From Stigmatella erecta (GTDB taxonomy: Bacteria > Myxococcota > Myxococcia > Myxococcales > Myxococcaceae): a stretch of 64,000 nucleotides of DNA. The position numbers and the translations under genes were made by a program. Position 1 is the first letter of the stretch. Each line of letters begins with the position of its first letter. Positions 1-64,000 of this stretch are shown here, one piece after another. The DNA lies in contig NZ_FOIJ01000003.1 in NCBI RefSeq assembly GCF_900111745.1, forward strand, positions 248,001 to 312,000, written 5' to 3'. The notes below the pieces were generated by a model. The model was not told the DNA's origin. It searched no databases and saw only the letters and a list, made by a program, of their open reading frames with translations.

Positions 1-1
1 C

Positions 2-289
2 ATCCACCCGTACACGGACCTGCTCCTGCACGACCTGGGGCCGGGGCTCGCGGATGGCCGTCCGGATGGAATCGCCACCGGGCAGGAGTGGCGCACCGCG
101 CCGCTGTGGGGCCTGGGGCTCACCCAGACGGTGCTGCCCTACTCGGGCTACCTCCACGATGGCCGGGCCCGCACGCTGGAGGAGGCCATCCTCTGGCACG
201 GCGGCGAAGCGGAGCGCTCCCGGGAACAGTTCCGGAAGCTGCCGGTCAGCGACCGAACGGCGCTGGTGAAGTTCCTGGGCTCGCTCTGA
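2..289 (+). CDS. Di-haem peroxidase/oxidoreductase-like protein, C-terminal end (partial)
   Basis: Only the last 95 residues are present, because the gene enters from the left edge in frame 2. The visible part carries the W-R-T-A-P-L-W-G-L-G segment, then Y-L-H-D-G-R-A-R-T-L-E-E-A-I and W-H-G-G-E-A. This pattern is typical of the C-terminus of the di-haem cytochrome c oxidoreductases once called DUF1111 or putative thiol oxidoreductases, which are periplasmic c-type haem proteins related to bacterial cytochrome c peroxidase. The haem-binding CxxCH motifs would lie upstream of the window, so the enzyme class is inferred from this tail alone. The last 44 bases overlap the end of the convergent gene on the minus strand. 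Confidence 0.75.
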   Translation: MHPYTDLLLHDLGPGLADGRPDGIATGQEWRTAPLWGLGLTQTVLPYSGYLHDGRARTLEEAILWHGGEAERSREQFRKLPVSDRTALVKFLGSL

Positions 290-623
290 GCAGCCCCGAG
301 GCCTTCGAGAGCCGGCGGCGCACCTGCGTCACCACGCCCATCAAGGTATCGAGCCGCTGCAGCACCCGCTGCTCATCGGCCACCGAGAGCAGCGCGAAGG
401 GCGAGGGCTGCTCCGCCCCCAGCGCCTCGATGACCTCGGAGAAGTGCGCCTCCACGTCCCCCAGGGCATCGAGCCCTTCCCGGAGGTCATCCTCCAGGAG
501 CTCCACGAGCACCACCGCGTCCGCGCGGGCCGGGAGCGCCGCGGACAGGCTTTCCACGGCCTCACGCAGCGGATCACTCCGCGGGGTGGAGGGACGGGAG
601 AGGGCGGCAGCAAACGTCGGCAT
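246..623 (-). CDS. Small acidic helical protein, unknown function
   Basis: A 125-residue protein that I do not recognise. It has no signal peptide, membrane segment or cysteine. After a Ser/Pro-rich N-terminus it is predicted almost entirely helical, with a leucine- and acid-rich stretch at residues 20-70 and a basic helix near 95-110, so a small helical or coiled-coil fold is likely. The ATG at 623 has no clear ribosome-binding site. Its 3' end overlaps the end of the convergent peroxidase-like gene by 44 bases. That overlap and the low-complexity tail (S-P-G-T-S-P-A-P) mean the true stop region is less conserved than the core. It lies directly downstream of the inverted repeat that follows the secreted repeat protein. 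It could be spurious, but its codon use looks coding. Confidence 0.55.
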   Translation of the reverse strand: MPTFAAALSRPSTPRSDPLREAVESLSAALPARADAVVLVELLEDDLREGLDALGDVEAHFSEVIEALGAEQPSPFALLSVADEQRVLQRLDTLMGVVTQVRRRLSKASGLLRASPGTSPAPFGR

Positions 624-645
624 GAACAGGACGCTACAGCCCTGT

Positions 646-674
646 GGCCGGGGGTCAATTTTTCGCCCCCGGCC
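646..674. repeat. Perfect 9-bp inverted repeat between two minus-strand genes
   Basis: The arms GGCCGGGGG and CCCCCGGCC are perfectly complementary around an 11-base A/T-rich loop. The element lies 12 bases past the stop of the secreted repeat protein on the minus strand and upstream of the small helical gene. There is no T tract on either side, so it is at best a weak transcription terminator; an mRNA-stabilising hairpin is equally possible. Confidence 0.5.
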
Positions 675-685
675 CGGCCCGTCCT

Positions 686-2278
686 TTAGATGGAGGGAGG
701 CACCCCGGTACCCCCCGCCGGCGCGACGGTGGCCGGTGCGGGCGCCGCCCCCCCGACGAGCGGCGTCAAGGGAAACGCATTGGCCGGAGAGGGCGTGCCC
801 ACCAGGGCAGGCGCGGGCGCGGCATTGAGCGGCGCGGGCGTGCCCAGCAGCGGCGGCGCGTTCGCGGCGGTGAGCGGCGCGGGCGTGCCCAGCAGCGGCG
901 GCGTGGGAATCGTCACGTCCGTTCCGATGGGCGGAGCCGTCGCGATGATGCCCGGGCTGACCTGGGGCGAGCCCGCGAAGGAGAAGGTGGTGAAGTTGGG
1001 CGGGGAAATGGGCACCACGGTGAAGGAGCCCTGCGCAGGGGCGGTGCTCCCCGAGAAGCCCCCGATGGCCACCCCTGCCTCCGCGGGTGCCCCCGGCGGC
1101 GGTGCGCCCACCACGTCCCGGCTCTCCTCCGCGAACTCCGCTCCCGGCGCGAGCGTGCCGGGCATCACGCCGGAGATGTTGACGGACGGCGTCGGCGCGC
1201 CCCGGGTCGGGAACGAGCCACTGATGGTGTCCGGCGTCACCGCGCCTCGCCCCGCCGCTGGCGCAGAGACAGGGGTGAGGGTGGCCAGCGAGTCCGCCGA
1301 GCCCACCGCGACGCCGCTCCCCGTCCCCGCGTTGAAGCTGGGAATGACGGAGGGATCCGGAGACTCCGGGCCGCCGAGCGTCCCCGGGCCCACCGGGGTG
1401 ATGGGCCCACCGGGGAGCCCCGTCACCGTGGTGCCCTCCACGGTGAAGCCGCTGCCGCCCAGCCCCTCGCCCGGAGGCGAGGGCGGCGCCAGCGGCGTCC
1501 CCAGGCTCACGCCGCCCAGGGACGAGGCGAGGCTCATCGGATTCTGGGGCTGCTCGGAGACGTTCGGCACCTGGGCCAGGGACTTCAGCACCGTGCCGTC
1601 GAAGTTGATCTCCACGTCATCGAAGGACAGCTGCAGGAACCCCCGGGGCTCGACGTTGAGCGGCAGGTTCCACACGAGCACCTGAAGCTCCGCGTCGCCC
1701 GTGCGGGCCTGGGGCAGCGTGATGTGGGTGTCGTCATCGGCCTGGGCACCGTGCGACAGCGCCGCGGCGTGGATGACGGCCGAGTCCGTCACCAACCGTC
1801 CGTTGATCGACACGCGCCCCACGCCCCAGACGGCCGCGGCCGCATGCACCCGGGTGGTCGCCATCCAGCCGAGGCCGCTGTTGCCGTACACGTCCTGATC
1901 CACCAGGACGCCGCCGCCCACCGGGTGACCGGGCCGGGGAAGCGACCCAGCGGCCGCTGCCCCGGACACCTGGGCGGGCGGGAACCCGGGCTGGGTCAGC
2001 TCGATCTGATATTCGGAGGTGCCCAGCCGGAAGCGGGCCTCGACGCGGGCCTTGTCACCGTAGCTGGCGCTGGGATCCAACACCCGGTCCTCGACCGTCA
2101 GGCTGGCCGATCCGGTGCCGCGCTCCCAGAGGTTGGGGAAGGGAACCGTCCCCTGGGCGAAGAAGCCCGCCGAGGACGTCGTCCTGGCGCTGACCTCGCG
2201 CCCATCGAACGTCATGCCGCCTGGCGCCTGAGCGACCAGGAGACCCAGCATCATCGAGTTGAGAAGAGAACCCACCAT
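686..2278 (-). CDS. Secreted protein with tandem 15-residue Pro/Ala repeats
   Basis: A 530-residue exported protein of unknown function. The start was set at the ATG at 2278 because AAGGAGG lies 5 bases upstream (2284-2290); the longer frame begins at a GTG inside that ribosome-binding site. Residues 1-17 form a signal peptide ending near V-A-Q-A. Residues 20-200 look like one β-rich globular domain (alternating hydrophobic residues, W-N-L-P and L-S-F-D-D-V-E-I-N-F segments). After that the chain becomes low-complexity Pro/Gly/Ala/Thr-rich, probably an extended stalk, and ends in three 15-residue repeats built on P-L-L-G-T-P-A-P. The fold suggests a surface or periplasmic structural or adhesive role, but this is inference. 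It is downstream of the DUF507 gene with a 51-base gap, so it may be cotranscribed. Confidence 0.75.
   Translation of the reverse strand: MVGSLLNSMMLGLLVAQAPGGMTFDGREVSARTTSSAGFFAQGTVPFPNLWERGTGSASLTVEDRVLDPSASYGDKARVEARFRLGTSEYQIELTQPGFPPAQVSGAAAAGSLPRPGHPVGGGVLVDQDVYGNSGLGWMATTRVHAAAAVWGVGRVSINGRLVTDSAVIHAAALSHGAQADDDTHITLPQARTGDAELQVLVWNLPLNVEPRGFLQLSFDDVEINFDGTVLKSLAQVPNVSEQPQNPMSLASSLGGVSLGTPLAPPSPPGEGLGGSGFTVEGTTVTGLPGGPITPVGPGTLGGPESPDPSVIPSFNAGTGSGVAVGSADSLATLTPVSAPAAGRGAVTPDTISGSFPTRGAPTPSVNISGVMPGTLAPGAEFAEESRDVVGAPPPGAPAEAGVAIGGFSGSTAPAQGSFTVVPISPPNFTTFSFAGSPQVSPGIIATAPPIGTDVTIPTPPLLGTPAPLTAANAPPLLGTPAPLNAAPAPALVGTPSPANAFPLTPLVGGAAPAPATVAPAGGTGVPPSI
779..903 (-). repeat. Tandem 45-bp coding repeats (three copies, last one degenerate)
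   Basis: Two identical 33-base blocks at 826-858 and 871-903 lie exactly 45 bases apart and encode P-L-L-G-T-P-A-P-L. A third, diverged copy (A-L-V-G-T-P-S-P) follows towards the C-terminus at about 778-810. The 15-residue period is an in-frame minisatellite near the end of the secreted protein. Confidence 0.8.
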
Positions 2279-2329
2279 CGCTGCCTCCTTCCCCACAAGG
2301 TAGGCAGCGGGCCGGGGATTGGCAGCCGG

Positions 2330-2848
2330 CTAGATGAGGCCCCGGGCGCGGCGGATCTGCTCCACCGTCTTGTTGTACTCAATGTCGAAGGCGCTGGTGC
2401 CCTCCTGCAGGTGCTTCAGCCGCGAGCGCGCCTCCCGGTCGATCTCGTCGTCCACGTCGAGGTGCTTCTTCATCACGCTGAAAATCTTCACGCGCAGCAT
2501 ATTGTCTGCGGAGAACACTTCCTCGACGTTGCGGCTGATGAGCAGGAACTCAATCATCTGATTGATGACGTATTCGATGCCCTCGTCGCCCATCTTGAAG
2601 CCACGGACGTCGGCCATCTCACGCTTGACCTGGTTGAACTTGGAGTAGTCGTACCCCCGCCGTTCCAGGGCCTCGCGCGTGGCTTGATTCACGCGCTCCT
2701 CGTTGGCCAGGTACTCACGCATGATGGCCGACAGGTCCATCTCCGCGTCCGCCACCCGCATCGGCTCGACTTCGATGTCGCCATCCTGCATCAGCTGCTG
2801 GATGCACTCGCGAGAGATGATCGGGATCACCTTCGGATAGAGCCTCAT
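2330..2848 (-). CDS. DUF507 family protein
   Basis: A 172-residue protein of the DUF507 family, which is widespread in deltaproteobacteria and Aquificales and has no established function. The start M-R-L-Y-P-K-V-I-P at 2848 matches the usual family start; the open frame extends 25 codons further but that part looks non-coding. The sequence is two similar helical halves, with I-I-S-R-E near residue 13 and I-E-F-L-L-I-S-R-N near residue 100, consistent with the internal duplication of this family. There is no signal peptide or membrane segment, so it is probably cytoplasmic. It has its own promoter-like sequence (2894-2923) just past the uvrC terminator, so it is probably transcribed separately from the uvr genes. 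Confidence 0.85.
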   Translation of the reverse strand: MRLYPKVIPIISRECIQQLMQDGDIEVEPMRVADAEMDLSAIMREYLANEERVNQATREALERRGYDYSKFNQVKREMADVRGFKMGDEGIEYVINQMIEFLLISRNVEEVFSADNMLRVKIFSVMKKHLDVDDEIDREARSRLKHLQEGTSAFDIEYNKTVEQIRRARGLI

Positions 2849-2893
2849 GTGTCCACCCCTCACCTTGTCTTGCGTACTCGACGATTGCGGATC

Positions 2894-2923
2894 GCTATAA
2901 AACAGCGCCGTGTCCAGCCGCAA
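2894..2923 (-). promoter_or_regulatory. Putative sigma-70-type promoter of the DUF507 gene
   Basis: On the minus strand TTGCGG (2918-2923) and TATAGC (2894-2899) are separated by 18 bases, giving a start point near 2887 and a leader of about 40 bases to the ATG at 2848. The A/T-rich box stands out in a GC-rich background and lies immediately after the uvrC terminator. Confidence 0.5.
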
Positions 2924-2925
2924 TG

Positions 2926-2953
2926 AAAAATCCCTGGAACTTCGTGGTTCCAG
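2926..2953 (-). terminator. Intrinsic terminator of the uvrB-uvrC transcript
   Basis: Read on the minus strand, a 7-bp stem CTGGAAC/GTTCCAG with the loop CACGAA is followed by GGATTTTTC. The uvrC stop codon is 36 bases upstream. The stem is short but the T run is convincing for this GC content. Confidence 0.65.
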
Positions 2954-2989
2954 CGCACTTTCCGCTCTGAATTCCCGAGTGAAAATTAA

Positions 2990-4930
2990 TCACGCCGAGC
3001 CAGCTGGCGACCCTCCCTGTGAGGATTTTTCGCCTATTGCCGCGTCCGCATCGGCCAGCGAGGCCTCCCGCACCGGGTCCGCCGCATCTTCTTCCTCGTG
3101 GCCGTGAAGCCCCGCGTGGACGCGCTCGGCCAGCGACGGGCCCACCACTTCGGCGAGCTCCTCGATGCTGGCGTCGCTCACGCGCTTGAGCGAGCCAAAA
3201 TGACGCAGCAGCAACTTGCGCCGCCCCTCCCCCACCCCCGGAATGTCCTCCAGGGCCGAGTGGATGCGGCTCTTGCGCAGATCCTTGCGCTGGAAGGTGA
3301 TGGCGAACCGGTGCGCTTCGTCCCTCATGCGCGTGAGCATGAAGATTTCCGCTGAGTTCTGCGGCAACACGATGGGGTCCTTGCGACCCAGCACGAAGAT
3401 GCGCTCGGGGCTGCGGGCGCTCTCCGCATCGCGATCAAACACCTCTTGATCCCGGCTCTTGGCGAGGCCCACCACGTCCACGCCCTCCACGCCCAGGTCC
3501 TTCAGGGCCGCGTGGGCGCTGGCGAGCTGGCCCTTGCCGCCGTCGATGACCAGCAAATCCGGCAAGTCCTTCTCTTCCTGGCCCCGCTTGAGGCGGCGGG
3601 AGATGACTTCGTACATGCTGGCGAAGTCGTCCTGCTTCTCCAGGGTTTTGATCTTGTAGCGGCGGTAGCGGGACTTGTCGGTCTCCCCATCGGTGACGGC
3701 CACCTGGGAGGCGACGATGCTGGAGCCCTGGAAGTGCGAGATGTCGAAGCACTCCATGCGGCGCGGGTAATTGCGCAGGCCCAGCTTCTGCTGGAGCCGG
3801 CCGAGCACCGCATCCGTCTCGTCCTTGGTGCGCTTGCGCTCCACGAAGGACTGCTCGGCGTTCTTGTGCGCCATGAGCACCAGCTCGTGCTTCTCGCCGC
3901 GCTTGGGCACCAGCACGCGCACCTTCTGGCCCTTGCGCTCGGACAGGAGCGCCTCCAGCCCCTCCAACGACTCCGGCTCCAGCGGCAGCAGGACTTCCTC
4001 GGGCACGAAGCTGCCCTGGTCGTAATAGAGGTTCACGAAGGAGGCGAGCAGCTCCTCGTCGGGGAACTCCTGGCTGCCGAAGGGGAACGCCTGGCCCCCG
4101 TTGAGCCGGCCCTGCCGCACCCAGAGGACGTAGAAGAGGATGCGGTCGCCTTCCCGGAAGAAGGAGAAGACGTCCTGGTCCTTGAAGTCGGTGGTGGCCA
4201 CCTTCTGGCGCTCCAGGCTGCGCTCGATGGCCTGGAGCTGGTCGCGCAGGCGCGCGGCCTCCTCGAACTTCAGCTCGGAGGCGGCGCTGCGCATGCGCCC
4301 CCGGAGCCCATCCACCAGCTCGCCCGCCTTGCCCTCCAGGAACATCCCCACCTCGTCCACGCTGCGGCGGTAGTCCTCGGTCGGGACCGGGTAGACGCAC
4401 GGGGCCGGGCAGCGGCCGATCTGGTGCAGCAGACAGGGCCGCTTGCGGTTGGCCAGCACGTGGTCCGTGCAGGTGCGCAGGTGGAAGTAGCGGTTGATGA
4501 TGCGCAGCGTCTCGCGGATGGCGCCCGCGCTGGAGTACGGCCCGAAGTAGCGCGCCCCATCCCGCTCATACTTGCGCACCACCTCCAGCCGGGGGTACGG
4601 CTGGCTGCGGTCGAGCCGCAGGGAGATGAACTGCTTGTCGTCCTTGAGCAGGACGTTGAAGCGCGGCTTGTGCTTCTTGATGAGCTCGTTCTCGAGAAGC
4701 AGCGCTTCCTTCTCGTTGTGAACGAGCACCGTCTCGATGTCGCCCAGCATCGTGTCGAGCAGGGCGATGAAGGCGCGCGTGTCCCCGGTGCGGGTGAAGT
4801 ACGAGCGCACCCGGTTGCGCAGGTTCACCGCCTTGCCCACGTAGATGACGAGGCCCCGGCGGTCCTTCATCAGGTACACGCCGGGTTCGGTGGGCAACGA
4901 GTCCAGCTTTTCCTGGAGCCGGGCGTCCAT
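2990..4930 (-). CDS. uvrC: UvrABC excinuclease subunit C
   Basis: A 646-residue UvrC of normal length. It makes both incisions flanking a lesion once UvrB is loaded on DNA. Visible in order: the GIY-YIG nuclease (P-G-V-Y-L-M and I-Y-V-G-K-A, residues 15-35) for 3' incision; the UVR motif that binds UvrB (residues 205-240); the RNase H-like domain for 5' incision, starting at C-F-D-I-S-H near 392; and a C-terminal helix-hairpin-helix pair (D-I-P-G-V-G-E, near 562). The four-cysteine cluster with [13 protein letters not shown] near 165-180 is also present. It starts 9 bases after the uvrB stop, so the two are translated from one message. A terminator follows at 2926-2953. The last 40 residues are acidic and Ala-rich and are probably disordered. 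Confidence 0.97.
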
Positions 4931-4939
4931 GGCGGGGAC

Positions 4940-7033
4940 CTAGCGCTTCCTGCGGCCCTTGGCCGCGGGGCCTCTTCGGCCCTTCATGGCCGACGTGTCC
5001 TCGGCCTTGGGAGGAGGAGCCTGCAACAGCGAGCGGCTGGGCGGCTTGAGGCCCAGGTCCATGTCCTTGAGCAGCACGATGCGGTCCCGGTACTCCGCCG
5101 CCTTCTCGAACTGCATCTCGTCGGCGGCGTGCTGCATGTCCTTGGTGAACTGCTCGATGAGCCGCTTGATCTCCTTCGTGTCGAGCACGTCATTGGGCGC
5201 ATCGGCCGCCAGGGGCAGCGCGGTGGGGTCCGCGTCGTACTGGAGCGACAGGTCCAGGATGGCGCTCTTGACCGAGCGGGGCGTAATCCCGTGCTTCTCG
5301 TTGTAGGCGCGCTGCACCTCGCGGCGGCGGCTCGTCTCCTCGATGGCGAGCTTCATCGAGTCGGTCATCGCGTCCGAGTACATGATGACGTGCCCCTCCA
5401 CGTTGCGCGCCGCGCGGCCAATGGTCTGGATGAGCGACACGTGGCTGCGCAGGAAGCCCTCCTTGTCCGCATCGAGGATGGCCACCAGGGACACCTCGGG
5501 GATGTCCAGGCCTTCGCGCAGCAGGTTGATGCCCACCAGCACGTCGAACACGCCCCGGCGCAGGTCGCGGATGATGGCGGTGCGCTCGATGGCGCCGATG
5601 TCCGAGTGCAGGTAGCGCACCTTCACGCCCACGTCGGTGAAGTACTCGGTGAGGTCCTCCGCCATGCGCTTGGTGAGCGTGGTGGCCAGCACGCGCTCCT
5701 GCTTGGCCACGCGCTTGCGGACCTCCTCCAGCAGGTCATCCACCTGGTTGCGCGCCGGGCGCACCTCGACTTCCGGGTCCAACAAGCCCGTGGGGCGGAT
5801 GATCTGCTCGACCACCACGCCCTTGCTCTTCTGCAGCTCGTACTCGGCCGGGGTGGCGGAGACGAAGACGGCCTGCTGCACCATCTCCTCGAACTCGGTG
5901 AACTTCAGGGGCCGGTTGTCCAGGGCGCTGGGCAGCCGGAAGCCGTAGTTCACCAGCGTCTCCTTGCGCGAGCGGTCCCCCCGGTACATGGCGCCGATCT
6001 GCGAGACGGTCTGGTGGCTCTCGTCCACGAGCACGAGCATGTTCCGGGGGAAGTAGTCGATGAGGCACGGCGGCGGCTCGCCCGGGGCGCGGCCCGAGAA
6101 GTGCCGGGAGTAGTTCTCGATGCCGTTGCAGAACCCCACCTGCTCCATCATCTCCAGATCGAACATGGTGCGCTGCTCGAGCCGCTGGGCCTCCAGCAAC
6201 TTGCCCTCGCGCTTGAACTCCTGGAGCCGCTCGGACAGCTCGTCACGGATGGTCTGGATGGCCTTCTTCCGGGTGTCGCCCTCCGTGGCGTAGTGGCTCG
6301 CGGGGAAGATGACGATCTTGTCCAGCGAGCCCAGGGTGACGCCGCGCAGGGGGTCGAACTCGGTGATCTTCTCCACCTCGTCGCCGAAGAAGCTCACCCG
6401 GACGGCGCGCTCCTCCTCGTAGGCGGGAAAAACTTCGATGGTGTCGCCCCGGGCGCGGAAGGTGCCCCGGTGGAAGTCGAAGTCGTTGCGCTCGTACTGG
6501 CTCTCGATGAGCTTGCGCATGAGCGCGTCGCGGCCCAGCTCGGCCCCCAGGGTGACCGTGGCGGCCATGTCCACATAGGAGCGCGCGGCGCCCAGGCCGT
6601 AGATGCAGGACACGCTGGCCACGATGACCACGTCGTCCCGGATGCGCAGGCTGTGGGTGGCCGAGTGGCGCATGCGTTCGATCTCGTCATTGATGGACGA
6701 GTCCTTCTCGATGAAGGTGTCCGACGAGGGGACGTACGCCTCGGGCTGGTAATAGTCGTAGTACGAGACGAAGTACTCGACGGCGTTGTGCGGGAAGACC
6801 TCCTTGAACTCGCCGTACAGCTGGGCGGCCAGGGTCTTGTTGTGGGCGATGATGAGGGTGGGCCGCTGCACGTTGGCGATGAGGTTCGCCATGGTGAACG
6901 TCTTGCCCGAGCCCGTGACGCCGAGCAGGGTCTGGTAGCGGTCGCCCCGCAGCAGCCCCTCGGTCAGCTCCGCGATGGCCCTGGGCTGGTCGCCCTGCGG
7001 CGCGTGTGCACTGACGATCTGGAAGTCCGGCAT
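4940..7033 (-). CDS. uvrB: UvrABC excinuclease subunit B
   Basis: A 697-residue UvrB, the damage-verifying helicase-like subunit of nucleotide excision repair. Walker A G-V-T-G-S-G-K-T is at residues 38-45. The aromatic β-hairpin region ([16 protein letters not shown]) that clamps damaged DNA follows near 88-105. D-E-S-H near 340 is motif II, Q-x-x-G-R-A-A-R is motif VI, and the UVR motif binding UvrC is at about 635-670. The C-terminus is a short basic tail. The gene lies 79 bases after the M28 peptidase gene. There is no Shine-Dalgarno before the ATG, but a -10-like TTAAAT sits 10 bases upstream of it, which hints at a near-leaderless transcript in addition to read-through from cysS. Confidence 0.97.
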
Positions 7034-7112
7034 GTTCTGGCTGATTTAACATCCGGCCGCACGGCAGGCTGTCCCTTCCTGCACGCCTGCCCTCCAGTGG
7101 ACGGACGCGGGG

Positions 7113-8774
7113 CTATTTCGCCCGCTTCAGGGCTTCCCGGCGGGGCGCCTCGAACTCGTCCCCGGGATTCCAGCGGGGCAGTTCCAGGGCCCGCGCCACG
7201 TGCGCGCCCAGCAGGAAGTAGAGCTGGGTGTCCTCCACCGCGCCGGACCAGTCCCACTCCGGACGCAGCTCGTCGGAGGCGTGGTGGTAGTGCTGCCCTT
7301 CCCACGTCTCCCGCTGCCGCGGGCCCCACCCTTCGGGCCTCCCCACGAAGTCCATGCCACTGCTGAAGTACGCCGCCGGGATGCCCCGCTTGGCGAAGCT
7401 GAATTGATCCGACCGGTAGAAGAACCCCCGGTCCACGAGGAGATCCCCCTTCACCACCCGCCCCTGGGCTCCGGCCAGCGCGGTGATGAGCCCATCGAGG
7501 TTGGACTTGCCCAGGCCGATGACGGTGACGTCCCTCGTCCGGCCGTTGATGTTGGCCCCATCGATGTTGATGTTGGCGGCCACGCGGCCCGCGGGAAACG
7601 GCAGGTGCCCGGCGAGGTACTCCGAGCCCAGGAGCCCTTGCTCCTCGGCGGCCACGGCGGCGAAGAGCACCGAGCGGCGGGGCGGCTTCGGCAGCGCCTG
7701 GAAGGCCCGGGCCACCGCGAGCAGCTCCGCCACGCCGGAGGCGTTGTCCACCGCGCCGTTGTAGATGGCGTCCTCGCCCGGCCGCGCATCCGCCTTCATG
7801 CCCAGGTGATCATGGTGGGCCGTGTAGAGCACGGCCTCCCCGGCCAGCCCAGGGTCGCTCCCGGGCAGCAGGCCGAGCACGTTGGCGGTGGGCCGGCGCC
7901 GGACCTGGTTCGCGAAGCGCGTGGACACCTTCACCCCGAGCGGCACGGGCCGGAACTCGCGCTGCTGGGCCGCCGCCACCAGGGCCTCCAGCTCCTGCCC
8001 TCCCAGCCGCACGAGCCGCCGCGTGGCGTCCTCGGTAGCCCACGCCTTCACCTGCAAGCGAGGCCCCCCGGAGGCGGGCAGCTCGAACTGCTCGCCCGTC
8101 CACGAGGATTGCACCACGCGCCAGGGATACCCCGCGCTGGGCGCCGTGTGCAGGAGGATGGCGCCCGCGGCGCCCATCTTCGCCGCCTGCAGGTACTTGT
8201 AGTCCCAGCGCCCGTACCAGAGCCGCGTCCGGCCCGCGAAGAGGTTGGGGTCTTCCGCCGGATCATTGTTGAGGATGAGCAGGGTCTTCCCCTGGAGGTC
8301 CACCCCCTTGAAGTCGTCCCACTGATACTCGGGCGCGACGATGCCGTAGCCCACGAACACCAGCTCCGAGTCCTTCAGCACCACCGGGGACGCCTGGACG
8401 CCGGCCCCCGCGATGAAGTCCTCGGGGAACTTCAGCTCCAGCCGCCCCGAGGCCGAGCGGAAGGCCAGCGTCTCCGGATGGCCCTCGAGCCCCACGAGCT
8501 CGAAGGGCTGCAGGTACGAGCCCTCCGGGCCTGCGGGCTTCAGCCCCAGCCCCTCGAACTGCGAGGCGATGTACGCCTGGGCCAGCGCATCGCCCCGCGT
8601 CCCCGGCGCCCGCCCCTCCAGGAGATCATGCGCGAGAAACCGCACATGGCTGATGAGCAGGGGCGCGCCGATGGCCTTCGCCGCGGCCTTTTCCTCGGAG
8701 AGCGTGAGCGGCACCCCTTGGGCCAGGCCCGGCAGGGCCAGCAGGCAGGCGAGCAGGCCGGACAGGCGCTTCAT
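7113..8774 (-). CDS. Exported M28 family metallopeptidase with PA domain
   Basis: A 553-residue exported zinc aminopeptidase-like enzyme (M28, aminopeptidase Y/S type). Residues 1-20 are a signal peptide (M-K-R-L-S-G-L-L-A-C, cleavage near A-Q-G). A protease-associated (PA) insert lies at about residues 130-250. The catalytic domain shows the zinc ligands in order: T-A-H-H-D-H-L-G, V-D-N-A-S-G-V, A-E-E-Q-G-L-L-G-S and I-N-I-D-G-A-N. A late histidine in Y-H-H-A-S-D would complete the co-catalytic pair. It probably digests peptides in the periplasm or outside the cell, which fits a predatory, proteolytic lifestyle. It begins 19 bases after the cysS stop, so the two genes are probably cotranscribed, although no functional link is evident. 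Confidence 0.9.
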   Translation of the reverse strand: MKRLSGLLACLLALPGLAQGVPLTLSEEKAAAKAIGAPLLISHVRFLAHDLLEGRAPGTRGDALAQAYIASQFEGLGLKPAGPEGSYLQPFELVGLEGHPETLAFRSASGRLELKFPEDFIAGAGVQASPVVLKDSELVFVGYGIVAPEYQWDDFKGVDLQGKTLLILNNDPAEDPNLFAGRTRLWYGRWDYKYLQAAKMGAAGAILLHTAPSAGYPWRVVQSSWTGEQFELPASGGPRLQVKAWATEDATRRLVRLGGQELEALVAAAQQREFRPVPLGVKVSTRFANQVRRRPTANVLGLLPGSDPGLAGEAVLYTAHHDHLGMKADARPGEDAIYNGAVDNASGVAELLAVARAFQALPKPPRRSVLFAAVAAEEQGLLGSEYLAGHLPFPAGRVAANINIDGANINGRTRDVTVIGLGKSNLDGLITALAGAQGRVVKGDLLVDRGFFYRSDQFSFAKRGIPAAYFSSGMDFVGRPEGWGPRQRETWEGQHYHHASDELRPEWDWSGAVEDTQLYFLLGAHVARALELPRWNPGDEFEAPRREALKRAK

Positions 8775-8793
8775 GGCGAAGGGCCCTGCGGGC

Positions 8794-10272
8794 TCAGGCG
8801 GTCTCGGCCACGGGCACGGCGACCTTCCAGGAGGTCCCCGCCGCCGTGTCCATGATCTCCACGCCCTGCCCCTTCAGCTCCCCGCGCAGCCGGTCCGCCT
8901 CCGCGAAGTTCTTCGCCTTGCGGGCCTCGTTGCGCTCGGAAATCAAGCGCTCCACCTGCGCCACGTCGATGCCCCGCTCCTGCACGGCCCGGTCCCGCCG
9001 CCGCAGCAGCCACTGGGTGGGCTCTTCCTCGAACAGCCCCAGCGCGCCGGAGACCTTGCGCACGTTCTCCCGCAGGGCTTGCAGCGTCCGGCCCACGAGC
9101 GCCTTGTCCTTCACGGGCGGTTTGTCGGTCAGCTCGTTCATCTGCCCGAACAGCCCCGAGAGCACGCCCAGGGCGCCCGGGCAGTTGAAGTCGTCATCCA
9201 TGGCCGCTTCGAACTGCTGGAGGAAGCGTGCGGGCTCCCCGTGCATGGGCCCCTGGCCGAAGTCCTTCCCGGCCACGCGCTCGTCCACCTTGCGCAGCGT
9301 CTCGTAGAAGTACTCCAGGCGGTATTCGGAGTCGGCGATGGCCTTGTCCGCGAAGTGCAGCGGGTGCCGGTAGTGCGTCGACAGGAAGAAGAAGCGCAGC
9401 GCCTCCGCGTCCACGCGCGACAGCGCATCCCGCAGCCGCACCACGTTGCCCAGGGACTTGGACATCTTCGCCCCCTCGATGTCGAGGAAGCCGCAGTGCA
9501 TCCAGTACTTGGCGAACGGCTTGCCGCTCGCGGCCTCGCTCTGGGCGATCTCGTTCTCGTGGTGGGGGAAGATCAGATCCAGCGCGCCCCCGTGGATGTC
9601 GAAGGACTCGCCCAGGTACTTGGCGCTCATCGCCGAGCACTCGATGTGCCAGCCCGGCCGACCCTTGCCCCACGGGCTGTCCCACGCGGGCTCGCCCGGC
9701 TTGGCGGCCTTCCAGAGCGCGAAGTCCAGCGGCTCCCGCTTCTGCTCGCCGGGGGCCACCCGCTCGCCCGCGCACAGGTCATCCAGCTTGCGCTTGGACA
9801 GCTTCGCGTACTCCGGATAGCTGCTCACCGAGAAGTACACGTCGCCCTGGGACTCGTACGCCACACCCTTGGCCACCAGTACCTCGGTGATGCGGATGAT
9901 CTCCGGCAGGTGATCGCTCACCTTGGGCGACACGTCCGGCGCCACCAGGTGCAGCGCGCGCGTGTCCTCCTCGAAGATCCTCACGAAGCGGCTGGCCAGT
10001 TCGACCGGCGTCTCCCCGGTCTCGTGCGCCGCCTTGATGATCTTGTCGTCCACGTCCGTGTAGTTGCGGACGTAGTGGACCTGGTAGCCCCGGTAGCGCA
10101 GGTAACGCACCACGACATCGAACGAGGTGAAGGTCCGCGCGTTGCCGATATGTATGTAGCTGTAGACCGTAGGCCCACACACATAGAGGCGGACGACGCC
10201 GGGCTCGGCGGTCACCAGGGGCTCCTTCTGCATCGTCAGCGTGTTGAAGAGCGCGATCGACGGCGGGGCCAC
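8794..10272 (-). CDS. cysS: Cysteinyl-tRNA synthetase
   Basis: A 492-residue class I aminoacyl-tRNA synthetase that charges tRNA-Cys. Key sites: zinc-ligand cysteine in Y-V-C-G-P-T (residue 32), the HIGH box as H-I-G-N (41-44), further zinc ligands in E-C-S and H-H-E-N-E near 207-235, and the KMSKS loop as K-M-S-K-S near 270. The C-terminal helical anticodon-binding region follows, with the family-typical E-R-N-E-A-R-K-A-K-N-F-A-E-A-D segment at about 445. Translation starts at GTG 10272 with AGGAAGGA about 6 bases upstream. It is the first gene of the run cysS, M28 peptidase, uvrB, uvrC. Length and motifs are complete. Confidence 0.97.
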   Translation of the reverse strand: MAPPSIALFNTLTMQKEPLVTAEPGVVRLYVCGPTVYSYIHIGNARTFTSFDVVVRYLRYRGYQVHYVRNYTDVDDKIIKAAHETGETPVELASRFVRIFEEDTRALHLVAPDVSPKVSDHLPEIIRITEVLVAKGVAYESQGDVYFSVSSYPEYAKLSKRKLDDLCAGERVAPGEQKREPLDFALWKAAKPGEPAWDSPWGKGRPGWHIECSAMSAKYLGESFDIHGGALDLIFPHHENEIAQSEAASGKPFAKYWMHCGFLDIEGAKMSKSLGNVVRLRDALSRVDAEALRFFFLSTHYRHPLHFADKAIADSEYRLEYFYETLRKVDERVAGKDFGQGPMHGEPARFLQQFEAAMDDDFNCPGALGVLSGLFGQMNELTDKPPVKDKALVGRTLQALRENVRKVSGALGLFEEEPTQWLLRRRDRAVQERGIDVAQVERLISERNEARKAKNFAEADRLRGELKGQGVEIMDTAAGTSWKVAVPVAETA

Positions 10273-10369
10273 GGTGGGGTTCCTTCCTGAGCAGAATGAA
10301 TGAAGGCGGTCACTCTAGTCTCCAGGATATGGCAGGGCCAGCCACCAATCTGGGAGAATAGGAACAGGC

Positions 10370-11065
10370 ATGGCTCCCTCCAACCCCAAGCGGCCCCCTC
10401 GTCCCCCTCAGCCCCCGGGTCTGCCGGCGTCCAAGAAGCAGGAGGTGGAGTTGCCCTTCGACGACGACGAAATCACCCCGCTGCAGGCGGATGATCCCCG
10501 GCCCCAGCGCGTCCCCCAGTTCCCCATGGGGCCCCGCCGCTCGCCCCGGGGGGCCCGCAGCCCGCGCCAGGCCAACCAGGACCGTGAGCTGCTGCCCCGG
10601 TTCGACGCGCGCGAATACGCCGGGACCAGCCCCTTGGCGGTGTCGCTCTACGTGGAGAAAGGCCCCGGCGCAGGCCAGCTCATGCCCATCCCCCAGGGAA
10701 CGCTCGTCATCGGCCGCGCGTCGGCGTGTGACTTGCGCCTCCAGCATCCGTCCATCAGCCGCCGCCACGTGCAGCTGCTGCGCACCGGGGACATCCTCCT
10801 CTTGAAGGACCTGGGCAGCCAGAACGGCACGTTCGTCAACCGCGTGAAAATCGAGGGGGACACGCAGCTGCGCCCGGGGGACGAACTCACGCTGGGCAAC
10901 TCCGTCCTCAAGCTGCGAGGCCCGGGAAGCCCGGCCCCGGCGGCCCCGAGCACCGCCCTCCCGGAGGGCCTGCCCATGCGCCGGCCCTTGCGGCTCCGGC
11001 ACCTCGCCCTGGCGACCCTGGGCCTGGGGCTGCTCGTGACCCTCTTCTCGCTGATCTTCCTGTAG
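10370..11065 (+). CDS. FHA domain protein with C-terminal membrane anchor
   Basis: A 231-residue protein with a disordered Pro/Arg-rich N-terminus (1-80), one forkhead-associated domain at about 90-180, and a single hydrophobic helix at the very C-terminus (about 207-230). The FHA core is clear: V-I-G-R-A-S-A-C-D-L-R-L, S-I-S-R-R-H-V and L-G-S-Q-N-G-T-F-V-N. FHA domains bind phosphothreonine, so this is probably a reader of one of the many Ser/Thr kinases of these bacteria, held at the inner membrane with the FHA domain facing the cytoplasm. There is no signal peptide. It is divergent from cysS (97-base gap) and converges on the next gene. A second tail-anchored FHA protein lies at 18888-19718. 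Confidence 0.88.
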   Translation: MAPSNPKRPPRPPQPPGLPASKKQEVELPFDDDEITPLQADDPRPQRVPQFPMGPRRSPRGARSPRQANQDRELLPRFDAREYAGTSPLAVSLYVEKGPGAGQLMPIPQGTLVIGRASACDLRLQHPSISRRHVQLLRTGDILLLKDLGSQNGTFVNRVKIEGDTQLRPGDELTLGNSVLKLRGPGSPAPAAPSTALPEGLPMRRPLRLRHLALATLGLGLLVTLFSLIFL

Positions 11066-11077
11066 CGCCCCGCGCGT

Positions 11078-11734
11078 TCAGCCGGCCGGAGACCGGGGCC
11101 GGCGCAGGCTCCGCACCAGGAGCACGCCGTTGGCGGCGGCGAAGGCGCCCAGCAACACCGCCACCCCGGCCCGGCCCCAATCCTCCCCGGGCCGCTGCCC
11201 CTCGATGACGATCCACAGCCGGCCGTCCAGGGGCTGAAGCTCGCCCTTCTGGCGCAGCACCGCGAAGGCCTCCTGGTAGCGCGGGGCCTCCTCCTCCGCG
11301 AGCAGCCGGCCCCGGACGGCGAACGGCCGGGGATCCGGCGGTGGAGGGGGCCGGCCCGGAATCCACTCCTCCCCCGGCAGGGCCGGCCGGCGGACCACGA
11401 AGGGGGACTCCCTCAGCCCCACCAGCACATGGAGCGCCTCGCCGTCCCGCTCATAGGCGCCGTGCGACGCCGGCACGCCGTGCACCTGGGCATACCGGTT
11501 GGAGCTCAATGCTTCGAGGCGGTACTCCCCTTCGGCCCCGAGCGACAGGGGGGTGCGCGGCGAGACGAGGTAGGCCAGCTCCCGCCGCTGCATCCACAGC
11601 AGCGCCACGCTCACCGCGATGGCCGCCAGGGCCATGGGGGGCCGGATCGCGCCCCGGGAGCGCCGCGCCAACCGGGCCTCCAGCTCCGCGATGCGCCGCT
11701 GACGCTCTTCCTGGACGCGCTGTGCCTCGGACAT
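11078..11734 (-). CDS. Membrane protein with two transmembrane helices, unknown function
   Basis: A 218-residue protein that I do not recognise. The start M-S-E-A-Q-R-V at 11734 was preferred because the longer frame runs through the cdnL terminator. Residues 1-30 are a charged, Arg/Glu-rich helix, followed by a first membrane helix (about 33-48, A-L-A-A-I-A-V-S-V-A-L-L-W). A 130-residue loop follows with a β-rich stretch and a Pro-rich P-G-R-P-P-P-P-P-D-P-R segment, then a second membrane helix (about 188-205) and a basic tail. This topology puts the middle domain in the periplasm. No ribosome-binding site can be placed, because the terminator T tract abuts the ATG, so expression must come from within or by leaky read-through. 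Confidence 0.65.
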   Translation of the reverse strand: MSEAQRVQEERQRRIAELEARLARRSRGAIRPPMALAAIAVSVALLWMQRRELAYLVSPRTPLSLGAEGEYRLEALSSNRYAQVHGVPASHGAYERDGEALHVLVGLRESPFVVRRPALPGEEWIPGRPPPPPDPRPFAVRGRLLAEEEAPRYQEAFAVLRQKGELQPLDGRLWIVIEGQRPGEDWGRAGVAVLLGAFAAANGVLLVRSLRRPRSPAG

Positions 11735-11735
11735 G

Positions 11736-11768
11736 AAAAAGCCCTGGACCCCACGAAGGGGCCCAGGG
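11736..11768 (-). terminator. Strong intrinsic terminator of cdnL
   Basis: On the minus strand an 11-bp stem (one G-U pair) closes on a TTCGT loop (11742-11768) and is followed by CTTTTT. The cdnL stop codon is 29 bases upstream. The T tract ends one base before the ATG of the next minus-strand gene. Confidence 0.9.
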
Positions 11769-11797
11769 CCGAGCATGCGCCAGCGGAAGCGGGCGCG

Positions 11798-12295
11798 CTA
11801 GGAGGCGATGTTGAAGATCTTCTTCAGGTCGGACTCGATCTCCTCTTCGGAGCAGTCCTTGGCCAGCGACAGCTCCTTGATGAGCAGCGAGCGCGCCGTG
11901 TCCAGCATCTTGCGCTCGCCAAAGGAGAGGTCCTTGTCGCCCTTGAGGAGGTACAGATCGCGCAGCACCTCGGCGATCTCGAAGACGGAGCCCGTCTTGA
12001 TCTTCTCCATGTACTCGCGGTAGCGCCGGTTCCAGGTCGTGGAGTCGACCGAGATGTCCTTCTCCTTGAGGATGGAATAGACCTGCTTGACGTCCTCCTC
12101 GCTGATGATCTCCCGCAGGCCCACCGAGCCGACCTTATTGATCGGAATCATGATCCGCATCCCGTTCTCCAGGATGCGCAGCACGTAGAAGGACTGACGC
12201 TGACCGGCCACTTCGGTGTGCTCGATACCCATGACCTCGCCAACGCCCTGGCCCGGGTAAACCGCCTTGTCACCAGTCTTGAAGCTGGTCTGCAC
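11798..12295 (-). CDS. cdnL: CdnL, CarD_N-like RNA polymerase-binding transcription regulator
   Basis: A 165-residue CdnL. It binds the RNA polymerase β subunit through its N-terminal Tudor-like domain and stabilises open complexes at rRNA and other housekeeping promoters; it is essential in Myxococcus xanthus. The sequence begins V/M-Q-T-S-F-K-T-G-D-K-A-V-Y-P-G, as in the Myxococcus protein from memory. The N-terminal domain spans about 1-68 and the helical DNA-contacting C-terminal domain 70-160 (with T-T-W-N-R-R-Y-R-E-Y). The start is GTG 12295, supported by AAGGAGG at 12304-12310, 9 bases upstream; the open frame further upstream is out of family. It is monocistronic, ending in the terminator at 11736-11768, and is divergent from comEC. 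Confidence 0.96.
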   Translation of the reverse strand: MQTSFKTGDKAVYPGQGVGEVMGIEHTEVAGQRQSFYVLRILENGMRIMIPINKVGSVGLREIISEEDVKQVYSILKEKDISVDSTTWNRRYREYMEKIKTGSVFEIAEVLRDLYLLKGDKDLSFGERKMLDTARSLLIKELSLAKDCSEEEIESDLKKIFNIAS

Positions 12296-12495
12296 TCTTT
12301 GCCGCCTCCTTGAGAATGATTCCGGCTCCGGCCACCTGAAGCACGGCCTAACTACCACAAACCACATCCTCCAGCAACATACCGTCACAGAAGCTCTTGA
12401 CCGCTTCAGAACGCGCCGACTACCGTGTCGGATTTCGTGCGCGTTATCCGCCGCTGTGGGTGACGCATCAGGGGCAGGACGGGCGAGGTGGGGTT

Positions 12496-14967
12496 GTGAA
12501 TCGCTATGCGTGGCGCGACCTCGGGGCGCGGCCATTTGTGTTTCCAGCGATGAGCCTGATGCTGGGCGCTGCTGCGAACACAGCAAGAACCGAAAGCTTT
12601 CACTGGCTATTCCTAGGCGTCGCGGCTGTCTTGAGCTCAGCCGCCTGGGCGTTCGCTCGCCTGCCTGGTGCCCACCTGGGGGTGCTGTTCGCGCTGGGGG
12701 CCGTTGGCGCGGGACTGGCAGGGCTTGAGGCCCGGGTGGACGTGCCCCCCGCGTTGATCCACGGCGGATCCGCCCTTCTGGAGGGCGACGTCGAACGTGT
12801 GGATCATTTCGATGAGGCCGTACGCGTGCACCTGGCCGTGGCCCGGGCCGGGGCGCTGGAGGCTCCCGCGGGCCCGGCGCGCTTCCGCGCCAGCCTCACC
12901 CTGCAGGGCACGCCGCCGCCGTTGCTGCCCGGCCAGCGCGTCCACGCCGAGGCGCGCCTCCAGCCCCTGGAGCCCGCGGGCAACCCCGGGGAGAAGGACT
13001 TCACGCCCCTGCGGCGCCGGCGTGCGTTTGTCTTCACCGGGAGCGTCAAGGCGGGACGGCTGCTGGTGGTGTCCCAGGCGCCCGCGTGGCGCCAGTACGT
13101 CGAGCGGACCCAGCAGGGGCTCGCGCGGGCCGTCCGGGCGGTGGCCCCCTCGGAGGATGCGGCGGCGCTGTTTCTCACCCTGGCCGCCGGGCAGCGGGCC
13201 TCGCTCGACGATGCGCTGGAGGATGCCTTCTCCCGGAGTGGGCTGGCCCACGTGCTCAGCGTGAGCGGCCTGCACGTGGCGGCGCTCGCGCTGATGACGC
13301 TGGCCCTGCTGCGGCGGATGCTCGTCCGGGTGGGCGTGCGCTTCCGGGGGATGGATGCCCGGAGGGTGGCCGCCCCCGCGTCGATTCCCTTCGTCTGGGC
13401 CTACGTGCTCTTCACCGGGAGCCAGCCGCCCGCGGTGCGCTCGGCGGTCATGGCCACGGTGGTGCTGCTGGGCCTGGCGCTGTGGCGCCGCGCCGATGGG
13501 CTCAACAGCCTGGCCGCCGCGGCGGTGGTGCTCATCGTCTGGGCGCCCTCCAGCGTGGCGGACCTGTCGCTCCAGCTCTCGTTTCTCGCCGTGCTGAGCT
13601 TGCTGCTGCTCACGCCCGCCCTGCGGGAGGCCCTTCCCGTCCCGCCGCCGGAGGCCCAGGAGAAGCGCTGGCTCGTGCGCCTCGCCCAGAAGGCACGGGA
13701 AACCCTCCTGGAGACGTTCTGCGCCAGCGTCGCGGTGACGGGGGCGAGCCTGCCCCTGGTGGCCAGCGCCTTCGGCCGCGCGAGCCTCGCCGGCCTCATC
13801 TCCAACATCGTCTGTCTGCCCCTGTGTGGCCTGCTCACGGGCTTCGCCGCGGGCGGGGCGGCCCTCTTCACGGTGGCCCCGGTGCTGGCCACGCCGGTGC
13901 TGTGGGGCGGCGCCTGGGCCTCGGAGGTGCTGCTCATCCTCACCCGCTTCTTCGCCGAGGTTCCGCTCGCCACGGTGGACCTGCCCCCCTTCGGTGGGGT
14001 GGCCACGGCCCTGTACACGCTCGGCCTCGGGGCGTGGGCGCTCGGCAACGGGCGCTGGAGGCTCGGCGCGCTGGCGGCCCCCGTGGCGCTGGCGATGGCC
14101 TTTCTTACCCCCTGGCTCATGCCCCAGCCCGCCCTGCGCATCACCTTTCTCTCGGTGGGCCAGGGCGACGCGGCGGTGATCAGCTCGCGGGGCCAGCATG
14201 CCCTGGTGGATGGCGGCGGGGTGCCCCAGGGGGCCGACACCGGGGCGCGGTTCGTCCTGCCGTTCCTCGCCCACGAGCGCATCGGGCGGCTGGCCCTCAC
14301 CATCCTGTCCCACCCCCATCCCGACCATGCGCTCGGGCTCATCTCCACCCTGGGCAAGGTCCCCACGGATCAACTCTGGCTTCCCTCGGGCACCACGGAG
14401 GGCGCCCTGTCCCGGAAGCTCATCGCCGCCGCGGGGCCCGCCCAGGTGCAGGAAGTGGAGGTGGGGAGCACCTCCTTCGCGCTGGGCGAGGCCACCCTGG
14501 AGGTGCTGGGGCCGCCACGGTCAGACCAGCGGGACTTGCTCGAAGGGGTCAACGACCAGAGCGTGGTGGTGCTCGTGCGCCACGGAGAGGTGAGCGTGCT
14601 CCTGGCGGGCGACGTGGAGGAGGCAGGCGAGGAGGCCCTGCTCGAACACCTGGGGCCCGTCACCGTGCTCAAGGCGCCCCACCATGGCTCGCGGACCTCC
14701 TCCACCCCGCCGTTCATCGAACGGACCCGGCCCCGGTACGTCGTCTTCTGTGTGGGGCGCCGCAACCGCTTTGGCTTCCCCCATCCCGAAGTCGAAGCGC
14801 GCTACCGGGCCCAGGGCAGCGAGTGCTTCCGGACCGACACGGACGGCGCCGTCACCTTGGAAAGCGACGGGCAGGATGTCCGCCTGCATACCTTCCTTGC
14901 ACGCGAGGCTCCCCCGGCCGCACGCCCAGTTGCCCCTGTCGCACACCGTCCCCACCCTGGGGGTTAA
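12496..14967 (+). CDS. comEC: ComEC/Rec2-type DNA uptake channel
   Basis: An 823-residue inner-membrane protein expected to carry single-stranded DNA into the cytoplasm during transformation. The N-terminus has two to three membrane helices followed by a soluble OB-like domain (DUF4131, about 60-190). The polytopic ComEC core is at about 225-510, with the conserved L-S-V-S-G-L-H motif near 253. A C-terminal metallo-β-lactamase domain (about 545-790) has H-P-H-P-D-H near 606 and L-K-A-P-H-H-G-S-R-T-S near 727, so the nuclease-type metal site looks intact. The start was set at GTG 12496 behind GAGGTGGGG; an in-frame codon at 12397 would add 33 residues that do not look like ComEC. The stop codon overlaps the start of the next gene (TAATG). 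Confidence 0.92.
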   Translation: MNRYAWRDLGARPFVFPAMSLMLGAAANTARTESFHWLFLGVAAVLSSAAWAFARLPGAHLGVLFALGAVGAGLAGLEARVDVPPALIHGGSALLEGDVERVDHFDEAVRVHLAVARAGALEAPAGPARFRASLTLQGTPPPLLPGQRVHAEARLQPLEPAGNPGEKDFTPLRRRRAFVFTGSVKAGRLLVVSQAPAWRQYVERTQQGLARAVRAVAPSEDAAALFLTLAAGQRASLDDALEDAFSRSGLAHVLSVSGLHVAALALMTLALLRRMLVRVGVRFRGMDARRVAAPASIPFVWAYVLFTGSQPPAVRSAVMATVVLLGLALWRRADGLNSLAAAAVVLIVWAPSSVADLSLQLSFLAVLSLLLLTPALREALPVPPPEAQEKRWLVRLAQKARETLLETFCASVAVTGASLPLVASAFGRASLAGLISNIVCLPLCGLLTGFAAGGAALFTVAPVLATPVLWGGAWASEVLLILTRFFAEVPLATVDLPPFGGVATALYTLGLGAWALGNGRWRLGALAAPVALAMAFLTPWLMPQPALRITFLSVGQGDAAVISSRGQHALVDGGGVPQGADTGARFVLPFLAHERIGRLALTILSHPHPDHALGLISTLGKVPTDQLWLPSGTTEGALSRKLIAAAGPAQVQEVEVGSTSFALGEATLEVLGPPRSDQRDLLEGVNDQSVVVLVRHGEVSVLLAGDVEEAGEEALLEHLGPVTVLKAPHHGSRTSSTPPFIERTRPRYVVFCVGRRNRFGFPHPEVEARYRAQGSECFRTDTDGAVTLESDGQDVRLHTFLAREAPPAARPVAPVAHRPHPGG

Positions 14968-15221
14968 TGATCCCTGACGATCTCGACCTGAGACAGCTCA
15001 CTCTTGAAATCAAGACCGCCCTGGGGCCCGGTGAACCCGTGGGGTACCTGCGAGGCAAGTCCGTGATGCGCAACCTCCTCGTGGACATGAAGGGCTACTC
15101 CGAGCTGGAGGCCGAGGAGCTCATCGACACCCTGGAGCTCCAAGGCTTCCTCCGCTTCCTGGGCGATCCCACCGAGCGGTCCGTGGCCGACTCGCACTGG
15201 GACATCTCGCCTCACGCCTGA
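14967..15221 (+). CDS. 84-residue protein translationally coupled to comEC
   Basis: A small soluble protein of 84 residues that I do not recognise. It starts on the ATG embedded in the comEC stop (TAATG, 14965-14969), so it is almost certainly translated by re-initiation after comEC. It has no signal peptide, cysteine or membrane segment. The middle third (L-V-D-M-K-G-Y-S-E-L-E-A-E-E-L) is acidic and helical and ends in L-E-L-Q-G-F-L-R-F. This resembles small helix-turn-helix or adaptor-like proteins, but nothing decisive is visible. The coupling suggests a partner or accessory of ComEC, by inference only. It runs to within 10 bases of a convergent lipoprotein gene. Confidence 0.75.
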   Translation: MIPDDLDLRQLTLEIKTALGPGEPVGYLRGKSVMRNLLVDMKGYSELEAEELIDTLELQGFLRFLGDPTERSVADSHWDISPHA

Positions 15222-15231
15222 CCGGCGCCGT

Positions 15232-16419
15232 TCACTCGAACGTGAGCCACCCGAAGCGGGGCAGTGCGTGGAAGTCCCCGATGAAGAGCGGGGAGAACGC
15301 CTGCCCCTCCACGTTGCGCCGTCCGAGGTGTTCCAGCCGGTAGAGGTTGAAGCGCCAGCGGTCCCCCTTGAGAGGGGGCACGTGGGGCACCTCGGCCAAC
15401 CGCGCGAACGGAATCTGCATCTCCACCGTCCAGCCCTCGTCCCGGTCCGCCGGGTCGTCCAGCGTCCCGCGCACCTTCACCGCCGTCTTCATGCCGGAGT
15501 CCCAGCTCAGGTCCATTCCCTGCCGGCGCGCGGGGAAGTACGCATCGAAGAGGACGTTGTGCGGAGAGACCTGCAGCTCGTTGTAGGTCTTCCCGTCCGC
15601 GTTGGCGTCCAGGAAGACTTCCACCACCTCTTGCTCGTAGATGGGCGCATCCCGCGTGCGCAGGGTTCCCCAGACATCGGGATCCTCCACGTCGAACGCG
15701 ACGTAGAGCGAAGCATCGTCGTAGAGCAACCGCGCCTCCGTCCTCAACGAGGCGCTCCGCCCATCGAAGCTGCCGCGCAGCACCACGGGGGTGGCCTCTT
15801 TCCAGGCCGCGTCGTCCAGCACGCCATCCAGCACCAGCGGCTTGGAGGCCCGCTGGACCTTGTACTCGGGGAGCTCGGGCGCCTGGCCCAGCTCGGGCCC
15901 CAGCAGCCGGTTCGCACCATCCTGCGCCCGCGGCGCATCCACCCCGAGGCGCTCGTCCCCTTTCCAGAAGCCGAGCATCACCCGGACGGGCGCGGGCGGC
16001 ATCTCCACGGTGTGGACGTCTTCGACCACCTTGCCCAGCGGCCATGAGCCCAGCGGCGCGGCCCCGTTCTGGAACTCGTGGTCGGCGTTGACCACCATCT
16101 GCCCCGTCTCCGCGTCCACCACGTGGACGAAGAACCGGAACCCCTCCGGGGGCGCACGCACCGCTTGAAAGTAATGCGAGAGCTGCACCGCCTGTCCCGG
16201 AGAGGGCTGCACGGGGGAGACGCGGGAGCCCAGGTACACCAGCGCGCCACCGCCCAACGTGGCCCCACTGCGGAAGGTCAGGTCCGCGGGCGCGGCGCCC
16301 AGCGTCTTGACCTGGGCCGAGGCCGCCGGCTTCCGGGAGCGAGGACCGGCCTGTTCATCCCGGCAAGCGGCGAGAATCAGGCCCAACACGGGAAGGAAAA
16401 CCAGGGAAAGAGGACGCAT
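15232..16419 (-). CDS. Lipoprotein with CBM9/DOMON-like domain
   Basis: A 395-residue lipoprotein. The start at 16419 gives a short basic N-terminus, a hydrophobic core and the lipobox L-I-L-A-A-C at about residue 21; the +2 residue is Arg, so the outer membrane is a reasonable destination. Residues 40-190 are an unassigned β-rich domain containing F-F-V-H-V-V-D-A-E-T-G and W-P-L-G-K-V-V-E-D, resembling domains found with oligosaccharide- or cytochrome-associated proteins. Residues 205-395 match carbohydrate-binding family 9-like domains: L-V-L-D-G-V-L-D-D-A-A-W near the start, L-Y-V-A-F-D-V-E-D-P-D-V-W in the middle and R-F-N-L-Y-R-L-E near the end. It may bind a glycan or a haem cofactor. 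It is divergent from the lectin gene. Confidence 0.82.
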   Translation of the reverse strand: MRPLSLVFLPVLGLILAACRDEQAGPRSRKPAASAQVKTLGAAPADLTFRSGATLGGGALVYLGSRVSPVQPSPGQAVQLSHYFQAVRAPPEGFRFFVHVVDAETGQMVVNADHEFQNGAAPLGSWPLGKVVEDVHTVEMPPAPVRVMLGFWKGDERLGVDAPRAQDGANRLLGPELGQAPELPEYKVQRASKPLVLDGVLDDAAWKEATPVVLRGSFDGRSASLRTEARLLYDDASLYVAFDVEDPDVWGTLRTRDAPIYEQEVVEVFLDANADGKTYNELQVSPHNVLFDAYFPARRQGMDLSWDSGMKTAVKVRGTLDDPADRDEGWTVEMQIPFARLAEVPHVPPLKGDRWRFNLYRLEHLGRRNVEGQAFSPLFIGDFHALPRFGWLTFE

Positions 16420-16537
16420 CCGGGGGTCGACTCTACGCCCAGGACGCCGCCCACGGCCCGGCCCTTCTGAATTATTTCCCCCCTCGCACAGTCCACTGAT
16501 CAACGCGGCTCCGAATGGACAATGCCGGGAGAAACAG

Positions 16538-17329
16538 ATGATGCGCGGTCAGGGCAGTGCGCGGCGAAGTGATGTGGCGGAACGGATGGTGCAGGCGTTG
16601 AAGTGGCTGACGGCGTGTGCGGCCCTCGTGGTGCCCCTGTCGATGGCGCACGCGGGCTCGAGCCCACAGCACTCCCGGGATGAATCGACGAATGCGCGGG
16701 GGCCCAACCGCTGCACCCAGGACTCGCACTGCGACGGCCTGCGGACCTGCAGCAGCTCGGGCTGGTGCCAGGGAGAAGCGCGGCCCCAGCCTTCCGCCCC
16801 GTCCCGCCCGCCCCCTTCGGGAACCCCTCACTACAACGCTCCTCCCCCGAGGCCCGAGCCCCACCGGCCTCCCGTCCCGGAGGGACCGCGGCTGCCCCAG
16901 CGCCGGATCCAGCTCCAGAGCCGGTTGGCGGACGTGCTGGCCAGCGTGGAGGACCATGACCGCCGGCAGGGTTCGGCGGCCATCGTGGCCCCGCCCCGCC
17001 GGCGCGGCCGTGACAACATGAGCTGGGATCTCATCCCGGTGCCCGGCGGGTTCTACATCCAGAACCGGGACACGGGGCGGGTCCTGGACATCGAAGGGGC
17101 CAACCCGAACCCCGCCGCGCACGTCATCACCTGGCCGTACTCCGGGGCGTCCCATCAGCTGTGGCGGTTCGTGCCCTCCCCCGTGCCGGGCTACTTCTAC
17201 ATCCAGAGCCAGCTCAACGGCTTCGTCCTCGACATCGAGGGAGGCAACACCTCCCACGGCGCCCTCATCGCGTATCCGATGAACCGCCCCGCGTCGGACA
17301 ACCAGCTCTGGCGGATCGTCTCCCGCTGA
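16538..17329 (+). CDS. Exported ricin-type β-trefoil lectin
   Basis: A 263-residue exported protein. The start is ATG 16538 (adjacent ATG codons at 16538 and 16541, weak GGGAGA upstream); the ATG at 16586 would give a more compact signal peptide. A hydrophobic signal (L-T-A-C-A-A-L-V-V-P-L-S-M-A-H-A) ends near residue 34. A small Cys-rich module follows (C-T-Q-D-S-H-C, C-S-S-S-G-W-C), which looks like a disulfide-stapled domain. A Pro-rich linker leads to a ricin-B-like lectin with two clear repeats: N-R-D-T-G-R-V-L-D-I-E-G and Q-L-N-G-F-V-L-D-I-E-G, with the Q-x-W motifs H-Q-L-W-R-F and N-Q-L-W-R-I. This fold binds galactose-type sugars, so cell-surface or prey binding is plausible. Only part of a full trefoil is visible. 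Confidence 0.85.
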   Translation: MMRGQGSARRSDVAERMVQALKWLTACAALVVPLSMAHAGSSPQHSRDESTNARGPNRCTQDSHCDGLRTCSSSGWCQGEARPQPSAPSRPPPSGTPHYNAPPPRPEPHRPPVPEGPRLPQRRIQLQSRLADVLASVEDHDRRQGSAAIVAPPRRRGRDNMSWDLIPVPGGFYIQNRDTGRVLDIEGANPNPAAHVITWPYSGASHQLWRFVPSPVPGYFYIQSQLNGFVLDIEGGNTSHGALIAYPMNRPASDNQLWRIVSR

Positions 17330-17364
17330 GGCAGGCCCCTCGCATCCATGCCAGAGTGACGGGC

Positions 17365-17790
17365 ATGGCACGCCGGAAACACCCAGGACCGGGAACGCCC
17401 CCTCCCGAGGACACGTCCTCCCAGGGCTACCGGGATCCCCAGGACAAGGGGCGCTTCCACAACCCCTTCGCGGCCCTGGCCGCCCAGCGCGAGGCCGTCC
17501 CGGGCGCCCAGCCCCAGGTCCGCGCCGAGGACTTTCCCCTCACCCCTCCGGCCGAGGGGCCCGCGCAGGCGGTGCTGCGCCTGGAGCAGCGGGGGGGACA
17601 CGAGGTGACACTCGTGGAAGGGCTGGAGCTGGCGCCCGCCGCGCTGCGGACGTGGCTGGAGGCGCTTCAGCGCGGGCTGGGGTGCTACGGCGAGGTGGCC
17701 GGCCCCACGCTCGTGTTGAAAGGCGACCACCGCAGGACGGCGCCCGATCTGCTCCTGCGCCGGGGCGTCCAGCGCGTGCGCCAGGGTTGA
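17365..17790 (+). CDS. SUI1/eIF1-like (YciH-type) translation factor homologue
   Basis: A 141-residue protein whose C-terminal half (about 65-141) fits the SUI1 domain of eukaryotic eIF1 and bacterial YciH: V-L-R-L-E-Q-R-G-G-H-E-V-T-L-V-E-G-L, then L-E-A-L-Q-R-G-L-G-C-Y-G-E-V, then L-K-G-D-H-R near 120 and the final R-G-V-Q-R-V-R. The family binds near the ribosomal P site; the role of bacterial members is only partly known. The N-terminal 60 residues are Pro/Gln-rich and probably disordered. The start is ATG 17365. It lies between the lectin and a D-hydroxyacid dehydrogenase gene that begins 16 bases downstream, so a small plus-strand operon is likely. Confidence 0.75.
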   Translation: MARRKHPGPGTPPPEDTSSQGYRDPQDKGRFHNPFAALAAQREAVPGAQPQVRAEDFPLTPPAEGPAQAVLRLEQRGGHEVTLVEGLELAPAALRTWLEALQRGLGCYGEVAGPTLVLKGDHRRTAPDLLLRRGVQRVRQG

Positions 17791-17806
17791 TATGCTCGGC
17801 GGTCCC

Positions 17807-18775
17807 ATGAGCGTCGAGCACCTGCTGGTCCTGGCGGACCCCACCGCGCGTCACCTGGAGCCCCTCCGGCAACTGGCCCCCCGCCTCCACCTCACCCTGG
17901 GCGCGTCCGAGGCGGAGCTGGGAGATGCCATCGCGCAGGCCCAGGTGCTCGTGATCGACTCGCAGAAAAAGGACCTGCTGCGCACGCTGCTGCCCCGGGC
18001 CCGGAACCTCCGCTGGATTCACTCCCTGTTCGCCGGCGTGGAGAACCTCCTCTTCGAGGAACTCATCCAGAGCCCCCTGCCCCTCACCAACTCCAAGGGC
18101 GTCTACAGCGGCTCCCTGAGCGAGTTCGCCCTGGCCGCGATGCTGTTCTTCGCCAAGGACCTGCGCCGCCTGGTGCGGCAGCAAGCCGAGGCCCGCTGGC
18201 AGCCGTTCACCTCCGTGGAGCTCCGGGGCCAGACGCTCGGCATCCTGGGCTATGGCGACATCGGGCAGGCCGCCGCGCAACGGGCGAAGGCCTTCGGCAT
18301 GCGCATCCTGGCCTGCCGGCGCCGGCCTGAGCAGAGCGCGGGAGATGCCTGGGTGGACGCGGTGTTTCCGCTGGAGCGCCGGCACGAGATGATCGCCGCC
18401 TCGGACTACCTGCTCCTGGCCATGCCGAACGCCCCCGGAACCCAGCGGATGATGGGGGAGGCGGAGCTGAAGGCCCTGAGGCCGCACGCGGTGCTGATCA
18501 ACGTGGGCCGCGGGAGCACCGTCGACGAAGCCGCGCTGGTGCGCGCCCTGGAACAGGGCCGCCTGCGGGGCGCCGCGCTGGACGTCTTCGAGACCGAGCC
18601 GCTGCCGGCGGGCCATCCCTTCTGGCGGCTCGAGAATGTCCTGCTCTCGCCCCACTGCGCCGACCACACGCCCACCTGGAGGGAAGACGCCGTGGCCTTC
18701 TTCCTGAAGAACCTGGAGCGCTTCGAGGCCGGTGCGCCCCTGTTGAACCTCGTCGACAAACACGCGGGGTATTGA
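17807..18775 (+). CDS. D-isomer-specific 2-hydroxyacid dehydrogenase
   Basis: A 322-residue NAD(P)-dependent dehydrogenase that interconverts a 2-keto acid and a D-2-hydroxy acid; the substrate cannot be told from sequence. The NAD-binding fingerprint is L-G-I-L-G-Y-G-D-I-G near residues 144-153. The catalytic triad is visible as Arg in N-V-G-R-G-S, Glu in D-V-F-E-T-E-P-L-P and His in S-P-H-C-A-D-H. An N-terminal substrate domain carries the W-I-H-S-L-F-A-G-V segment. The start ATG 17807 is chosen over an in-frame ATG at 17792 that lies only one base after the previous stop. It probably belongs to the glyoxylate/hydroxypyruvate reductase branch, and shares a transcript with the SUI1-like gene. 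Confidence 0.9.
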   Translation: MSVEHLLVLADPTARHLEPLRQLAPRLHLTLGASEAELGDAIAQAQVLVIDSQKKDLLRTLLPRARNLRWIHSLFAGVENLLFEELIQSPLPLTNSKGVYSGSLSEFALAAMLFFAKDLRRLVRQQAEARWQPFTSVELRGQTLGILGYGDIGQAAAQRAKAFGMRILACRRRPEQSAGDAWVDAVFPLERRHEMIAASDYLLLAMPNAPGTQRMMGEAELKALRPHAVLINVGRGSTVDEAALVRALEQGRLRGAALDVFETEPLPAGHPFWRLENVLLSPHCADHTPTWREDAVAFFLKNLERFEAGAPLLNLVDKHAGY

Positions 18776-18887
18776 GGCGTCCCGGAAGCGGGACGGGTCC
18801 GTCCATAAAGGAGACGGGGGGGACACGCCAATCCCCTGGAAGCACTCGCCGGGCGCTTCGGCACCCGGGTTGCTCCGCGGCCCGGGC

Positions 18888-19718
18888 ATGCGCTTCGAAT
18901 TCGAGCACCTGGGAAGCCTCACCCCGTTCGAGCTGGCGGAGGGCCAGCACTTGCTGGGCGGGGGACCGGAAGACCCCATCCGCCTGGAGGGCCTGCCTCC
19001 CGGGCTCCTGACCCTCCGCATCGAGGGCTCCCGGCTGACCGTGACCGCCCTGCAGCCCATCACCGTGAACGGCGTCCTCGTGCCCTCCGGCCTGCGCCGG
19101 CTCGTGCTCCCCGGGGAGGTGATGGGCCTGCCCCACGAGATGCGCCTCAAGGCCGTCGCGCCGTCCCCGGAGGCCGAACGCCCCCTGAGTACCGTGGCCG
19201 TGTTGAAGCACCTGCTGACCGATGCCGGGGAGCTTCCCCCTTCCCAGGCCGCCACCCTCACCTGCCTCACCGGGCTGGACACGGGCCGCGTCTTCCCCCT
19301 GGCGGGCGCGAAGACGGACATTGGCCGGGGCACCGGCGTGGACCTTCACATCCGGGACCGGACCGTCTCCCGCGCCCACGCCCGCCTGTGCTGGGACGGC
19401 ACCGCGTACACCGTGGCCCCCTTGAGCTCCCACAACGGCCTCTATGTGAATGGCCGGAAGGTGGAGCAGCCCCTTCCCCTCGGCAGGGGAGACGTCATCG
19501 AGCTGGGGCAGACCCTCTTGCGGTTCCAGGCGTCCGTCGAAGTCCCCCTCCTAAAGCCCCTCCTGGCCCCAGAGGCCCTTCCGGCCGCGGGGGAAGCGCC
19601 CGCGCCCGCTCTTGACGCACCGCATCAAGAACGGCTTCAGGGCGAGGGGTGGCTCCTGGGCATGGGGGCGGTGATGGCCCTCACGGGGATTCTCGTCACC
19701 TATGCCCTGCTGGGCTGA
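18888..19718 (+). CDS. FHA domain protein with C-terminal membrane anchor
   Basis: A 276-residue protein. Residues 1-100 form a degenerate FHA-like or β-sandwich domain (H-L-L-G-G-G-P, L-T-V-T-A-L-Q-P-I-T-V-N-G) that has lost the Arg/Ser/His phosphothreonine-binding residues. Residues 115-215 are an intact FHA domain: D-I-G-R-G-T-G-V-D-L-H-I, T-V-S-R-A-H-A and S-H-N-G-L-Y-V-N-G. One hydrophobic helix closes the protein (about 255-275). It thus resembles the FHA protein at 10370-11065: a tail-anchored phosphothreonine reader, here with a tandem arrangement. The start ATG 18888 is preferred over a TTG at 18870. The 112 bases before it hold an AAGGAG without a usable start and nothing else I can identify. 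Confidence 0.85.
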   Translation: MRFEFEHLGSLTPFELAEGQHLLGGGPEDPIRLEGLPPGLLTLRIEGSRLTVTALQPITVNGVLVPSGLRRLVLPGEVMGLPHEMRLKAVAPSPEAERPLSTVAVLKHLLTDAGELPPSQAATLTCLTGLDTGRVFPLAGAKTDIGRGTGVDLHIRDRTVSRAHARLCWDGTAYTVAPLSSHNGLYVNGRKVEQPLPLGRGDVIELGQTLLRFQASVEVPLLKPLLAPEALPAAGEAPAPALDAPHQERLQGEGWLLGMGAVMALTGILVTYALLG

Positions 19719-19724
19719 GCGGGC

Positions 19725-20156
19725 TCAGAACGCCTGCGCCGAGAGCCCCGCGCGCTCCACGAGGAGCGCCGCGAGCCGGCGGTGGTGCAGGAAGAAGCTG
19801 GTGAAGTGAACAAACCCTCCCCGGCCCCGAATGGCGTAGACGGTCACCGGCCCCGGCAACACGTCCACCTTGTGGATGTCCTTGAAGGAGAAGCGCCGGG
19901 TACGGACCAGGCCGCGGCAGGTGATGCCGCGCTCGTCCACCACGATGCTGCTGCGCCCGTAATACATCAGCGATACACCGAAAAAGACGACAAAGAAGAG
20001 CGCCGCCAGGAACGTCTTCAGCGGTACGCCCTCGAAGCTCAGCAAATAGACCAAGACGCTAATCCAGAGGAGCCCCGCGCCCGCCATCAGGGCCGCGAGA
20101 ATCCGCCGTGGACGAAAAACCTGCCGGACTCCACCCTCGGAAATGCGTCCGTCCAT
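19725..20156 (-). CDS. Membrane protein with PH-like domain
   Basis: A 143-residue protein with a short basic N-terminus, two membrane helices forming a hairpin (about 18-40 and 46-66), and a cytoplasmic C-terminal part of about 75 residues. The latter begins Y-Y-G-R-S-S-I-V-V-D-E-R-G-I-T and continues F-S-F-K-D-I-H-K-V-D-V-L, which has the look of bacterial pleckstrin-homology-like membrane proteins (bPH/YdbT type). The start at 20156 is the only ATG that gives this topology; no Shine-Dalgarno is visible. It is the last gene of the addB-addA-purA-TPR run, 73 bases after the TPR gene. Function unknown. Confidence 0.7.
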   Translation of the reverse strand: MDGRISEGGVRQVFRPRRILAALMAGAGLLWISVLVYLLSFEGVPLKTFLAALFFVVFFGVSLMYYGRSSIVVDERGITCRGLVRTRRFSFKDIHKVDVLPGPVTVYAIRGRGGFVHFTSFFLHHRRLAALLVERAGLSAQAF

Positions 20157-20229
20157 GAAGGGAAAGTAAGCGCCGGGGGTGACATGTGCCAGCCATCCCA
20201 CCGCGAAAACCGCCCGGCTGCTTTGTCCC

Positions 20230-21531
20230 TCAACGAAGGCGTTCGGCGGTCTGTCGGGCCTCGGACTGGAGCTCGGGCCGGACGTCCCGGGCGGTGGAGG
20301 CCGCGTACCGCTCGTAGTGGGCCCGGGCCTCCAGGGTGCGCCCCAGCATCCGGTAGGCCTCCCCCAGTCCATATAAAGGAGAGGCCAGCGCCGGGGCCAA
20401 ACGGAGCGAGTACTCGTAGTCCACGGCGGCCTCCGCGTAGCGGCGCAGGCCAATGTAGGCACTCCCCCGGGCGGTGTAGGCCACCGCCAGGGTGGGCTCC
20501 AGGACAACGGCCTGGGTGAGGCTCTGGACGGCCCCCGCGTAGTCCTCGGCCTGGATGCGCTGGACGCCCTGCTCGTAGAAGCGGCGGCCCTGCGCCCGCG
20601 CCGTGTCCGCCACCGGCCCGAAGCCGGGCGCCACGCCCTGGGCCTGCGGGGAGCCGCCCTGCTGCGCCACGCGGCCCTGGGCCCGCGTCACGTTCTCCAC
20701 CGCGCTCTGGCGGATGGCCTCGTCCGAGGTGAGCTGCGCCACGCGGTTCCACCGCTCGATGGCCTGGCCGTAGTAGCCCAGCACCGCCAGGACGTTGCCC
20801 AGCTTGAAGAGCGCCTCCACGTTGCCCCCGTCCGCGTGGACCGCGTCGAGGAAGGCGAAGGCCGCTTCCCGGTACCGGCGCTCCTTGAGGAGCGCATCCC
20901 CGTCCCGGACCCGGCTGAGCGACAGCCCGGGGTGGGGCGTGGGGCCCGGGGACGCGGGCGCCCGCAGCGCGCCGGGGGCCGTGGGCGCCGTCCGGGGTTG
21001 GGGCCTCAAGGCCGCCACGTGTTCGCGCGCCTGCTCCACCCACTTCTGCTCGCTGGGGCGCTTCTCCTGGGCCAGGTACGTCTCGTAGGCGGCGAGGGCC
21101 TTGGCGTTCTGGCCCTGCTGGCGGTAGCTCTCCCCGAGCCCGTAGTGGCCGTCCGGATCCTCGGGGGCGAGCTGGATGTAGCGCTCGTAGGCGCGCACCG
21201 CCGTGGCGAAGTCCCCGGCCTTGCGCGCCGCGTAGCCCAGGTTGAACCACGCGGACTTGAACTCCGGATCCGCCTCGGTGGCGGACCGGAACAGCGCCGA
21301 GGCCTCGATGGCCTGGCCCTGCTTGAAGAGGGCGTTGCCCAGGCCGTTGAGCGCCGGGGCCCAGTTCGGGCGCTCCGTGAGCGCCTGGCGGAAGGCCACC
21401 GCCGCCTCGCCGAGCTGGTTCTCCGCGAGCGCCTTCTCGCCCCGCTCGAACGCCGCCTGCGCGGGCTCCGAGGGCGCCGCCGCCCCCAGGAGCACCACCA
21501 GAAGGACGATGAGGATGCCGCGAGCCACCAT
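20230..21531 (-). CDS. Exported tetratricopeptide-repeat protein
   Basis: A 433-residue protein with a signal peptide (residues 1-20, I-L-I-V-L-L-V-V-L-L-G-A-A) and at least eight TPR motifs in two blocks, about 25-155 and 215-420, separated by a Pro-rich linker (about 170-205). Typical repeat cores are visible, such as P-N-W-A-P-A-L-N-G-L-G-N-A-L and A-W-F-N-L-G-Y-A-A-R-K-A-G-D. TPR solenoids are scaffolds for protein binding, so this is likely a periplasmic assembly or adaptor protein; the partner is unknown. It starts 30 bases after purA and sits in the same minus-strand run, with no evident functional connection to recombination or purine synthesis. Confidence 0.88.
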   Translation of the reverse strand: MVARGILIVLLVVLLGAAAPSEPAQAAFERGEKALAENQLGEAAVAFRQALTERPNWAPALNGLGNALFKQGQAIEASALFRSATEADPEFKSAWFNLGYAARKAGDFATAVRAYERYIQLAPEDPDGHYGLGESYRQQGQNAKALAAYETYLAQEKRPSEQKWVEQAREHVAALRPQPRTAPTAPGALRAPASPGPTPHPGLSLSRVRDGDALLKERRYREAAFAFLDAVHADGGNVEALFKLGNVLAVLGYYGQAIERWNRVAQLTSDEAIRQSAVENVTRAQGRVAQQGGSPQAQGVAPGFGPVADTARAQGRRFYEQGVQRIQAEDYAGAVQSLTQAVVLEPTLAVAYTARGSAYIGLRRYAEAAVDYEYSLRLAPALASPLYGLGEAYRMLGRTLEARAHYERYAASTARDVRPELQSEARQTAERLR

Positions 21532-21561
21532 GGCCTTGCCTGAGCGGACGGGAAGCGCCTC

Positions 21562-22884
<1,323 letters not shown>

Positions 22885-25800
22885 TTAGCACGCACGGGGG
22901 GAGGGGTGACAGTGTTCCGCGAAGCCACAATGTAGCGCCCGACACGCCGGGGCTTCCCGGCTGGACCATTCATCTTGCATGCCGGAGCGGACCAGGGCCC
23001 GCACCGCCTGCTCCAGCGGCTCGGCGGCCTCCGTCAGCCCCCCTGGCAGGGTGAGGAACTCCGGCTCCGGCGAGGGCTCCCCGAGGAAGGCCACCCCGGC
23101 CCGGACCGTCACCCCGTCCTGGACCAGGCGCCTCGCGGCCAACCCCTGCACCACCAGCTCGTGCGCGAACGCCACGGGACCCAGGGGGTGCCGTTTGCCC
23201 CGCCGGTAGGCCACCACCCGCGCCTCCCCCTCGGGCGTTTCCCAGAGCAGGTCCAGCTCGCCCTCCACGGCCACCGGACCCGGGGCGTCCGGGGCGGACA
23301 GCGTCAGCGAGAAGGCCAGCCCCCGGTGCAGGCGCGACGGGGGGCTTGCGGCCAGGAGCCGGGCAAAGGGGGTGTCCAGGAAGCGCTCGGTCATCGCCAG
23401 CACCGCCTCCATCCCCTCCCCGTCCGGCAGGTGGCCCCACGCCTGAAGGAGGGCTTCCAGGTGCGCCCGGCGCTCCGGCGCGGGCGCGATGGCCCAGCGA
23501 AAATCCAGCTCCCGGAGCAGCACGGCCCCCATCTGGGAGGCGTCCGGGACTTGCCCCCAGGCATCGGCCTCCACCCAGAGGGGGCGGCGCTTCGCCGGAA
23601 GTTCCCACGGGCGATGGCCGCTCAAGCCCAGCTGGTGGATGTAGCGGTAGCGCCTCGGGCAGACCATGAAGTCCTGGAGCGCCTCGGCCGAGGCCACGGC
23701 GGACACCGGCTCCAGGGCGGCCCCGCCCCGCACCCGCTGGACGGCCGCCTCCACCCGCACTTCGGCTTCCGCGAGCTCATCCGCGCTGGGGGGCAGCGGA
23801 TCCGCGGGGGGTGGCAGGGCCGCCACCTCGATGTCCCGCACCCGGGCCCGCAGCGCCGCGTCCGAGCCCAGGCGCCCATCGAGCATCGTCCACCAGGACA
23901 AGGGCACGCGCTTCTCCGCCGTGCCCGAGAGCAGCAGCAGGTCCCGCGCACGCGTGAGCGCCACGTAGAGCAGGCGCCGGTACTCGGCGAGCCCCCGCGC
24001 ATCCAGCTCGTCCTTCACCGCCTCGAAGCGGGTGGAGCTGAAGCCCTCCAGGGAGTCCGGCAGCCACGGCCTCAAGACCAGGCCGTGCGTCCGCTCGAAG
24101 TGGATCCGGCCGCTCTCGGCGCGCCGCTTGCCGCCCAGCCCCGGCACCACGACGATGGGCCACTCCAGGCCCTTGGCCCGGTGGATGGTGAGCAGTTGCA
24201 CCGCGCGCGGATCTCCCGCGTCCAGCAGGTCCGCTTGCGCCTCGGCCGGATCCGACTCGACGAGCATGCGCAGCTCCCGGGCGAAGGCCACGCACCCGCC
24301 CGTGCCGCGCTCGTCGCGCCGGCCCGCGAGCGCCAGCAGCTTGTCGATGTTGGCGCTGGCCTGCTCCGCGTACGGGGTGCCCGCCATGGCCTCGCGGTAG
24401 CCCGTGACGTCCATGGCCACCTGAAGCAACGCCTTCACGCCGAGCCGGTCCCGCTCCCGCCGCAGCGAGGGAAGCGCCGTCAGGAAGCGCTCCAGCCGCA
24501 GCCGCTCGCTGGGCTCCAGCCCGCACGTGGCGAGGTCCTTCTCCTCCACGCCGGCCAGCGTCAGGCCCTTCTCCCCCGACAGCCGGAAGAGCGCGGCATC
24601 CGACAGCCCCACCAGGGGCGAGCGCAGGACCGCCGCCAGCGCGAGCGAATCCTCCGGATCCGCCAGCAGCGCCAGCAGGGAGGCCAAGTCCAGCACCTCC
24701 TGGGCCCCATAGAAGCCGCGTCCCCGCAGCACCCGGTGCGGCACGCCCTGGCGGATGAGCGCCTGGCGGTACACCTCCAGGTGGGTGAAGGTTCGCAGGA
24801 GGATGGCCACGTCTCCACCGCGCGCGGGGCGCAGGCGCTGGCCATCCTCGTGGGCCACGCACGGGGGCGCGCCTGGCGCCAGCATCAGGCGCAGCCGCCG
24901 GGCCACCGCGTCGGCGTCCAGCTCTCGCGCCTCCGCCGCGGTCTCCGCCTCGCCGATGAGCAGCCGCTCCACCGCGGGCTCCGGGGAGAGCTCCGGACGC
25001 ACCGGCGACAGGTCGTCCTCCTCGGAGACGTACGCCACCTCGTACGGGCGCGGGGGCTGCCCCGCCACCAGCACCCCCGCGAAGGCCCGGTTGAAGAAGT
25101 CCAGCAGCGCCGGCACCGAGCGGCGGTTGTGCTGGAGAAAGCCCTTCTGGCCTCCCTCGGCGACAATCTGCTCCGCCAGCGCCGCGAAGACGGAGACGTC
25201 CGCGCCCCGGAACTCGTAGATGGACTGCTTGCGGTCGCCCACCGCGCACAGGAACGCGGGCTCCAGCGGAAGCGCGGCGCGCAGGTCCTCGTCCGGGTGC
25301 ACCGTCCGGGGGCCTCCGTCCCGCTGCTCGGACAGCAGCAGCACCAGCTCGAGCTGAAGCCGGTTGGTGTCCTGGAACTCGTCCACCAGCAGCGCCCCCA
25401 GCCGCTCCTGCACCTGGCGGCGGAAGGGAGGATGGTCCCTCAACAGGTCCCTGGCCTTCACCAGCAGGGCGGTGAAGTCGAAGACGTTGCGGCGGGTGAA
25501 CTCGGTCTCGTGGCGCACCTCGACCTGGCCGAGCAGCGCGCGGAAGGTGCTCTCGAACGGCACCGTGCGCCAGGCCGCGAACGCGTCCTCCAACCGCAGC
25601 ACCGAGCCATCGCTCTTGCCGAACACGAGCCAGTACAGCGCCCGGATGGGGCTCGCCGCGCCCTTGCTCAGCCGCGCGAAGTTGCGGCCATCCGCCAGGA
25701 ACGCGGCCTTGAGCGCGGGCAGCCGGTCCGCGAGGAAGAGGTTCTCCGGCGTCATGCCCTCCAGCGCGCGCTCACAGGCCTCGCGCAGCAGGCGCCACTC

Positions 25801-26520
25801 GCCCTTCGCGTCCAGCTCCTTCGCCGAGGCACAGTGCTTCCAGCCCTCGCCGATGAGCGCCTCCAGCACGGCACGGGCTTCCTCGAGGCGTGAGATGGGC
25901 GCGGTCTCGGCCCGGAGCCCCTCCTCGCGCAGCTTCGCGTAGACCTGCCGCAGCGAGCTCACGAGGCCATCGGAGAACCCGGAGCCGGAGAAGGTCAGCT
26001 CCTGGCACAGCTCGCTCACCTCCAGGCTGCCCTTCTCCAGGGCATCCAGCACCACGCGCTCGCACACGTCCTGCACGAGGCTGCTGGCCTCCAGCTCGTC
26101 GAGCACCTCGAAGGCGGGATCAATCCCCAGGCCCGCGGGCGCGCGGCGCAACAGCTGGCCACAGAGCGAGTGGAAGGTGCCCACCGTGGCCGCGCCCAGC
26201 TCCTCGCGCAGGGCGCGCCAGGTGTCCTGGGTGGGAAAGGGGCGGCTCAGCCGCTCCAGCGAGGCGCGCAGCTCCGGCTCCTTCGCCTCCGCCTGGGCCA
26301 GCGCGTCCAGGCGCGCGCGGGTGCGCGAGCGCATCTCCGCCGCCGCCTTGTCGGTGAAGGTCAACATGCACAGCTTCGCGGGCCGCAGCGCCGGGCCCGC
26401 CTCCCGCGCCCCCGCCAGCAGGTGCAGCACCATCGTCACCAGGCTGTACGTCTTGCCCGCGCCCGCGCCCGCCATCAGCGCGAGGTTCTGCTCCAGGGCC
26501 AGGGGAGACGCGGTGCTCAA
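22885..26520 (-). CDS. addA: AddA/RecB-type UvrD-family helicase-nuclease subunit
   Basis: A 1211-residue superfamily 1A helicase that with AddB processes double-strand ends for recombination. Motif I is G-A-G-A-G-K-T near residues 17-23; L-L-V-D-E-F-Q-D-T is motif II near 378, V-G-D-R-K-Q-S-I-Y motif III, and T-I-H-R-A-K-G-L-E-W and Y-V-A-L-T-R-A-R-D motifs V and VI. The C-terminal nuclease-like domain keeps G-E-L-D-L-L but shows V-A-Y-R-R-G where an active family member has D-Y-K-T/S-G, so this nuclease is probably dead. The start is taken as TTG 26520, whose last two bases are the first two of the addB TGA stop; GGAGG precedes it. No other start lies before the P-loop. Confidence 0.9.
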   Translation of the reverse strand: MSTASPLALEQNLALMAGAGAGKTYSLVTMVLHLLAGAREAGPALRPAKLCMLTFTDKAAAEMRSRTRARLDALAQAEAKEPELRASLERLSRPFPTQDTWRALREELGAATVGTFHSLCGQLLRRAPAGLGIDPAFEVLDELEASSLVQDVCERVVLDALEKGSLEVSELCQELTFSGSGFSDGLVSSLRQVYAKLREEGLRAETAPISRLEEARAVLEALIGEGWKHCASAKELDAKGEWRLLREACERALEGMTPENLFLADRLPALKAAFLADGRNFARLSKGAASPIRALYWLVFGKSDGSVLRLEDAFAAWRTVPFESTFRALLGQVEVRHETEFTRRNVFDFTALLVKARDLLRDHPPFRRQVQERLGALLVDEFQDTNRLQLELVLLLSEQRDGGPRTVHPDEDLRAALPLEPAFLCAVGDRKQSIYEFRGADVSVFAALAEQIVAEGGQKGFLQHNRRSVPALLDFFNRAFAGVLVAGQPPRPYEVAYVSEEDDLSPVRPELSPEPAVERLLIGEAETAAEARELDADAVARRLRLMLAPGAPPCVAHEDGQRLRPARGGDVAILLRTFTHLEVYRQALIRQGVPHRVLRGRGFYGAQEVLDLASLLALLADPEDSLALAAVLRSPLVGLSDAALFRLSGEKGLTLAGVEEKDLATCGLEPSERLRLERFLTALPSLRRERDRLGVKALLQVAMDVTGYREAMAGTPYAEQASANIDKLLALAGRRDERGTGGCVAFARELRMLVESDPAEAQADLLDAGDPRAVQLLTIHRAKGLEWPIVVVPGLGGKRRAESGRIHFERTHGLVLRPWLPDSLEGFSSTRFEAVKDELDARGLAEYRRLLYVALTRARDLLLLSGTAEKRVPLSWWTMLDGRLGSDAALRARVRDIEVAALPPPADPLPPSADELAEAEVRVEAAVQRVRGGAALEPVSAVASAEALQDFMVCPRRYRYIHQLGLSGHRPWELPAKRRPLWVEADAWGQVPDASQMGAVLLRELDFRWAIAPAPERRAHLEALLQAWGHLPDGEGMEAVLAMTERFLDTPFARLLAASPPSRLHRGLAFSLTLSAPDAPGPVAVEGELDLLWETPEGEARVVAYRRGKRHPLGPVAFAHELVVQGLAARRLVQDGVTVRAGVAFLGEPSPEPEFLTLPGGLTEAAEPLEQAVRALVRSGMQDEWSSREAPACRALHCGFAEHCHPSPRAC

Positions 26521-29500
26521 ACGCCCTCCTCCACCACCCGCCGCTCGGTGATGCGGCACACCGGCCGGTAGCCGCAGCTGCCGCAATCCTTCGGGCGCAT
26601 GCCGAACTGGCCCTGCCGGGCCGTGGCCACCAGCTGCTCCACCGCGTTCGCCAGGTTGGGCTTCTCCTCCTCGGCCAGCCGGGCGCGGATGGCCGGATCC
26701 GTGGCCAGCATGTCCTCCAGCTCCTCGGCGGAGACCACCTCGGACAGGTGCACCGTCGTCCCCGTGCGGAGCGAGAACCAGGCCGCGTTGCGTGCCTCCC
26801 GGTGGCCGCTGGCCCGCGCCGCGTAGAGGTACAGCGGGAGCTGGAAGTCCGAGGACAGGAGCTTCTGCTTCAGCTCCCGCTTGTCCAGGCGCCCCGACTT
26901 GTAGTCGATGACGCCCACGTCGCCCGCGCTCTGATCCAGCCGGTCGATCTTCCCCTCGAAGTGAATGGCCTCCTCGCCCGCCAGGAGCGACACCTGGCCC
27001 CACTTGTCACCGGCTTTCGGGCCGAACTTCAGCTCGAAGGCCTCGGGCATGTAGCGCTCGAAAGGCATCCCCCGGCGCTCGTCCGCGAGGATGCGCCGCG
27101 CCATGGCCCGGGCCCGCTCCTTGGCGAGCTTCCACAGCTCCGGATGCCCCACGTGGTGGCGCTGCTCGAAGTAGCGCACCGCCTCGGTGAGCGATTCATC
27201 CAGCACCTCGTCCGGAAGCGCCTCCAGACCCTTGCCGAGCAGCCCCTTCGCCCGAAGCCGCCGGAACACTTCCTCCAGCACCCGGTGCCAGAAGGTTCCC
27301 CGGCCGCGCGCATCGAACTCCTCGCCCGGCTGCTCCGGCTCGGTCACCTTCAACCCGTACGTGAGGAAGCCCTGGAAGCCACAGTTTCCAAACCGGGCCA
27401 GCGCCGAGGCCGACAGGGGCCGGTTCTCATCGAAGCGGAACGTCTCCCGCAGCGCCGTGTCCAGCCCCGGGCCCGCGATGTGTCCCGTGTAGGGCCCCAC
27501 CCGGTTGGCCGGGTTGCTGAAGAAGTGCAGGCGCTCGACTTCCACGTGCGCCAGCTCCTTTGCGCTGGCGAACCACGCCTCGACCGCGAAGCGCCGGCGC
27601 AGCAAGGGCCCCGCCACATCCGGCTCGGTCACGCGCAGCCGGGCGGACGCCAGCGTCTCCAGGGCCACGCGCTGGCGCAGCTCGGACTCCGTCAGCACGT
27701 CATCCAGCGGCGGCACGGCCATCAACGCCCGCGCCTCCCAACCCTTGCCCGTGAGCCGGCGGAGCTCCTCCAGGAACGCGGAGGGCACCTGCTCCTGCCC
27801 GCCCACGCCCGTTGCCGGGAAGGACAGGCTCACCTGCTCCTCCGCCGCCACCAGCGCGCTGGCGAAGAGCAGCCGGTCCTCGGCGAGGCGCCACGGCGCC
27901 CGGTCCTCGAACTCGCCCCCGGTGAGCCGGAAGACGTCCCGCCCCAGGTGCTTGTTCAGCTCCACCCGGTCGGCGTCTCCCAGCAAGGGATTGGGCGCCT
28001 CGTGCCCCGGGAAGCGGCCCTCGGTCATCCCCGCCAGGAAGAGGTGGCCGAACGTGCGCCCCGCCAGCTCGCGGATGTCCAGCACCTCCACCGCGCCGGC
28101 CGCGGGCCCCCGGGGCGGCAGGTACACGTCCCGCATCGCGTCCAGGAGCCACCGGCCGAAGGTGCGCCGGGACAACCTCGGGCCGCCGTCCACCGTCCGC
28201 AGCGTGCGCTCCAGCTCCCCCACCCGGAGGCTCAGCGCCTGGCGCGCGGCATCGTCCCGGGACCGGGCCTCCAGCCCGTGCAGCCCCAGGGCGCCGTCCC
28301 GCAGGGGCTCCAGCTCCCCTTCCGAGTCCGTGAGCCCCAGCTGCCGCACGGCCTGCCACCACGCCCCGAGCAGCTCCAGCGCGCTGCCCGACTCGGGGAT
28401 GCGGCGGCACTCCTCCATCAGCCGCAGGCAGCGCTCCCGGAGCAGCCGCACCGCATGGGCCCGCGCGTGCGCCCGCTCGTCGTGGGCAGCCAACAGCCGG
28501 CGCGCCAGCCCCTCCAGCCGCACGTCATACGCGCCGCGTCCCCGCGAGGCCCCCAGCCGGTCATCCCGCACCGCCGCCTCGGTGAGGAGCGTCGCCGGGG
28601 CCGCGGGCGCGCCGCGCGAGAGGATGGGCGCGTACCGGCTCGCCACCAGCTCCGCCACGCGCTCGGCCGGAAACCCATCCTCGGCCAGCAGGGGCAGCTC
28701 CAACGCCAGCCGCACCGGGCCCGCCAGCGCGAGCGGCTCGCCAAACGGCAGCCGCACCGGCACGCCCAGCGCGCCCAGCGCCTCGGCCAGCCACCGCGCC
28801 TCCGGCCCCGGCTCCCGCCAGGCCACGGCGATCCGGCCCGGCTCGACGCCCTCGGCCACCAGCCGGCGCACGTCCCGGGCGATCTGCCGGGCCTCGTCCT
28901 GGGCCGAGCCCACGCTCCACATCCGCAACGGGCCCGCCGCGGCCTCCAGCGCCCCGCGCGCCACGCCCGCCGAGAAGAGGTGGCGTCCCAGCTCCGCCAG
29001 GGGACGGTCCTCGAAGGTCAGGTCCGCCTTGAAGAGGTCCACATGGCCCAGCGCCTCCCCCTGGTTCTCGAAGGCCCGGAACAGGCCCGCCAGCGCCGCG
29101 TCCGCCACGGGCGAGCCGCCCACGGGCGTCTCCACCCGCAGGGCCACCCGGCGCTGCTCGCACACCGCCGCCAGCGCCAGGAGCAGCGCCAGCCCCGAGG
29201 GCCGCACGTCGTACAGGCCGTGCAGCACGAGCGTGTCCACGTCCTCCCAGGCCGCGGGCCACGCGCCCGCCTGGAGCGCCTGGAGCGCCTGGAGCGAGCC
29301 GCGCAGCACGTCCTCCCGGTCCGCCAGCCCCAGGGCCTCCATGCGCCGGACATAGGCGTCATACAGCCGGGCGAGCACCCGGAGCCGGGGGCGGCGCTCT
29401 TGCGGAAGCAGCTCCGCGGCGTCCTGGAGCTCCCGGGGCGTCAGCCGGCCCGCCTTCATGTCGAGCACGAGTTCCAGCGCGGCGCGGGCGAAGGCAGGCT

Positions 29501-29750
29501 CCTGGACGAAGGCGCCAAAGGGCGTCTCGCCCAGTCCCTGGGCCAGCGAGCCCATCACCACGCGCGCCGCCGAGGCCGCGCAGGGCCTGCGCTTCAGCCC
29601 CCGGGCCCCCCCCAGCGCGTTGACGAATTCGTCCCAGGTGAGACAACCCGCCGCCCGCACGAAGCCGTGGCTTTCGCGTGTCGCGCGCAGCACTTGCTGG
29701 CGCCGGTTCGCGTCGGGGAAGACCTGGAGGGTGCGGCCGGGACGGGGCAT
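26517..29750 (-). CDS. addB: AddB-type PD-(D/E)XK nuclease/helicase-like subunit
   Basis: A 1077-residue partner of AddA. The N-terminal half is an inactivated helicase-like fold with no Walker A motif, and the C-terminal domain is an intact RecB-family nuclease: E-G-K-I-D-R-L-D, V-I-D-Y-K-S-G near 945 and Q-L-P-L-Y. One Cys (F-G-N-C-G-F, near 786) and three near the C-terminus (C-G-S-C-G-Y-R-P-V-C, about 1055) match the 4Fe-4S cluster that pins the AddB nuclease domain. It thus carries the working nuclease of the pair. A -10-like TAGAAT lies 9 bases before the ATG and no Shine-Dalgarno is present, suggesting a near-leaderless transcript. It overlaps addA by four bases and is divergent from the PAP2 gene. 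Confidence 0.9.
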   Translation of the reverse strand: MPRPGRTLQVFPDANRRQQVLRATRESHGFVRAAGCLTWDEFVNALGGARGLKRRPCAASAARVVMGSLAQGLGETPFGAFVQEPAFARAALELVLDMKAGRLTPRELQDAAELLPQERRPRLRVLARLYDAYVRRMEALGLADREDVLRGSLQALQALQAGAWPAAWEDVDTLVLHGLYDVRPSGLALLLALAAVCEQRRVALRVETPVGGSPVADAALAGLFRAFENQGEALGHVDLFKADLTFEDRPLAELGRHLFSAGVARGALEAAAGPLRMWSVGSAQDEARQIARDVRRLVAEGVEPGRIAVAWREPGPEARWLAEALGALGVPVRLPFGEPLALAGPVRLALELPLLAEDGFPAERVAELVASRYAPILSRGAPAAPATLLTEAAVRDDRLGASRGRGAYDVRLEGLARRLLAAHDERAHARAHAVRLLRERCLRLMEECRRIPESGSALELLGAWWQAVRQLGLTDSEGELEPLRDGALGLHGLEARSRDDAARQALSLRVGELERTLRTVDGGPRLSRRTFGRWLLDAMRDVYLPPRGPAAGAVEVLDIRELAGRTFGHLFLAGMTEGRFPGHEAPNPLLGDADRVELNKHLGRDVFRLTGGEFEDRAPWRLAEDRLLFASALVAAEEQVSLSFPATGVGGQEQVPSAFLEELRRLTGKGWEARALMAVPPLDDVLTESELRQRVALETLASARLRVTEPDVAGPLLRRRFAVEAWFASAKELAHVEVERLHFFSNPANRVGPYTGHIAGPGLDTALRETFRFDENRPLSASALARFGNCGFQGFLTYGLKVTEPEQPGEEFDARGRGTFWHRVLEEVFRRLRAKGLLGKGLEALPDEVLDESLTEAVRYFEQRHHVGHPELWKLAKERARAMARRILADERRGMPFERYMPEAFELKFGPKAGDKWGQVSLLAGEEAIHFEGKIDRLDQSAGDVGVIDYKSGRLDKRELKQKLLSSDFQLPLYLYAARASGHREARNAAWFSLRTGTTVHLSEVVSAEELEDMLATDPAIRARLAEEEKPNLANAVEQLVATARQGQFGMRPKDCGSCGYRPVCRITERRVVEEGV

Positions 29751-29759
29751 TCGGAGTGG

Positions 29760-29765
29760 ATTCTA
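29760..29765 (-). promoter_or_regulatory. Putative -10 element of addB, close to the ATG
   Basis: TAGAAT on the minus strand, 9 bases before the addB ATG. No convincing -35 box lies 16-18 bases upstream and there is no ribosome-binding site, so the transcript would have a leader of only a few bases. Confidence 0.4.
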
Positions 29766-29799
29766 GAACGCGTGAAGGGCCCCCGCTTATGCTCCATTC

Positions 29800-30678
29800 G
29801 TGCTTTCCGCCCAACTGCTTCTCGTGGCCGTCCCCCTGCTCTCCTCGGTTCCGCTGAGCCCGGACGCCCGGCCCTCTTCCGGGCAAGCGCCCGGTTTTCA
29901 CGCGCTGCGGTTCGACTGGAAGCAGGACGGCGCCCTCCTGGGCGCGGCGGCGGTGCTGCTGGTGGGCAGCGAGGTGCTCTTCAAGGAGGACCTGGCCCCC
30001 GCCACGTGCCGCTGGTGTGACCGGGCCGCCGATGGCACGGACTCCCTCAACCGGCTGGACCGCTGGGGACGCGGGCTCACCGGCACCACCGGGGCGCAGC
30101 GCCAGCGCGCGGGCGACTGGAGCAACCTCGTGGGCGGGCTGCTGCCCCTGGGCACGCTGGGGGCGCACTACGCCTTCTCCCGGCAGGCGGGGGCCTCCGG
30201 CGCCGTCTTCCTCCAGGACACGGGCATCATCGTCGAGTCGGTGCTGCTGAGCGCGGTGCTCAACCAGGCCACGAAGTTCATCGCGGGCCGGGAGCGGCCC
30301 TTCGTCCACCTCCTGCCCGAGGCCCAGAAGCCCTTCACGGAGCACCCCTCGGACAACAACCTCTCCTTCTACAGCGGCCACACCAGCATGGTCTTCTCGC
30401 TGGTGGTGTCCGCGGGCACCGTGGCCCACCTGCGCGGCTACCCGCACCAGCCCTGGGTCTGGGCGGTGGGGCTGCCCCTGGCCACCTCCGTGGGCTTGCT
30501 GCGAATGGGGGCTGGCAAACACTATTTGACCGATGTGGCCGTGGGCGCGGCGCTGGGGACGGCCTCCGGGCTCGCGGTGCCCCTGCTGCTGCACGGGCGC
30601 ACCTCCCCGGCCTCCGAGGGGCTGTCGCTCCAGGTGACGGCAGGGCCCCGGGGCGCGGCGGTCGCGGGGCGCTTCTAG
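29800..30678 (+). CDS. PAP2-family membrane phosphatase
   Basis: A 292-residue exported or membrane protein of the PAP2 (phosphatidic acid phosphatase type 2) superfamily. The start is GTG 29800, followed by a signal peptide-like segment (L-L-L-V-A-V-P-L-L). The three catalytic motifs are in order: K-F-I-A-G-R-E-R-P, F-Y-S-G-H-T-S and R-M-G-A-G-K-H-Y-L-T-D-V, giving the conserved Lys, Arg, two His and Asp. Hydrophobic segments at about 48-65, 110-125, 200-215 and 225-265 fit a membrane-embedded enzyme. A Cys pair in C-R-W-C near 70 may form a disulfide. The substrate is unknown (a lipid phosphate or isoprenyl diphosphate is typical). It is divergent from addB with only a 49-base gap. Confidence 0.88.
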   Translation: MLSAQLLLVAVPLLSSVPLSPDARPSSGQAPGFHALRFDWKQDGALLGAAAVLLVGSEVLFKEDLAPATCRWCDRAADGTDSLNRLDRWGRGLTGTTGAQRQRAGDWSNLVGGLLPLGTLGAHYAFSRQAGASGAVFLQDTGIIVESVLLSAVLNQATKFIAGRERPFVHLLPEAQKPFTEHPSDNNLSFYSGHTSMVFSLVVSAGTVAHLRGYPHQPWVWAVGLPLATSVGLLRMGAGKHYLTDVAVGAALGTASGLAVPLLLHGRTSPASEGLSLQVTAGPRGAAVAGRF

Positions 30679-30838
30679 CCCTGGCCGCTCCGCAGGCTGC
30701 GGCCCCAGCGCGTCACTGGACGTGTTCTCTACAAGATGCCTCCCGGCGTCCCGGAAACATTTATTTCAAAACGGGTTGTCCCCCCTTGTCCTACGCCCCA
30801 CCTTGCCAGGGCAGACGCATGAAACGGGGGCGGAAAAC

Positions 30839-31270
30839 ATGAAGCTGAGCGCGGTGATGAATCCGGATGTGCGTCCCATCAGCCCGGAACAAACGCTAAC
30901 CGAGGCCGCTCTGCGCATGCGGCAACAGGGCTCAGGACTTCTTCCCGTCTGCTCCAGCCGGAAGATGGTGGGCCTGCTCACCGACCGGGACATCGTCTTC
31001 CAGGCCATCGCCGAGCGGCTGGACCCCCAACAGACCCGGGTGAGCGAGATCCTGCCGGATTCGGCGCCCTGCCACGCCTTCGAGGACGATGAGCTGGCCA
31101 CCGCCGCCCAGCTCATGGCCGAACACCACCTCAACCACCTGCCCGTGCTCGACCGGGACCGGAACCTCGTGGGCATGGTGTCGCTCGACGACATTGCCCG
31201 CGAGGCGCTGGATGCCCCCACGGACCCTCAGGATCTCCCCCTCTCGGGGCTGACCGTGAACCACCACTGA
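30839..31270 (+). CDS. Tandem CBS domain protein
   Basis: A 143-residue protein made of two CBS domains (a Bateman module, residues 1-62 and 70-130), which binds adenosyl nucleotides. Both halves show the family pattern: M-N-P-D-V-R-P-I-S-P-E-Q-T-L followed by V-G-L-L-T-D-R-D-I, and C-H-A-F-E-D-D-E-L followed by V-G-M-V-S-L-D-D-I-A. The start is the ATG 30839, because the open frame further upstream runs through a non-coding region, and GGGGGCGG lies 6 bases before it. There is no signal peptide, so a soluble cytoplasmic sensor is likely; no partner is evident. The 160 bases before it contain nothing I can assign. Confidence 0.9.
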   Translation: MKLSAVMNPDVRPISPEQTLTEAALRMRQQGSGLLPVCSSRKMVGLLTDRDIVFQAIAERLDPQQTRVSEILPDSAPCHAFEDDELATAAQLMAEHHLNHLPVLDRDRNLVGMVSLDDIAREALDAPTDPQDLPLSGLTVNHH

Positions 31271-31295
31271 GGGCCGGGCTTCGGCCCCCCTTCAC

Positions 31296-32213
31296 TCACC
31301 CCAGCTCCAGTTCCTCTTCCGCGGAGGCGGCGGGGGGGCCCACCGAGGGCAGCGATTGGAGGTTCCACGGCGCCCCGGCCTGCCAGGCCACCGCGCCGGA
31401 GAGGCCCCAGCCGCCGCGCACGGGCTCGCGGTTCTCGAACTCCAGCCAGAACACCGCCTCCTCCGGCCGGGCCGCCTGATCCAGACAGGCCACGCGCGTC
31501 ACCGGCCGTCCACTCTCTCCGCCCAGGGACACCGCGAAGCCCTTGTGGGAGTGCCCGCAGAACATCCACTTGGGCCGCAGCGTGTCCGCCAACCGGCGCG
31601 TGATGGGATTGCCAATCCAATACGACGGCAGGGGCCGGACCGAGGAGGCGTTCTCGTCCCGCGCCCGCTGCACGATGCCCCGCGGCCACTCGTGCACCAG
31701 CAGCAGGTCCACGTCCCGCGCGTGCATCACGCGCTCGACTTCGGGCGCGCGGAAGTAGCCGGCCTGCTTCGCCGTATCGAGCGCCCGGGGCCGCTTGAGC
31801 GGCTGATCAAAGAAGCGCGGGGCGTGGATGCCCGAGAGGTACGCCACGCGCAGCCCCCGCAGCGTCTGGAGCCCCGCCCGCCCGAGGTAATACACCTGGG
31901 GGGCCAGCTCCATGCCCTCCGGCGCGTCGTGGAGCGCCTCGAAGTCCTCGTTGTTCCCACCGATGAAGTACAGGGGCCGCTTCATCTGCCGCTGCCCGTC
32001 CGCGTACTCGGCGAACTCGGCGGGCATGAGGCGCTTGGTCATCTTGCGGCGCTGATCATCCGCGCGCCGGAAGGCCTCCACATCCCCCACCGCCAGCACC
32101 AGGTCCACCGGCCGGCCCCGCGCCGTCTCCAAGGCCTCCATCCACGCCTCCACCCGGTGGAAGCGGCCATGGATGTCTCCCACACCCGCGATGAGGAGAG
32201 ATTGTGTGGACAT
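31296..32213 (-). CDS. Calcineurin-like metallophosphoesterase resembling Dbr1 N-terminal domain
   Basis: A 305-residue metallophosphoesterase. The metal-binding residues are clear: D-I-H-G (D13, H15), G-D-V-E-A-F (D44), G-G-N-N-E-D (N87), V-H-E-W-P-R-G (H164) and G-H-S-H-K (H201, H203). The order and spacing, V-Y-Y-L-G-R-A-G near 97-104 and Y-L-S-G-I near 115-119 look more like the N-terminal domain of eukaryotic RNA lariat debranching enzyme Dbr1 and CWF19-like proteins than like ordinary bacterial phosphodiesterases. The usual catalytic His of G-N-H-E is Asn here. The start ATG 32213 is preceded by AAGG about 7 bases upstream. The substrate is unknown. It lies downstream of the VWA lipoprotein but beyond its terminator, so it is probably separate. 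Confidence 0.8.
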   Translation of the reverse strand: MSTQSLLIAGVGDIHGRFHRVEAWMEALETARGRPVDLVLAVGDVEAFRRADDQRRKMTKRLMPAEFAEYADGQRQMKRPLYFIGGNNEDFEALHDAPEGMELAPQVYYLGRAGLQTLRGLRVAYLSGIHAPRFFDQPLKRPRALDTAKQAGYFRAPEVERVMHARDVDLLLVHEWPRGIVQRARDENASSVRPLPSYWIGNPITRRLADTLRPKWMFCGHSHKGFAVSLGGESGRPVTRVACLDQAARPEEAVFWLEFENREPVRGGWGLSGAVAWQAGAPWNLQSLPSVGPPAASAEEELELG

Positions 32214-32305
32214 TGCAAGGCCTTCGGCGTGAGCCTTCAAAGTGCCGTGGCCCCCTCCCGCTGTCGAGAGGGATTTCCCCGCAGGCGTTGAAAACAGTGC
32301 TGAGA

Positions 32306-32339
32306 GAAAATTGAAGAGAAGGACCCGGGGGGTCCTCTC
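32306..32339 (-). terminator. Terminator downstream of the VWA/choice-of-anchor lipoprotein
   Basis: Read on the minus strand, GAGAGGACCC pairs with GGGTCC-T-TCTC (one bulged T) in a stem at 32316-32339, followed by a T-rich stretch ending in TTTTCTC. It lies 30 bases past the stop of the lipoprotein gene. Confidence 0.6.
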
Positions 32340-32369
32340 GTGCGCCTGGGTGCGTCCCGACTCCGGGGA

Positions 32370-35333
32370 TCAACAACCCAGCGGGTACGTGACTTCCACG
32401 AGGGCGCCCGGCGGGGGGGCCGCCTGGGCCTCGAAGACAATGGCGCGGGTGTCTGGGTTGTAATTCCAACCGGACGTCACCGGCACCCCGTCCACCGTGA
32501 CGGAGATCTGCGAGGGATTCTCGGGCACCTCGGACAGCGGGAAGGAGCGGTTGGGCCCGAAGGTGTTGGACGAGAGCTTCTTCAGGGACTCGGCCCAGTT
32601 CGGCGTGCAGATGCTCTCCACGACGCCGCCGGTGGCCTCCGCGAGCTGGATGTAGCGCGAGCCCGAGCTGCTGGCCGTCACGCAGGTGGACAGGTTCGCG
32701 GGCCCCACGATGGCCGAGACGCTCAGCTTGGAGGCCTCGTTGTTCTTCAGCGCGCGGAAGTACGTCTCGTAGAAGGAGACCGGCTGGGTGGAGAAGTCCT
32801 CCTCGTCGGTGAGGAAGATGAGCGCCAGCCGCGCGTCCTCGCGCAGGAAGCCGCCGTTGCCGTCCGCGGCCTGAGCGGTGCGCGGATCATCCGTGTTGTG
32901 CAGCAGCGGCTGGGACAGGGCCCGGTAGGCGGCCTCCAGCCCCTGCTCGTTCCAGTGGCACACGCCCACCTGCGTGTTGTGGGCGAAGACGGACGAGGCG
33001 TTCGGCGTGGTGGGGGTAATGACGCGCGGCGAGGACCCATCCACCGGGAAGAGCCGGCCGTTCTCACCGCCCTCGGCGCCGCCCAGGCAGGCGGACCAGC
33101 CGCCCGGCGAGGCATCCAGGCCCGTGGTGGTGACCCCGATGTGGTAGTCCACGCCCGCGGCGTTGGCGGAGCTCAGGAAGGCGGCAAAGTTGCTGCCCAG
33201 GCTCTGCTGCTCCTCCATCATCGAGCCCGAGTTGTCCACGACGAAGAGCACGTCCACCTGGGCCTCGGACTCCTGGAGGAACGTGTCGGTCTGCTCGGCC
33301 TTGGACACGCCCTTGCCCAGCAGGCTCGCGGTGTAGACGGAGTCCGGCCCCAGCACGAAGCGCAGCGCCGCCGCGTCCACGCCCTCGTTCTCGGGCGCGT
33401 AGGTGGCGCGCATCCGGAACTGCTCCCCCGCCTGCAGCGTCACCGGGAAGGCGGGCACCTCCGAGAGCTGGAACTCCGCGCCGTCCTGCGCCACCTGCAG
33501 GCCCTGGACGGTGAGCGGGCCCGCGCAGCCGTTGTAGGCGATGAGATCCTGCGTGCGCGGCGCGCACGTGAGCTGGGAGATGCCGAACTCCAGGTGCGTG
33601 GGCTGAACGGCGAAGCAGCCCTTCACCCCTTCGCCCACCACGCTCACGGTGGGGTGCCCCGCGGACGGGTGGTTCACCCAGCCCTCCGCCAGGCCGCCAT
33701 AGGAGGCCTCCGCCTCGGGCTTGAACCGGACGAGGAGCTGCGCCTTCTGCCCGGGGGCCAGCAGGGAGCCCGTCACCGGCTGGGCGCTGAAGGCCCCATC
33801 CGAGCCCGAGGCAAGCTGCAGCCCCGCGAGGTAGCACTCCGTGGCGCCCGTGTTGCGCACGGAGGTGCCCAGCACCACCTCTGCGCCCACCGGCACCCGC
33901 CCGAAGTCGAGCGTGGCCGGGGTCACCGTGTACTGGCACGGCGGGAGCGCCTTGCCGTGCCCCTTGAGCGCCACCGCCTCGGTGGAGGTGGTGCCGCCGC
34001 TGCGCACGGACACGGACAGCTGGGCCTCGCCCTGCCCCGCGCCCGCCCGGGGCGTGAAGGTGATGCCCACGGCGGCCGTCTGGCCCGGGCCGATGGGGGT
34101 GCTCGCGGGCGCCTGGGCCAGCGTGAAGAAGCCGCCCTGCCGCGTGTCGATCTGCACGTCACTCACCAGCACCGGGACGCGGCAGCGGTTGATGACCTTC
34201 ACCTCGCGGGTGGCGGACATGCCCTCGGCCACGCCTCCCAGGTCCAGCGCGCGCGGCATCACCGTCACGCACGAGGAGCCGCCCTCCCCGCTCAGCGCCA
34301 CCTTGGGCGCGGGCGCGGCCGAGCCGGAGGCCTTCACGTCGATTTCCACCCGCGCCTCGGGAAGCGCGCCGAGCCGCGACGGCGCGAACGCCACGCGGAT
34401 CTCCGCGGCCTGCCCCGGATTGAGGACGCCGCCCGGGGGCACCACCGCGCTCAGCAGGCGGAACTCCCCGGCGCCCTCCAGGAGGCGCGCGCCCTGGTAG
34501 CTCATGGGCGTGGTGCCCAGGTTGCGCACCATGATGCGCTCCTCGGCCGTGGCCCCCAGCGCCACGTTGCCGAAGTCCACCCGCAGGGGCGAGATGTCCA
34601 GCTGCGAGGCGATGCCCATGCCCTTGAGCGGCACGGCCATGGGCGCGCAGCCCTCGCACACCTCCACGCTCACCTCGGCGGAGGCCACGCCCAGCCGGCG
34701 CGGCTTGAACGCGATGGGCAGGGCCTGCTCCTCGCCCGGCTGCAGCATCAGCTCCGGCCCGGCCGCGCTGGAGGAGAACTGATCCGCGTCCGCCCCGGCC
34801 ATCCGCAGCCGCAGCGGGCTCTCCACGCGGGAGGGGTTGCGCAGGCGCAGCGTGAGCACCTGCACGGTGTCCAGCGCCACGTTGCCGAAATCCAGCTCCT
34901 GGCTGCGCACCTCGACCCAGGCCTTGACGCCCTGGCCCGCGAAGTTCACCTGCGAGCCCGCGGCCCCGTCCGAGTCCGCGTCCGTGAGGATGTCCACCAC
35001 GCCCTGCACCGTGCCCTCCACGGCGGGCGAGAAGCGCACCTCCAGCTCGGCCTCGCCCCCCGCGCTCAGCGAGAAGGGCTCGAACGGGGCGATCTCCACG
35101 TGGGGGACGCTGGAGGAGGCACCCTCCACGCGCAGCGGCGCCCGGCCTTCGTTGGCCACCCGCAGCTTCACCGTCTTGGTGGAGCCGAGCGCCGCCGGGC
35201 CGAACTCCAGCACCTGCGGCCGGGTGGCGAAGCCCGTGCGTGCGCGGTTGCCGGAGCTCTGCCGGTCACACCCGCTCAGCCCTCCCGCCACACACGCCCA
35301 CGCCACCAGCCAAGCCCACCGACGTCCCCACAT
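32370..35333 (-). CDS. Large lipoprotein: choice-of-anchor D (ASPM/SPD-2/Hydin-like) repeats plus von Willebrand A-like domain
   Basis: A 987-residue lipoprotein. The start ATG 35333 sits behind GGGGAGG, and the lipobox L-S-G-C is at residues 19-22. Six immunoglobulin-like repeats of about 100 residues follow, each beginning with L-x-F-G-x-V/A and containing a N-x-G or R-N-L-G turn; these match choice-of-anchor D / ASH-type repeats. A von Willebrand A-like domain starts near 710 with the MIDAS motif F-V-V-D-N-S-G-S-M, followed later by F-L-T-D-E-E-D-F. The C-terminus is a β-rich domain ending in Cys. This is a surface- or periplasm-anchored binding or adhesive protein; the ligand is unknown. 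It is followed by a terminator at 32306-32339. Confidence 0.85.
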   Translation of the reverse strand: MWGRRWAWLVAWACVAGGLSGCDRQSSGNRARTGFATRPQVLEFGPAALGSTKTVKLRVANEGRAPLRVEGASSSVPHVEIAPFEPFSLSAGGEAELEVRFSPAVEGTVQGVVDILTDADSDGAAGSQVNFAGQGVKAWVEVRSQELDFGNVALDTVQVLTLRLRNPSRVESPLRLRMAGADADQFSSSAAGPELMLQPGEEQALPIAFKPRRLGVASAEVSVEVCEGCAPMAVPLKGMGIASQLDISPLRVDFGNVALGATAEERIMVRNLGTTPMSYQGARLLEGAGEFRLLSAVVPPGGVLNPGQAAEIRVAFAPSRLGALPEARVEIDVKASGSAAPAPKVALSGEGGSSCVTVMPRALDLGGVAEGMSATREVKVINRCRVPVLVSDVQIDTRQGGFFTLAQAPASTPIGPGQTAAVGITFTPRAGAGQGEAQLSVSVRSGGTTSTEAVALKGHGKALPPCQYTVTPATLDFGRVPVGAEVVLGTSVRNTGATECYLAGLQLASGSDGAFSAQPVTGSLLAPGQKAQLLVRFKPEAEASYGGLAEGWVNHPSAGHPTVSVVGEGVKGCFAVQPTHLEFGISQLTCAPRTQDLIAYNGCAGPLTVQGLQVAQDGAEFQLSEVPAFPVTLQAGEQFRMRATYAPENEGVDAAALRFVLGPDSVYTASLLGKGVSKAEQTDTFLQESEAQVDVLFVVDNSGSMMEEQQSLGSNFAAFLSSANAAGVDYHIGVTTTGLDASPGGWSACLGGAEGGENGRLFPVDGSSPRVITPTTPNASSVFAHNTQVGVCHWNEQGLEAAYRALSQPLLHNTDDPRTAQAADGNGGFLREDARLALIFLTDEEDFSTQPVSFYETYFRALKNNEASKLSVSAIVGPANLSTCVTASSSGSRYIQLAEATGGVVESICTPNWAESLKKLSSNTFGPNRSFPLSEVPENPSQISVTVDGVPVTSGWNYNPDTRAIVFEAQAAPPPGALVEVTYPLGC

Positions 35334-35485
35334 AAGCGCCGCCTCCCCAAACTCCGTCCAGGGGGGCCATTGCAACTGGAATGCCCAGACAGGGAAGCCG
35401 GGCGGTCAACAGAGCAAACGGCCCGGCGGACTGGGGAAAAAGGCGGGAATGCCCACGGAAGCAAAGTCTCCACCCCGGACCCATC

Positions 35486-35502
35486 CCTGAAATTCTTTCA
35501 GG
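35486..35502. repeat. Perfect 7-bp inverted repeat in a 212-base gap
   Basis: CCTGAAA and TTTCAGG around a 3-base loop, lying between the EamA transporter stop (35546) and the VWA lipoprotein start (35333), both on the minus strand. No T tract follows on the minus strand. The rest of the gap shows nothing I can identify. Confidence 0.4.
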
Positions 35503-35545
35503 AGTGCCCACCCGGCGACAGGAGAAACCACGCTCCCGGCGTCCG

Positions 35546-36445
35546 CTAGGGCTGCACGGCGGAAGGGACGAGGAGCTTGCGCAAGAGCCCGGTGCCCCAG
35601 AGCACCCCCAGGATACACAGGGCCGCGCCCAGCAGGGCCAGCGGCGCCACGGGCTCGGTGAGGAACACGGCCCCCAGGAGCCAGGAGAAGACGGGGGTGA
35701 GCTGCGAGCCCACGCCGCCCATGGCCGTGGTGACGTAACCCATGGCGTAGGTGAAGATCATCTGCGCCACCGCCGAGGACAGCCCCACCGCCAGCAGCAG
35801 CCCCACCGTGTCCGCCGCGAGGGGCCGCCAGTCGGCCAGGGCGAAGGGAAGGCCGAAGAGCAGGCCGAAGAAGCAGAAGGACAGGAAGACGGTGGCCGGA
35901 TCCGTGTCGTTGCGCAGGCCGCGCAGGGCGACGACGGCGGCGCCGCTGAAGACGGCCGAGAACATGCCCGCCCACGCCCCCAGCCCGAAGGACAGGCTGG
36001 AGGTCACCATGGAGGTGCCCCAGATGACGAGCCCCGCGCCCACCGTCGTCAACACGAGCCCACCCAGGAGCGGGCCGCTCACGTGCTCCTTGAGGAAGTA
36101 GTACCCCAGGATGGCGCCGTAGATGGGCCAGCAGGCATTGAGCAGCACCGCGGGACCCACGGCCACCCGGTCGATGCAGACGAAGTAGAGGTAGACCGAG
36201 ATGCCGCCGAAGATGCCGCGCAGGGACCAGAGCAGCGGCCGGCCGAAGCGGGGCCGGCGGCCCATCGCCGGGTAGTAGAGCGCCAGGAACACGAGCCCCA
36301 CGGCGAACCGGCCACAGACGACCTGCCCCACGGACAGCCGGCCTGAGAGCATCCGGGCGAACAGGGCCATGAGCGCGAAGAGAAAGCTGGAGAGGACGAG
36401 CAGCGGCAGGCCGCGCCAGCGCTCGGGAACCGTGAAGCCCTTCAT
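35546..36445 (-). CDS. EamA-family (DMT superfamily) transporter
   Basis: A 299-residue inner-membrane transporter with about ten membrane helices in two EamA repeats (residues 10-145 and 155-290). The drug/metabolite transporter pattern is visible: G-R-F-A-V-G-L-V near 45 and L-N-A-C-W-P-I-Y-G-A-I-L-G in the first repeat, G-S-Q-L-T-P-V-F-S-W-L-L-G-A in the second. The substrate cannot be inferred; relatives export amino acids, S-adenosylmethionine or drugs. The start is set at ATG 36445, the first Met before the first helix; the upstream frame is GC-rich filler. It is divergent from uvrA with a 164-base gap. A weak GTTCAGG half-site in that gap is discussed under rejected items. Confidence 0.88.
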   Translation of the reverse strand: MKGFTVPERWRGLPLLVLSSFLFALMALFARMLSGRLSVGQVVCGRFAVGLVFLALYYPAMGRRPRFGRPLLWSLRGIFGGISVYLYFVCIDRVAVGPAVLLNACWPIYGAILGYYFLKEHVSGPLLGGLVLTTVGAGLVIWGTSMVTSSLSFGLGAWAGMFSAVFSGAAVVALRGLRNDTDPATVFLSFCFFGLLFGLPFALADWRPLAADTVGLLLAVGLSSAVAQMIFTYAMGYVTTAMGGVGSQLTPVFSWLLGAVFLTEPVAPLALLGAALCILGVLWGTGLLRKLLVPSAVQP

Positions 36446-36594
36446 GGAGTGCCCGCCACCGTAGCCCAACCCCTCGCGGCCCCCAAGGACGCCTGCCCCC
36501 CGGGCCGCTGGGGATTCCGGTTGCAACGCCAAGCGTTCAGGACCATCCAACGGCTTCCTACCCAATAAACCGGGTCACCGGAACACCTTTTCAG

Positions 36595-36600
36595 TATAGA
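36595..36600 (+). promoter_or_regulatory. Putative -10 element of uvrA, close to the ATG
   Basis: TATAGA lies 9 bases before the uvrA ATG (36610), exactly the same distance as in addB. No Shine-Dalgarno separates them, and no good -35 box is found 16-18 bases upstream. A start point 6-8 bases downstream would leave a leader of only about two bases. Confidence 0.4.
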
Positions 36601-36609
36601 CCAGCCCCT

Positions 36610-39543
<2,934 letters not shown>

Positions 39544-39571
39544 GGGCAGGCAGGCAGGCAAGCGCCTGCCC
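39544..39571 (+). terminator. Candidate terminator hairpin after uvrA
   Basis: GGCAGGC AAGC GCCTGCC forms a perfect 7-bp stem (39553-39570) directly after the uvrA stop. Upstream GGCA repeats allow slipped alternatives. The following T-rich TTTGAATTT is 10 bases away, so strength is uncertain. Confidence 0.4.
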
Positions 39572-39640
39572 GGCCGCTGCTTTGAATTTGGGAATAGATG
39601 CACAAGAGGCATGTCCTGGTCTTCCGTGTCAGGACTCACG

Positions 39641-40204
39641 ATGCCGCCTTCGCTGCTCCCCTGGAGCCTCGTGCTCCTCCTGTTGTTGCTGGCCGCCCCC
39701 GTGGCATCCGCGGAGGAGGCGGTGCGCAAGCCGCGCCCGCCGAAGCGCTCCGGCCTGAAGGCGCTGGTGCCCATCCCCGGCGGCGAGCGCCTGCGCAAGG
39801 ACGCGGCCCAGGCCTTCCAGAAGATGCACGCCGAGGCCTCCGCGGAGGGCATCTGGCTGTGGGCCGTCAGCGGCCACCGCTCGCGCGCGGAGCAGCGCTA
39901 CCTCTACCGCCTCTACCGCAAGGGCCTGGGGCACCGCGCCGCCCGCCCCGGACGCTCCAACCACCAGCGGGGCACGGCGGTGGACGTGTCGGTGGGCGAT
40001 GTCTCCTCCGAGGCTTACGGGTGGCTGTCGGCCCACGCGTGCCGCTTCGGCTTCCGGCGCACGGTGCGCTCGGAGCCGTGGCACTGGGAGTACCGGCCCC
40101 GGAGCACGCCGCAGCCCAAGCCGGGCCAGGTGTGCGTGGACCGCTACGTGCCCCCGCCCCTGCCCCCGGCCTCGCCCGAGGTGGCCACGCCCAGCCCCAG
40201 CTAG
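39641..40204 (+). CDS. Exported VanY-type D-alanyl-D-alanine carboxypeptidase (M15B)
   Basis: A 187-residue exported zinc peptidase that trims D-Ala from peptidoglycan stem peptides. The start at ATG 39641 gives a compact signal peptide (L-V-L-L-L-L-L-L-A-A-P-V-A-S-A); the in-frame ATG 39611 would add ten polar residues. The LAS-type zinc site is S-N-H-Q-R-G-T-A-V-D-V-S (His and Asp ligands) and E-P-W-H-W-E-Y (catalytic Glu and His ligand). Cys residues at H-A-C-R and Q-V-C-V may form a disulfide. The C-terminal 25 residues are Pro-rich. It follows uvrA after 97 bases and is followed by a tandem pair of peptide transporters, which suggests recycling or use of wall peptides (inference). Confidence 0.9.
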   Translation: MPPSLLPWSLVLLLLLLAAPVASAEEAVRKPRPPKRSGLKALVPIPGGERLRKDAAQAFQKMHAEASAEGIWLWAVSGHRSRAEQRYLYRLYRKGLGHRAARPGRSNHQRGTAVDVSVGDVSSEAYGWLSAHACRFGFRRTVRSEPWHWEYRPRSTPQPKPGQVCVDRYVPPPLPPASPEVATPSPS

Positions 40205-40251
40205 GGCGCGATAACCGATTGTCTCGGCCCGGCCCCGTGGGGTAGGCACGA

Positions 40252-40272
40252 AGCGCCATTTTCCCTGGCGCT
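40252..40272. repeat. 7-bp perfect inverted repeat upstream of the first POT gene
   Basis: AGCGCCA and TGGCGCT around a 7-base T/C-rich loop, 26 bases before the transporter ATG. It could be the end of the VanY transcript or an operator. Confidence 0.4.
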
Positions 40273-40298
40273 CCCCCCTTCCGCCGAGATGCCCGCGC

Positions 40299-41753
40299 AT
40301 GGCCGAGTCCGTCCCCGCGAAGAGCAGCCGCTTCCCGCCGCAAATCCCCTACATCATCGGCAACGAGGCCTGTGAGCGGTTCAGCTTCTACGGGATGCGG
40401 AACATCCTCACGGTGTTCCTCATCGACTACCTGCTGGTGAACGCGAACCCGGATCCGGCGGCGCGGGAGGCGATGGCCAAGTCGCACTTCCACCTGTTCA
40501 TGTCCGGGGTCTACTTCTTCCCGCTGTTCGGCGGGTACCTGGCGGACCGGTTCCTGGGCAAGTACCGCGTCATCCTCTGGCTGAGCCTGCTGTACTGCGT
40601 GGGCCACGCGTGTCTGGCCCTCTTCGAGAGCAGCCCCACGGGCTTCTACACGGGCCTGTTCCTCATCGCCCTGGGCTCGGGCGGCATCAAACCGTGCGTG
40701 TCCGCCATGGTGGGCGACCAGTTCACCGAGGAGAACAAGCACCTGGTGAAGAAGGTCTTCGCCATCTTCTACTGGACCATCAACTTCGGCTCGTTCTTCG
40801 CCTCGCTCTTCATCCCCCTGGCCCTCAAGCACCTGGGGCCCGCGGTGGCCTTTGGCATCCCCGGGGTGCTCATGTTCCTGGCCACCGCCATCTACTGGCT
40901 GGGCCGCCGCCACTACGTCATCGTCCCGCCCACCGGGCACAACCCGCACTCGTTCCTGCGCATCCTCTTCTCGGCCCTGGGCAACCGCCAGCAGCGCCCC
41001 GCCGGGGGCGACTGGCTGTCGGGCGCCCGGAAGGCGCACCCCGAGGAGGCCATCGAGGGCGTGCGGGCCGTGTTCCGCATCAACCTGCTGCTCATGCCCA
41101 CCGTGCCCTTCTTCTGGATGCTCTTCGACCAGAAGGCCTCCACCTGGGTGGTGCAGGCGCGCGGCATGGACCCCCAGGTGGGCTCCTTCACCTTCCAGCC
41201 CAGCCAGATGCAGTTCATCAACCCCGCGCTGGTGATGATCCTCATCCCCGTGCTGGCGGGCGTCATCTACCCGGCGCTCCAGAAGACCCGCTTCGAGCTC
41301 ACCCCGCTGCGCCGCATGCCGCTGGGGCTCATCATCGGCGCGTTCTCCTACATCATCGCGGGCTACTACCAGGTGCTCATCGAGGGGGGCACCAAGCTGA
41401 ACATCGCCTGGCAGATCCTCCCGTACATCGTGCTCACGCTGGCGGAAATCCTGGTGTCCACCACGGGCCTGGAGTTCGCCTACACGCAGGCCCCCCGCGA
41501 GATGAAGGGCGTGGTGCAGAGCCTGTGGCTGGTCAACACCACCCTGGCCAACATCGCGGTGGCCATCGCCTCCTCGCTCAACATCTTCCAGGGCTCGGGC
41601 CAGTTCTTCTTCTACTCGGCCCTGGCCATCCTGGCCGGGGTGGGCATGGCCCTCATGGCGCGCCAATACAAGGTCCGCGACTACTACCAGCAGGCGGCCC
41701 CCATCCCCGTGGGGGAGCATGCCGCACCGGGTCTGAACGCCAAGGGGCCCTGA
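40299..41753 (+). CDS. POT-family proton-dependent oligopeptide transporter
   Basis: A 484-residue inner-membrane transporter for di- and tripeptides driven by the proton gradient. The diagnostic E-x-x-E-R-F motif is N-E-A-C-E-R-F-S-F-Y-G-M-R near residues 24-36. The second family signature is visible as G-S-G-G-I-K-P-C-V near 128, with D-Q-F followed by the F-Y-W-T-I-N-F-G-S-F segment. About 12 membrane helices are predicted, with an insert between helices 6 and 7 (about 205-260). It is the first of two tandem POT genes, probably from an old duplication because the second has the same fold but little close identity. A 7-bp inverted repeat lies upstream. Confidence 0.92.
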   Translation: MAESVPAKSSRFPPQIPYIIGNEACERFSFYGMRNILTVFLIDYLLVNANPDPAAREAMAKSHFHLFMSGVYFFPLFGGYLADRFLGKYRVILWLSLLYCVGHACLALFESSPTGFYTGLFLIALGSGGIKPCVSAMVGDQFTEENKHLVKKVFAIFYWTINFGSFFASLFIPLALKHLGPAVAFGIPGVLMFLATAIYWLGRRHYVIVPPTGHNPHSFLRILFSALGNRQQRPAGGDWLSGARKAHPEEAIEGVRAVFRINLLLMPTVPFFWMLFDQKASTWVVQARGMDPQVGSFTFQPSQMQFINPALVMILIPVLAGVIYPALQKTRFELTPLRRMPLGLIIGAFSYIIAGYYQVLIEGGTKLNIAWQILPYIVLTLAEILVSTTGLEFAYTQAPREMKGVVQSLWLVNTTLANIAVAIASSLNIFQGSGQFFFYSALAILAGVGMALMARQYKVRDYYQQAAPIPVGEHAAPGLNAKGP

Positions 41754-41790
41754 GGGCCCGCACCCACAGCGCGGATGGTGGGGAGGGCGC

Positions 41791-41820
41791 TTGACAAAGG
41801 TGTGACCTGATCGGTTCGAT
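41791..41820 (+). promoter_or_regulatory. Possible promoter of the second POT gene
   Basis: A perfect TTGACA (41791-41796) is followed 18 bases later by TTCGAT (41815-41820), a poor -10. The ATG follows 10 bases on. Confidence 0.3.
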
Positions 41821-41830
41821 CCTGAACTGA

Positions 41831-43843
<2,013 letters not shown>

Positions 43844-43864
43844 CGCGGTACCGCCCGGCCGCCG

Positions 43865-46782
<2,918 letters not shown>

Positions 46783-46786
<4 letters not shown>

Positions 46787-47559
46787 CGCTTCTGTCCCTC
46801 CGTGATCAAAAGAACAGAATACTTCAAAGCATCCGGGTCCGACAGCAGCCGCAGATAGCCCTCACAGAAGGCCTGGTAGGCGGCCGCTCCGCCATAGGCG
46901 GGCGCCAGCGCGGGCGCCAGCGTCTCGAAACGCTGCCGCCAGTCGCTCAGCAGCCGGGCATCCGCCGCCCCCGCCACCATCCACAGGGGCGCCAGGTGCA
47001 CGCGCACCTCCTGCAACCCCGCCTGCCGGAACAGGTGGAACAGCTTGCGGCCAATGTGCAGGTCCACCCCCGCCTCCCGCACCGCCCGGTGGAAGGTCCG
47101 CATCCCCTCCTCCAGCTCCGGCGGGCAGGGCCAGTTCAGGTGCCCCAGCCCATCCACGTCCGCCACCACCACGCGCCCCCCGGGCTTGGCCACCCGGAGG
47201 AACTCGGCCAGCGCCCGCTCCGGGTCCGGCAGGTACTCCAGCACGTACTGGCACCAGACGTAGTCAAAGGTGTCCCCCGGGAGGTCCATCGCCCGGATGT
47301 CCGCCTGGAGGAACTGGCACTGGGGCAGCGCGGCACAGGTGGCGCGGGCCTCGGCGAGCCGCGGGGCGTGGAGGTCCACCCCCGTCACCTTGCCGGTGGG
47401 CCCCACCAGCTCCGCCAGGATGGAGGTCACCACGCCGGGGCCACAGCCCGCGTCCAGCACCCGCATGCCCGGCTGCAACCCGGTGGACAGCAGGTGGGGC
47501 CGCACGGGAAGCGCCCGTGCCTGCTCGATGAGCCTCCGGGCCTCCGCCTCGGACTCCAT
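46783..47559 (-). CDS. SAM-dependent class I methyltransferase
   Basis: A 258-residue methyltransferase of the type 11/25 fold. SAM-binding motif I is V-L-D-A-G-C-G-P-G near residues 36-44, followed by the acidic residue in T-G-V-D-L-H and the post-motif L-Q-A-D-I-R-A-M-D-L. Motif III is visible as G-G-R-V-V-V-A-D-V-D. The C-terminal part (about 160-258) is helical and may recognise the substrate, which is unknown. The ATG at 47559 lacks a clear ribosome-binding site. A TTG at 47574, overlapping the stop of the upstream gene by two bases, would give six extra residues by re-initiation and is an equally good start. Its stop overlaps the start of the hybrid kinase. Confidence 0.85.
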
Positions 47560-47570
47560 CAAATAGCTGC

Positions 47571-49982
47571 TCAATCCGTCCGCTCCTCGTCCTGTCCCAG
47601 CACCCGGGGCGCCCGGGCCCGGAGCCGCTCGAAGACGGCGGCCATGAGCATGTGCCAGGTGCGCGCCGTGCTCCGGTGGAAGGTCCACTTGGCCACGCGG
47701 CAGCTCCACTGGAAGCCCATGGCCACCAGCCCCTCCACCTCGTCGTCCTGGACGAGCGCCAGCGCGGAGCGCTTGCCCTGCTGCCGGTAGTGCTCCACGC
47801 AGTGGGCCGCGAGCGCCTCGCGCGCCTCGGCGGCCCGGGGGTGCTGCGCCTGGGGCACGACGAAGGAGAAGGCCGAGGTCATCTCCGCCCAGCTCAGCCC
47901 CGGCGTGGCCTCCTCGGCCAGGGCCAGGGCCAGCGGCGCGTTCTCCCCGTCCACCACGAAGAGGGAGCGGCCGCGGTGGATGCCGTGGGGGGCGTAGCGC
48001 GCGGCGAGCGTGGGCATCCGCGCCTCGGGGGCCAGCAGGTCATCGGCCATCAGCCGCACCACCTCCCCACGCTCGCGCAGGTGGCCCTCCAGCCACTTCA
48101 GGTCCGCCGCCGTCGCGGGCCGCACCGTGGGCAGGCCGCGGCGCGTGCGCAGGGGCTGGGTGAAGGGCACGCGCGTGTAGTTCATCGTCTGAAGCTCGGT
48201 GAGCCCCTCGATGTGCATGGTGCGGGCAATCCACCCGAAGACGCGGTCGGGCCACTTGTTCTGCAAGCGCCAGAAGATGCGCATGTAGTGCACATCCTCC
48301 AGCGCCTCGGCGTAGTCCACGTTGAGGGCGGGCAGCTCGCGGGAGATGTTCTCCCCCCGGCGCACCGTGGGCATCACCATCAGGTGCTGCACCATCCACG
48401 TGCGCGAGTGCGTGCGCACCCCGGACACGTGGCCCAGCAGCTGGTCCCCCTCGCAGTACAGGAAGGTGCGGAACAGCCCCTCGGGCACGCCCGCCAGCTT
48501 GCGGTGCGTGTCCTCCAGCGTGGCCAGGTGGGGCCCCTCCTCGAAGGGGTAGTCCGGGTGGAAGAGATGCACGGCCCGGGCCAGCTCCCACACGTTCTGG
48601 AACGGCTCCGTGCGGCCATCGCGCACCTGGGGGCAGCGCGCCTGGACGAAGGCGTCCATCACCACCTGGCGCGCCTCGGGCTGCACGTTGAGCAGGCGCA
48701 TGCCGCAGCGGAAGGGCCGGGCCATGCCGCCCACCGCGTGGCTGAGCAGCGGGGAGCTGTCGCGCACCTCCGCGCTGCAGGGGGCCCGGGTGCCATCCGG
48801 GAGCACCAGGGTGAAGGTGTCGATGATGAGCCCCACGGGCAGCACGTCCCGGGCCGCGTCGTAGGCGAACGACAGGCCCAGCGGGTGCAGGTCCATCACC
48901 GGGTACTCCATGGACTCGCCCGTCAGCGGCGACACGTAGGCGACGGAGAAGGTCTGGTCCTCCCCGGCCTTGAAGCGCATGCTGCTGCGCCGGTGGTACA
49001 TGGACAGGCTGCGCGGCATCGACAGGACGAAGCTGTCGGCCTCGGTGCGCACCACCGCGGCCCAGCCGTGGTAGCTCTTGCCGCTCAGGTCGAAGACGAG
49101 CTGGACCACGTCCCCCACCGCCACGGTCCAGCGCAGCGGCAGCGCGCAGCGCAGCACGGCGGGCGCCTCCGCCGTCTCCTCGATGAGCGAGGCCTGCAGC
49201 TCCTCGCGGCGGCGCACCCCCTGCACCAGCGTGCACTGGAGCATGCCGCTGCGCCGCAGCGCGCGCCGCAGCACCGCCAGCACCCGCACCATGTCGTTGA
49301 GGGTGGCCAGCTCCACGTGGCCAATGCCGGTGCCCGTGCGCTCCAGCTGGATGCCCACGCGGAACCAGGCATCCCCCGGGGCGCGCTCCAGCCCCAGGTG
49401 CCGCACGAAGCCGTTGGTGCGCAGCATCACCTGCCCGGCGCGCTCCAGGCGCAAATCGAAGATGCGCGTGCCCGGCGGCAGCTGCTCGATGGGCGAGTCC
49501 ACGGGCAGCTTCAGCAGCACGCCCTCGTTGCCCACGTTCAAGCACTGGGCGCGCAGCGGCTGGCCCTCCACCAGGAAGACGGCCTCCAGCCCCGTGGTGG
49601 GCACGCGCACCGAGGCGCGCTGGCGCATCAGCTCGCGCAGGCTGCGCGCCATCTCCTCCACCGGCACGGTGGGGTCCACCGTGTGGAATTCATGGCCCTC
49701 GGCCGCCACGTCCACCAGCTCGCGCAGCTCCTGCGACTGGGACTGGGGACAGAGGAACACCCGCATGGCCGCGGGCGCCAGCCGGTCCAGGTCCCGGATG
49801 AAGCGGCGGGCCTCCACCACGTCCGCCAGCACCACGTCCGGAACCCGCTCGGCCAGGGTACGCGCCGCGTCATCCCGGGACGACACCGCGATGATCCTCC
49901 GGGGGGCCAACGCCGACACCAGCCCAGCCCGTAACACCGGATCCGGGTGGACGATCAACACCGACTGCTCGTGCGAGACCAT
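47571..49982 (-). CDS. Receiver + two PilZ-like domains + GNAT-like C-terminus
   Basis: An 803-residue protein with an unusual domain order. Residues 5-118 are receiver-like, with D54 in V-V-L-A-D-V-V as the likely phosphoacceptor and only one acidic pocket residue (D14). A first PilZ-like domain starts at R122-x-x-x-R126 with N-V-G-N-E-G at 149-154. A YcgR-N-like β-domain is at about 225-330, and a second PilZ-like domain starts with R-R-S-S-M-R at 331-336 and D-L-H-P-L-G at 364-369. PilZ domains bind cyclic di-GMP; both D/N-x-S-x-x-G motifs here are altered (G and H for S). Residues 450-803 look like one or two GNAT acyltransferase folds (weak). The start ATG 49982 has GGAGG upstream. It is the first gene of the operon. 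Confidence 0.75.
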   Translation of the reverse strand: MVSHEQSVLIVHPDPVLRAGLVSALAPRRIIAVSSRDDAARTLAERVPDVVLADVVEARRFIRDLDRLAPAAMRVFLCPQSQSQELRELVDVAAEGHEFHTVDPTVPVEEMARSLRELMRQRASVRVPTTGLEAVFLVEGQPLRAQCLNVGNEGVLLKLPVDSPIEQLPPGTRIFDLRLERAGQVMLRTNGFVRHLGLERAPGDAWFRVGIQLERTGTGIGHVELATLNDMVRVLAVLRRALRRSGMLQCTLVQGVRRREELQASLIEETAEAPAVLRCALPLRWTVAVGDVVQLVFDLSGKSYHGWAAVVRTEADSFVLSMPRSLSMYHRRSSMRFKAGEDQTFSVAYVSPLTGESMEYPVMDLHPLGLSFAYDAARDVLPVGLIIDTFTLVLPDGTRAPCSAEVRDSSPLLSHAVGGMARPFRCGMRLLNVQPEARQVVMDAFVQARCPQVRDGRTEPFQNVWELARAVHLFHPDYPFEEGPHLATLEDTHRKLAGVPEGLFRTFLYCEGDQLLGHVSGVRTHSRTWMVQHLMVMPTVRRGENISRELPALNVDYAEALEDVHYMRIFWRLQNKWPDRVFGWIARTMHIEGLTELQTMNYTRVPFTQPLRTRRGLPTVRPATAADLKWLEGHLRERGEVVRLMADDLLAPEARMPTLAARYAPHGIHRGRSLFVVDGENAPLALALAEEATPGLSWAEMTSAFSFVVPQAQHPRAAEAREALAAHCVEHYRQQGKRSALALVQDDEVEGLVAMGFQWSCRVAKWTFHRSTARTWHMLMAAVFERLRARAPRVLGQDEERTD

Positions 49983-50321
49983 CAACACCTACCTCCGAGC
50001 CACGCGCCTATGGGATACGCCCGGGCGCCATGGCGGGAACCGCTTCCCATCACCATGCGCGCCAGGGAGCACCCGGCTTGCCGTCAACGGCACGACCCAG
50101 GGGGCGAAGCCAGCAAAACAAAACCGTAACCGCTTTCGCGGCTGAAAAGAAGGAGGCCCGTCCGGTTTCACCCCGCACCGGAAAGAACCCTGCTCCCTCA
50201 GCCGTTCTGATCCGGATGAAGCTTTCCTATTTCCCCGGAAGAGCGGTGAAGTGTTGCAGCCGGCATCCAGAGGTTGGCCCCCGGCGGGATGCGCCGTTAA
50301 ATCCCACCTGACGGAGGATGG
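49983..50321. other. 339-base divergent intergenic region
   Basis: This region separates the receiver/PilZ gene (minus) from nadA (plus). On the plus side it holds a promoter-like pair (50274-50302) and a good ribosome-binding site, GGAGG. On the minus side GGAGG precedes the ATG at 49982, but I find no clear -10/-35 pair. I looked for a cyclic di-GMP riboswitch and an open reading frame and found neither. The middle (50100-50260) is the least GC-rich stretch but shows no repeats. Confidence 0.5.
50274..50302 (+). promoter_or_regulatory. Putative sigma-70-type promoter of nadA
   Basis: TTGGCC (50274-50279) and TTAAAT (50297-50302) are 17 bases apart, about 20 bases before the ATG. GGAGG precedes the ATG by 6 bases, so the leader would be about 12 bases. 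Confidence 0.5.
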
Positions 50322-51263
50322 ATGAGCCCCGAAGTGGACACCGACGTGGACCTCGAGTCGAAGATCAACGCGCTGAAGAAGTCTCTCAACGCGGTTATCC
50401 TGGCGCACTATTACCAGGAGAGTGAAATCCAGGATGTAGCGGACTTCGTGGGAGACAGTCTGGCCCTGGCGCAGGCGGCGGCGAAGACGGACGCGGACGT
50501 CATCGTCTTCTGCGGTGTGCACTTCATGGCGGAGACGGCGAAGATTCTGAACCCCACCAAGCAGGTGTTGCTGCCGGACCTGAAGGCGGGCTGCTCCCTG
50601 TCGGACCGGTGCCCCCCGGCCGCCTTCCAAGCGTTCAAAGCCAAACATCCGGACGCGTTCGTGGTGAGCTACGTGAACAGCTCCGCGGCGGTGAAGGCGA
50701 TGAGCGACGTCATCTGCACCTCCTCCAACGCGGTGAAGATTGTCAGCCAGGTGCCCCAGGACCGGCAGATCCTCTTCGCGCCGGATCAACACCTGGGCAG
50801 GCACGTGATGAAGCAGACGGGCCGGGACATGGTGCTGTGGCCGGGCAGCTGCATCGTCCACGAAATCTTCAGCGAGAAGAAGCTGGTGCAGCTCAAGGTC
50901 GAGCACCCGGACGCCGAGGTGGTGGCGCACCCCGAATGCGAGCAGCCGGTGCTGCGGCACGCGGACTTCATCGGCTCCACCAAGGGCATCCTGGATTACG
51001 TGGTGGCCAGCCCGAAGCAGAAGTTCATCGTCGTCACGGAGGCCGGCATCCTCCACCAGATGAAGCTCAAGGCCCCGCAGAAGACTTATATCCCCGCCCC
51101 GCCCGACAACGGCTGCGCGTGCAACGAGTGCCCGTACATGCGGCTCAACACCCTGCAGAAGCTCTACCAGTGCATGCGGGACCGGACCCCGGAGCTCATC
51201 CTTCCCGAACACTTGCAGACCGCCGCCCGGGCCCCGCTGCAGCGCATGCTCGAGTGGTCCTGA
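50322..51263 (+). CDS. nadA: Quinolinate synthase A
   Basis: A 313-residue 4Fe-4S enzyme that condenses iminoaspartate with dihydroxyacetone phosphate to form quinolinate, the entry to NAD biosynthesis. Cluster ligands are visible: C91 in [11 protein letters not shown]177 in W-P-G-S-C and the C-x-C-x-x-C segment at 265-270. The N-terminal A-H-Y-Y-Q near 28-32 and D-S-L-A-L-A near 45 match the substrate-binding region. There is no neighbouring nadB or nadC; the enzyme stands alone after a long divergent intergenic region. The start is supported by GGAGG 6 bases upstream. Confidence 0.96.
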
Positions 51264-51332
51264 CGCACAGCGTCGGCGCAAGCTCCAAACACGCACCTTG
51301 CGCCGGAGGGGCGGGGGTGCGATGGATCCGGC

Positions 51333-51944
51333 GTGGGTTTCCGATTCCTTTCCGTCCCTGCTTTCCGTCTGGTCGACCATCCGCAGTCCCTCGCGGATGA
51401 AGACCGTCTCGAGCCGCAGCTCCCCCCCGTGCCGGAGGCCGTCGAGCGCGCGCTGGCCAGCGCCGAGTTCCGGGATGTCCGCGCCCGGGACCGGCTGCGC
51501 TCGCTGCTCCAGAGCGACCTGCCGCCCCGGCTGGGCTCTCCGGGCGAGGGCTTTGGCCCCTCGGCCGTGTTCGCCCAGCCGCCGCACGACTTGCCCGCGC
51601 TGCTGCGCCTGGCCGATGAGCTGGATCAGCTCGCCCGCCGCGAGGCCGGCGAGCGCGCGCTGGTGTGGAAGTGCGCCAGCTGCAACGCCCGCTACGCGGT
51701 GCCCGTGTCGCTGGTGCGGCCCGTGTCCATCCGCTGCGAGCGCTGCAACACGCCCGTGGAGCTGAGCGCCCCGCACAGCCTGGGCGAGGAGTCGCTCATT
51801 GATCCGTTCCTGGGCGTGGTGAACACCTGCCGCCGGGAGCTGGCCGCCTTCTTCCGCGAGGCGATGGCGCGCGGCTGGCCCGTGCTGGTCTCCGAGGGCG
51901 AGCGGCCCGGGGCGGCGGCGGGCGGCGATTCGGCCCAGCAGTAA
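51333..51944 (+). CDS. Zinc-ribbon protein, unknown function
   Basis: A 203-residue cytoplasmic protein that I do not recognise. A four-cysteine zinc ribbon is near residues 113-140 (W-K-C-A-S-C-N-A-R-Y and I-R-C-E-R-C-N), closely resembling the MJ0042-type finger of many myxobacterial proteins. The N-terminal 110 residues are Pro/Leu/Glu-rich with a helical segment (A-L-A-S-A-E-F-R-D-V-R-A-R-D). The C-terminal part is helical (R-R-E-L-A-A-F-F-R-E-A-M) and ends in a short disordered tail. The start is GTG 51333, with only a weak ribosome-binding site, so a later start is possible. It is downstream of nadA by 69 bases and convergent with the next gene. Confidence 0.7.
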   Translation: MGFRFLSVPAFRLVDHPQSLADEDRLEPQLPPVPEAVERALASAEFRDVRARDRLRSLLQSDLPPRLGSPGEGFGPSAVFAQPPHDLPALLRLADELDQLARREAGERALVWKCASCNARYAVPVSLVRPVSIRCERCNTPVELSAPHSLGEESLIDPFLGVVNTCRRELAAFFREAMARGWPVLVSEGERPGAAAGGDSAQQ

Positions 51945-51950
51945 CGCCGG

Positions 51951-52289
51951 TCAGATGAAGATGCCGGCGGACGCGTCACGGCGCGCGTCCTCCAGCTTCA
52001 GCCCCGTGTCCTGCTCTCGCAGCGCATCCATCACGTGGCGGCGGCCCCCCTTGCACCGGGCGCACTCACACGCGCCCTTCTTGCAGGTGCAGTCCGCCTT
52101 GCTGCCACACTGGCACTTGGCGCTCAGCAGCTCGTCCACTTCCTGGAGCGGCTGGACCTTCCCGGGCTTCGCCTCGGAAGGCGCCGGCGCGGCCTTCGCG
52201 TGGCCCTCGCAGGCGTGTCCCACGCCCGGAGCGAGCAGCACGCCGCCCGTCAGCCCCAGGACAGCCATCGCCATGCCCATGCGCTTCAT
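51951..52289 (-). CDS. Small exported Cys-rich (metallothionein-like) protein
   Basis: A 112-residue protein with GGAGGAG before ATG 52289 and a clear signal peptide (M-A-M-A-V-L-G-L-T-G-G-V-L-L-A, cleaved before about residue 25). The mature part has a short Ala/Pro/Lys linker and then seven cysteines in 21 residues (C59, C61, C67, C69, C74, C76, C79) in C-x-C pairs, with an eighth at C27 right after the signal. This is the spacing of metal-thiolate proteins rather than of disulfide knots. The tail is basic then acidic. If exported it may bind zinc, copper or cadmium outside the inner membrane. I cannot place it in a named family. It is the only clear cysteine-dense protein in the window. 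Confidence 0.8.
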   Translation of the reverse strand: MKRMGMAMAVLGLTGGVLLAPGVGHACEGHAKAAPAPSEAKPGKVQPLQEVDELLSAKCQCGSKADCTCKKGACECARCKGGRRHVMDALREQDTGLKLEDARRDASAGIFI

Positions 52290-52390
52290 GCGTCTCCTCC
52301 CAACAAGCCACGGGCCCACCTGAGCCCATGAAGCGCCTATACCCCAGCCCTTCCCGGCTGCCAAGGTGACTGTCTTACTTCCGCCCACCC

Positions 52391-52420
52391 CTGCCCCCTC
52401 CTTATATAGGGAGGGGGCAG
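52391..52420. repeat. Perfect 11-bp palindrome with an AT-rich loop
   Basis: Arms CTGCCCCCTCC and GGAGGGGGCAG flank TTATATAG. It lies between two divergent genes (start codons at 52289 and 52497), so it is not a terminator for either. The loop is the only TATATA-like sequence in the region and could be a -10 on either strand. Confidence 0.6.
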
Positions 52421-52496
52421 GTCGCAGTGTGGGGGAGTGAGCGCCGGGCCCGGGAGGGCCCTTCCCCCGTGCGGGGCGTGCAGTAGAAGCGCTCCC

Positions 52497-53684
52497 ATGC
52501 CGACCCCTGCCGAGCCCCGCGCCCTGTTCGAGGCGCTCCGAACCGGTGCCGCCCTGCCGGACCTTCCCGCCGAAGCCGTGACGCAGGCCCGTGCCCTGGC
52601 GCAGGACGTGGCGGGCGCGCCCGCCGCCCCCGTCGAGGCCCTGCCCGCCCCGCTCGTGGAGGCCCTGCTGGAGGGCTCGGTTCTCGCCGGCAGCCCCGCG
52701 CTGGCCGAGGCCCTGTCCCAGTCGGGCGTGAAGCCCGTGGCCAAGGCGGCGAAGAAGGCCCTCTACCGCCTGCGCTCCCGGGGCATCGCCGTCGCCGAGG
52801 CCCCTCGCCCGCCCGCCGAGCCGCCCCGAGCGGCCGAGCCCCCCGAAGCGCTCCCCGCGCTCATCACCGGCATCACCGGCGAGGGCCAGCGCGCGCTGCT
52901 GCTCGGCCGGTACCTCCGGGGCGGCGGCATCGAATGCACGCAGGCCGTGCTCTCGGATGAGCTGGGGGTGCTGGAGCTGTCGCTCGTGGACATCACCCGG
53001 GGCAGCTACCGCCGGCGCGTCAAAGAGACGCGCGACGAGGGGCTCGCGGTGGAGCTCTCCCAGGAGGAAGGCGCCGCGCTGCTCGCCGAGGCCGCGGCCC
53101 TCAACCTGCGCTCGCGCACGCCCTTCCCCACGGACTTGGAGCTCGCCCTGCGCCACCACGGCGTCCAGCCCGCCACCGCCGAGCCCACCGTACCCGCCCC
53201 CGAGCCCGAGGATGTGCGGAGCGTGCTGGAGGGCCACACCCTGCACGAGACGCCGGAGATCTCCCAGTGGCTGCCCCCCGAGGGGGAGCTGCGCAAGGTG
53301 GTGCAGAAGGTGGATGAGATCGCCGCCAGCCCGCTCGCGCTCTCCGGCCCCCAGCGCGAGGAGCAGACCCTTCAGGCGGCGCGCGCCCTGGCCAGGGCCT
53401 TCTTCACCCCGGAGATGCGGCGGCTCTACGGCCTGCGGCTCTGGCGGATGGCGGACTTCTTCGAGCGCAGCGGCCGCGCCCCCATGGCCCAGGTGGCCCG
53501 GGCCGAGGCCCGCCGGCTCTTCCAGGGCGCCGAGGAACCCTTCTCCCGGTTCGCGGAGCGCCTCTTCGAGAAGCTGCTCCAGCTGGCGGGGCCTCGAACG
53601 GGCGCCCTGCCCCCCGTGGGGGCGCCGCAGCCGCAGGCCCCCTCCCCCGGCAAGAGAAGCCCGGGGGGCCTCATCCTGCCGTGA
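52497..53684 (+). CDS. Hypothetical Ala/Glu-rich soluble protein
   Basis: A 395-residue protein that I do not recognise. It has no signal peptide, membrane helix or repeat of known type. The composition is rich in Ala, Glu, Arg and Pro, with a disordered linker near 100-120 separating an N-terminal helical region (1-95) from a mixed α/β domain (120-250). A helical C-terminal domain spans about 265-380 (A-R-A-L-A-R-A-F-F-T-P-E-M-R-R-L-Y-G). The segment K-A-A-K-K-A-L-Y-R-L-R-S-R-G near 80-95 is strongly basic and could contact nucleic acid; this is a guess. The start ATG 52497 was chosen because the open frame upstream runs through the GC-rich palindrome region. It is convergent with the SprT-like gene. 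Confidence 0.7.
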   Translation: MPTPAEPRALFEALRTGAALPDLPAEAVTQARALAQDVAGAPAAPVEALPAPLVEALLEGSVLAGSPALAEALSQSGVKPVAKAAKKALYRLRSRGIAVAEAPRPPAEPPRAAEPPEALPALITGITGEGQRALLLGRYLRGGGIECTQAVLSDELGVLELSLVDITRGSYRRRVKETRDEGLAVELSQEEGAALLAEAAALNLRSRTPFPTDLELALRHHGVQPATAEPTVPAPEPEDVRSVLEGHTLHETPEISQWLPPEGELRKVVQKVDEIAASPLALSGPQREEQTLQAARALARAFFTPEMRRLYGLRLWRMADFFERSGRAPMAQVARAEARRLFQGAEEPFSRFAERLFEKLLQLAGPRTGALPPVGAPQPQAPSPGKRSPGGLILP

Positions 53685-53712
53685 GACAGGGGGGGGAGGG
53701 CCTTGCGCCGCC

Positions 53713-54519
53713 TCAGTCTCCGATGCGGGCGCGCAGCAGCAGGTCCAGGTTCTCCAGCTCCCAGGCCTGGGCCCGCTTGAAGTCGTGGAAGCGCCGCTCG
53801 TGCTCCATGAACTCCGGCGGGTGGACGCACCGGCGCCCATCCTCGCCCCGGCGCGCCCGGTACACGTGGTGCAGCATCTCGTGGAAGACGATCCACTCGA
53901 CGAAGTACCGGGGCACCACCGGCTGATCCAGCGCGGGGTGGATGCGGATCACCTTCGAGTCCGCCGAGTAGGAGCCCATCTTGATGCTCTTGCGCGGGCC
54001 CTTCACCCGGGGCGCCGGCCCGTAGGTGATGGCCGCGCTGATCCGGCTCTCGAAGTAACGCTCGTTGAGCCGCTCGAAGATACGGCCGAGATCATGGTGG
54101 CGGCCCACCGGATCCAACCTCAGGCGTTTGCGCATCTGCGCCGGAGACACCCGCCGGATGTAGGCCTTGTTGCGCTCGATGAAGCGATCCAGGCGCAGGC
54201 TGGCCTCCGCGTCCCCTTCCCGCACGAACTCCGCCAGCGCCTGGAGCACATCGTCCGGCGCGGCGAGGAACATGTGGTGCAGCCGCAGCCGCCACAACGC
54301 GCGCTGCCGCTGGAACGTGAGCATCGTGTGCGTGTTGTCGTGGATCTCGATGGCCACTTTCGCGCGCAGCCGCGTGCGCAGGCGGCGCTCGAGAACGCGC
54401 CGCCACACCTTCACGAGCCGATTGGGTTCCGGCGCCACCGGTTGCTGTTGCCGGGCAAGCCGTGCGGCGGGGTAACTCCGCTTTCTCACTATGTTTTTCT
54501 GCTTCGTCTGGCGTGCCAT
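53713..54519 (-). CDS. SprT-like zinc metallopeptidase-domain protein
   Basis: A 268-residue protein with a C-terminal SprT-like domain. The zinc site H-E-M-L-H-H is near residue 212, with the third ligand probably His or Glu in E-H-E-R-R-F-H-D near 245. The preceding Y-F-V-E-W-I-V-F is the hydrophobic strand before the HExxH helix. The N-terminal 140 residues are basic, beginning M-A-R-Q-T-K-Q-K-N, and include R-R-V-L-E-R-R-L-R-T-R-L, which would suit DNA binding. Related SprT/Spartan proteins cut DNA-crosslinked proteins, but bacterial members are largely uncharacterised. The start is ATG 54519; it has no Shine-Dalgarno but a strong promoter 14 bases upstream (54534-54562), suggesting a near-leaderless message. 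Confidence 0.8.
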   Translation of the reverse strand: MARQTKQKNIVRKRSYPAARLARQQQPVAPEPNRLVKVWRRVLERRLRTRLRAKVAIEIHDNTHTMLTFQRQRALWRLRLHHMFLAAPDDVLQALAEFVREGDAEASLRLDRFIERNKAYIRRVSPAQMRKRLRLDPVGRHHDLGRIFERLNERYFESRISAAITYGPAPRVKGPRKSIKMGSYSADSKVIRIHPALDQPVVPRYFVEWIVFHEMLHHVYRARRGEDGRRCVHPPEFMEHERRFHDFKRAQAWELENLDLLLRARIGD

Positions 54520-54533
54520 GGTGTCGGGGCGGG

Positions 54534-54562
54534 ATTCTAAGAGCCCCTCTGACACGTGTAAA
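54534..54562 (-). promoter_or_regulatory. Promoter of the SprT-like gene, near-consensus
   Basis: On the minus strand TTTACA (54557-54562) and TAGAAT (54534-54539) are 17 bases apart; each matches the sigma-70 consensus at five of six positions. The start point would be near 54527, only about eight bases before the ATG. Confidence 0.65.
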
Positions 54563-54677
54563 CGCAACACTGGAAGCCAAAAACCTAGGGATTCCAACGA
54601 CTTAAGGGCACTCAAGCGTACTCAGGCCCACTTGTCCGCCCCTGGGGGTGTGCGCCATATACCCCGCCAAGTGCCCG

Positions 54678-57104
54678 TTATTTCTGGCCTTTTCTGCAGG
54701 GGATGAGCAGCTCGATCGCCCCCCGGTCGTCCGGCTTGAGGATTTGCTTGAAGCTGCCCCGGGTCGGCTTCCGGGCGGAGGAGCAGGCGTACTTCACCTT
54801 GACCTGGCCGGCCGGCAAGGAGACGACCTTGTTGGGTTCGATGCGCTTGCCGTCCACCGAGATGACGACGGTGCGCGACGAGGTGGTGAACTTCACGGCC
54901 ACCAGCGAGGCCGGGGCGCTCTTGCCGGCAGGCGTGGCGGCCGCCACCGCCGTGGGGGCCTGAGGCGCCACGGGGGCGCTGTCCTCCACGAGGGGCGGCG
55001 GCTCCGGCAACAGCTCCCCGGTGCCGGCCGGAGGACCTGATGGGTTGTCTCCGGTGGCGGGGGCGGGCGCCTTGCCGGCCTCCGCCGCCGCGAGGCCCTC
55101 GTCCCCCGCCGGATCCCTCGCGGGCGGCGGCGCCTCGGGCCGGGCTGGAGGCTCCGGGGCCAGGCCCCCCGTGTGCCGCAGGGGCACGGGCTGCAGGGGA
55201 TCCTCGCCGAACTCGTCCTCGGGGCCGGAGCTGAGGCTCAGGGCCCAGAAGAGCCCTCCGGCGAACACGGCGAGCAGCGCCACCGCGGCCACGGCGATCA
55301 GCAGGCCCCGGCCCCGCCTCGCGGAAGGCTCGGACACCGGCCCGTACCCACCGGTGGACTCGTCCTCGTCGGGAAGCATCTCGTCGGGCAACGGCTGGGA
55401 GAGTTCCTCGCCGGACATGCCCGAGTCCGTGGCGTCCGGGGCCTCGTCGTCCCAGGGCACCATCCGCGCGGAGGGGCGAGAGCCGCGCGGGGCGGGCGTG
55501 GGCTGCGTCTGGGACATGGACCGGGAGGGCTCGTCGTCCCCGCCGGGCCGCAGCCGCTGGTTCACCGTGGGCTGCGTCAGGGAGATGGACTGGGAGTCCT
55601 CGTCATCGTCCTCCTCCTCGGCGAGCGGCCGGCGCGAGGGGGGCGCCGCGGGACGGCGCGCGCGCGGCTCGGTGTTCGGCTCGATGGCCAGGGCGGGCCG
55701 GCGCGAGGACGGCACGGCCGCCATCCCCGGGCGGCTGCCGCGCCCGCGATCCGGCACGGTGAACTCGCCGTCGTTGGAGGACCAGGCCCGGATGGGGTGC
55801 GTGCCCACCGCGGTCCGCTCCTCTTCTTCCTCCTCCTCGTCCGGCGCCTGGGGCGCGGCCGCGTCCTCCAGCGGGGCCGCCCGCTTCTCGTAGGGGTCCA
55901 GGGTGTCGTCCGGCTCGCGCTCCTCCTCGCCGTACGCCGCCTCCTCTTCCTCCTCCTCGCGGGGCGCGGGGGGCGGCGGGGGCTCCTCGCGGGCCATGGG
56001 CCGGGGGCGCGACATCTGCGTCGGCATCTCCGGCTCGGAGGCATACTCCGGCTGGGCGGCCTTCTCGCCTGCGGGCTTGCGGTGGGGGCGCGCCGAGAGC
56101 CCCATGGGCATGGGCATGGTCGCGTCCTTGCGGCCCGCCGGCGCGGCGATGGGGATGTGCAGGACGGTGCGCTCCTCCTCCTCGCCCATGAGCCGGGCGA
56201 TGTAGTCGGCCACGTCCGTGCTCTGCTTGAGGGTGCCCGAGGTGAGGAACGTCTCCAGGTCCTTCTGCACCTCCGAGGCGCGCTGGTAGCGCACGTTCCG
56301 GTCCTTCAGCAGGCAGCGCATGATGATGCGCGACAGCTCCGTGGGGTAATCGTCCTTGATGAGGTGCGGGGGCGGCGGATCCTCGGAGCGGATGGCGAAG
56401 AGAATCCCCTCGGTGGTGGGCTTGGCGAAGGGGCTCTTGCCGGTGGTGATTTCGTACAGCATGGTGCCGAGCGCGAAGATGTCCGCCCGGTGATCCAGCT
56501 TCTCCTGGGCCACCTGCTCCGGCGACAGGTAGAGGAACTTGCCCTTGATGACGCCCGGCTTGCTGCGCTCGACGAAGGCGCCAGCCTTGGCGATGCCGAA
56601 GTCGACGAGCTTCACCCGCCCGTCATAGGCGAGCATCACGTTCTGGGGGCTGACGTCCCGGTGGATGAGCTGCAGCGGCCGGCCATCCACGCCGATGGAG
56701 TGGTGGGCGTAGTCGAGCCCCGAGGCCACCTGGGCGCAGACGGCCGCGGCCACGCCATAGGGCACGTTGGCGCCAAACTTCCCCTCCTCCTGCATGACGC
56801 GCCGCAGGTCGATGCCCTCGACGAACTCCATCGCGATGAAGATGGTGTTCTCCAGCCGCCCCAGCTCCGACACCTGGACGATGTTCGGGTGGTGCAGCTG
56901 CGCGGCGATGCGCGCCTCGTCCAGGAACATCTGGACGAACTCCGGCTCCTCGGAGAGGTAGGGAAGAATGCGCTTGAGGACCACCAAGTCCGGCTTGGGC
57001 GGTTCCTGCGCGAGAAAGAGCTCCGCCATTCCCCCCACCGCGAGCCGCTTGATGAGGACGTACTTGCCAAAGGGGATGGCGGTCTGGGGAGAAGAGGAAG
57101 GAAT
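54678..57104 (-). CDS. Transmembrane Ser/Thr protein kinase
   Basis: An 808-residue receptor-like kinase. The kinase domain (about 15-285) has the Gly-rich loop K-R-L-A-V-G-G-M-A-E, the Lys of V-V-L-K-R, H-R-D-V-S-P-Q-N and D-F-G-I-A-K, and K-G-K-F-L-Y-L-S-P-E-Q near the activation segment. A very acidic and Pro-rich linker of about 300 residues leads to one membrane helix (about 615-637) and an extracytoplasmic C-terminus with a PEGA-like β-domain (V-V-I-S-V-D-G-K-R-I). No ATG, GTG or TTG lies between the in-frame upstream stop and the Gly-rich loop. The only reasonable initiator is ATT at 57104; a GTG at 57038 would delete the first strand of the kinase. This start is therefore uncertain. 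Confidence 0.85.
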   Translation of the reverse strand: MPSSSPQTAIPFGKYVLIKRLAVGGMAELFLAQEPPKPDLVVLKRILPYLSEEPEFVQMFLDEARIAAQLHHPNIVQVSELGRLENTIFIAMEFVEGIDLRRVMQEEGKFGANVPYGVAAAVCAQVASGLDYAHHSIGVDGRPLQLIHRDVSPQNVMLAYDGRVKLVDFGIAKAGAFVERSKPGVIKGKFLYLSPEQVAQEKLDHRADIFALGTMLYEITTGKSPFAKPTTEGILFAIRSEDPPPPHLIKDDYPTELSRIIMRCLLKDRNVRYQRASEVQKDLETFLTSGTLKQSTDVADYIARLMGEEEERTVLHIPIAAPAGRKDATMPMPMGLSARPHRKPAGEKAAQPEYASEPEMPTQMSRPRPMAREEPPPPPAPREEEEEEAAYGEEEREPDDTLDPYEKRAAPLEDAAAPQAPDEEEEEEERTAVGTHPIRAWSSNDGEFTVPDRGRGSRPGMAAVPSSRRPALAIEPNTEPRARRPAAPPSRRPLAEEEDDDEDSQSISLTQPTVNQRLRPGGDDEPSRSMSQTQPTPAPRGSRPSARMVPWDDEAPDATDSGMSGEELSQPLPDEMLPDEDESTGGYGPVSEPSARRGRGLLIAVAAVALLAVFAGGLFWALSLSSGPEDEFGEDPLQPVPLRHTGGLAPEPPARPEAPPPARDPAGDEGLAAAEAGKAPAPATGDNPSGPPAGTGELLPEPPPLVEDSAPVAPQAPTAVAAATPAGKSAPASLVAVKFTTSSRTVVISVDGKRIEPNKVVSLPAGQVKVKYACSSARKPTRGSFKQILKPDDRGAIELLIPCRKGQK

Positions 57105-57280
57105 GGTGGCCCCGCCGTAGCAGATCGAAAAGAAGGTCCGGCCGTCTTGGACCTGCCGGGGAGCTTACCCGCAAAGGCGCGCTTCGGGGAGCAACCAAGC
57201 CAGGGGGGCCCACCTCCCGTCCCGCTCCCGCCCCCGAGGGGGGGGAGGGGCCCTCCAGGACCCAGGGGGTCGGCCCGGGC

Positions 57281-58249
57281 CTACGGGCTGGCGCCTGACA
57301 GGTCCGTGGCGCAGTCCTGCGGGTAGAGGATGTAGGTGTACTGGGCGGAGGTGCCCGGGACGACGCCCGCGTCCTGGTACGCGGTGCTGTAGGTGTCCCA
57401 CACGCCGCGGATGCCGTTGGGGAACGAGACGCTGCCCCCATCCAGGGCCACCCCGCGCCAGTCACAGCGCGGGGTGCCGCCGTCCTGCGTCTGGCCGTAG
57501 GTCTTGTAGTCGTTCACCAGCACGCCGCCCGTCACCTCGAAGCCGTTGAAGCGGGTGTCTTCGGGGTCATTCGCCACCCGGCGCAGGGCCGTGGGGTTGG
57601 GGTTGGTGAGGGTAAGGGGCCCGGGGATGTGGACGCGCGCGCCCGCGTACTGGGGGTTGGCCTGGACCGCGCCGCCGCTGGCATTGCCGAAGCCCGCCGG
57701 GACGGTGACATCCTGCGGCGGGGAGACGGTGCCCGTCTTGAGGATGTTGACCTTGCCGGTGACGCCGGGAACGCCCAGGCGGAAGTCGCTCTTGATGACC
57801 GGCCGGTAGGCGTGGCGGCCCTGGTTCGCATCCGAGGCATCGGCGCTGTACTGCCGGTAGAGCCCCTCCAGGGTGATTTCGTCGCCGAGCTGGGGAACGT
57901 ACGTCCCCGGCGTGTCCGTGTAGTACTTGTCGACGTAGAGGCCCTCCTGCGGGAAGCAGGGGTCCGCGGCCCAGAAGTAGGCGATGGAGTCGCCCGCATC
58001 GCCCTGGCTGGTGGTGTCCACGGCCGTGATGACCAGGTGCGAGAGCGAGACCGCATCGCCCCGCTGGGCGGCCGCCTTGAGGTGCCCCACCGGACCGCGG
58101 CCAGCGCTGTCGGGGGCGGGGCATTCCGTGCGGCCCGGGCCGGGGCCGGGGTGGGTGCCCCCATCGCAGACGCCGGTGCATCCGCTGCCCCCGCCGGGAG
58201 GGGCCTCATCGCGGCCCGAACAGCCCGCGAGCGCCGATGGGGCCTCGGC
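57281..58249 (-). CDS. Lipoprotein-like exported protein with unresolved start
   Basis: A protein of about 320 residues ending at 57281. The frame is open back to an in-frame TAG at 58250, and ten codons after it there is a lipobox-like S-A-L-A-G-C followed by a Gly/Pro-rich, Cys-containing stretch typical of a mature lipoprotein N-terminus. Yet no ATG, GTG or TTG occurs between the TAG and GTG 58090, so the signal peptide is missing. The body is β-rich (F-W-A-A-D-P-C, L-G-D-E-I-T-L-E-G-L-Y, R-V-H-I-P-G-P-L-T-L), resembling exported β-sandwich or OB-fold domains. Either a frameshift or deletion destroyed the start, or translation begins at GTG 58090 without a leader. I do not recognise the family. 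Confidence 0.6.
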   Translation of the reverse strand, partial: AEAPSALAGCSGRDEAPPGGGSGCTGVCDGGTHPGPGPGRTECPAPDSAGRGPVGHLKAAAQRGDAVSLSHLVITAVDTTSQGDAGDSIAYFWAADPCFPQEGLYVDKYYTDTPGTYVPQLGDEITLEGLYRQYSADASDANQGRHAYRPVIKSDFRLGVPGVTGKVNILKTGTVSPPQDVTVPAGFGNASGGAVQANPQYAGARVHIPGPLTLTNPNPTALRRVANDPEDTRFNGFEVTGGVLVNDYKTYGQTQDGGTPRCDWRGVALDGGSVSFPNGIRGVWDTYSTAYQDAGVVPGTSAQYTYILYPQDCATDLSGASP

Positions 58250-58374
58250 CTATAGCGGGCGGTTCTCAGGAGCAGCAAGGAAGCCCCCCACCGCGCACGT
58301 GACACCCTGGCAACACGTCTGCGACACTTCGCGCGAGAGCCGCAAGCCCTGAACTGTCCGGACCCTTGAACCCC

Positions 58375-59196
58375 ATGTCCCGCCCCCTGCCCCCGTTCCT
58401 TCAAGGCCTGAAGCCGACCCTCCACATCTCCCACCGCGGCGGGGCCCTGCTCGCGCCGGAAAACACCCTGTTCGCCTTCCAGATGGCGGTGGAGCGCTAC
58501 CGCACGCACATGCTGGAGCTGGATGTCCACCTCACGCGCGACGGGGAGGTGGTGGTGGCCCACGATGCCACGCTGGAGCGCTGCACCGACGGCACCGGCC
58601 CCCTGGCCGCGTGCTCCCTGGCGGAGCTGCAGCGCCTGGATGCCGGCTTCCGCTTCACCCCGGACGGCGGCCGCACCTTCTCCTTCCGGCGCCAGGGCAT
58701 CCGCATCCCCACCCTGCGCGAGGTGCTCCGGGCGTTTCCCGGCCTGCGCATCAACCTGGAGCTGAAGCCGGACAGCCCCGGCTCCGAGCTCGTCCTGCGC
58801 GACGTGCTCCGCGAGGAAGGCGCCCTGGAGCGCGTGTGCCTGGGCAGCGAGCATGACGCCGTGGCCGAACGGCTGGTGGCCTGCATGCCCGAGGCCTGCC
58901 ACTTCTACCCGCGCGACGCCCTGGCCACCTACGTGATGACCACGCGCAACGGGGAGACGCCCCCCAAGGACCCGCGCTACAGCGTGCTCGACATGCCGCT
59001 GTACTTTGGCGAGGTGCGGCTCGTGGACGCGGCCTTCCTGCGCACCGCCGCCGCCCAGGGGAAGTGGGTCAATGTGTGGACGGTGGATGATGCCGGGGAG
59101 ATGCGGCGCCTGGTGGCCGAAGGCGTGGGCGGCATCATGACCGACCGTCCGGATACGCTCCGTCAGATTTTGGACGCTCCTTCTCAAGCGCAGTAA
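58375..59196 (+). CDS. Glycerophosphodiester phosphodiesterase
   Basis: A 273-residue GDPD-family enzyme that hydrolyses glycerophosphodiesters to glycerol 3-phosphate and an alcohol. The catalytic pieces are in place: H-R-G-G-A-L-L-A-P-E-N-T near residues 21-32 (His, Arg, Glu), E-L-D-V-H near 48 and A-H-D-A-T-L-E-R near 63. N-L-E-L-K near 140 and W-T-V-D-D-A near 225 are the later TIM-barrel motifs. No signal peptide, so it should be cytoplasmic. The start ATG 58375 was preferred to a TTG three codons upstream. It is followed nine bases later by the kinase gene, forming a two-gene unit. Confidence 0.93.
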   Translation: MSRPLPPFLQGLKPTLHISHRGGALLAPENTLFAFQMAVERYRTHMLELDVHLTRDGEVVVAHDATLERCTDGTGPLAACSLAELQRLDAGFRFTPDGGRTFSFRRQGIRIPTLREVLRAFPGLRINLELKPDSPGSELVLRDVLREEGALERVCLGSEHDAVAERLVACMPEACHFYPRDALATYVMTTRNGETPPKDPRYSVLDMPLYFGEVRLVDAAFLRTAAAQGKWVNVWTVDDAGEMRRLVAEGVGGIMTDRPDTLRQILDAPSQAQ

Positions 59197-59205
59197 GCCG
59201 GCACC

Positions 59206-59958
59206 ATGGCCCGCCCCGTCTCCCGCAAGCGCTCCCCCCCCACCGCTCCGGCCCCGGAGCCGGCTCCCGCCGTGGCGCCCCCCGCCCCGGCCCCCGCGCC
59301 GCGCGCGCGCAACACGCTCCGGGCCAAGCCTCCAAAGGCCCGGCGCTTCCTGGCCCTGGCCGGCAACATCGGGGCCGGCAAGACGACGGCCGCCAAGATG
59401 ATCAGCCAGTCCTTCGGCTTCGAGCTGTTCGACGAGCCGGTCATCGATAACCGGTTCCTCAAGGACTACTACGCCGACATGCGCCGCTGGAGCTTCACCC
59501 TCCAGCTGGAGTTCCTCATCCGGCGCGTGGAGCACCACGAGCTCATCCACTCGGTGCGCAAGAGCTGCGTGCAGGACCGCACGCTCTACGAGGATCCGGA
59601 GATCTTCGCCAAGTACCTGCACGGGCTGGGGCACCTGACGAACGCGGAGCTGGATCTCTACTACGAGTACTTCCAGCGCCTGTCGCGCAGCATCCTGCCG
59701 CCCGACCGGGTCATCTGCTTCGAGGTGGGCGCGGTGGATGTGCTGCTGGAGCGCATCCGCACCCGGGGGCGCGCGGAGGAGAAGGGCATCCAGGAGCAGT
59801 TCCTGCGCGGCCTCAACGGCTACTACGCCACGTTCCCGCAGGTGCTCCAGAAGAAGTACGGCGTGGACTGCCTGGTGCTGGATGTCTCCTCGCGGGACAT
59901 CCGCCGGGGGCAGGGACGCGAGGAGTTCCTGGATCGCGTCTCCAGCTTCCTGGCCTGA
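59206..59958 (+). CDS. Deoxynucleoside kinase family protein
   Basis: A 250-residue kinase of the deoxyadenosine/deoxyguanosine kinase family, phosphorylating deoxynucleosides for salvage. The P-loop G-N-I-G-A-G-K-T-T is at about residues 53-61, the substrate-binding E-P near 78, the D-R-T motif in Q-D-R-T-L-Y-E-D near 124, and the LID Arg residues in R-I-R-T-R-G-R near 184. The first 45 residues are an unusual Pro/Ala-rich extension not seen in typical members, probably disordered. The exact nucleoside cannot be read from the sequence. It follows the GDPD gene by nine bases. The stop lies inside a hairpin shared with the convergent PYP-like gene. Confidence 0.88.
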   Translation: MARPVSRKRSPPTAPAPEPAPAVAPPAPAPAPRARNTLRAKPPKARRFLALAGNIGAGKTTAAKMISQSFGFELFDEPVIDNRFLKDYYADMRRWSFTLQLEFLIRRVEHHELIHSVRKSCVQDRTLYEDPEIFAKYLHGLGHLTNAELDLYYEYFQRLSRSILPPDRVICFEVGAVDVLLERIRTRGRAEEKGIQEQFLRGLNGYYATFPQVLQKKYGVDCLVLDVSSRDIRRGQGREEFLDRVSSFLA

Positions 59959-59979
59959 GCGGGGGCCGCCGGCCGCTCA
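59956..59979. repeat. Hairpin joining two convergent stop codons
   Basis: TGAGCGG (59956-59962) and CCGCTCA (59973-59979) are perfect 7-bp arms, and each begins or ends with the stop codon of one of the two convergent genes. It may act as a bidirectional terminator, though there is no T tract. Confidence 0.45.
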
Positions 59980-60414
59980 CCGCCCCGGGGGCGGCGTCAC
60001 CGACGTCTGGGAAATGAGCACCCACACCGAGTCGGTCTTCTCGCTGTAGAACATGGTGATGGCCACGTTGCGCCAGCCATGGTCGAACTTGAAGATGAAG
60101 CCGAACGTCTCGTACAGCGAGCGCTGGTTGAGCCCCTGCAAGAACCGGCCGTAGAACTCACGCACCTTGGTGCAGGGGGCCACCTCATCAAAGAAGTCGC
60201 GGCCAATCTGGCGGTCGCGGTTGATGCGCGCCAGCTTCGCCTCCGTCTGGTTGAACTTGAGGATGCGGCCGGTGCGGTCCAGCTGGATGAGCCCGAAGGG
60301 CAAGGTGTCCAGCTCGGCGGCGGACAGATTGTCCGCCTGCCTCAACAGTTCATCCGCGTTTGACTTCGAGGTCGAGGCCTGGGGCAGGGGGTTCGAGGCC
60401 GCGGGGAGTGCCAT
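59977..60414 (-). CDS. PAS-domain protein resembling photoactive yellow protein
   Basis: A 145-residue single PAS domain with an N-terminal 25-residue extension. It lines up without gaps with photoactive yellow protein (PYP) of Halorhodospira from L-P-F-G-L-I-Q-L-D to the C-terminus: C81 (in E-V-A-P-C-T) corresponds to the chromophore-binding C69 and E58 to E46. The active-site tyrosine (Y42) is F54, T50 is A62 and R52 is I64 here. All offsets are 12. PYPs bind p-coumaric acid and sense blue light; with these changes the protein may bind it with shifted colour, bind another thioester, or not bind. The start ATG 60414 has AGGAG 6 bases upstream. It is divergent from a thioesterase gene. Confidence 0.85.
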   Translation of the reverse strand: MALPAASNPLPQASTSKSNADELLRQADNLSAAELDTLPFGLIQLDRTGRILKFNQTEAKLARINRDRQIGRDFFDEVAPCTKVREFYGRFLQGLNQRSLYETFGFIFKFDHGWRNVAITMFYSEKTDSVWVLISQTSVTPPPGR

Positions 60415-60450
60415 GGCTTTCTCCTGGGGGGGAGCAGCGAGATGTTCAAC

Positions 60451-60479
60451 TTGATAGAGAGCCTTACCCTGAAGAGCAA
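60451..60479 (-). promoter_or_regulatory. Putative promoter of the PYP-like gene
   Basis: On the minus strand TTGCTC (60474-60479) and TATCAA (60451-60456) are 17 bases apart, placing the start about 30 bases before the ATG at 60414. Moderate match. Confidence 0.4.
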
Positions 60480-60562
60480 TGAGCGCCGTGAATTCTTGTA
60501 CGGGAGTCTGACCCAAGCATTCACCGTGCAACACGCCGCCACCGAACTCCCGAGGAGCCCCT

Positions 60563-61081
60563 GTGCAAGACCTTACGGCCAAGAGTCCGCGCGACTCCGA
60601 AGTGCTGATGACGCAGATGATCCTTCCCCCGGACGCCAACAACCTGAACGCGGCGTTCGGCGGCAAGGTCATGCAATGGATTGACATCTGCGGGGCCATC
60701 GCGGCACAGCGCCACTGCAGGCAGGTGGTGGTGACCGCCTCCATGGACGATCTGCACTTCCATGCCTCCATTCGCGTGGGATGGATTGCCCTGCTGCGCT
60801 CGCGCGTGCTCGCCGCCTTCCACAGCTCCATGGAGGTGGGGGTCACGGTACACGCGGAGAACCCGCTCACCGGCGAGCGCACCCTTACCACCAGTGCGCT
60901 GATGACCTTCGTGGCCCTCAACAAGGACGGGAGCCGCGCCCAGGTGCCGCCCCTGCGGCTCACGACGGAGGAAGAGCGCGGGGCCCATCAGGAAGCCGAG
61001 GAGCGGCGCGCCCAGCGCCTCGCCCGCAGGAAGGAATCGCAGGCCTGGCTGCGGGTGATGGCCCCTCCGCCAGGGGACTGA
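60563..61081 (+). CDS. Hotdog-fold acyl-CoA thioesterase
   Basis: A 172-residue acyl-CoA hydrolase of the BFIT/YciA type. The hotdog signature is L-N-A-A-F-G-G-K-V-M-Q-W-I-D near residues 28-41 (catalytic Asn/Asp), followed by V-V-V-T-A-S-M-D-D-L and F-V-A-L-N-K-D-G. Residues 135-172 are a charged helical tail. The start is GTG 60563 with GAGGAG 6-8 bases upstream. It hydrolyses acyl-CoAs, and whether it works on a p-coumaroyl- or another aromatic thioester is an open question raised only by its neighbour. Confidence 0.85.
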   Translation: MQDLTAKSPRDSEVLMTQMILPPDANNLNAAFGGKVMQWIDICGAIAAQRHCRQVVVTASMDDLHFHASIRVGWIALLRSRVLAAFHSSMEVGVTVHAENPLTGERTLTTSALMTFVALNKDGSRAQVPPLRLTTEEERGAHQEAEERRAQRLARRKESQAWLRVMAPPPGD

Positions 61082-61102
61082 AGCGCCCACCGCCAGGCCC
61101 AC

Positions 61103-61133
61103 CGCCCTCCTCCGCTCAGCGGGGAAGAGGGCG
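61103..61133. repeat. Hairpin in a convergent gap
   Basis: Outer arms CGCCCTC (61103-61109) and GAGGGCG (61127-61133) enclose a second short stem CCGC/GCGG. It lies 20 bases after the thioesterase stop and before the stop of the convergent Fe-S gene, so it is a plausible bidirectional terminator without T tracts. Confidence 0.4.
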
Positions 61134-61147
61134 CGGGGCCACCGGCA

Positions 61148-61531
61148 TCAGGTGGTGAAGGAGGTGCCGCAACCGCAGGAGGACTTGGCGTTCGGGTTCT
61201 CGAACTTGAAGCCCGCGCCCGTCACGGACGTGACGAAGTCCACCACGGTGCCCAGCAGGTACTTGCTGCTCAGCGCGTCGGTGGTGATCTTCACGCCGTC
61301 CTGCTCCCAGACGTGATCATTCGGCTTGGCTTCCTTGACCAGGTTGAGATCGTACCCCAGGCCGCTGCAGCCTGCGGGCACCACGCGGATGGAGAAAAAG
61401 TAGCCCTCGAACCCCTGGGCCTTGATGACCTCCTTCACCTGGGACACCGCGGCCACAGAGAGCCGTACCGGGTTGAGGGGGGTGGCCTGCACGTCCAGCG
61501 AAGCAGGAGCAGGGGTGGTCGTCGTATCCAT
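61148..61531 (-). CDS. A-type iron-sulfur carrier (IscA/HesB/ErpA family)
   Basis: A 127-residue A-type carrier that delivers Fe-S clusters to apoproteins. Three ligands are visible: the Cys of V-P-A-G-C-S-G-L-G near residue 55 and the two in S-S-C-G-C-G near 119-121. The intervening L-G-T-V-V-D-F and F-K-F-E-N-P-N-A are family-typical. The first 20 residues are a Thr/Pro/Ala-rich extension. It is not part of an isc or suf operon here; its neighbours are a convergent thioesterase and a divergent rhodanese, both single genes. The exact subtype (IscA, SufA or ErpA) cannot be assigned from the sequence. Confidence 0.93.
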   Translation of the reverse strand: MDTTTTPAPASLDVQATPLNPVRLSVAAVSQVKEVIKAQGFEGYFFSIRVVPAGCSGLGYDLNLVKEAKPNDHVWEQDGVKITTDALSSKYLLGTVVDFVTSVTGAGFKFENPNAKSSCGCGTSFTT

Positions 61532-61623
61532 GTTCGTCAGTCTCCTTGCCTGCGCCTTATAACGCCAGGCGTCGCGAATGCCATCCGTCCTGCAGTGGAA
61601 ACCCAGGTTATACCCCAGCCTAC

Positions 61624-61956
61624 ATGCCCATTCCGGAGATTTCCCCCGCTGAGCTGGCCGCCCGCCTGGAGGGGCCCGCCGAGCAACGGCCCGTCCTCCT
61701 GGACGTGCGCTTCGCCGAGGAGCACGAGTACGTGGCCCTGCCCGGCTCGGTGCTCATTCCCCTGACCGAGCTGGAGGAGCGCGCCCCGGAGCTGGAGCCC
61801 CTCCGGGGCCGCCCCGTGGTCGTCTACTGCCACCATGGCGTCCGCAGCCTGGATGGCGCGGCGTACCTGCGGTCGCTGGGCCTCGAGGCCGTCTCGCTCC
61901 GGGGCGGCATCGATCTGTACGCGCGCGCGGTGGACCCGCGCCTGCCGCGCTACTAG
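61624..61956 (+). CDS. Single-domain rhodanese
   Basis: A 110-residue single rhodanese domain, which carries sulfur as a cysteine persulfide. The active loop is C-H-H-G-V-R-S with C69, which fits single-domain rhodaneses of the GlpE/PspE type. D-V-R near 27 and the L-R-G-G-I segment near 93 are the other typical features. The start ATG 61624 gives the normal family length; the open frame before it is out of family. It is divergent from the A-type carrier (92-base gap), which fits a sulfur or Fe-S role. Its stop codon overlaps the stop of the convergent kinase gene in a shared CTAG. Confidence 0.9.
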   Translation: MPIPEISPAELAARLEGPAEQRPVLLDVRFAEEHEYVALPGSVLIPLTELEERAPELEPLRGRPVVVYCHHGVRSLDGAAYLRSLGLEAVSLRGGIDLYARAVDPRLPRY

Positions 61957-64000
61957 GGCATCACCTTGGCGGTCTTGGCGTTCAGGTCCGCCGACACCGT
62001 GGTGGTGTCGCCCCGCTTGACCTGGACCTCCACCGTCAGGGGCTCGTCGAGCTTCTCGCTGTGAAGCTCCAGCACGTGCGGGCCCTCCATCAGATCGAAC
62101 GGGATGCCCGGGGTGAAGTCGTAGATGTCCTGGCCCCGCTCGCGGATGGTGATCTTCCCCGGGTTGCGGGGGCTCACCTTGAGCTGGACGGAGCCCATCT
62201 TGAACTCGCGCTTGATGACCTTCGTCTCGCCGGGCTCGCCGTAGGGCAGCTCCTCCTCGGCGTAGATGCCCTGCTGCCGGTTCTCCAGCACCAGCGTGTC
62301 CTGGATGTGCGCGCCCGCCACGCCCTTGAGGGGCGTCTCGCCCAGCTCGGTCAAGGGCTCGGAGCTGCCGCACCGGTCGCTGTGGCGCACCGTCACGTGG
62401 GTCTTCGGAGAGGTGTCCACCGACACCAGGATGCCCTGGCCGTCGATGCCCTTGATGTTGAGCTTGTCCCGGAAGGCGAAGATGAGCCCGGCCACCGCGA
62501 GCACCACGGCCCCGGCGAGGACCTTCTTGAGCGCCTCGCCCGGGTTGCGCAGCAGGGCCTTCTTCGGCTTGGACGTCACAGGGGCCGAAGGCGACGAGGG
62601 CTCGTCCTCCTCCACCACCACGGACTTGCGCGGGGGCGCCTCCCGCATCTCCACGCTGCTCTTGGGGAGCACGCCCGTGCGCCGGCGCGGGGGCTGGGAG
62701 GGCTCGCCCGCGGGCCGCACCTGGCTCACGTGGCCCGTGGTCCTGCGCCGGGGCGGGGGCGCGGGCGGCGGGGTGGGCTCGGGCTCCGGCAACTGGGTGC
62801 GCTCGGAGTCCTCGTAAGGGTCCTCTTCCTCCTGGCGCTTCGCCCGGGCCTCCAGCGCGAGCGCCGCGCGGGAGGGCCGGGGCGCGGGCCGGTCCTCTTC
62901 CCCGGAGAGCGGCACCTGCCGGGAGGCGCTGCGCCGCACGGGCAGCGTGTCCTCGGCGGGGCTCTTCATCTCCGGGCGCGAGGGAATGCGTCCGACGGCC
63001 GTCTGGCCGGCGCTCGTGGCCCGGCGAGGCGTCTCCCCCGGGCGCCGGGGCGTGGGGGCCACCTGGGTGCCCTGCGGCGCCAGGTACTCGTTCATCTCCT
63101 CGTGCAGCGAGGGCGGCTGGGAGGTGCGCGTGGCGGGCCGGATGCCCGTGGAGGTGCGGGGCCGGTCGTGACGCTGGGAGCTCTCCCCCGGAGGGGCCTC
63201 CCAGCGCATGTCCGCCACGGCGGGCGGCGGGGTGCGCGACGGCCGGGCGGGCGCGGGCTCCGCGGGCGGGGGCGCGGGCGGGGCCAGGTTGGCCGAGCTG
63301 CTGGAGTCCTCGCCGTTGGGCTCGGGGTTGCCGGTCTTCTTCTCCTCCAGGAGCCGGTCCGCGAAGAGCGTCTCCATCAGCTCGGAGATCTGCACGGAGC
63401 TGGCCACCGCCTGCTCGCGCACGAGGGCCTCCTCCAGGGCGAGCTGGAACTGGCGCGCGTCGCGGTAGCGGTCATCGGCCGCCTTGGCCAGCGCCCGCAT
63501 CACCACCTCGTCCATGCCCGGGGGCACGTCGGCCACCTGGGAGGGCGGCTGGATGCTGCACTCGAGCGCCGCCTGGAGCGTGGCCAGCTCCGTCTCGCGC
63601 TTGAGCGGGCGGTTGCACGTGAGCAGTTCGTAGAGCACCAGCCCGATGGCGAAGATGTCCGCGCGGTGGTCCAGCGCCTTGCCCGAGGCCTGCTCCGGCG
63701 CCATGTAGGCGAACTTGCCCTTGATGGCGCCCGACTTCGTGAGCCCCACCTGGTCGGCGGCCTTGGCGATGCCGAAGTCCACCAGCTTCACCGAGCCGTC
63801 GAAGCTGATGAGGATGTTCTGCGGGGAGATGTCCCGGTGCACCACCTTGAGGGGGCGCCCCGCGTCGTCCGTCCGGGTGTGCGCGTAGTACAGGCCCTCG
63901 CACGCCGCGGCGACGATGCGGATGGCCAGGGGGCGGGCAATCCACTGGTCCTTGCCGTAGGCCTTGCGCATCACCCGGCCCAGGTCCTCGCCGTGGACGA
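61953..64000 (-). CDS. Transmembrane Ser/Thr protein kinase (partial at right edge)
   Basis: The visible 681 residues lack the N-terminus, which lies beyond the window. The kinase catalytic half shows H-R-D-I-S-P-Q-N, V-D-F-G-I-A-K and K-G-K-F-A-Y-M-A-P-E-Q, with the activation segment nearly identical in layout to the kinase at 54678-57104. A Pro/Arg-rich linker of about 290 residues follows, then one membrane helix (about 515-533, V-L-A-G-A-V-V-L-A-V-A-G) and a C-terminal PEGA-like β-region containing V-T-V-R-H and I-T-I-R-E-R-G. It is the same class of receptor kinase as its neighbour but not an obvious duplicate: linker and tail differ. The start and nucleotide-binding loop are not visible. 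Its stop shares bases with the rhodanese stop. Confidence 0.9.
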   Translation of the reverse strand, partial: VHGEDLGRVMRKAYGKDQWIARPLAIRIVAAACEGLYYAHTRTDDAGRPLKVVHRDISPQNILISFDGSVKLVDFGIAKAADQVGLTKSGAIKGKFAYMAPEQASGKALDHRADIFAIGLVLYELLTCNRPLKRETELATLQAALECSIQPPSQVADVPPGMDEVVMRALAKAADDRYRDARQFQLALEEALVREQAVASSVQISELMETLFADRLLEEKKTGNPEPNGEDSSSSANLAPPAPPPAEPAPARPSRTPPPAVADMRWEAPPGESSQRHDRPRTSTGIRPATRTSQPPSLHEEMNEYLAPQGTQVAPTPRRPGETPRRATSAGQTAVGRIPSRPEMKSPAEDTLPVRRSASRQVPLSGEEDRPAPRPSRAALALEARAKRQEEEDPYEDSERTQLPEPEPTPPPAPPPRRRTTGHVSQVRPAGEPSQPPRRRTGVLPKSSVEMREAPPRKSVVVEEDEPSSPSAPVTSKPKKALLRNPGEALKKVLAGAVVLAVAGLIFAFRDKLNIKGIDGQGILVSVDTSPKTHVTVRHSDRCGSSEPLTELGETPLKGVAGAHIQDTLVLENRQQGIYAEEELPYGEPGETKVIKREFKMGSVQLKVSPRNPGKITIRERGQDIYDFTPGIPFDLMEGPHVLELHSEKLDEPLTVEVQVKRGDTTTVSADLNAKTAKVMP

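Follow-up and report, generated by a model that had tools for sequence, protein, structure and literature searches.

A central role in eukaryotic RNA metabolism is attributed to Dbr1 (PMC4176325), which is described as the only enzyme known for the selective cleavage of lariat 2'-5' bonds (PMC10470207). In the enzyme of Entamoeba histolytica (EhDbr1), Tyr64 stacks the branchpoint base, His91 is placed for protonating the leaving 2'-O, and Cys14, the cysteine of the alpha pocket, is invariant in Dbr1; the variants C14A and C14S, like those without the C-terminal domain (CTD) or the lariat recognition loop (LRL), gave no lariat clearance in yeast (PMC4176325). Drn1/CWF19L1 is reported to be homologous to Dbr1, noncatalytic and able to bind it (PMC10470207, PMC4346921). 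No description of a bacterial Dbr1 was found in the literature searched, which covered few subscription journals or preprints; in their accessible parts, a DRT2 paper employs yeast Dbr1 as its reagent, and the only Dbr1 mentioned in two papers on group II introns is the eukaryotic one.

Here we describe a metallophosphoesterase gene of the Dbr1/Drn1 branch in Stigmatella erecta, found in a 64,000-nucleotide stretch of DNA that was analysed as a whole (the window). It lies at 31296..32213 on the minus strand, exactly where the first-pass annotation had placed it, and the open reading frame runs from an ATG at 32213 to a stop codon ending at 31296, encoding 305 amino acids. We assign the gene to a clade designated T1. 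A second clade of bacterial relatives, T2, is of the GNHE type and shares the same tree branch, with 28–41% identity to the window protein; its label is coined here, and no curated family name was found for it. Six copies of a third and more distant clade, T3, were read, and each has either GNHE or GNHD.

A longer open frame starts from a TTG at 32240 and overlaps a promoter-like element immediately upstream of the ATG, TCGACA-N17-CACTTT (32239..32267, minus strand), which is recognized by consensus likeness only. By inspection, TCGACA recurs in seven of ten upstream regions compared, the second element being variable, and the regions between uvrA and T1 contain a sigma70-like element. Pairwise dN/dS values amounted to 0.13–0.25 for T1 (nine pairs) and 0.15–0.32 for T2 (four pairs). 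In one single-contig genome (G145:C1:5535183-5536048) T1 is broken into two pieces close to model position 236, perhaps by a frameshift.

Kinship to Dbr1 and CWF19L1

When all PDB sequences were searched by phmmer with the window protein at E-values up to 10, seven distinct sequences matched: five Entamoeba Dbr1 (best 8e-21) and two CWF19L1 (1.1e-8 and 1.3e-6), with no other metallophosphoesterase among them. Up to the same E-value Pfam returned Metallophos (1.1e-12), a sub-threshold Metallophos_2 and nothing else, and NCBIfam gave no match. A profile built from 11 T1 proteins and run against the PDB found Dbr1 (8.8e-29), human CWF19L1 (2.3e-12) and worm CWF19L1 (4e-5) as the only significant matches, the sole other one being unrelated (E 0.44); E-values from a profile that included Dbr1 were left out of the evidence.

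The predicted fold points in the same direction. With an AlphaFold2 model of the T1 protein (pLDDT 83, pTM 0.86; 27-row alignment), Foldseek ranked Dbr1 first (E 2.8e-20), followed by CWF19L1 (2.2e-18 and 1.5e-13) and then LpxH (3e-7). VIA-align likewise placed the model nearest to Dbr1 (Z 28.9, rmsd 2.5 Å, 253 residues aligned), then CWF19L1 (Z 23.3 and 22.1) and then aq_1956 (19.2). With LpxH and other bacterial calcineurin-like enzymes the T1 protein has the superfamily fold in common, the Foldseek match being weak, and no LpxH was listed when the PDB was searched by sequence at E-values up to 10. The resemblance to Dbr1 and to the N-terminal domain of CWF19, which had been proposed from the letters alone, is far above chance in the PDB sequence search.

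A tree of 58 rows comprised T1, T2, EhDbr1, T3, two other relatives and three proteins from viral contigs, and was built without CWF19L1. T1 (100/100) and T3 (99/96) each formed a clade, and T1, T2 and EhDbr1 grouped together (97/89), apart from T3, the two other relatives and the viral-contig proteins. A position among ordinary phosphodiesterases would have spoken against the first-pass reading; in this tree the gene groups with T2 and Dbr1 and is separated from the other phosphoesterases included. Within this group EhDbr1, whose branch is very long, fell inside T2 (88/97), in an analysis whose bootstrap had not settled. We did not adopt a nested origin of Dbr1 in T2, because approximately unbiased (AU) tests failed to reject Dbr1 with T1 (p 0.34), T2 alone (0.28) or T1 plus T2 without Dbr1 (0.36), and EhDbr1, with its long branch, is the sole Dbr1 in the tree. 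Together, sequence, predicted fold and tree support the kinship of T1 to Dbr1 and CWF19L1.

T2 is closer to Dbr1 than T1 is, both as a single protein (1.5e-31) and as a profile (2e-51), and its model reached Z 31.3. Towards CWF19L1, the single T2 protein run against the PDB listed no human CWF19L1 and the worm protein at 0.38, and the T2 profile found the human protein at 1.9e-10 and the worm one at 7e-8.

In IMG/VR, the joint T1 and T2 alignment found four relatives, none of them T1, and the Dbr1 segment gave no match. A contig from this viral collection (UViG_3300001567_000262; L093, 133 kb) encodes at about 3998-4774 a GNHE relative with GDFQAVRDERDL, which is placed in the tree just outside T1, T2 and Dbr1 and has a Gln at the position of EhDbr1 Gln47. 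A mobile origin was considered and rejected, as there were no phage matches and four weak haloarchaeal plasmid matches for both queries.

Active-site residues and the recognition loop

Residue counts were taken from an alignment of 36 distinct T1 genes and 42 T2 rows, the latter with at least one duplicate (L046 and L037 come from one and the same contig). L046, BNCN01000008.1, is titled Comamonas sp. KCTC 72670; it matches a contig from the window's own family, and the organism name looks wrong. All seven metal positions of T1 are occupied by standard ligands in 36 of 36 genes: D13 and H15 in the motif D13-I14-H15 (32169..32177), the bridging ligand D44 (32082..32084), N87 in the GGNNE motif of residues 85–89 (31947..31961), H174 (31692..31694), and H221 and H223 in GHSH (31545..31553), all on the minus strand. 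The first-pass annotation had read D13/H15, D44, N87 and the segments VYYLGRAG and YLSGI correctly; its H164 and H201/H203 have to be replaced by H174, H221 and H223. It had also noted an Asn in place of the catalytic His of GNHE, and this residue, N88, is present in 36 of 36 distinct T1 genes and thus no sequencing accident, whereas the same position is His in 42/42 T2 rows.

T1 is bacterial and shares with Dbr1 (E. histolytica, PDB 5k71/4pef) the metallophosphoesterase domain at 22–25% identity, as well as the motif H-[DE]-W-P-x-G. Six of the seven metal-site residues are identical (H16, D45, N90, H180, H230 and H232 of EhDbr1; 36/36 T1 genes). However, Cys14 of EhDbr1 corresponds to D13, the acid His91 to N88 and the stacking Tyr64 to R61 (32031..32033, minus strand), each in 36/36 T1 genes. 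T2 has the equivalent of Tyr64 in 39/42 rows and Asp at the Cys14 position in 42/42. The lariat recognition loop of EhDbr1 (130–158) has 29 residues, and the loop at its position in T1, which starts at S127 and ends near G152 or R155 (31749..31835, minus strand), has 26 or 29 depending on the alignment, which is ambiguous inside the loop; accordingly, the invariant R158 of EhDbr1 falls on either G152 or R155. In the 36-gene alignment that gives a 26-residue loop, the EhDbr1 loop contacts K134, F136, F155 and H156 are not conserved in T1. T3 (L042 and L088-L092, from other Myxococcota) has a shorter loop of 22 residues, mostly ending in HYTRDEI or similar. The C-terminal domain of Dbr1 (EhDbr1 262–354) is absent from T1: the model aligns to Dbr1 over residues 3–263, and of the approximately 40 residues that remain the last 21 are modelled at pLDDT under 50. 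With Cys14, the acid His and the stacking Tyr replaced and the C-terminal domain absent, the window protein is not Dbr1 itself.

The N-terminal domain of CWF19L1/Drn1 (PDB 8ro2, 8ro1) is the second-best match of T1 by sequence (1.1e-8) and by fold (Z 23.3). The two have the stretch YLGR-G...YLSG in common, and the acid His is replaced in both, the human protein reading GANNQE where T1 reads GGNNED; worm CWF19L1 has GPANPR. T1 possesses all metal ligands and no Pfam domain beyond Metallophos and Metallophos_2 at E-values up to 10. CwfJ C-terminal domains are a feature of CWF19L1/Drn1, and none was found in the T1 protein in this Pfam search.

Distribution, neighbourhood and retrons

Among 195 Myxococcota genomes, in which T1, T2 and T3 were separated by score and tallied by hand, 76 had a match; five of these contain T3 only, leaving 71 with T1. 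T2 is present in 30 of the 195, all of which also encode T1, and 41 of the 71 T1 genomes, the window genome among them, have no T2 match. In a set of 98 genomes of relatives, 35 of the 58 members of the window's own family have T1, as does a single genome from a neighbouring family. Within the window's family it was found in 35/35 genomes of 13 genera and in 0/23 of the other 13, and is therefore inherited within genera and not universal in the family. T1 is a vertically inherited, single-copy gene that roughly half of the genera sampled in the family carry.

Outside the Myxococcota, T1 was searched for in genome samples of Acidobacteriota and Pseudomonadota; a scan of a contig database used T2 patterns, and the Cyanobacteriota were searched with a T2 profile. 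Seven of 199 Acidobacteriota and one of 299 Pseudomonadota genomes matched (the centre genome counted in each), all being T2 by motif, and T2 is rare in Cyanobacteriota (2/244 genomes, the centre genome again counted). The contig scan found 33 loci, two of which are only distant relatives, in Myxococcaceae, Archangiaceae, other Myxococcota, Cyanobacteriota, Acidobacteriota, Planctomycetota and one gammaproteobacterial MAG. The distribution of T2 is scattered across several phyla.

The flanks of 17 T1 loci (5–6 kb) contain uvrA, identified by inspection, in 13 cases (adjoining and divergent in five), a gene with HYDIN/ASH repeats in ten, PAP2 in seven, EamA in six and an AddB-like gene in six; none of these neighbours is present at a distant T1 locus (L036). 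The neighbourhood looks like stable chromosome order and not like an operon, and the neighbours at the 17 loci gave no hint of a substrate. In the window, the minus strand encodes at 32370-35375 a protein of 1001 amino acids with HYDIN/ASH Ig-like repeats and, by eye, a VWA-like DNSGSMM stretch, and at 22885-29750 an AddAB-like pair in which one PDDEXK protein is a UvrD helicase and the other a further PDDEXK protein. As to a role in defence, PADLOC offered a weak match to a single candidate model, PDC-S10, with 6e-7 for a T2 (L043:5001-5834) and 0.0022 for the window gene (31299-32213).

Processing of branched nucleic acids such as retron msDNA had been suggested as a possible function. According to a review, msDNA was made by 27 of 28 myxobacterial strains tested, and mature Mx162 msDNA consists of a 71-nt RNA and a 162-nt DNA whose 2'-5' msr-msd joint is still branched (PMC6868368). 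A debranching enzyme produced constitutively in these cells would hardly leave that branch intact. The window genome has one RVT_1 match, an ORF of 475 amino acids (L076:1276-2700) with RT_XIII, a retron type, as its best PADLOC fit (1.6e-154). Upstream of this reverse transcriptase (RT), at about L076:2816-2927, Rfam gave no match to msr; weak, sub-threshold matches to hairpin models of miRNA families were seen there. Using the RT of the window genome as query (E up to 1e-10), 62 of the 195 Myxococcota genomes had both T1 and RT, nine T1 only, 20 RT only and 104 neither. This association is strong (Fisher p 3e-23, kinship ignored), but T1 and the RT both cluster in one family and exceptions occur both ways; one of the T1-only genomes (G034) consists of a single contig with a stated completeness of 100%. 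Moreover, no retron-type RT was detected near T1, T2 or other relatives in 65 loci with flanks of at most about 6 kb on each side (tblastn, one retron RT query, E up to 1e-3; loci L001-L030 left out), a scan that divergent group II RTs could escape. A coupling of T1 to retrons is thus not supported: T1 has no strict dependence on them, and the nine T1 genomes without RT, the scanned loci without RT and the branched state of mature Mx162 msDNA argue against msDNA processing by T1. As for T2, 17 of 18 T2 genomes outside the Myxococcaceae have an RVT_1 match, including 8/8 cyanobacterial ones, against a base rate of 132/244 sampled cyanobacteria with genomes of all sizes pooled. This co-occurrence is only suggestive; a connection with retrons or introns suits the T2 paralogue more than T1, and for T2, too, it is no more than suggestive.

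Proposed function and the eukaryotic pair

With His91, Cys14 and the C-terminal domain gone and the two-metal site complete, we favour a His-independent, metal-driven hydrolase and propose, with evenly balanced confidence, that T1 is a two-metal enzyme of the Dbr1/Drn1 branch that acts on a phosphoester of a nucleic acid or nucleotide; both the catalysis and the class of substrate are what we infer. Two metals would be held by D13, H15, D44, N87, H174, H221 and H223 and would activate a hydroxide for attack on the phosphorus. When the acid His of the GNHE motif is lost, activity usually falls. Because an Asn replaces this proton-donating residue, it is probable either that the leaving group of the substrate is good or 2'-linked or that the enzyme turns over slowly. 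The earlier caution that the substitution could shift the enzyme to another phosphodiester is reasonable. Kept metal ligands are, however, no proof of catalysis, and the analogy with CWF19L1/Drn1, which is called noncatalytic (PMC10470207) and has the same Asn in its human form, would speak against it.

The loss of the His would also suit a phosphoanhydride with a good leaving group, and T1 might thus combine the Dbr1 fold with a nucleotide substrate and function as a small-molecule phosphodiesterase or pyrophosphatase, comparable to LpxH acting on a UDP-lipid. LpxH (GNRD) and YfcE (GNCD) likewise lack the acid His, LpxH is the first Foldseek family below Dbr1 and CWF19L1 (E 3e-7), and R61 together with a conserved KQAGYFR stretch could bind phosphate. 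Nevertheless, we regard such an activity as unlikely: neither the protein nor the T1 profile matched any chain of the LpxH or YfcE type up to E 10, and beyond Dbr1 (Z 28.9) and CWF19L1 no Z exceeds 19.2. Rather improbable, too, is that T1 resembles Drn1/CWF19L1 in binding without cutting, its ligand being either a partner enzyme or a nucleic acid with branches or 2' links. In human CWF19L1 the motif contains the identical Asn, and the human protein outscores Dbr1 over a 56-residue stretch around it (1.2e-4 vs 6.6e-3), the single-protein match to CWF19L1 is nearer for T1 than for T2 (1.1e-8, against no human match and 0.38 for worm), Drn1 is described as noncatalytic and Dbr1-binding (PMC10470207, PMC4346921), and all 30 T2 genomes of the 195, as split by score, also encode T1. 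Yet the seven metal ligands are kept in 36/36 T1 genes, Pfam finds only Metallophos-type domains, 41 of the 71 T1 genomes, including the window genome, have no T2 match, profile scores for CWF19L1 fail to separate the clades (human 2.3e-12 for T1 vs 1.9e-10 for T2, worm 4e-5 vs 7e-8), and one study reports that human Dbr1 activity was not raised by Drn1 (PMC10470207).

That T1 genuinely debranches retron msDNA or further 2'-5' linked substrates we consider improbable, even though Dbr1 is its nearest relative by sequence and fold, its loop approximates the lariat recognition loop in length and the window genome encodes an RT of the RT_XIII type. T1 lacks Tyr64 as well as Cys14, His91 and the C-terminal domain, and EhDbr1 without Cys14 or CTD failed in yeast (PMC4176325). 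Nine of 71 T1 genomes have no retron-type RT, 20 RT genomes have no T1, no retron RT was detected in the loci scanned, and mature Mx162 msDNA is branched (PMC6868368).

T2 and T1 recall the eukaryotic pair of an active Dbr1 and a noncatalytic Drn1/CWF19L1 (PMC10470207, PMC4346921). As a long shot, T2 proteins could be debranching enzymes that act on the lariats of group II introns, on retron DNA or on further RT products, and T1 a Drn1-like partner or branch reader, forming a two-part kit. If this were true, eukaryotic Dbr1 and Drn1 would go back to the bacterial T2 and T1 clades or to an ancestor common to both pairs. The T2 clade holds most of the Dbr1 active-site residues except Cys14, and T1 is an uncharacterised gene kept by many myxobacteria. 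These bacterial relatives of Dbr1 make the debranching of intron lariats or msDNA in bacteria, as well as the origin of Dbr1 and Drn1, accessible to testing.
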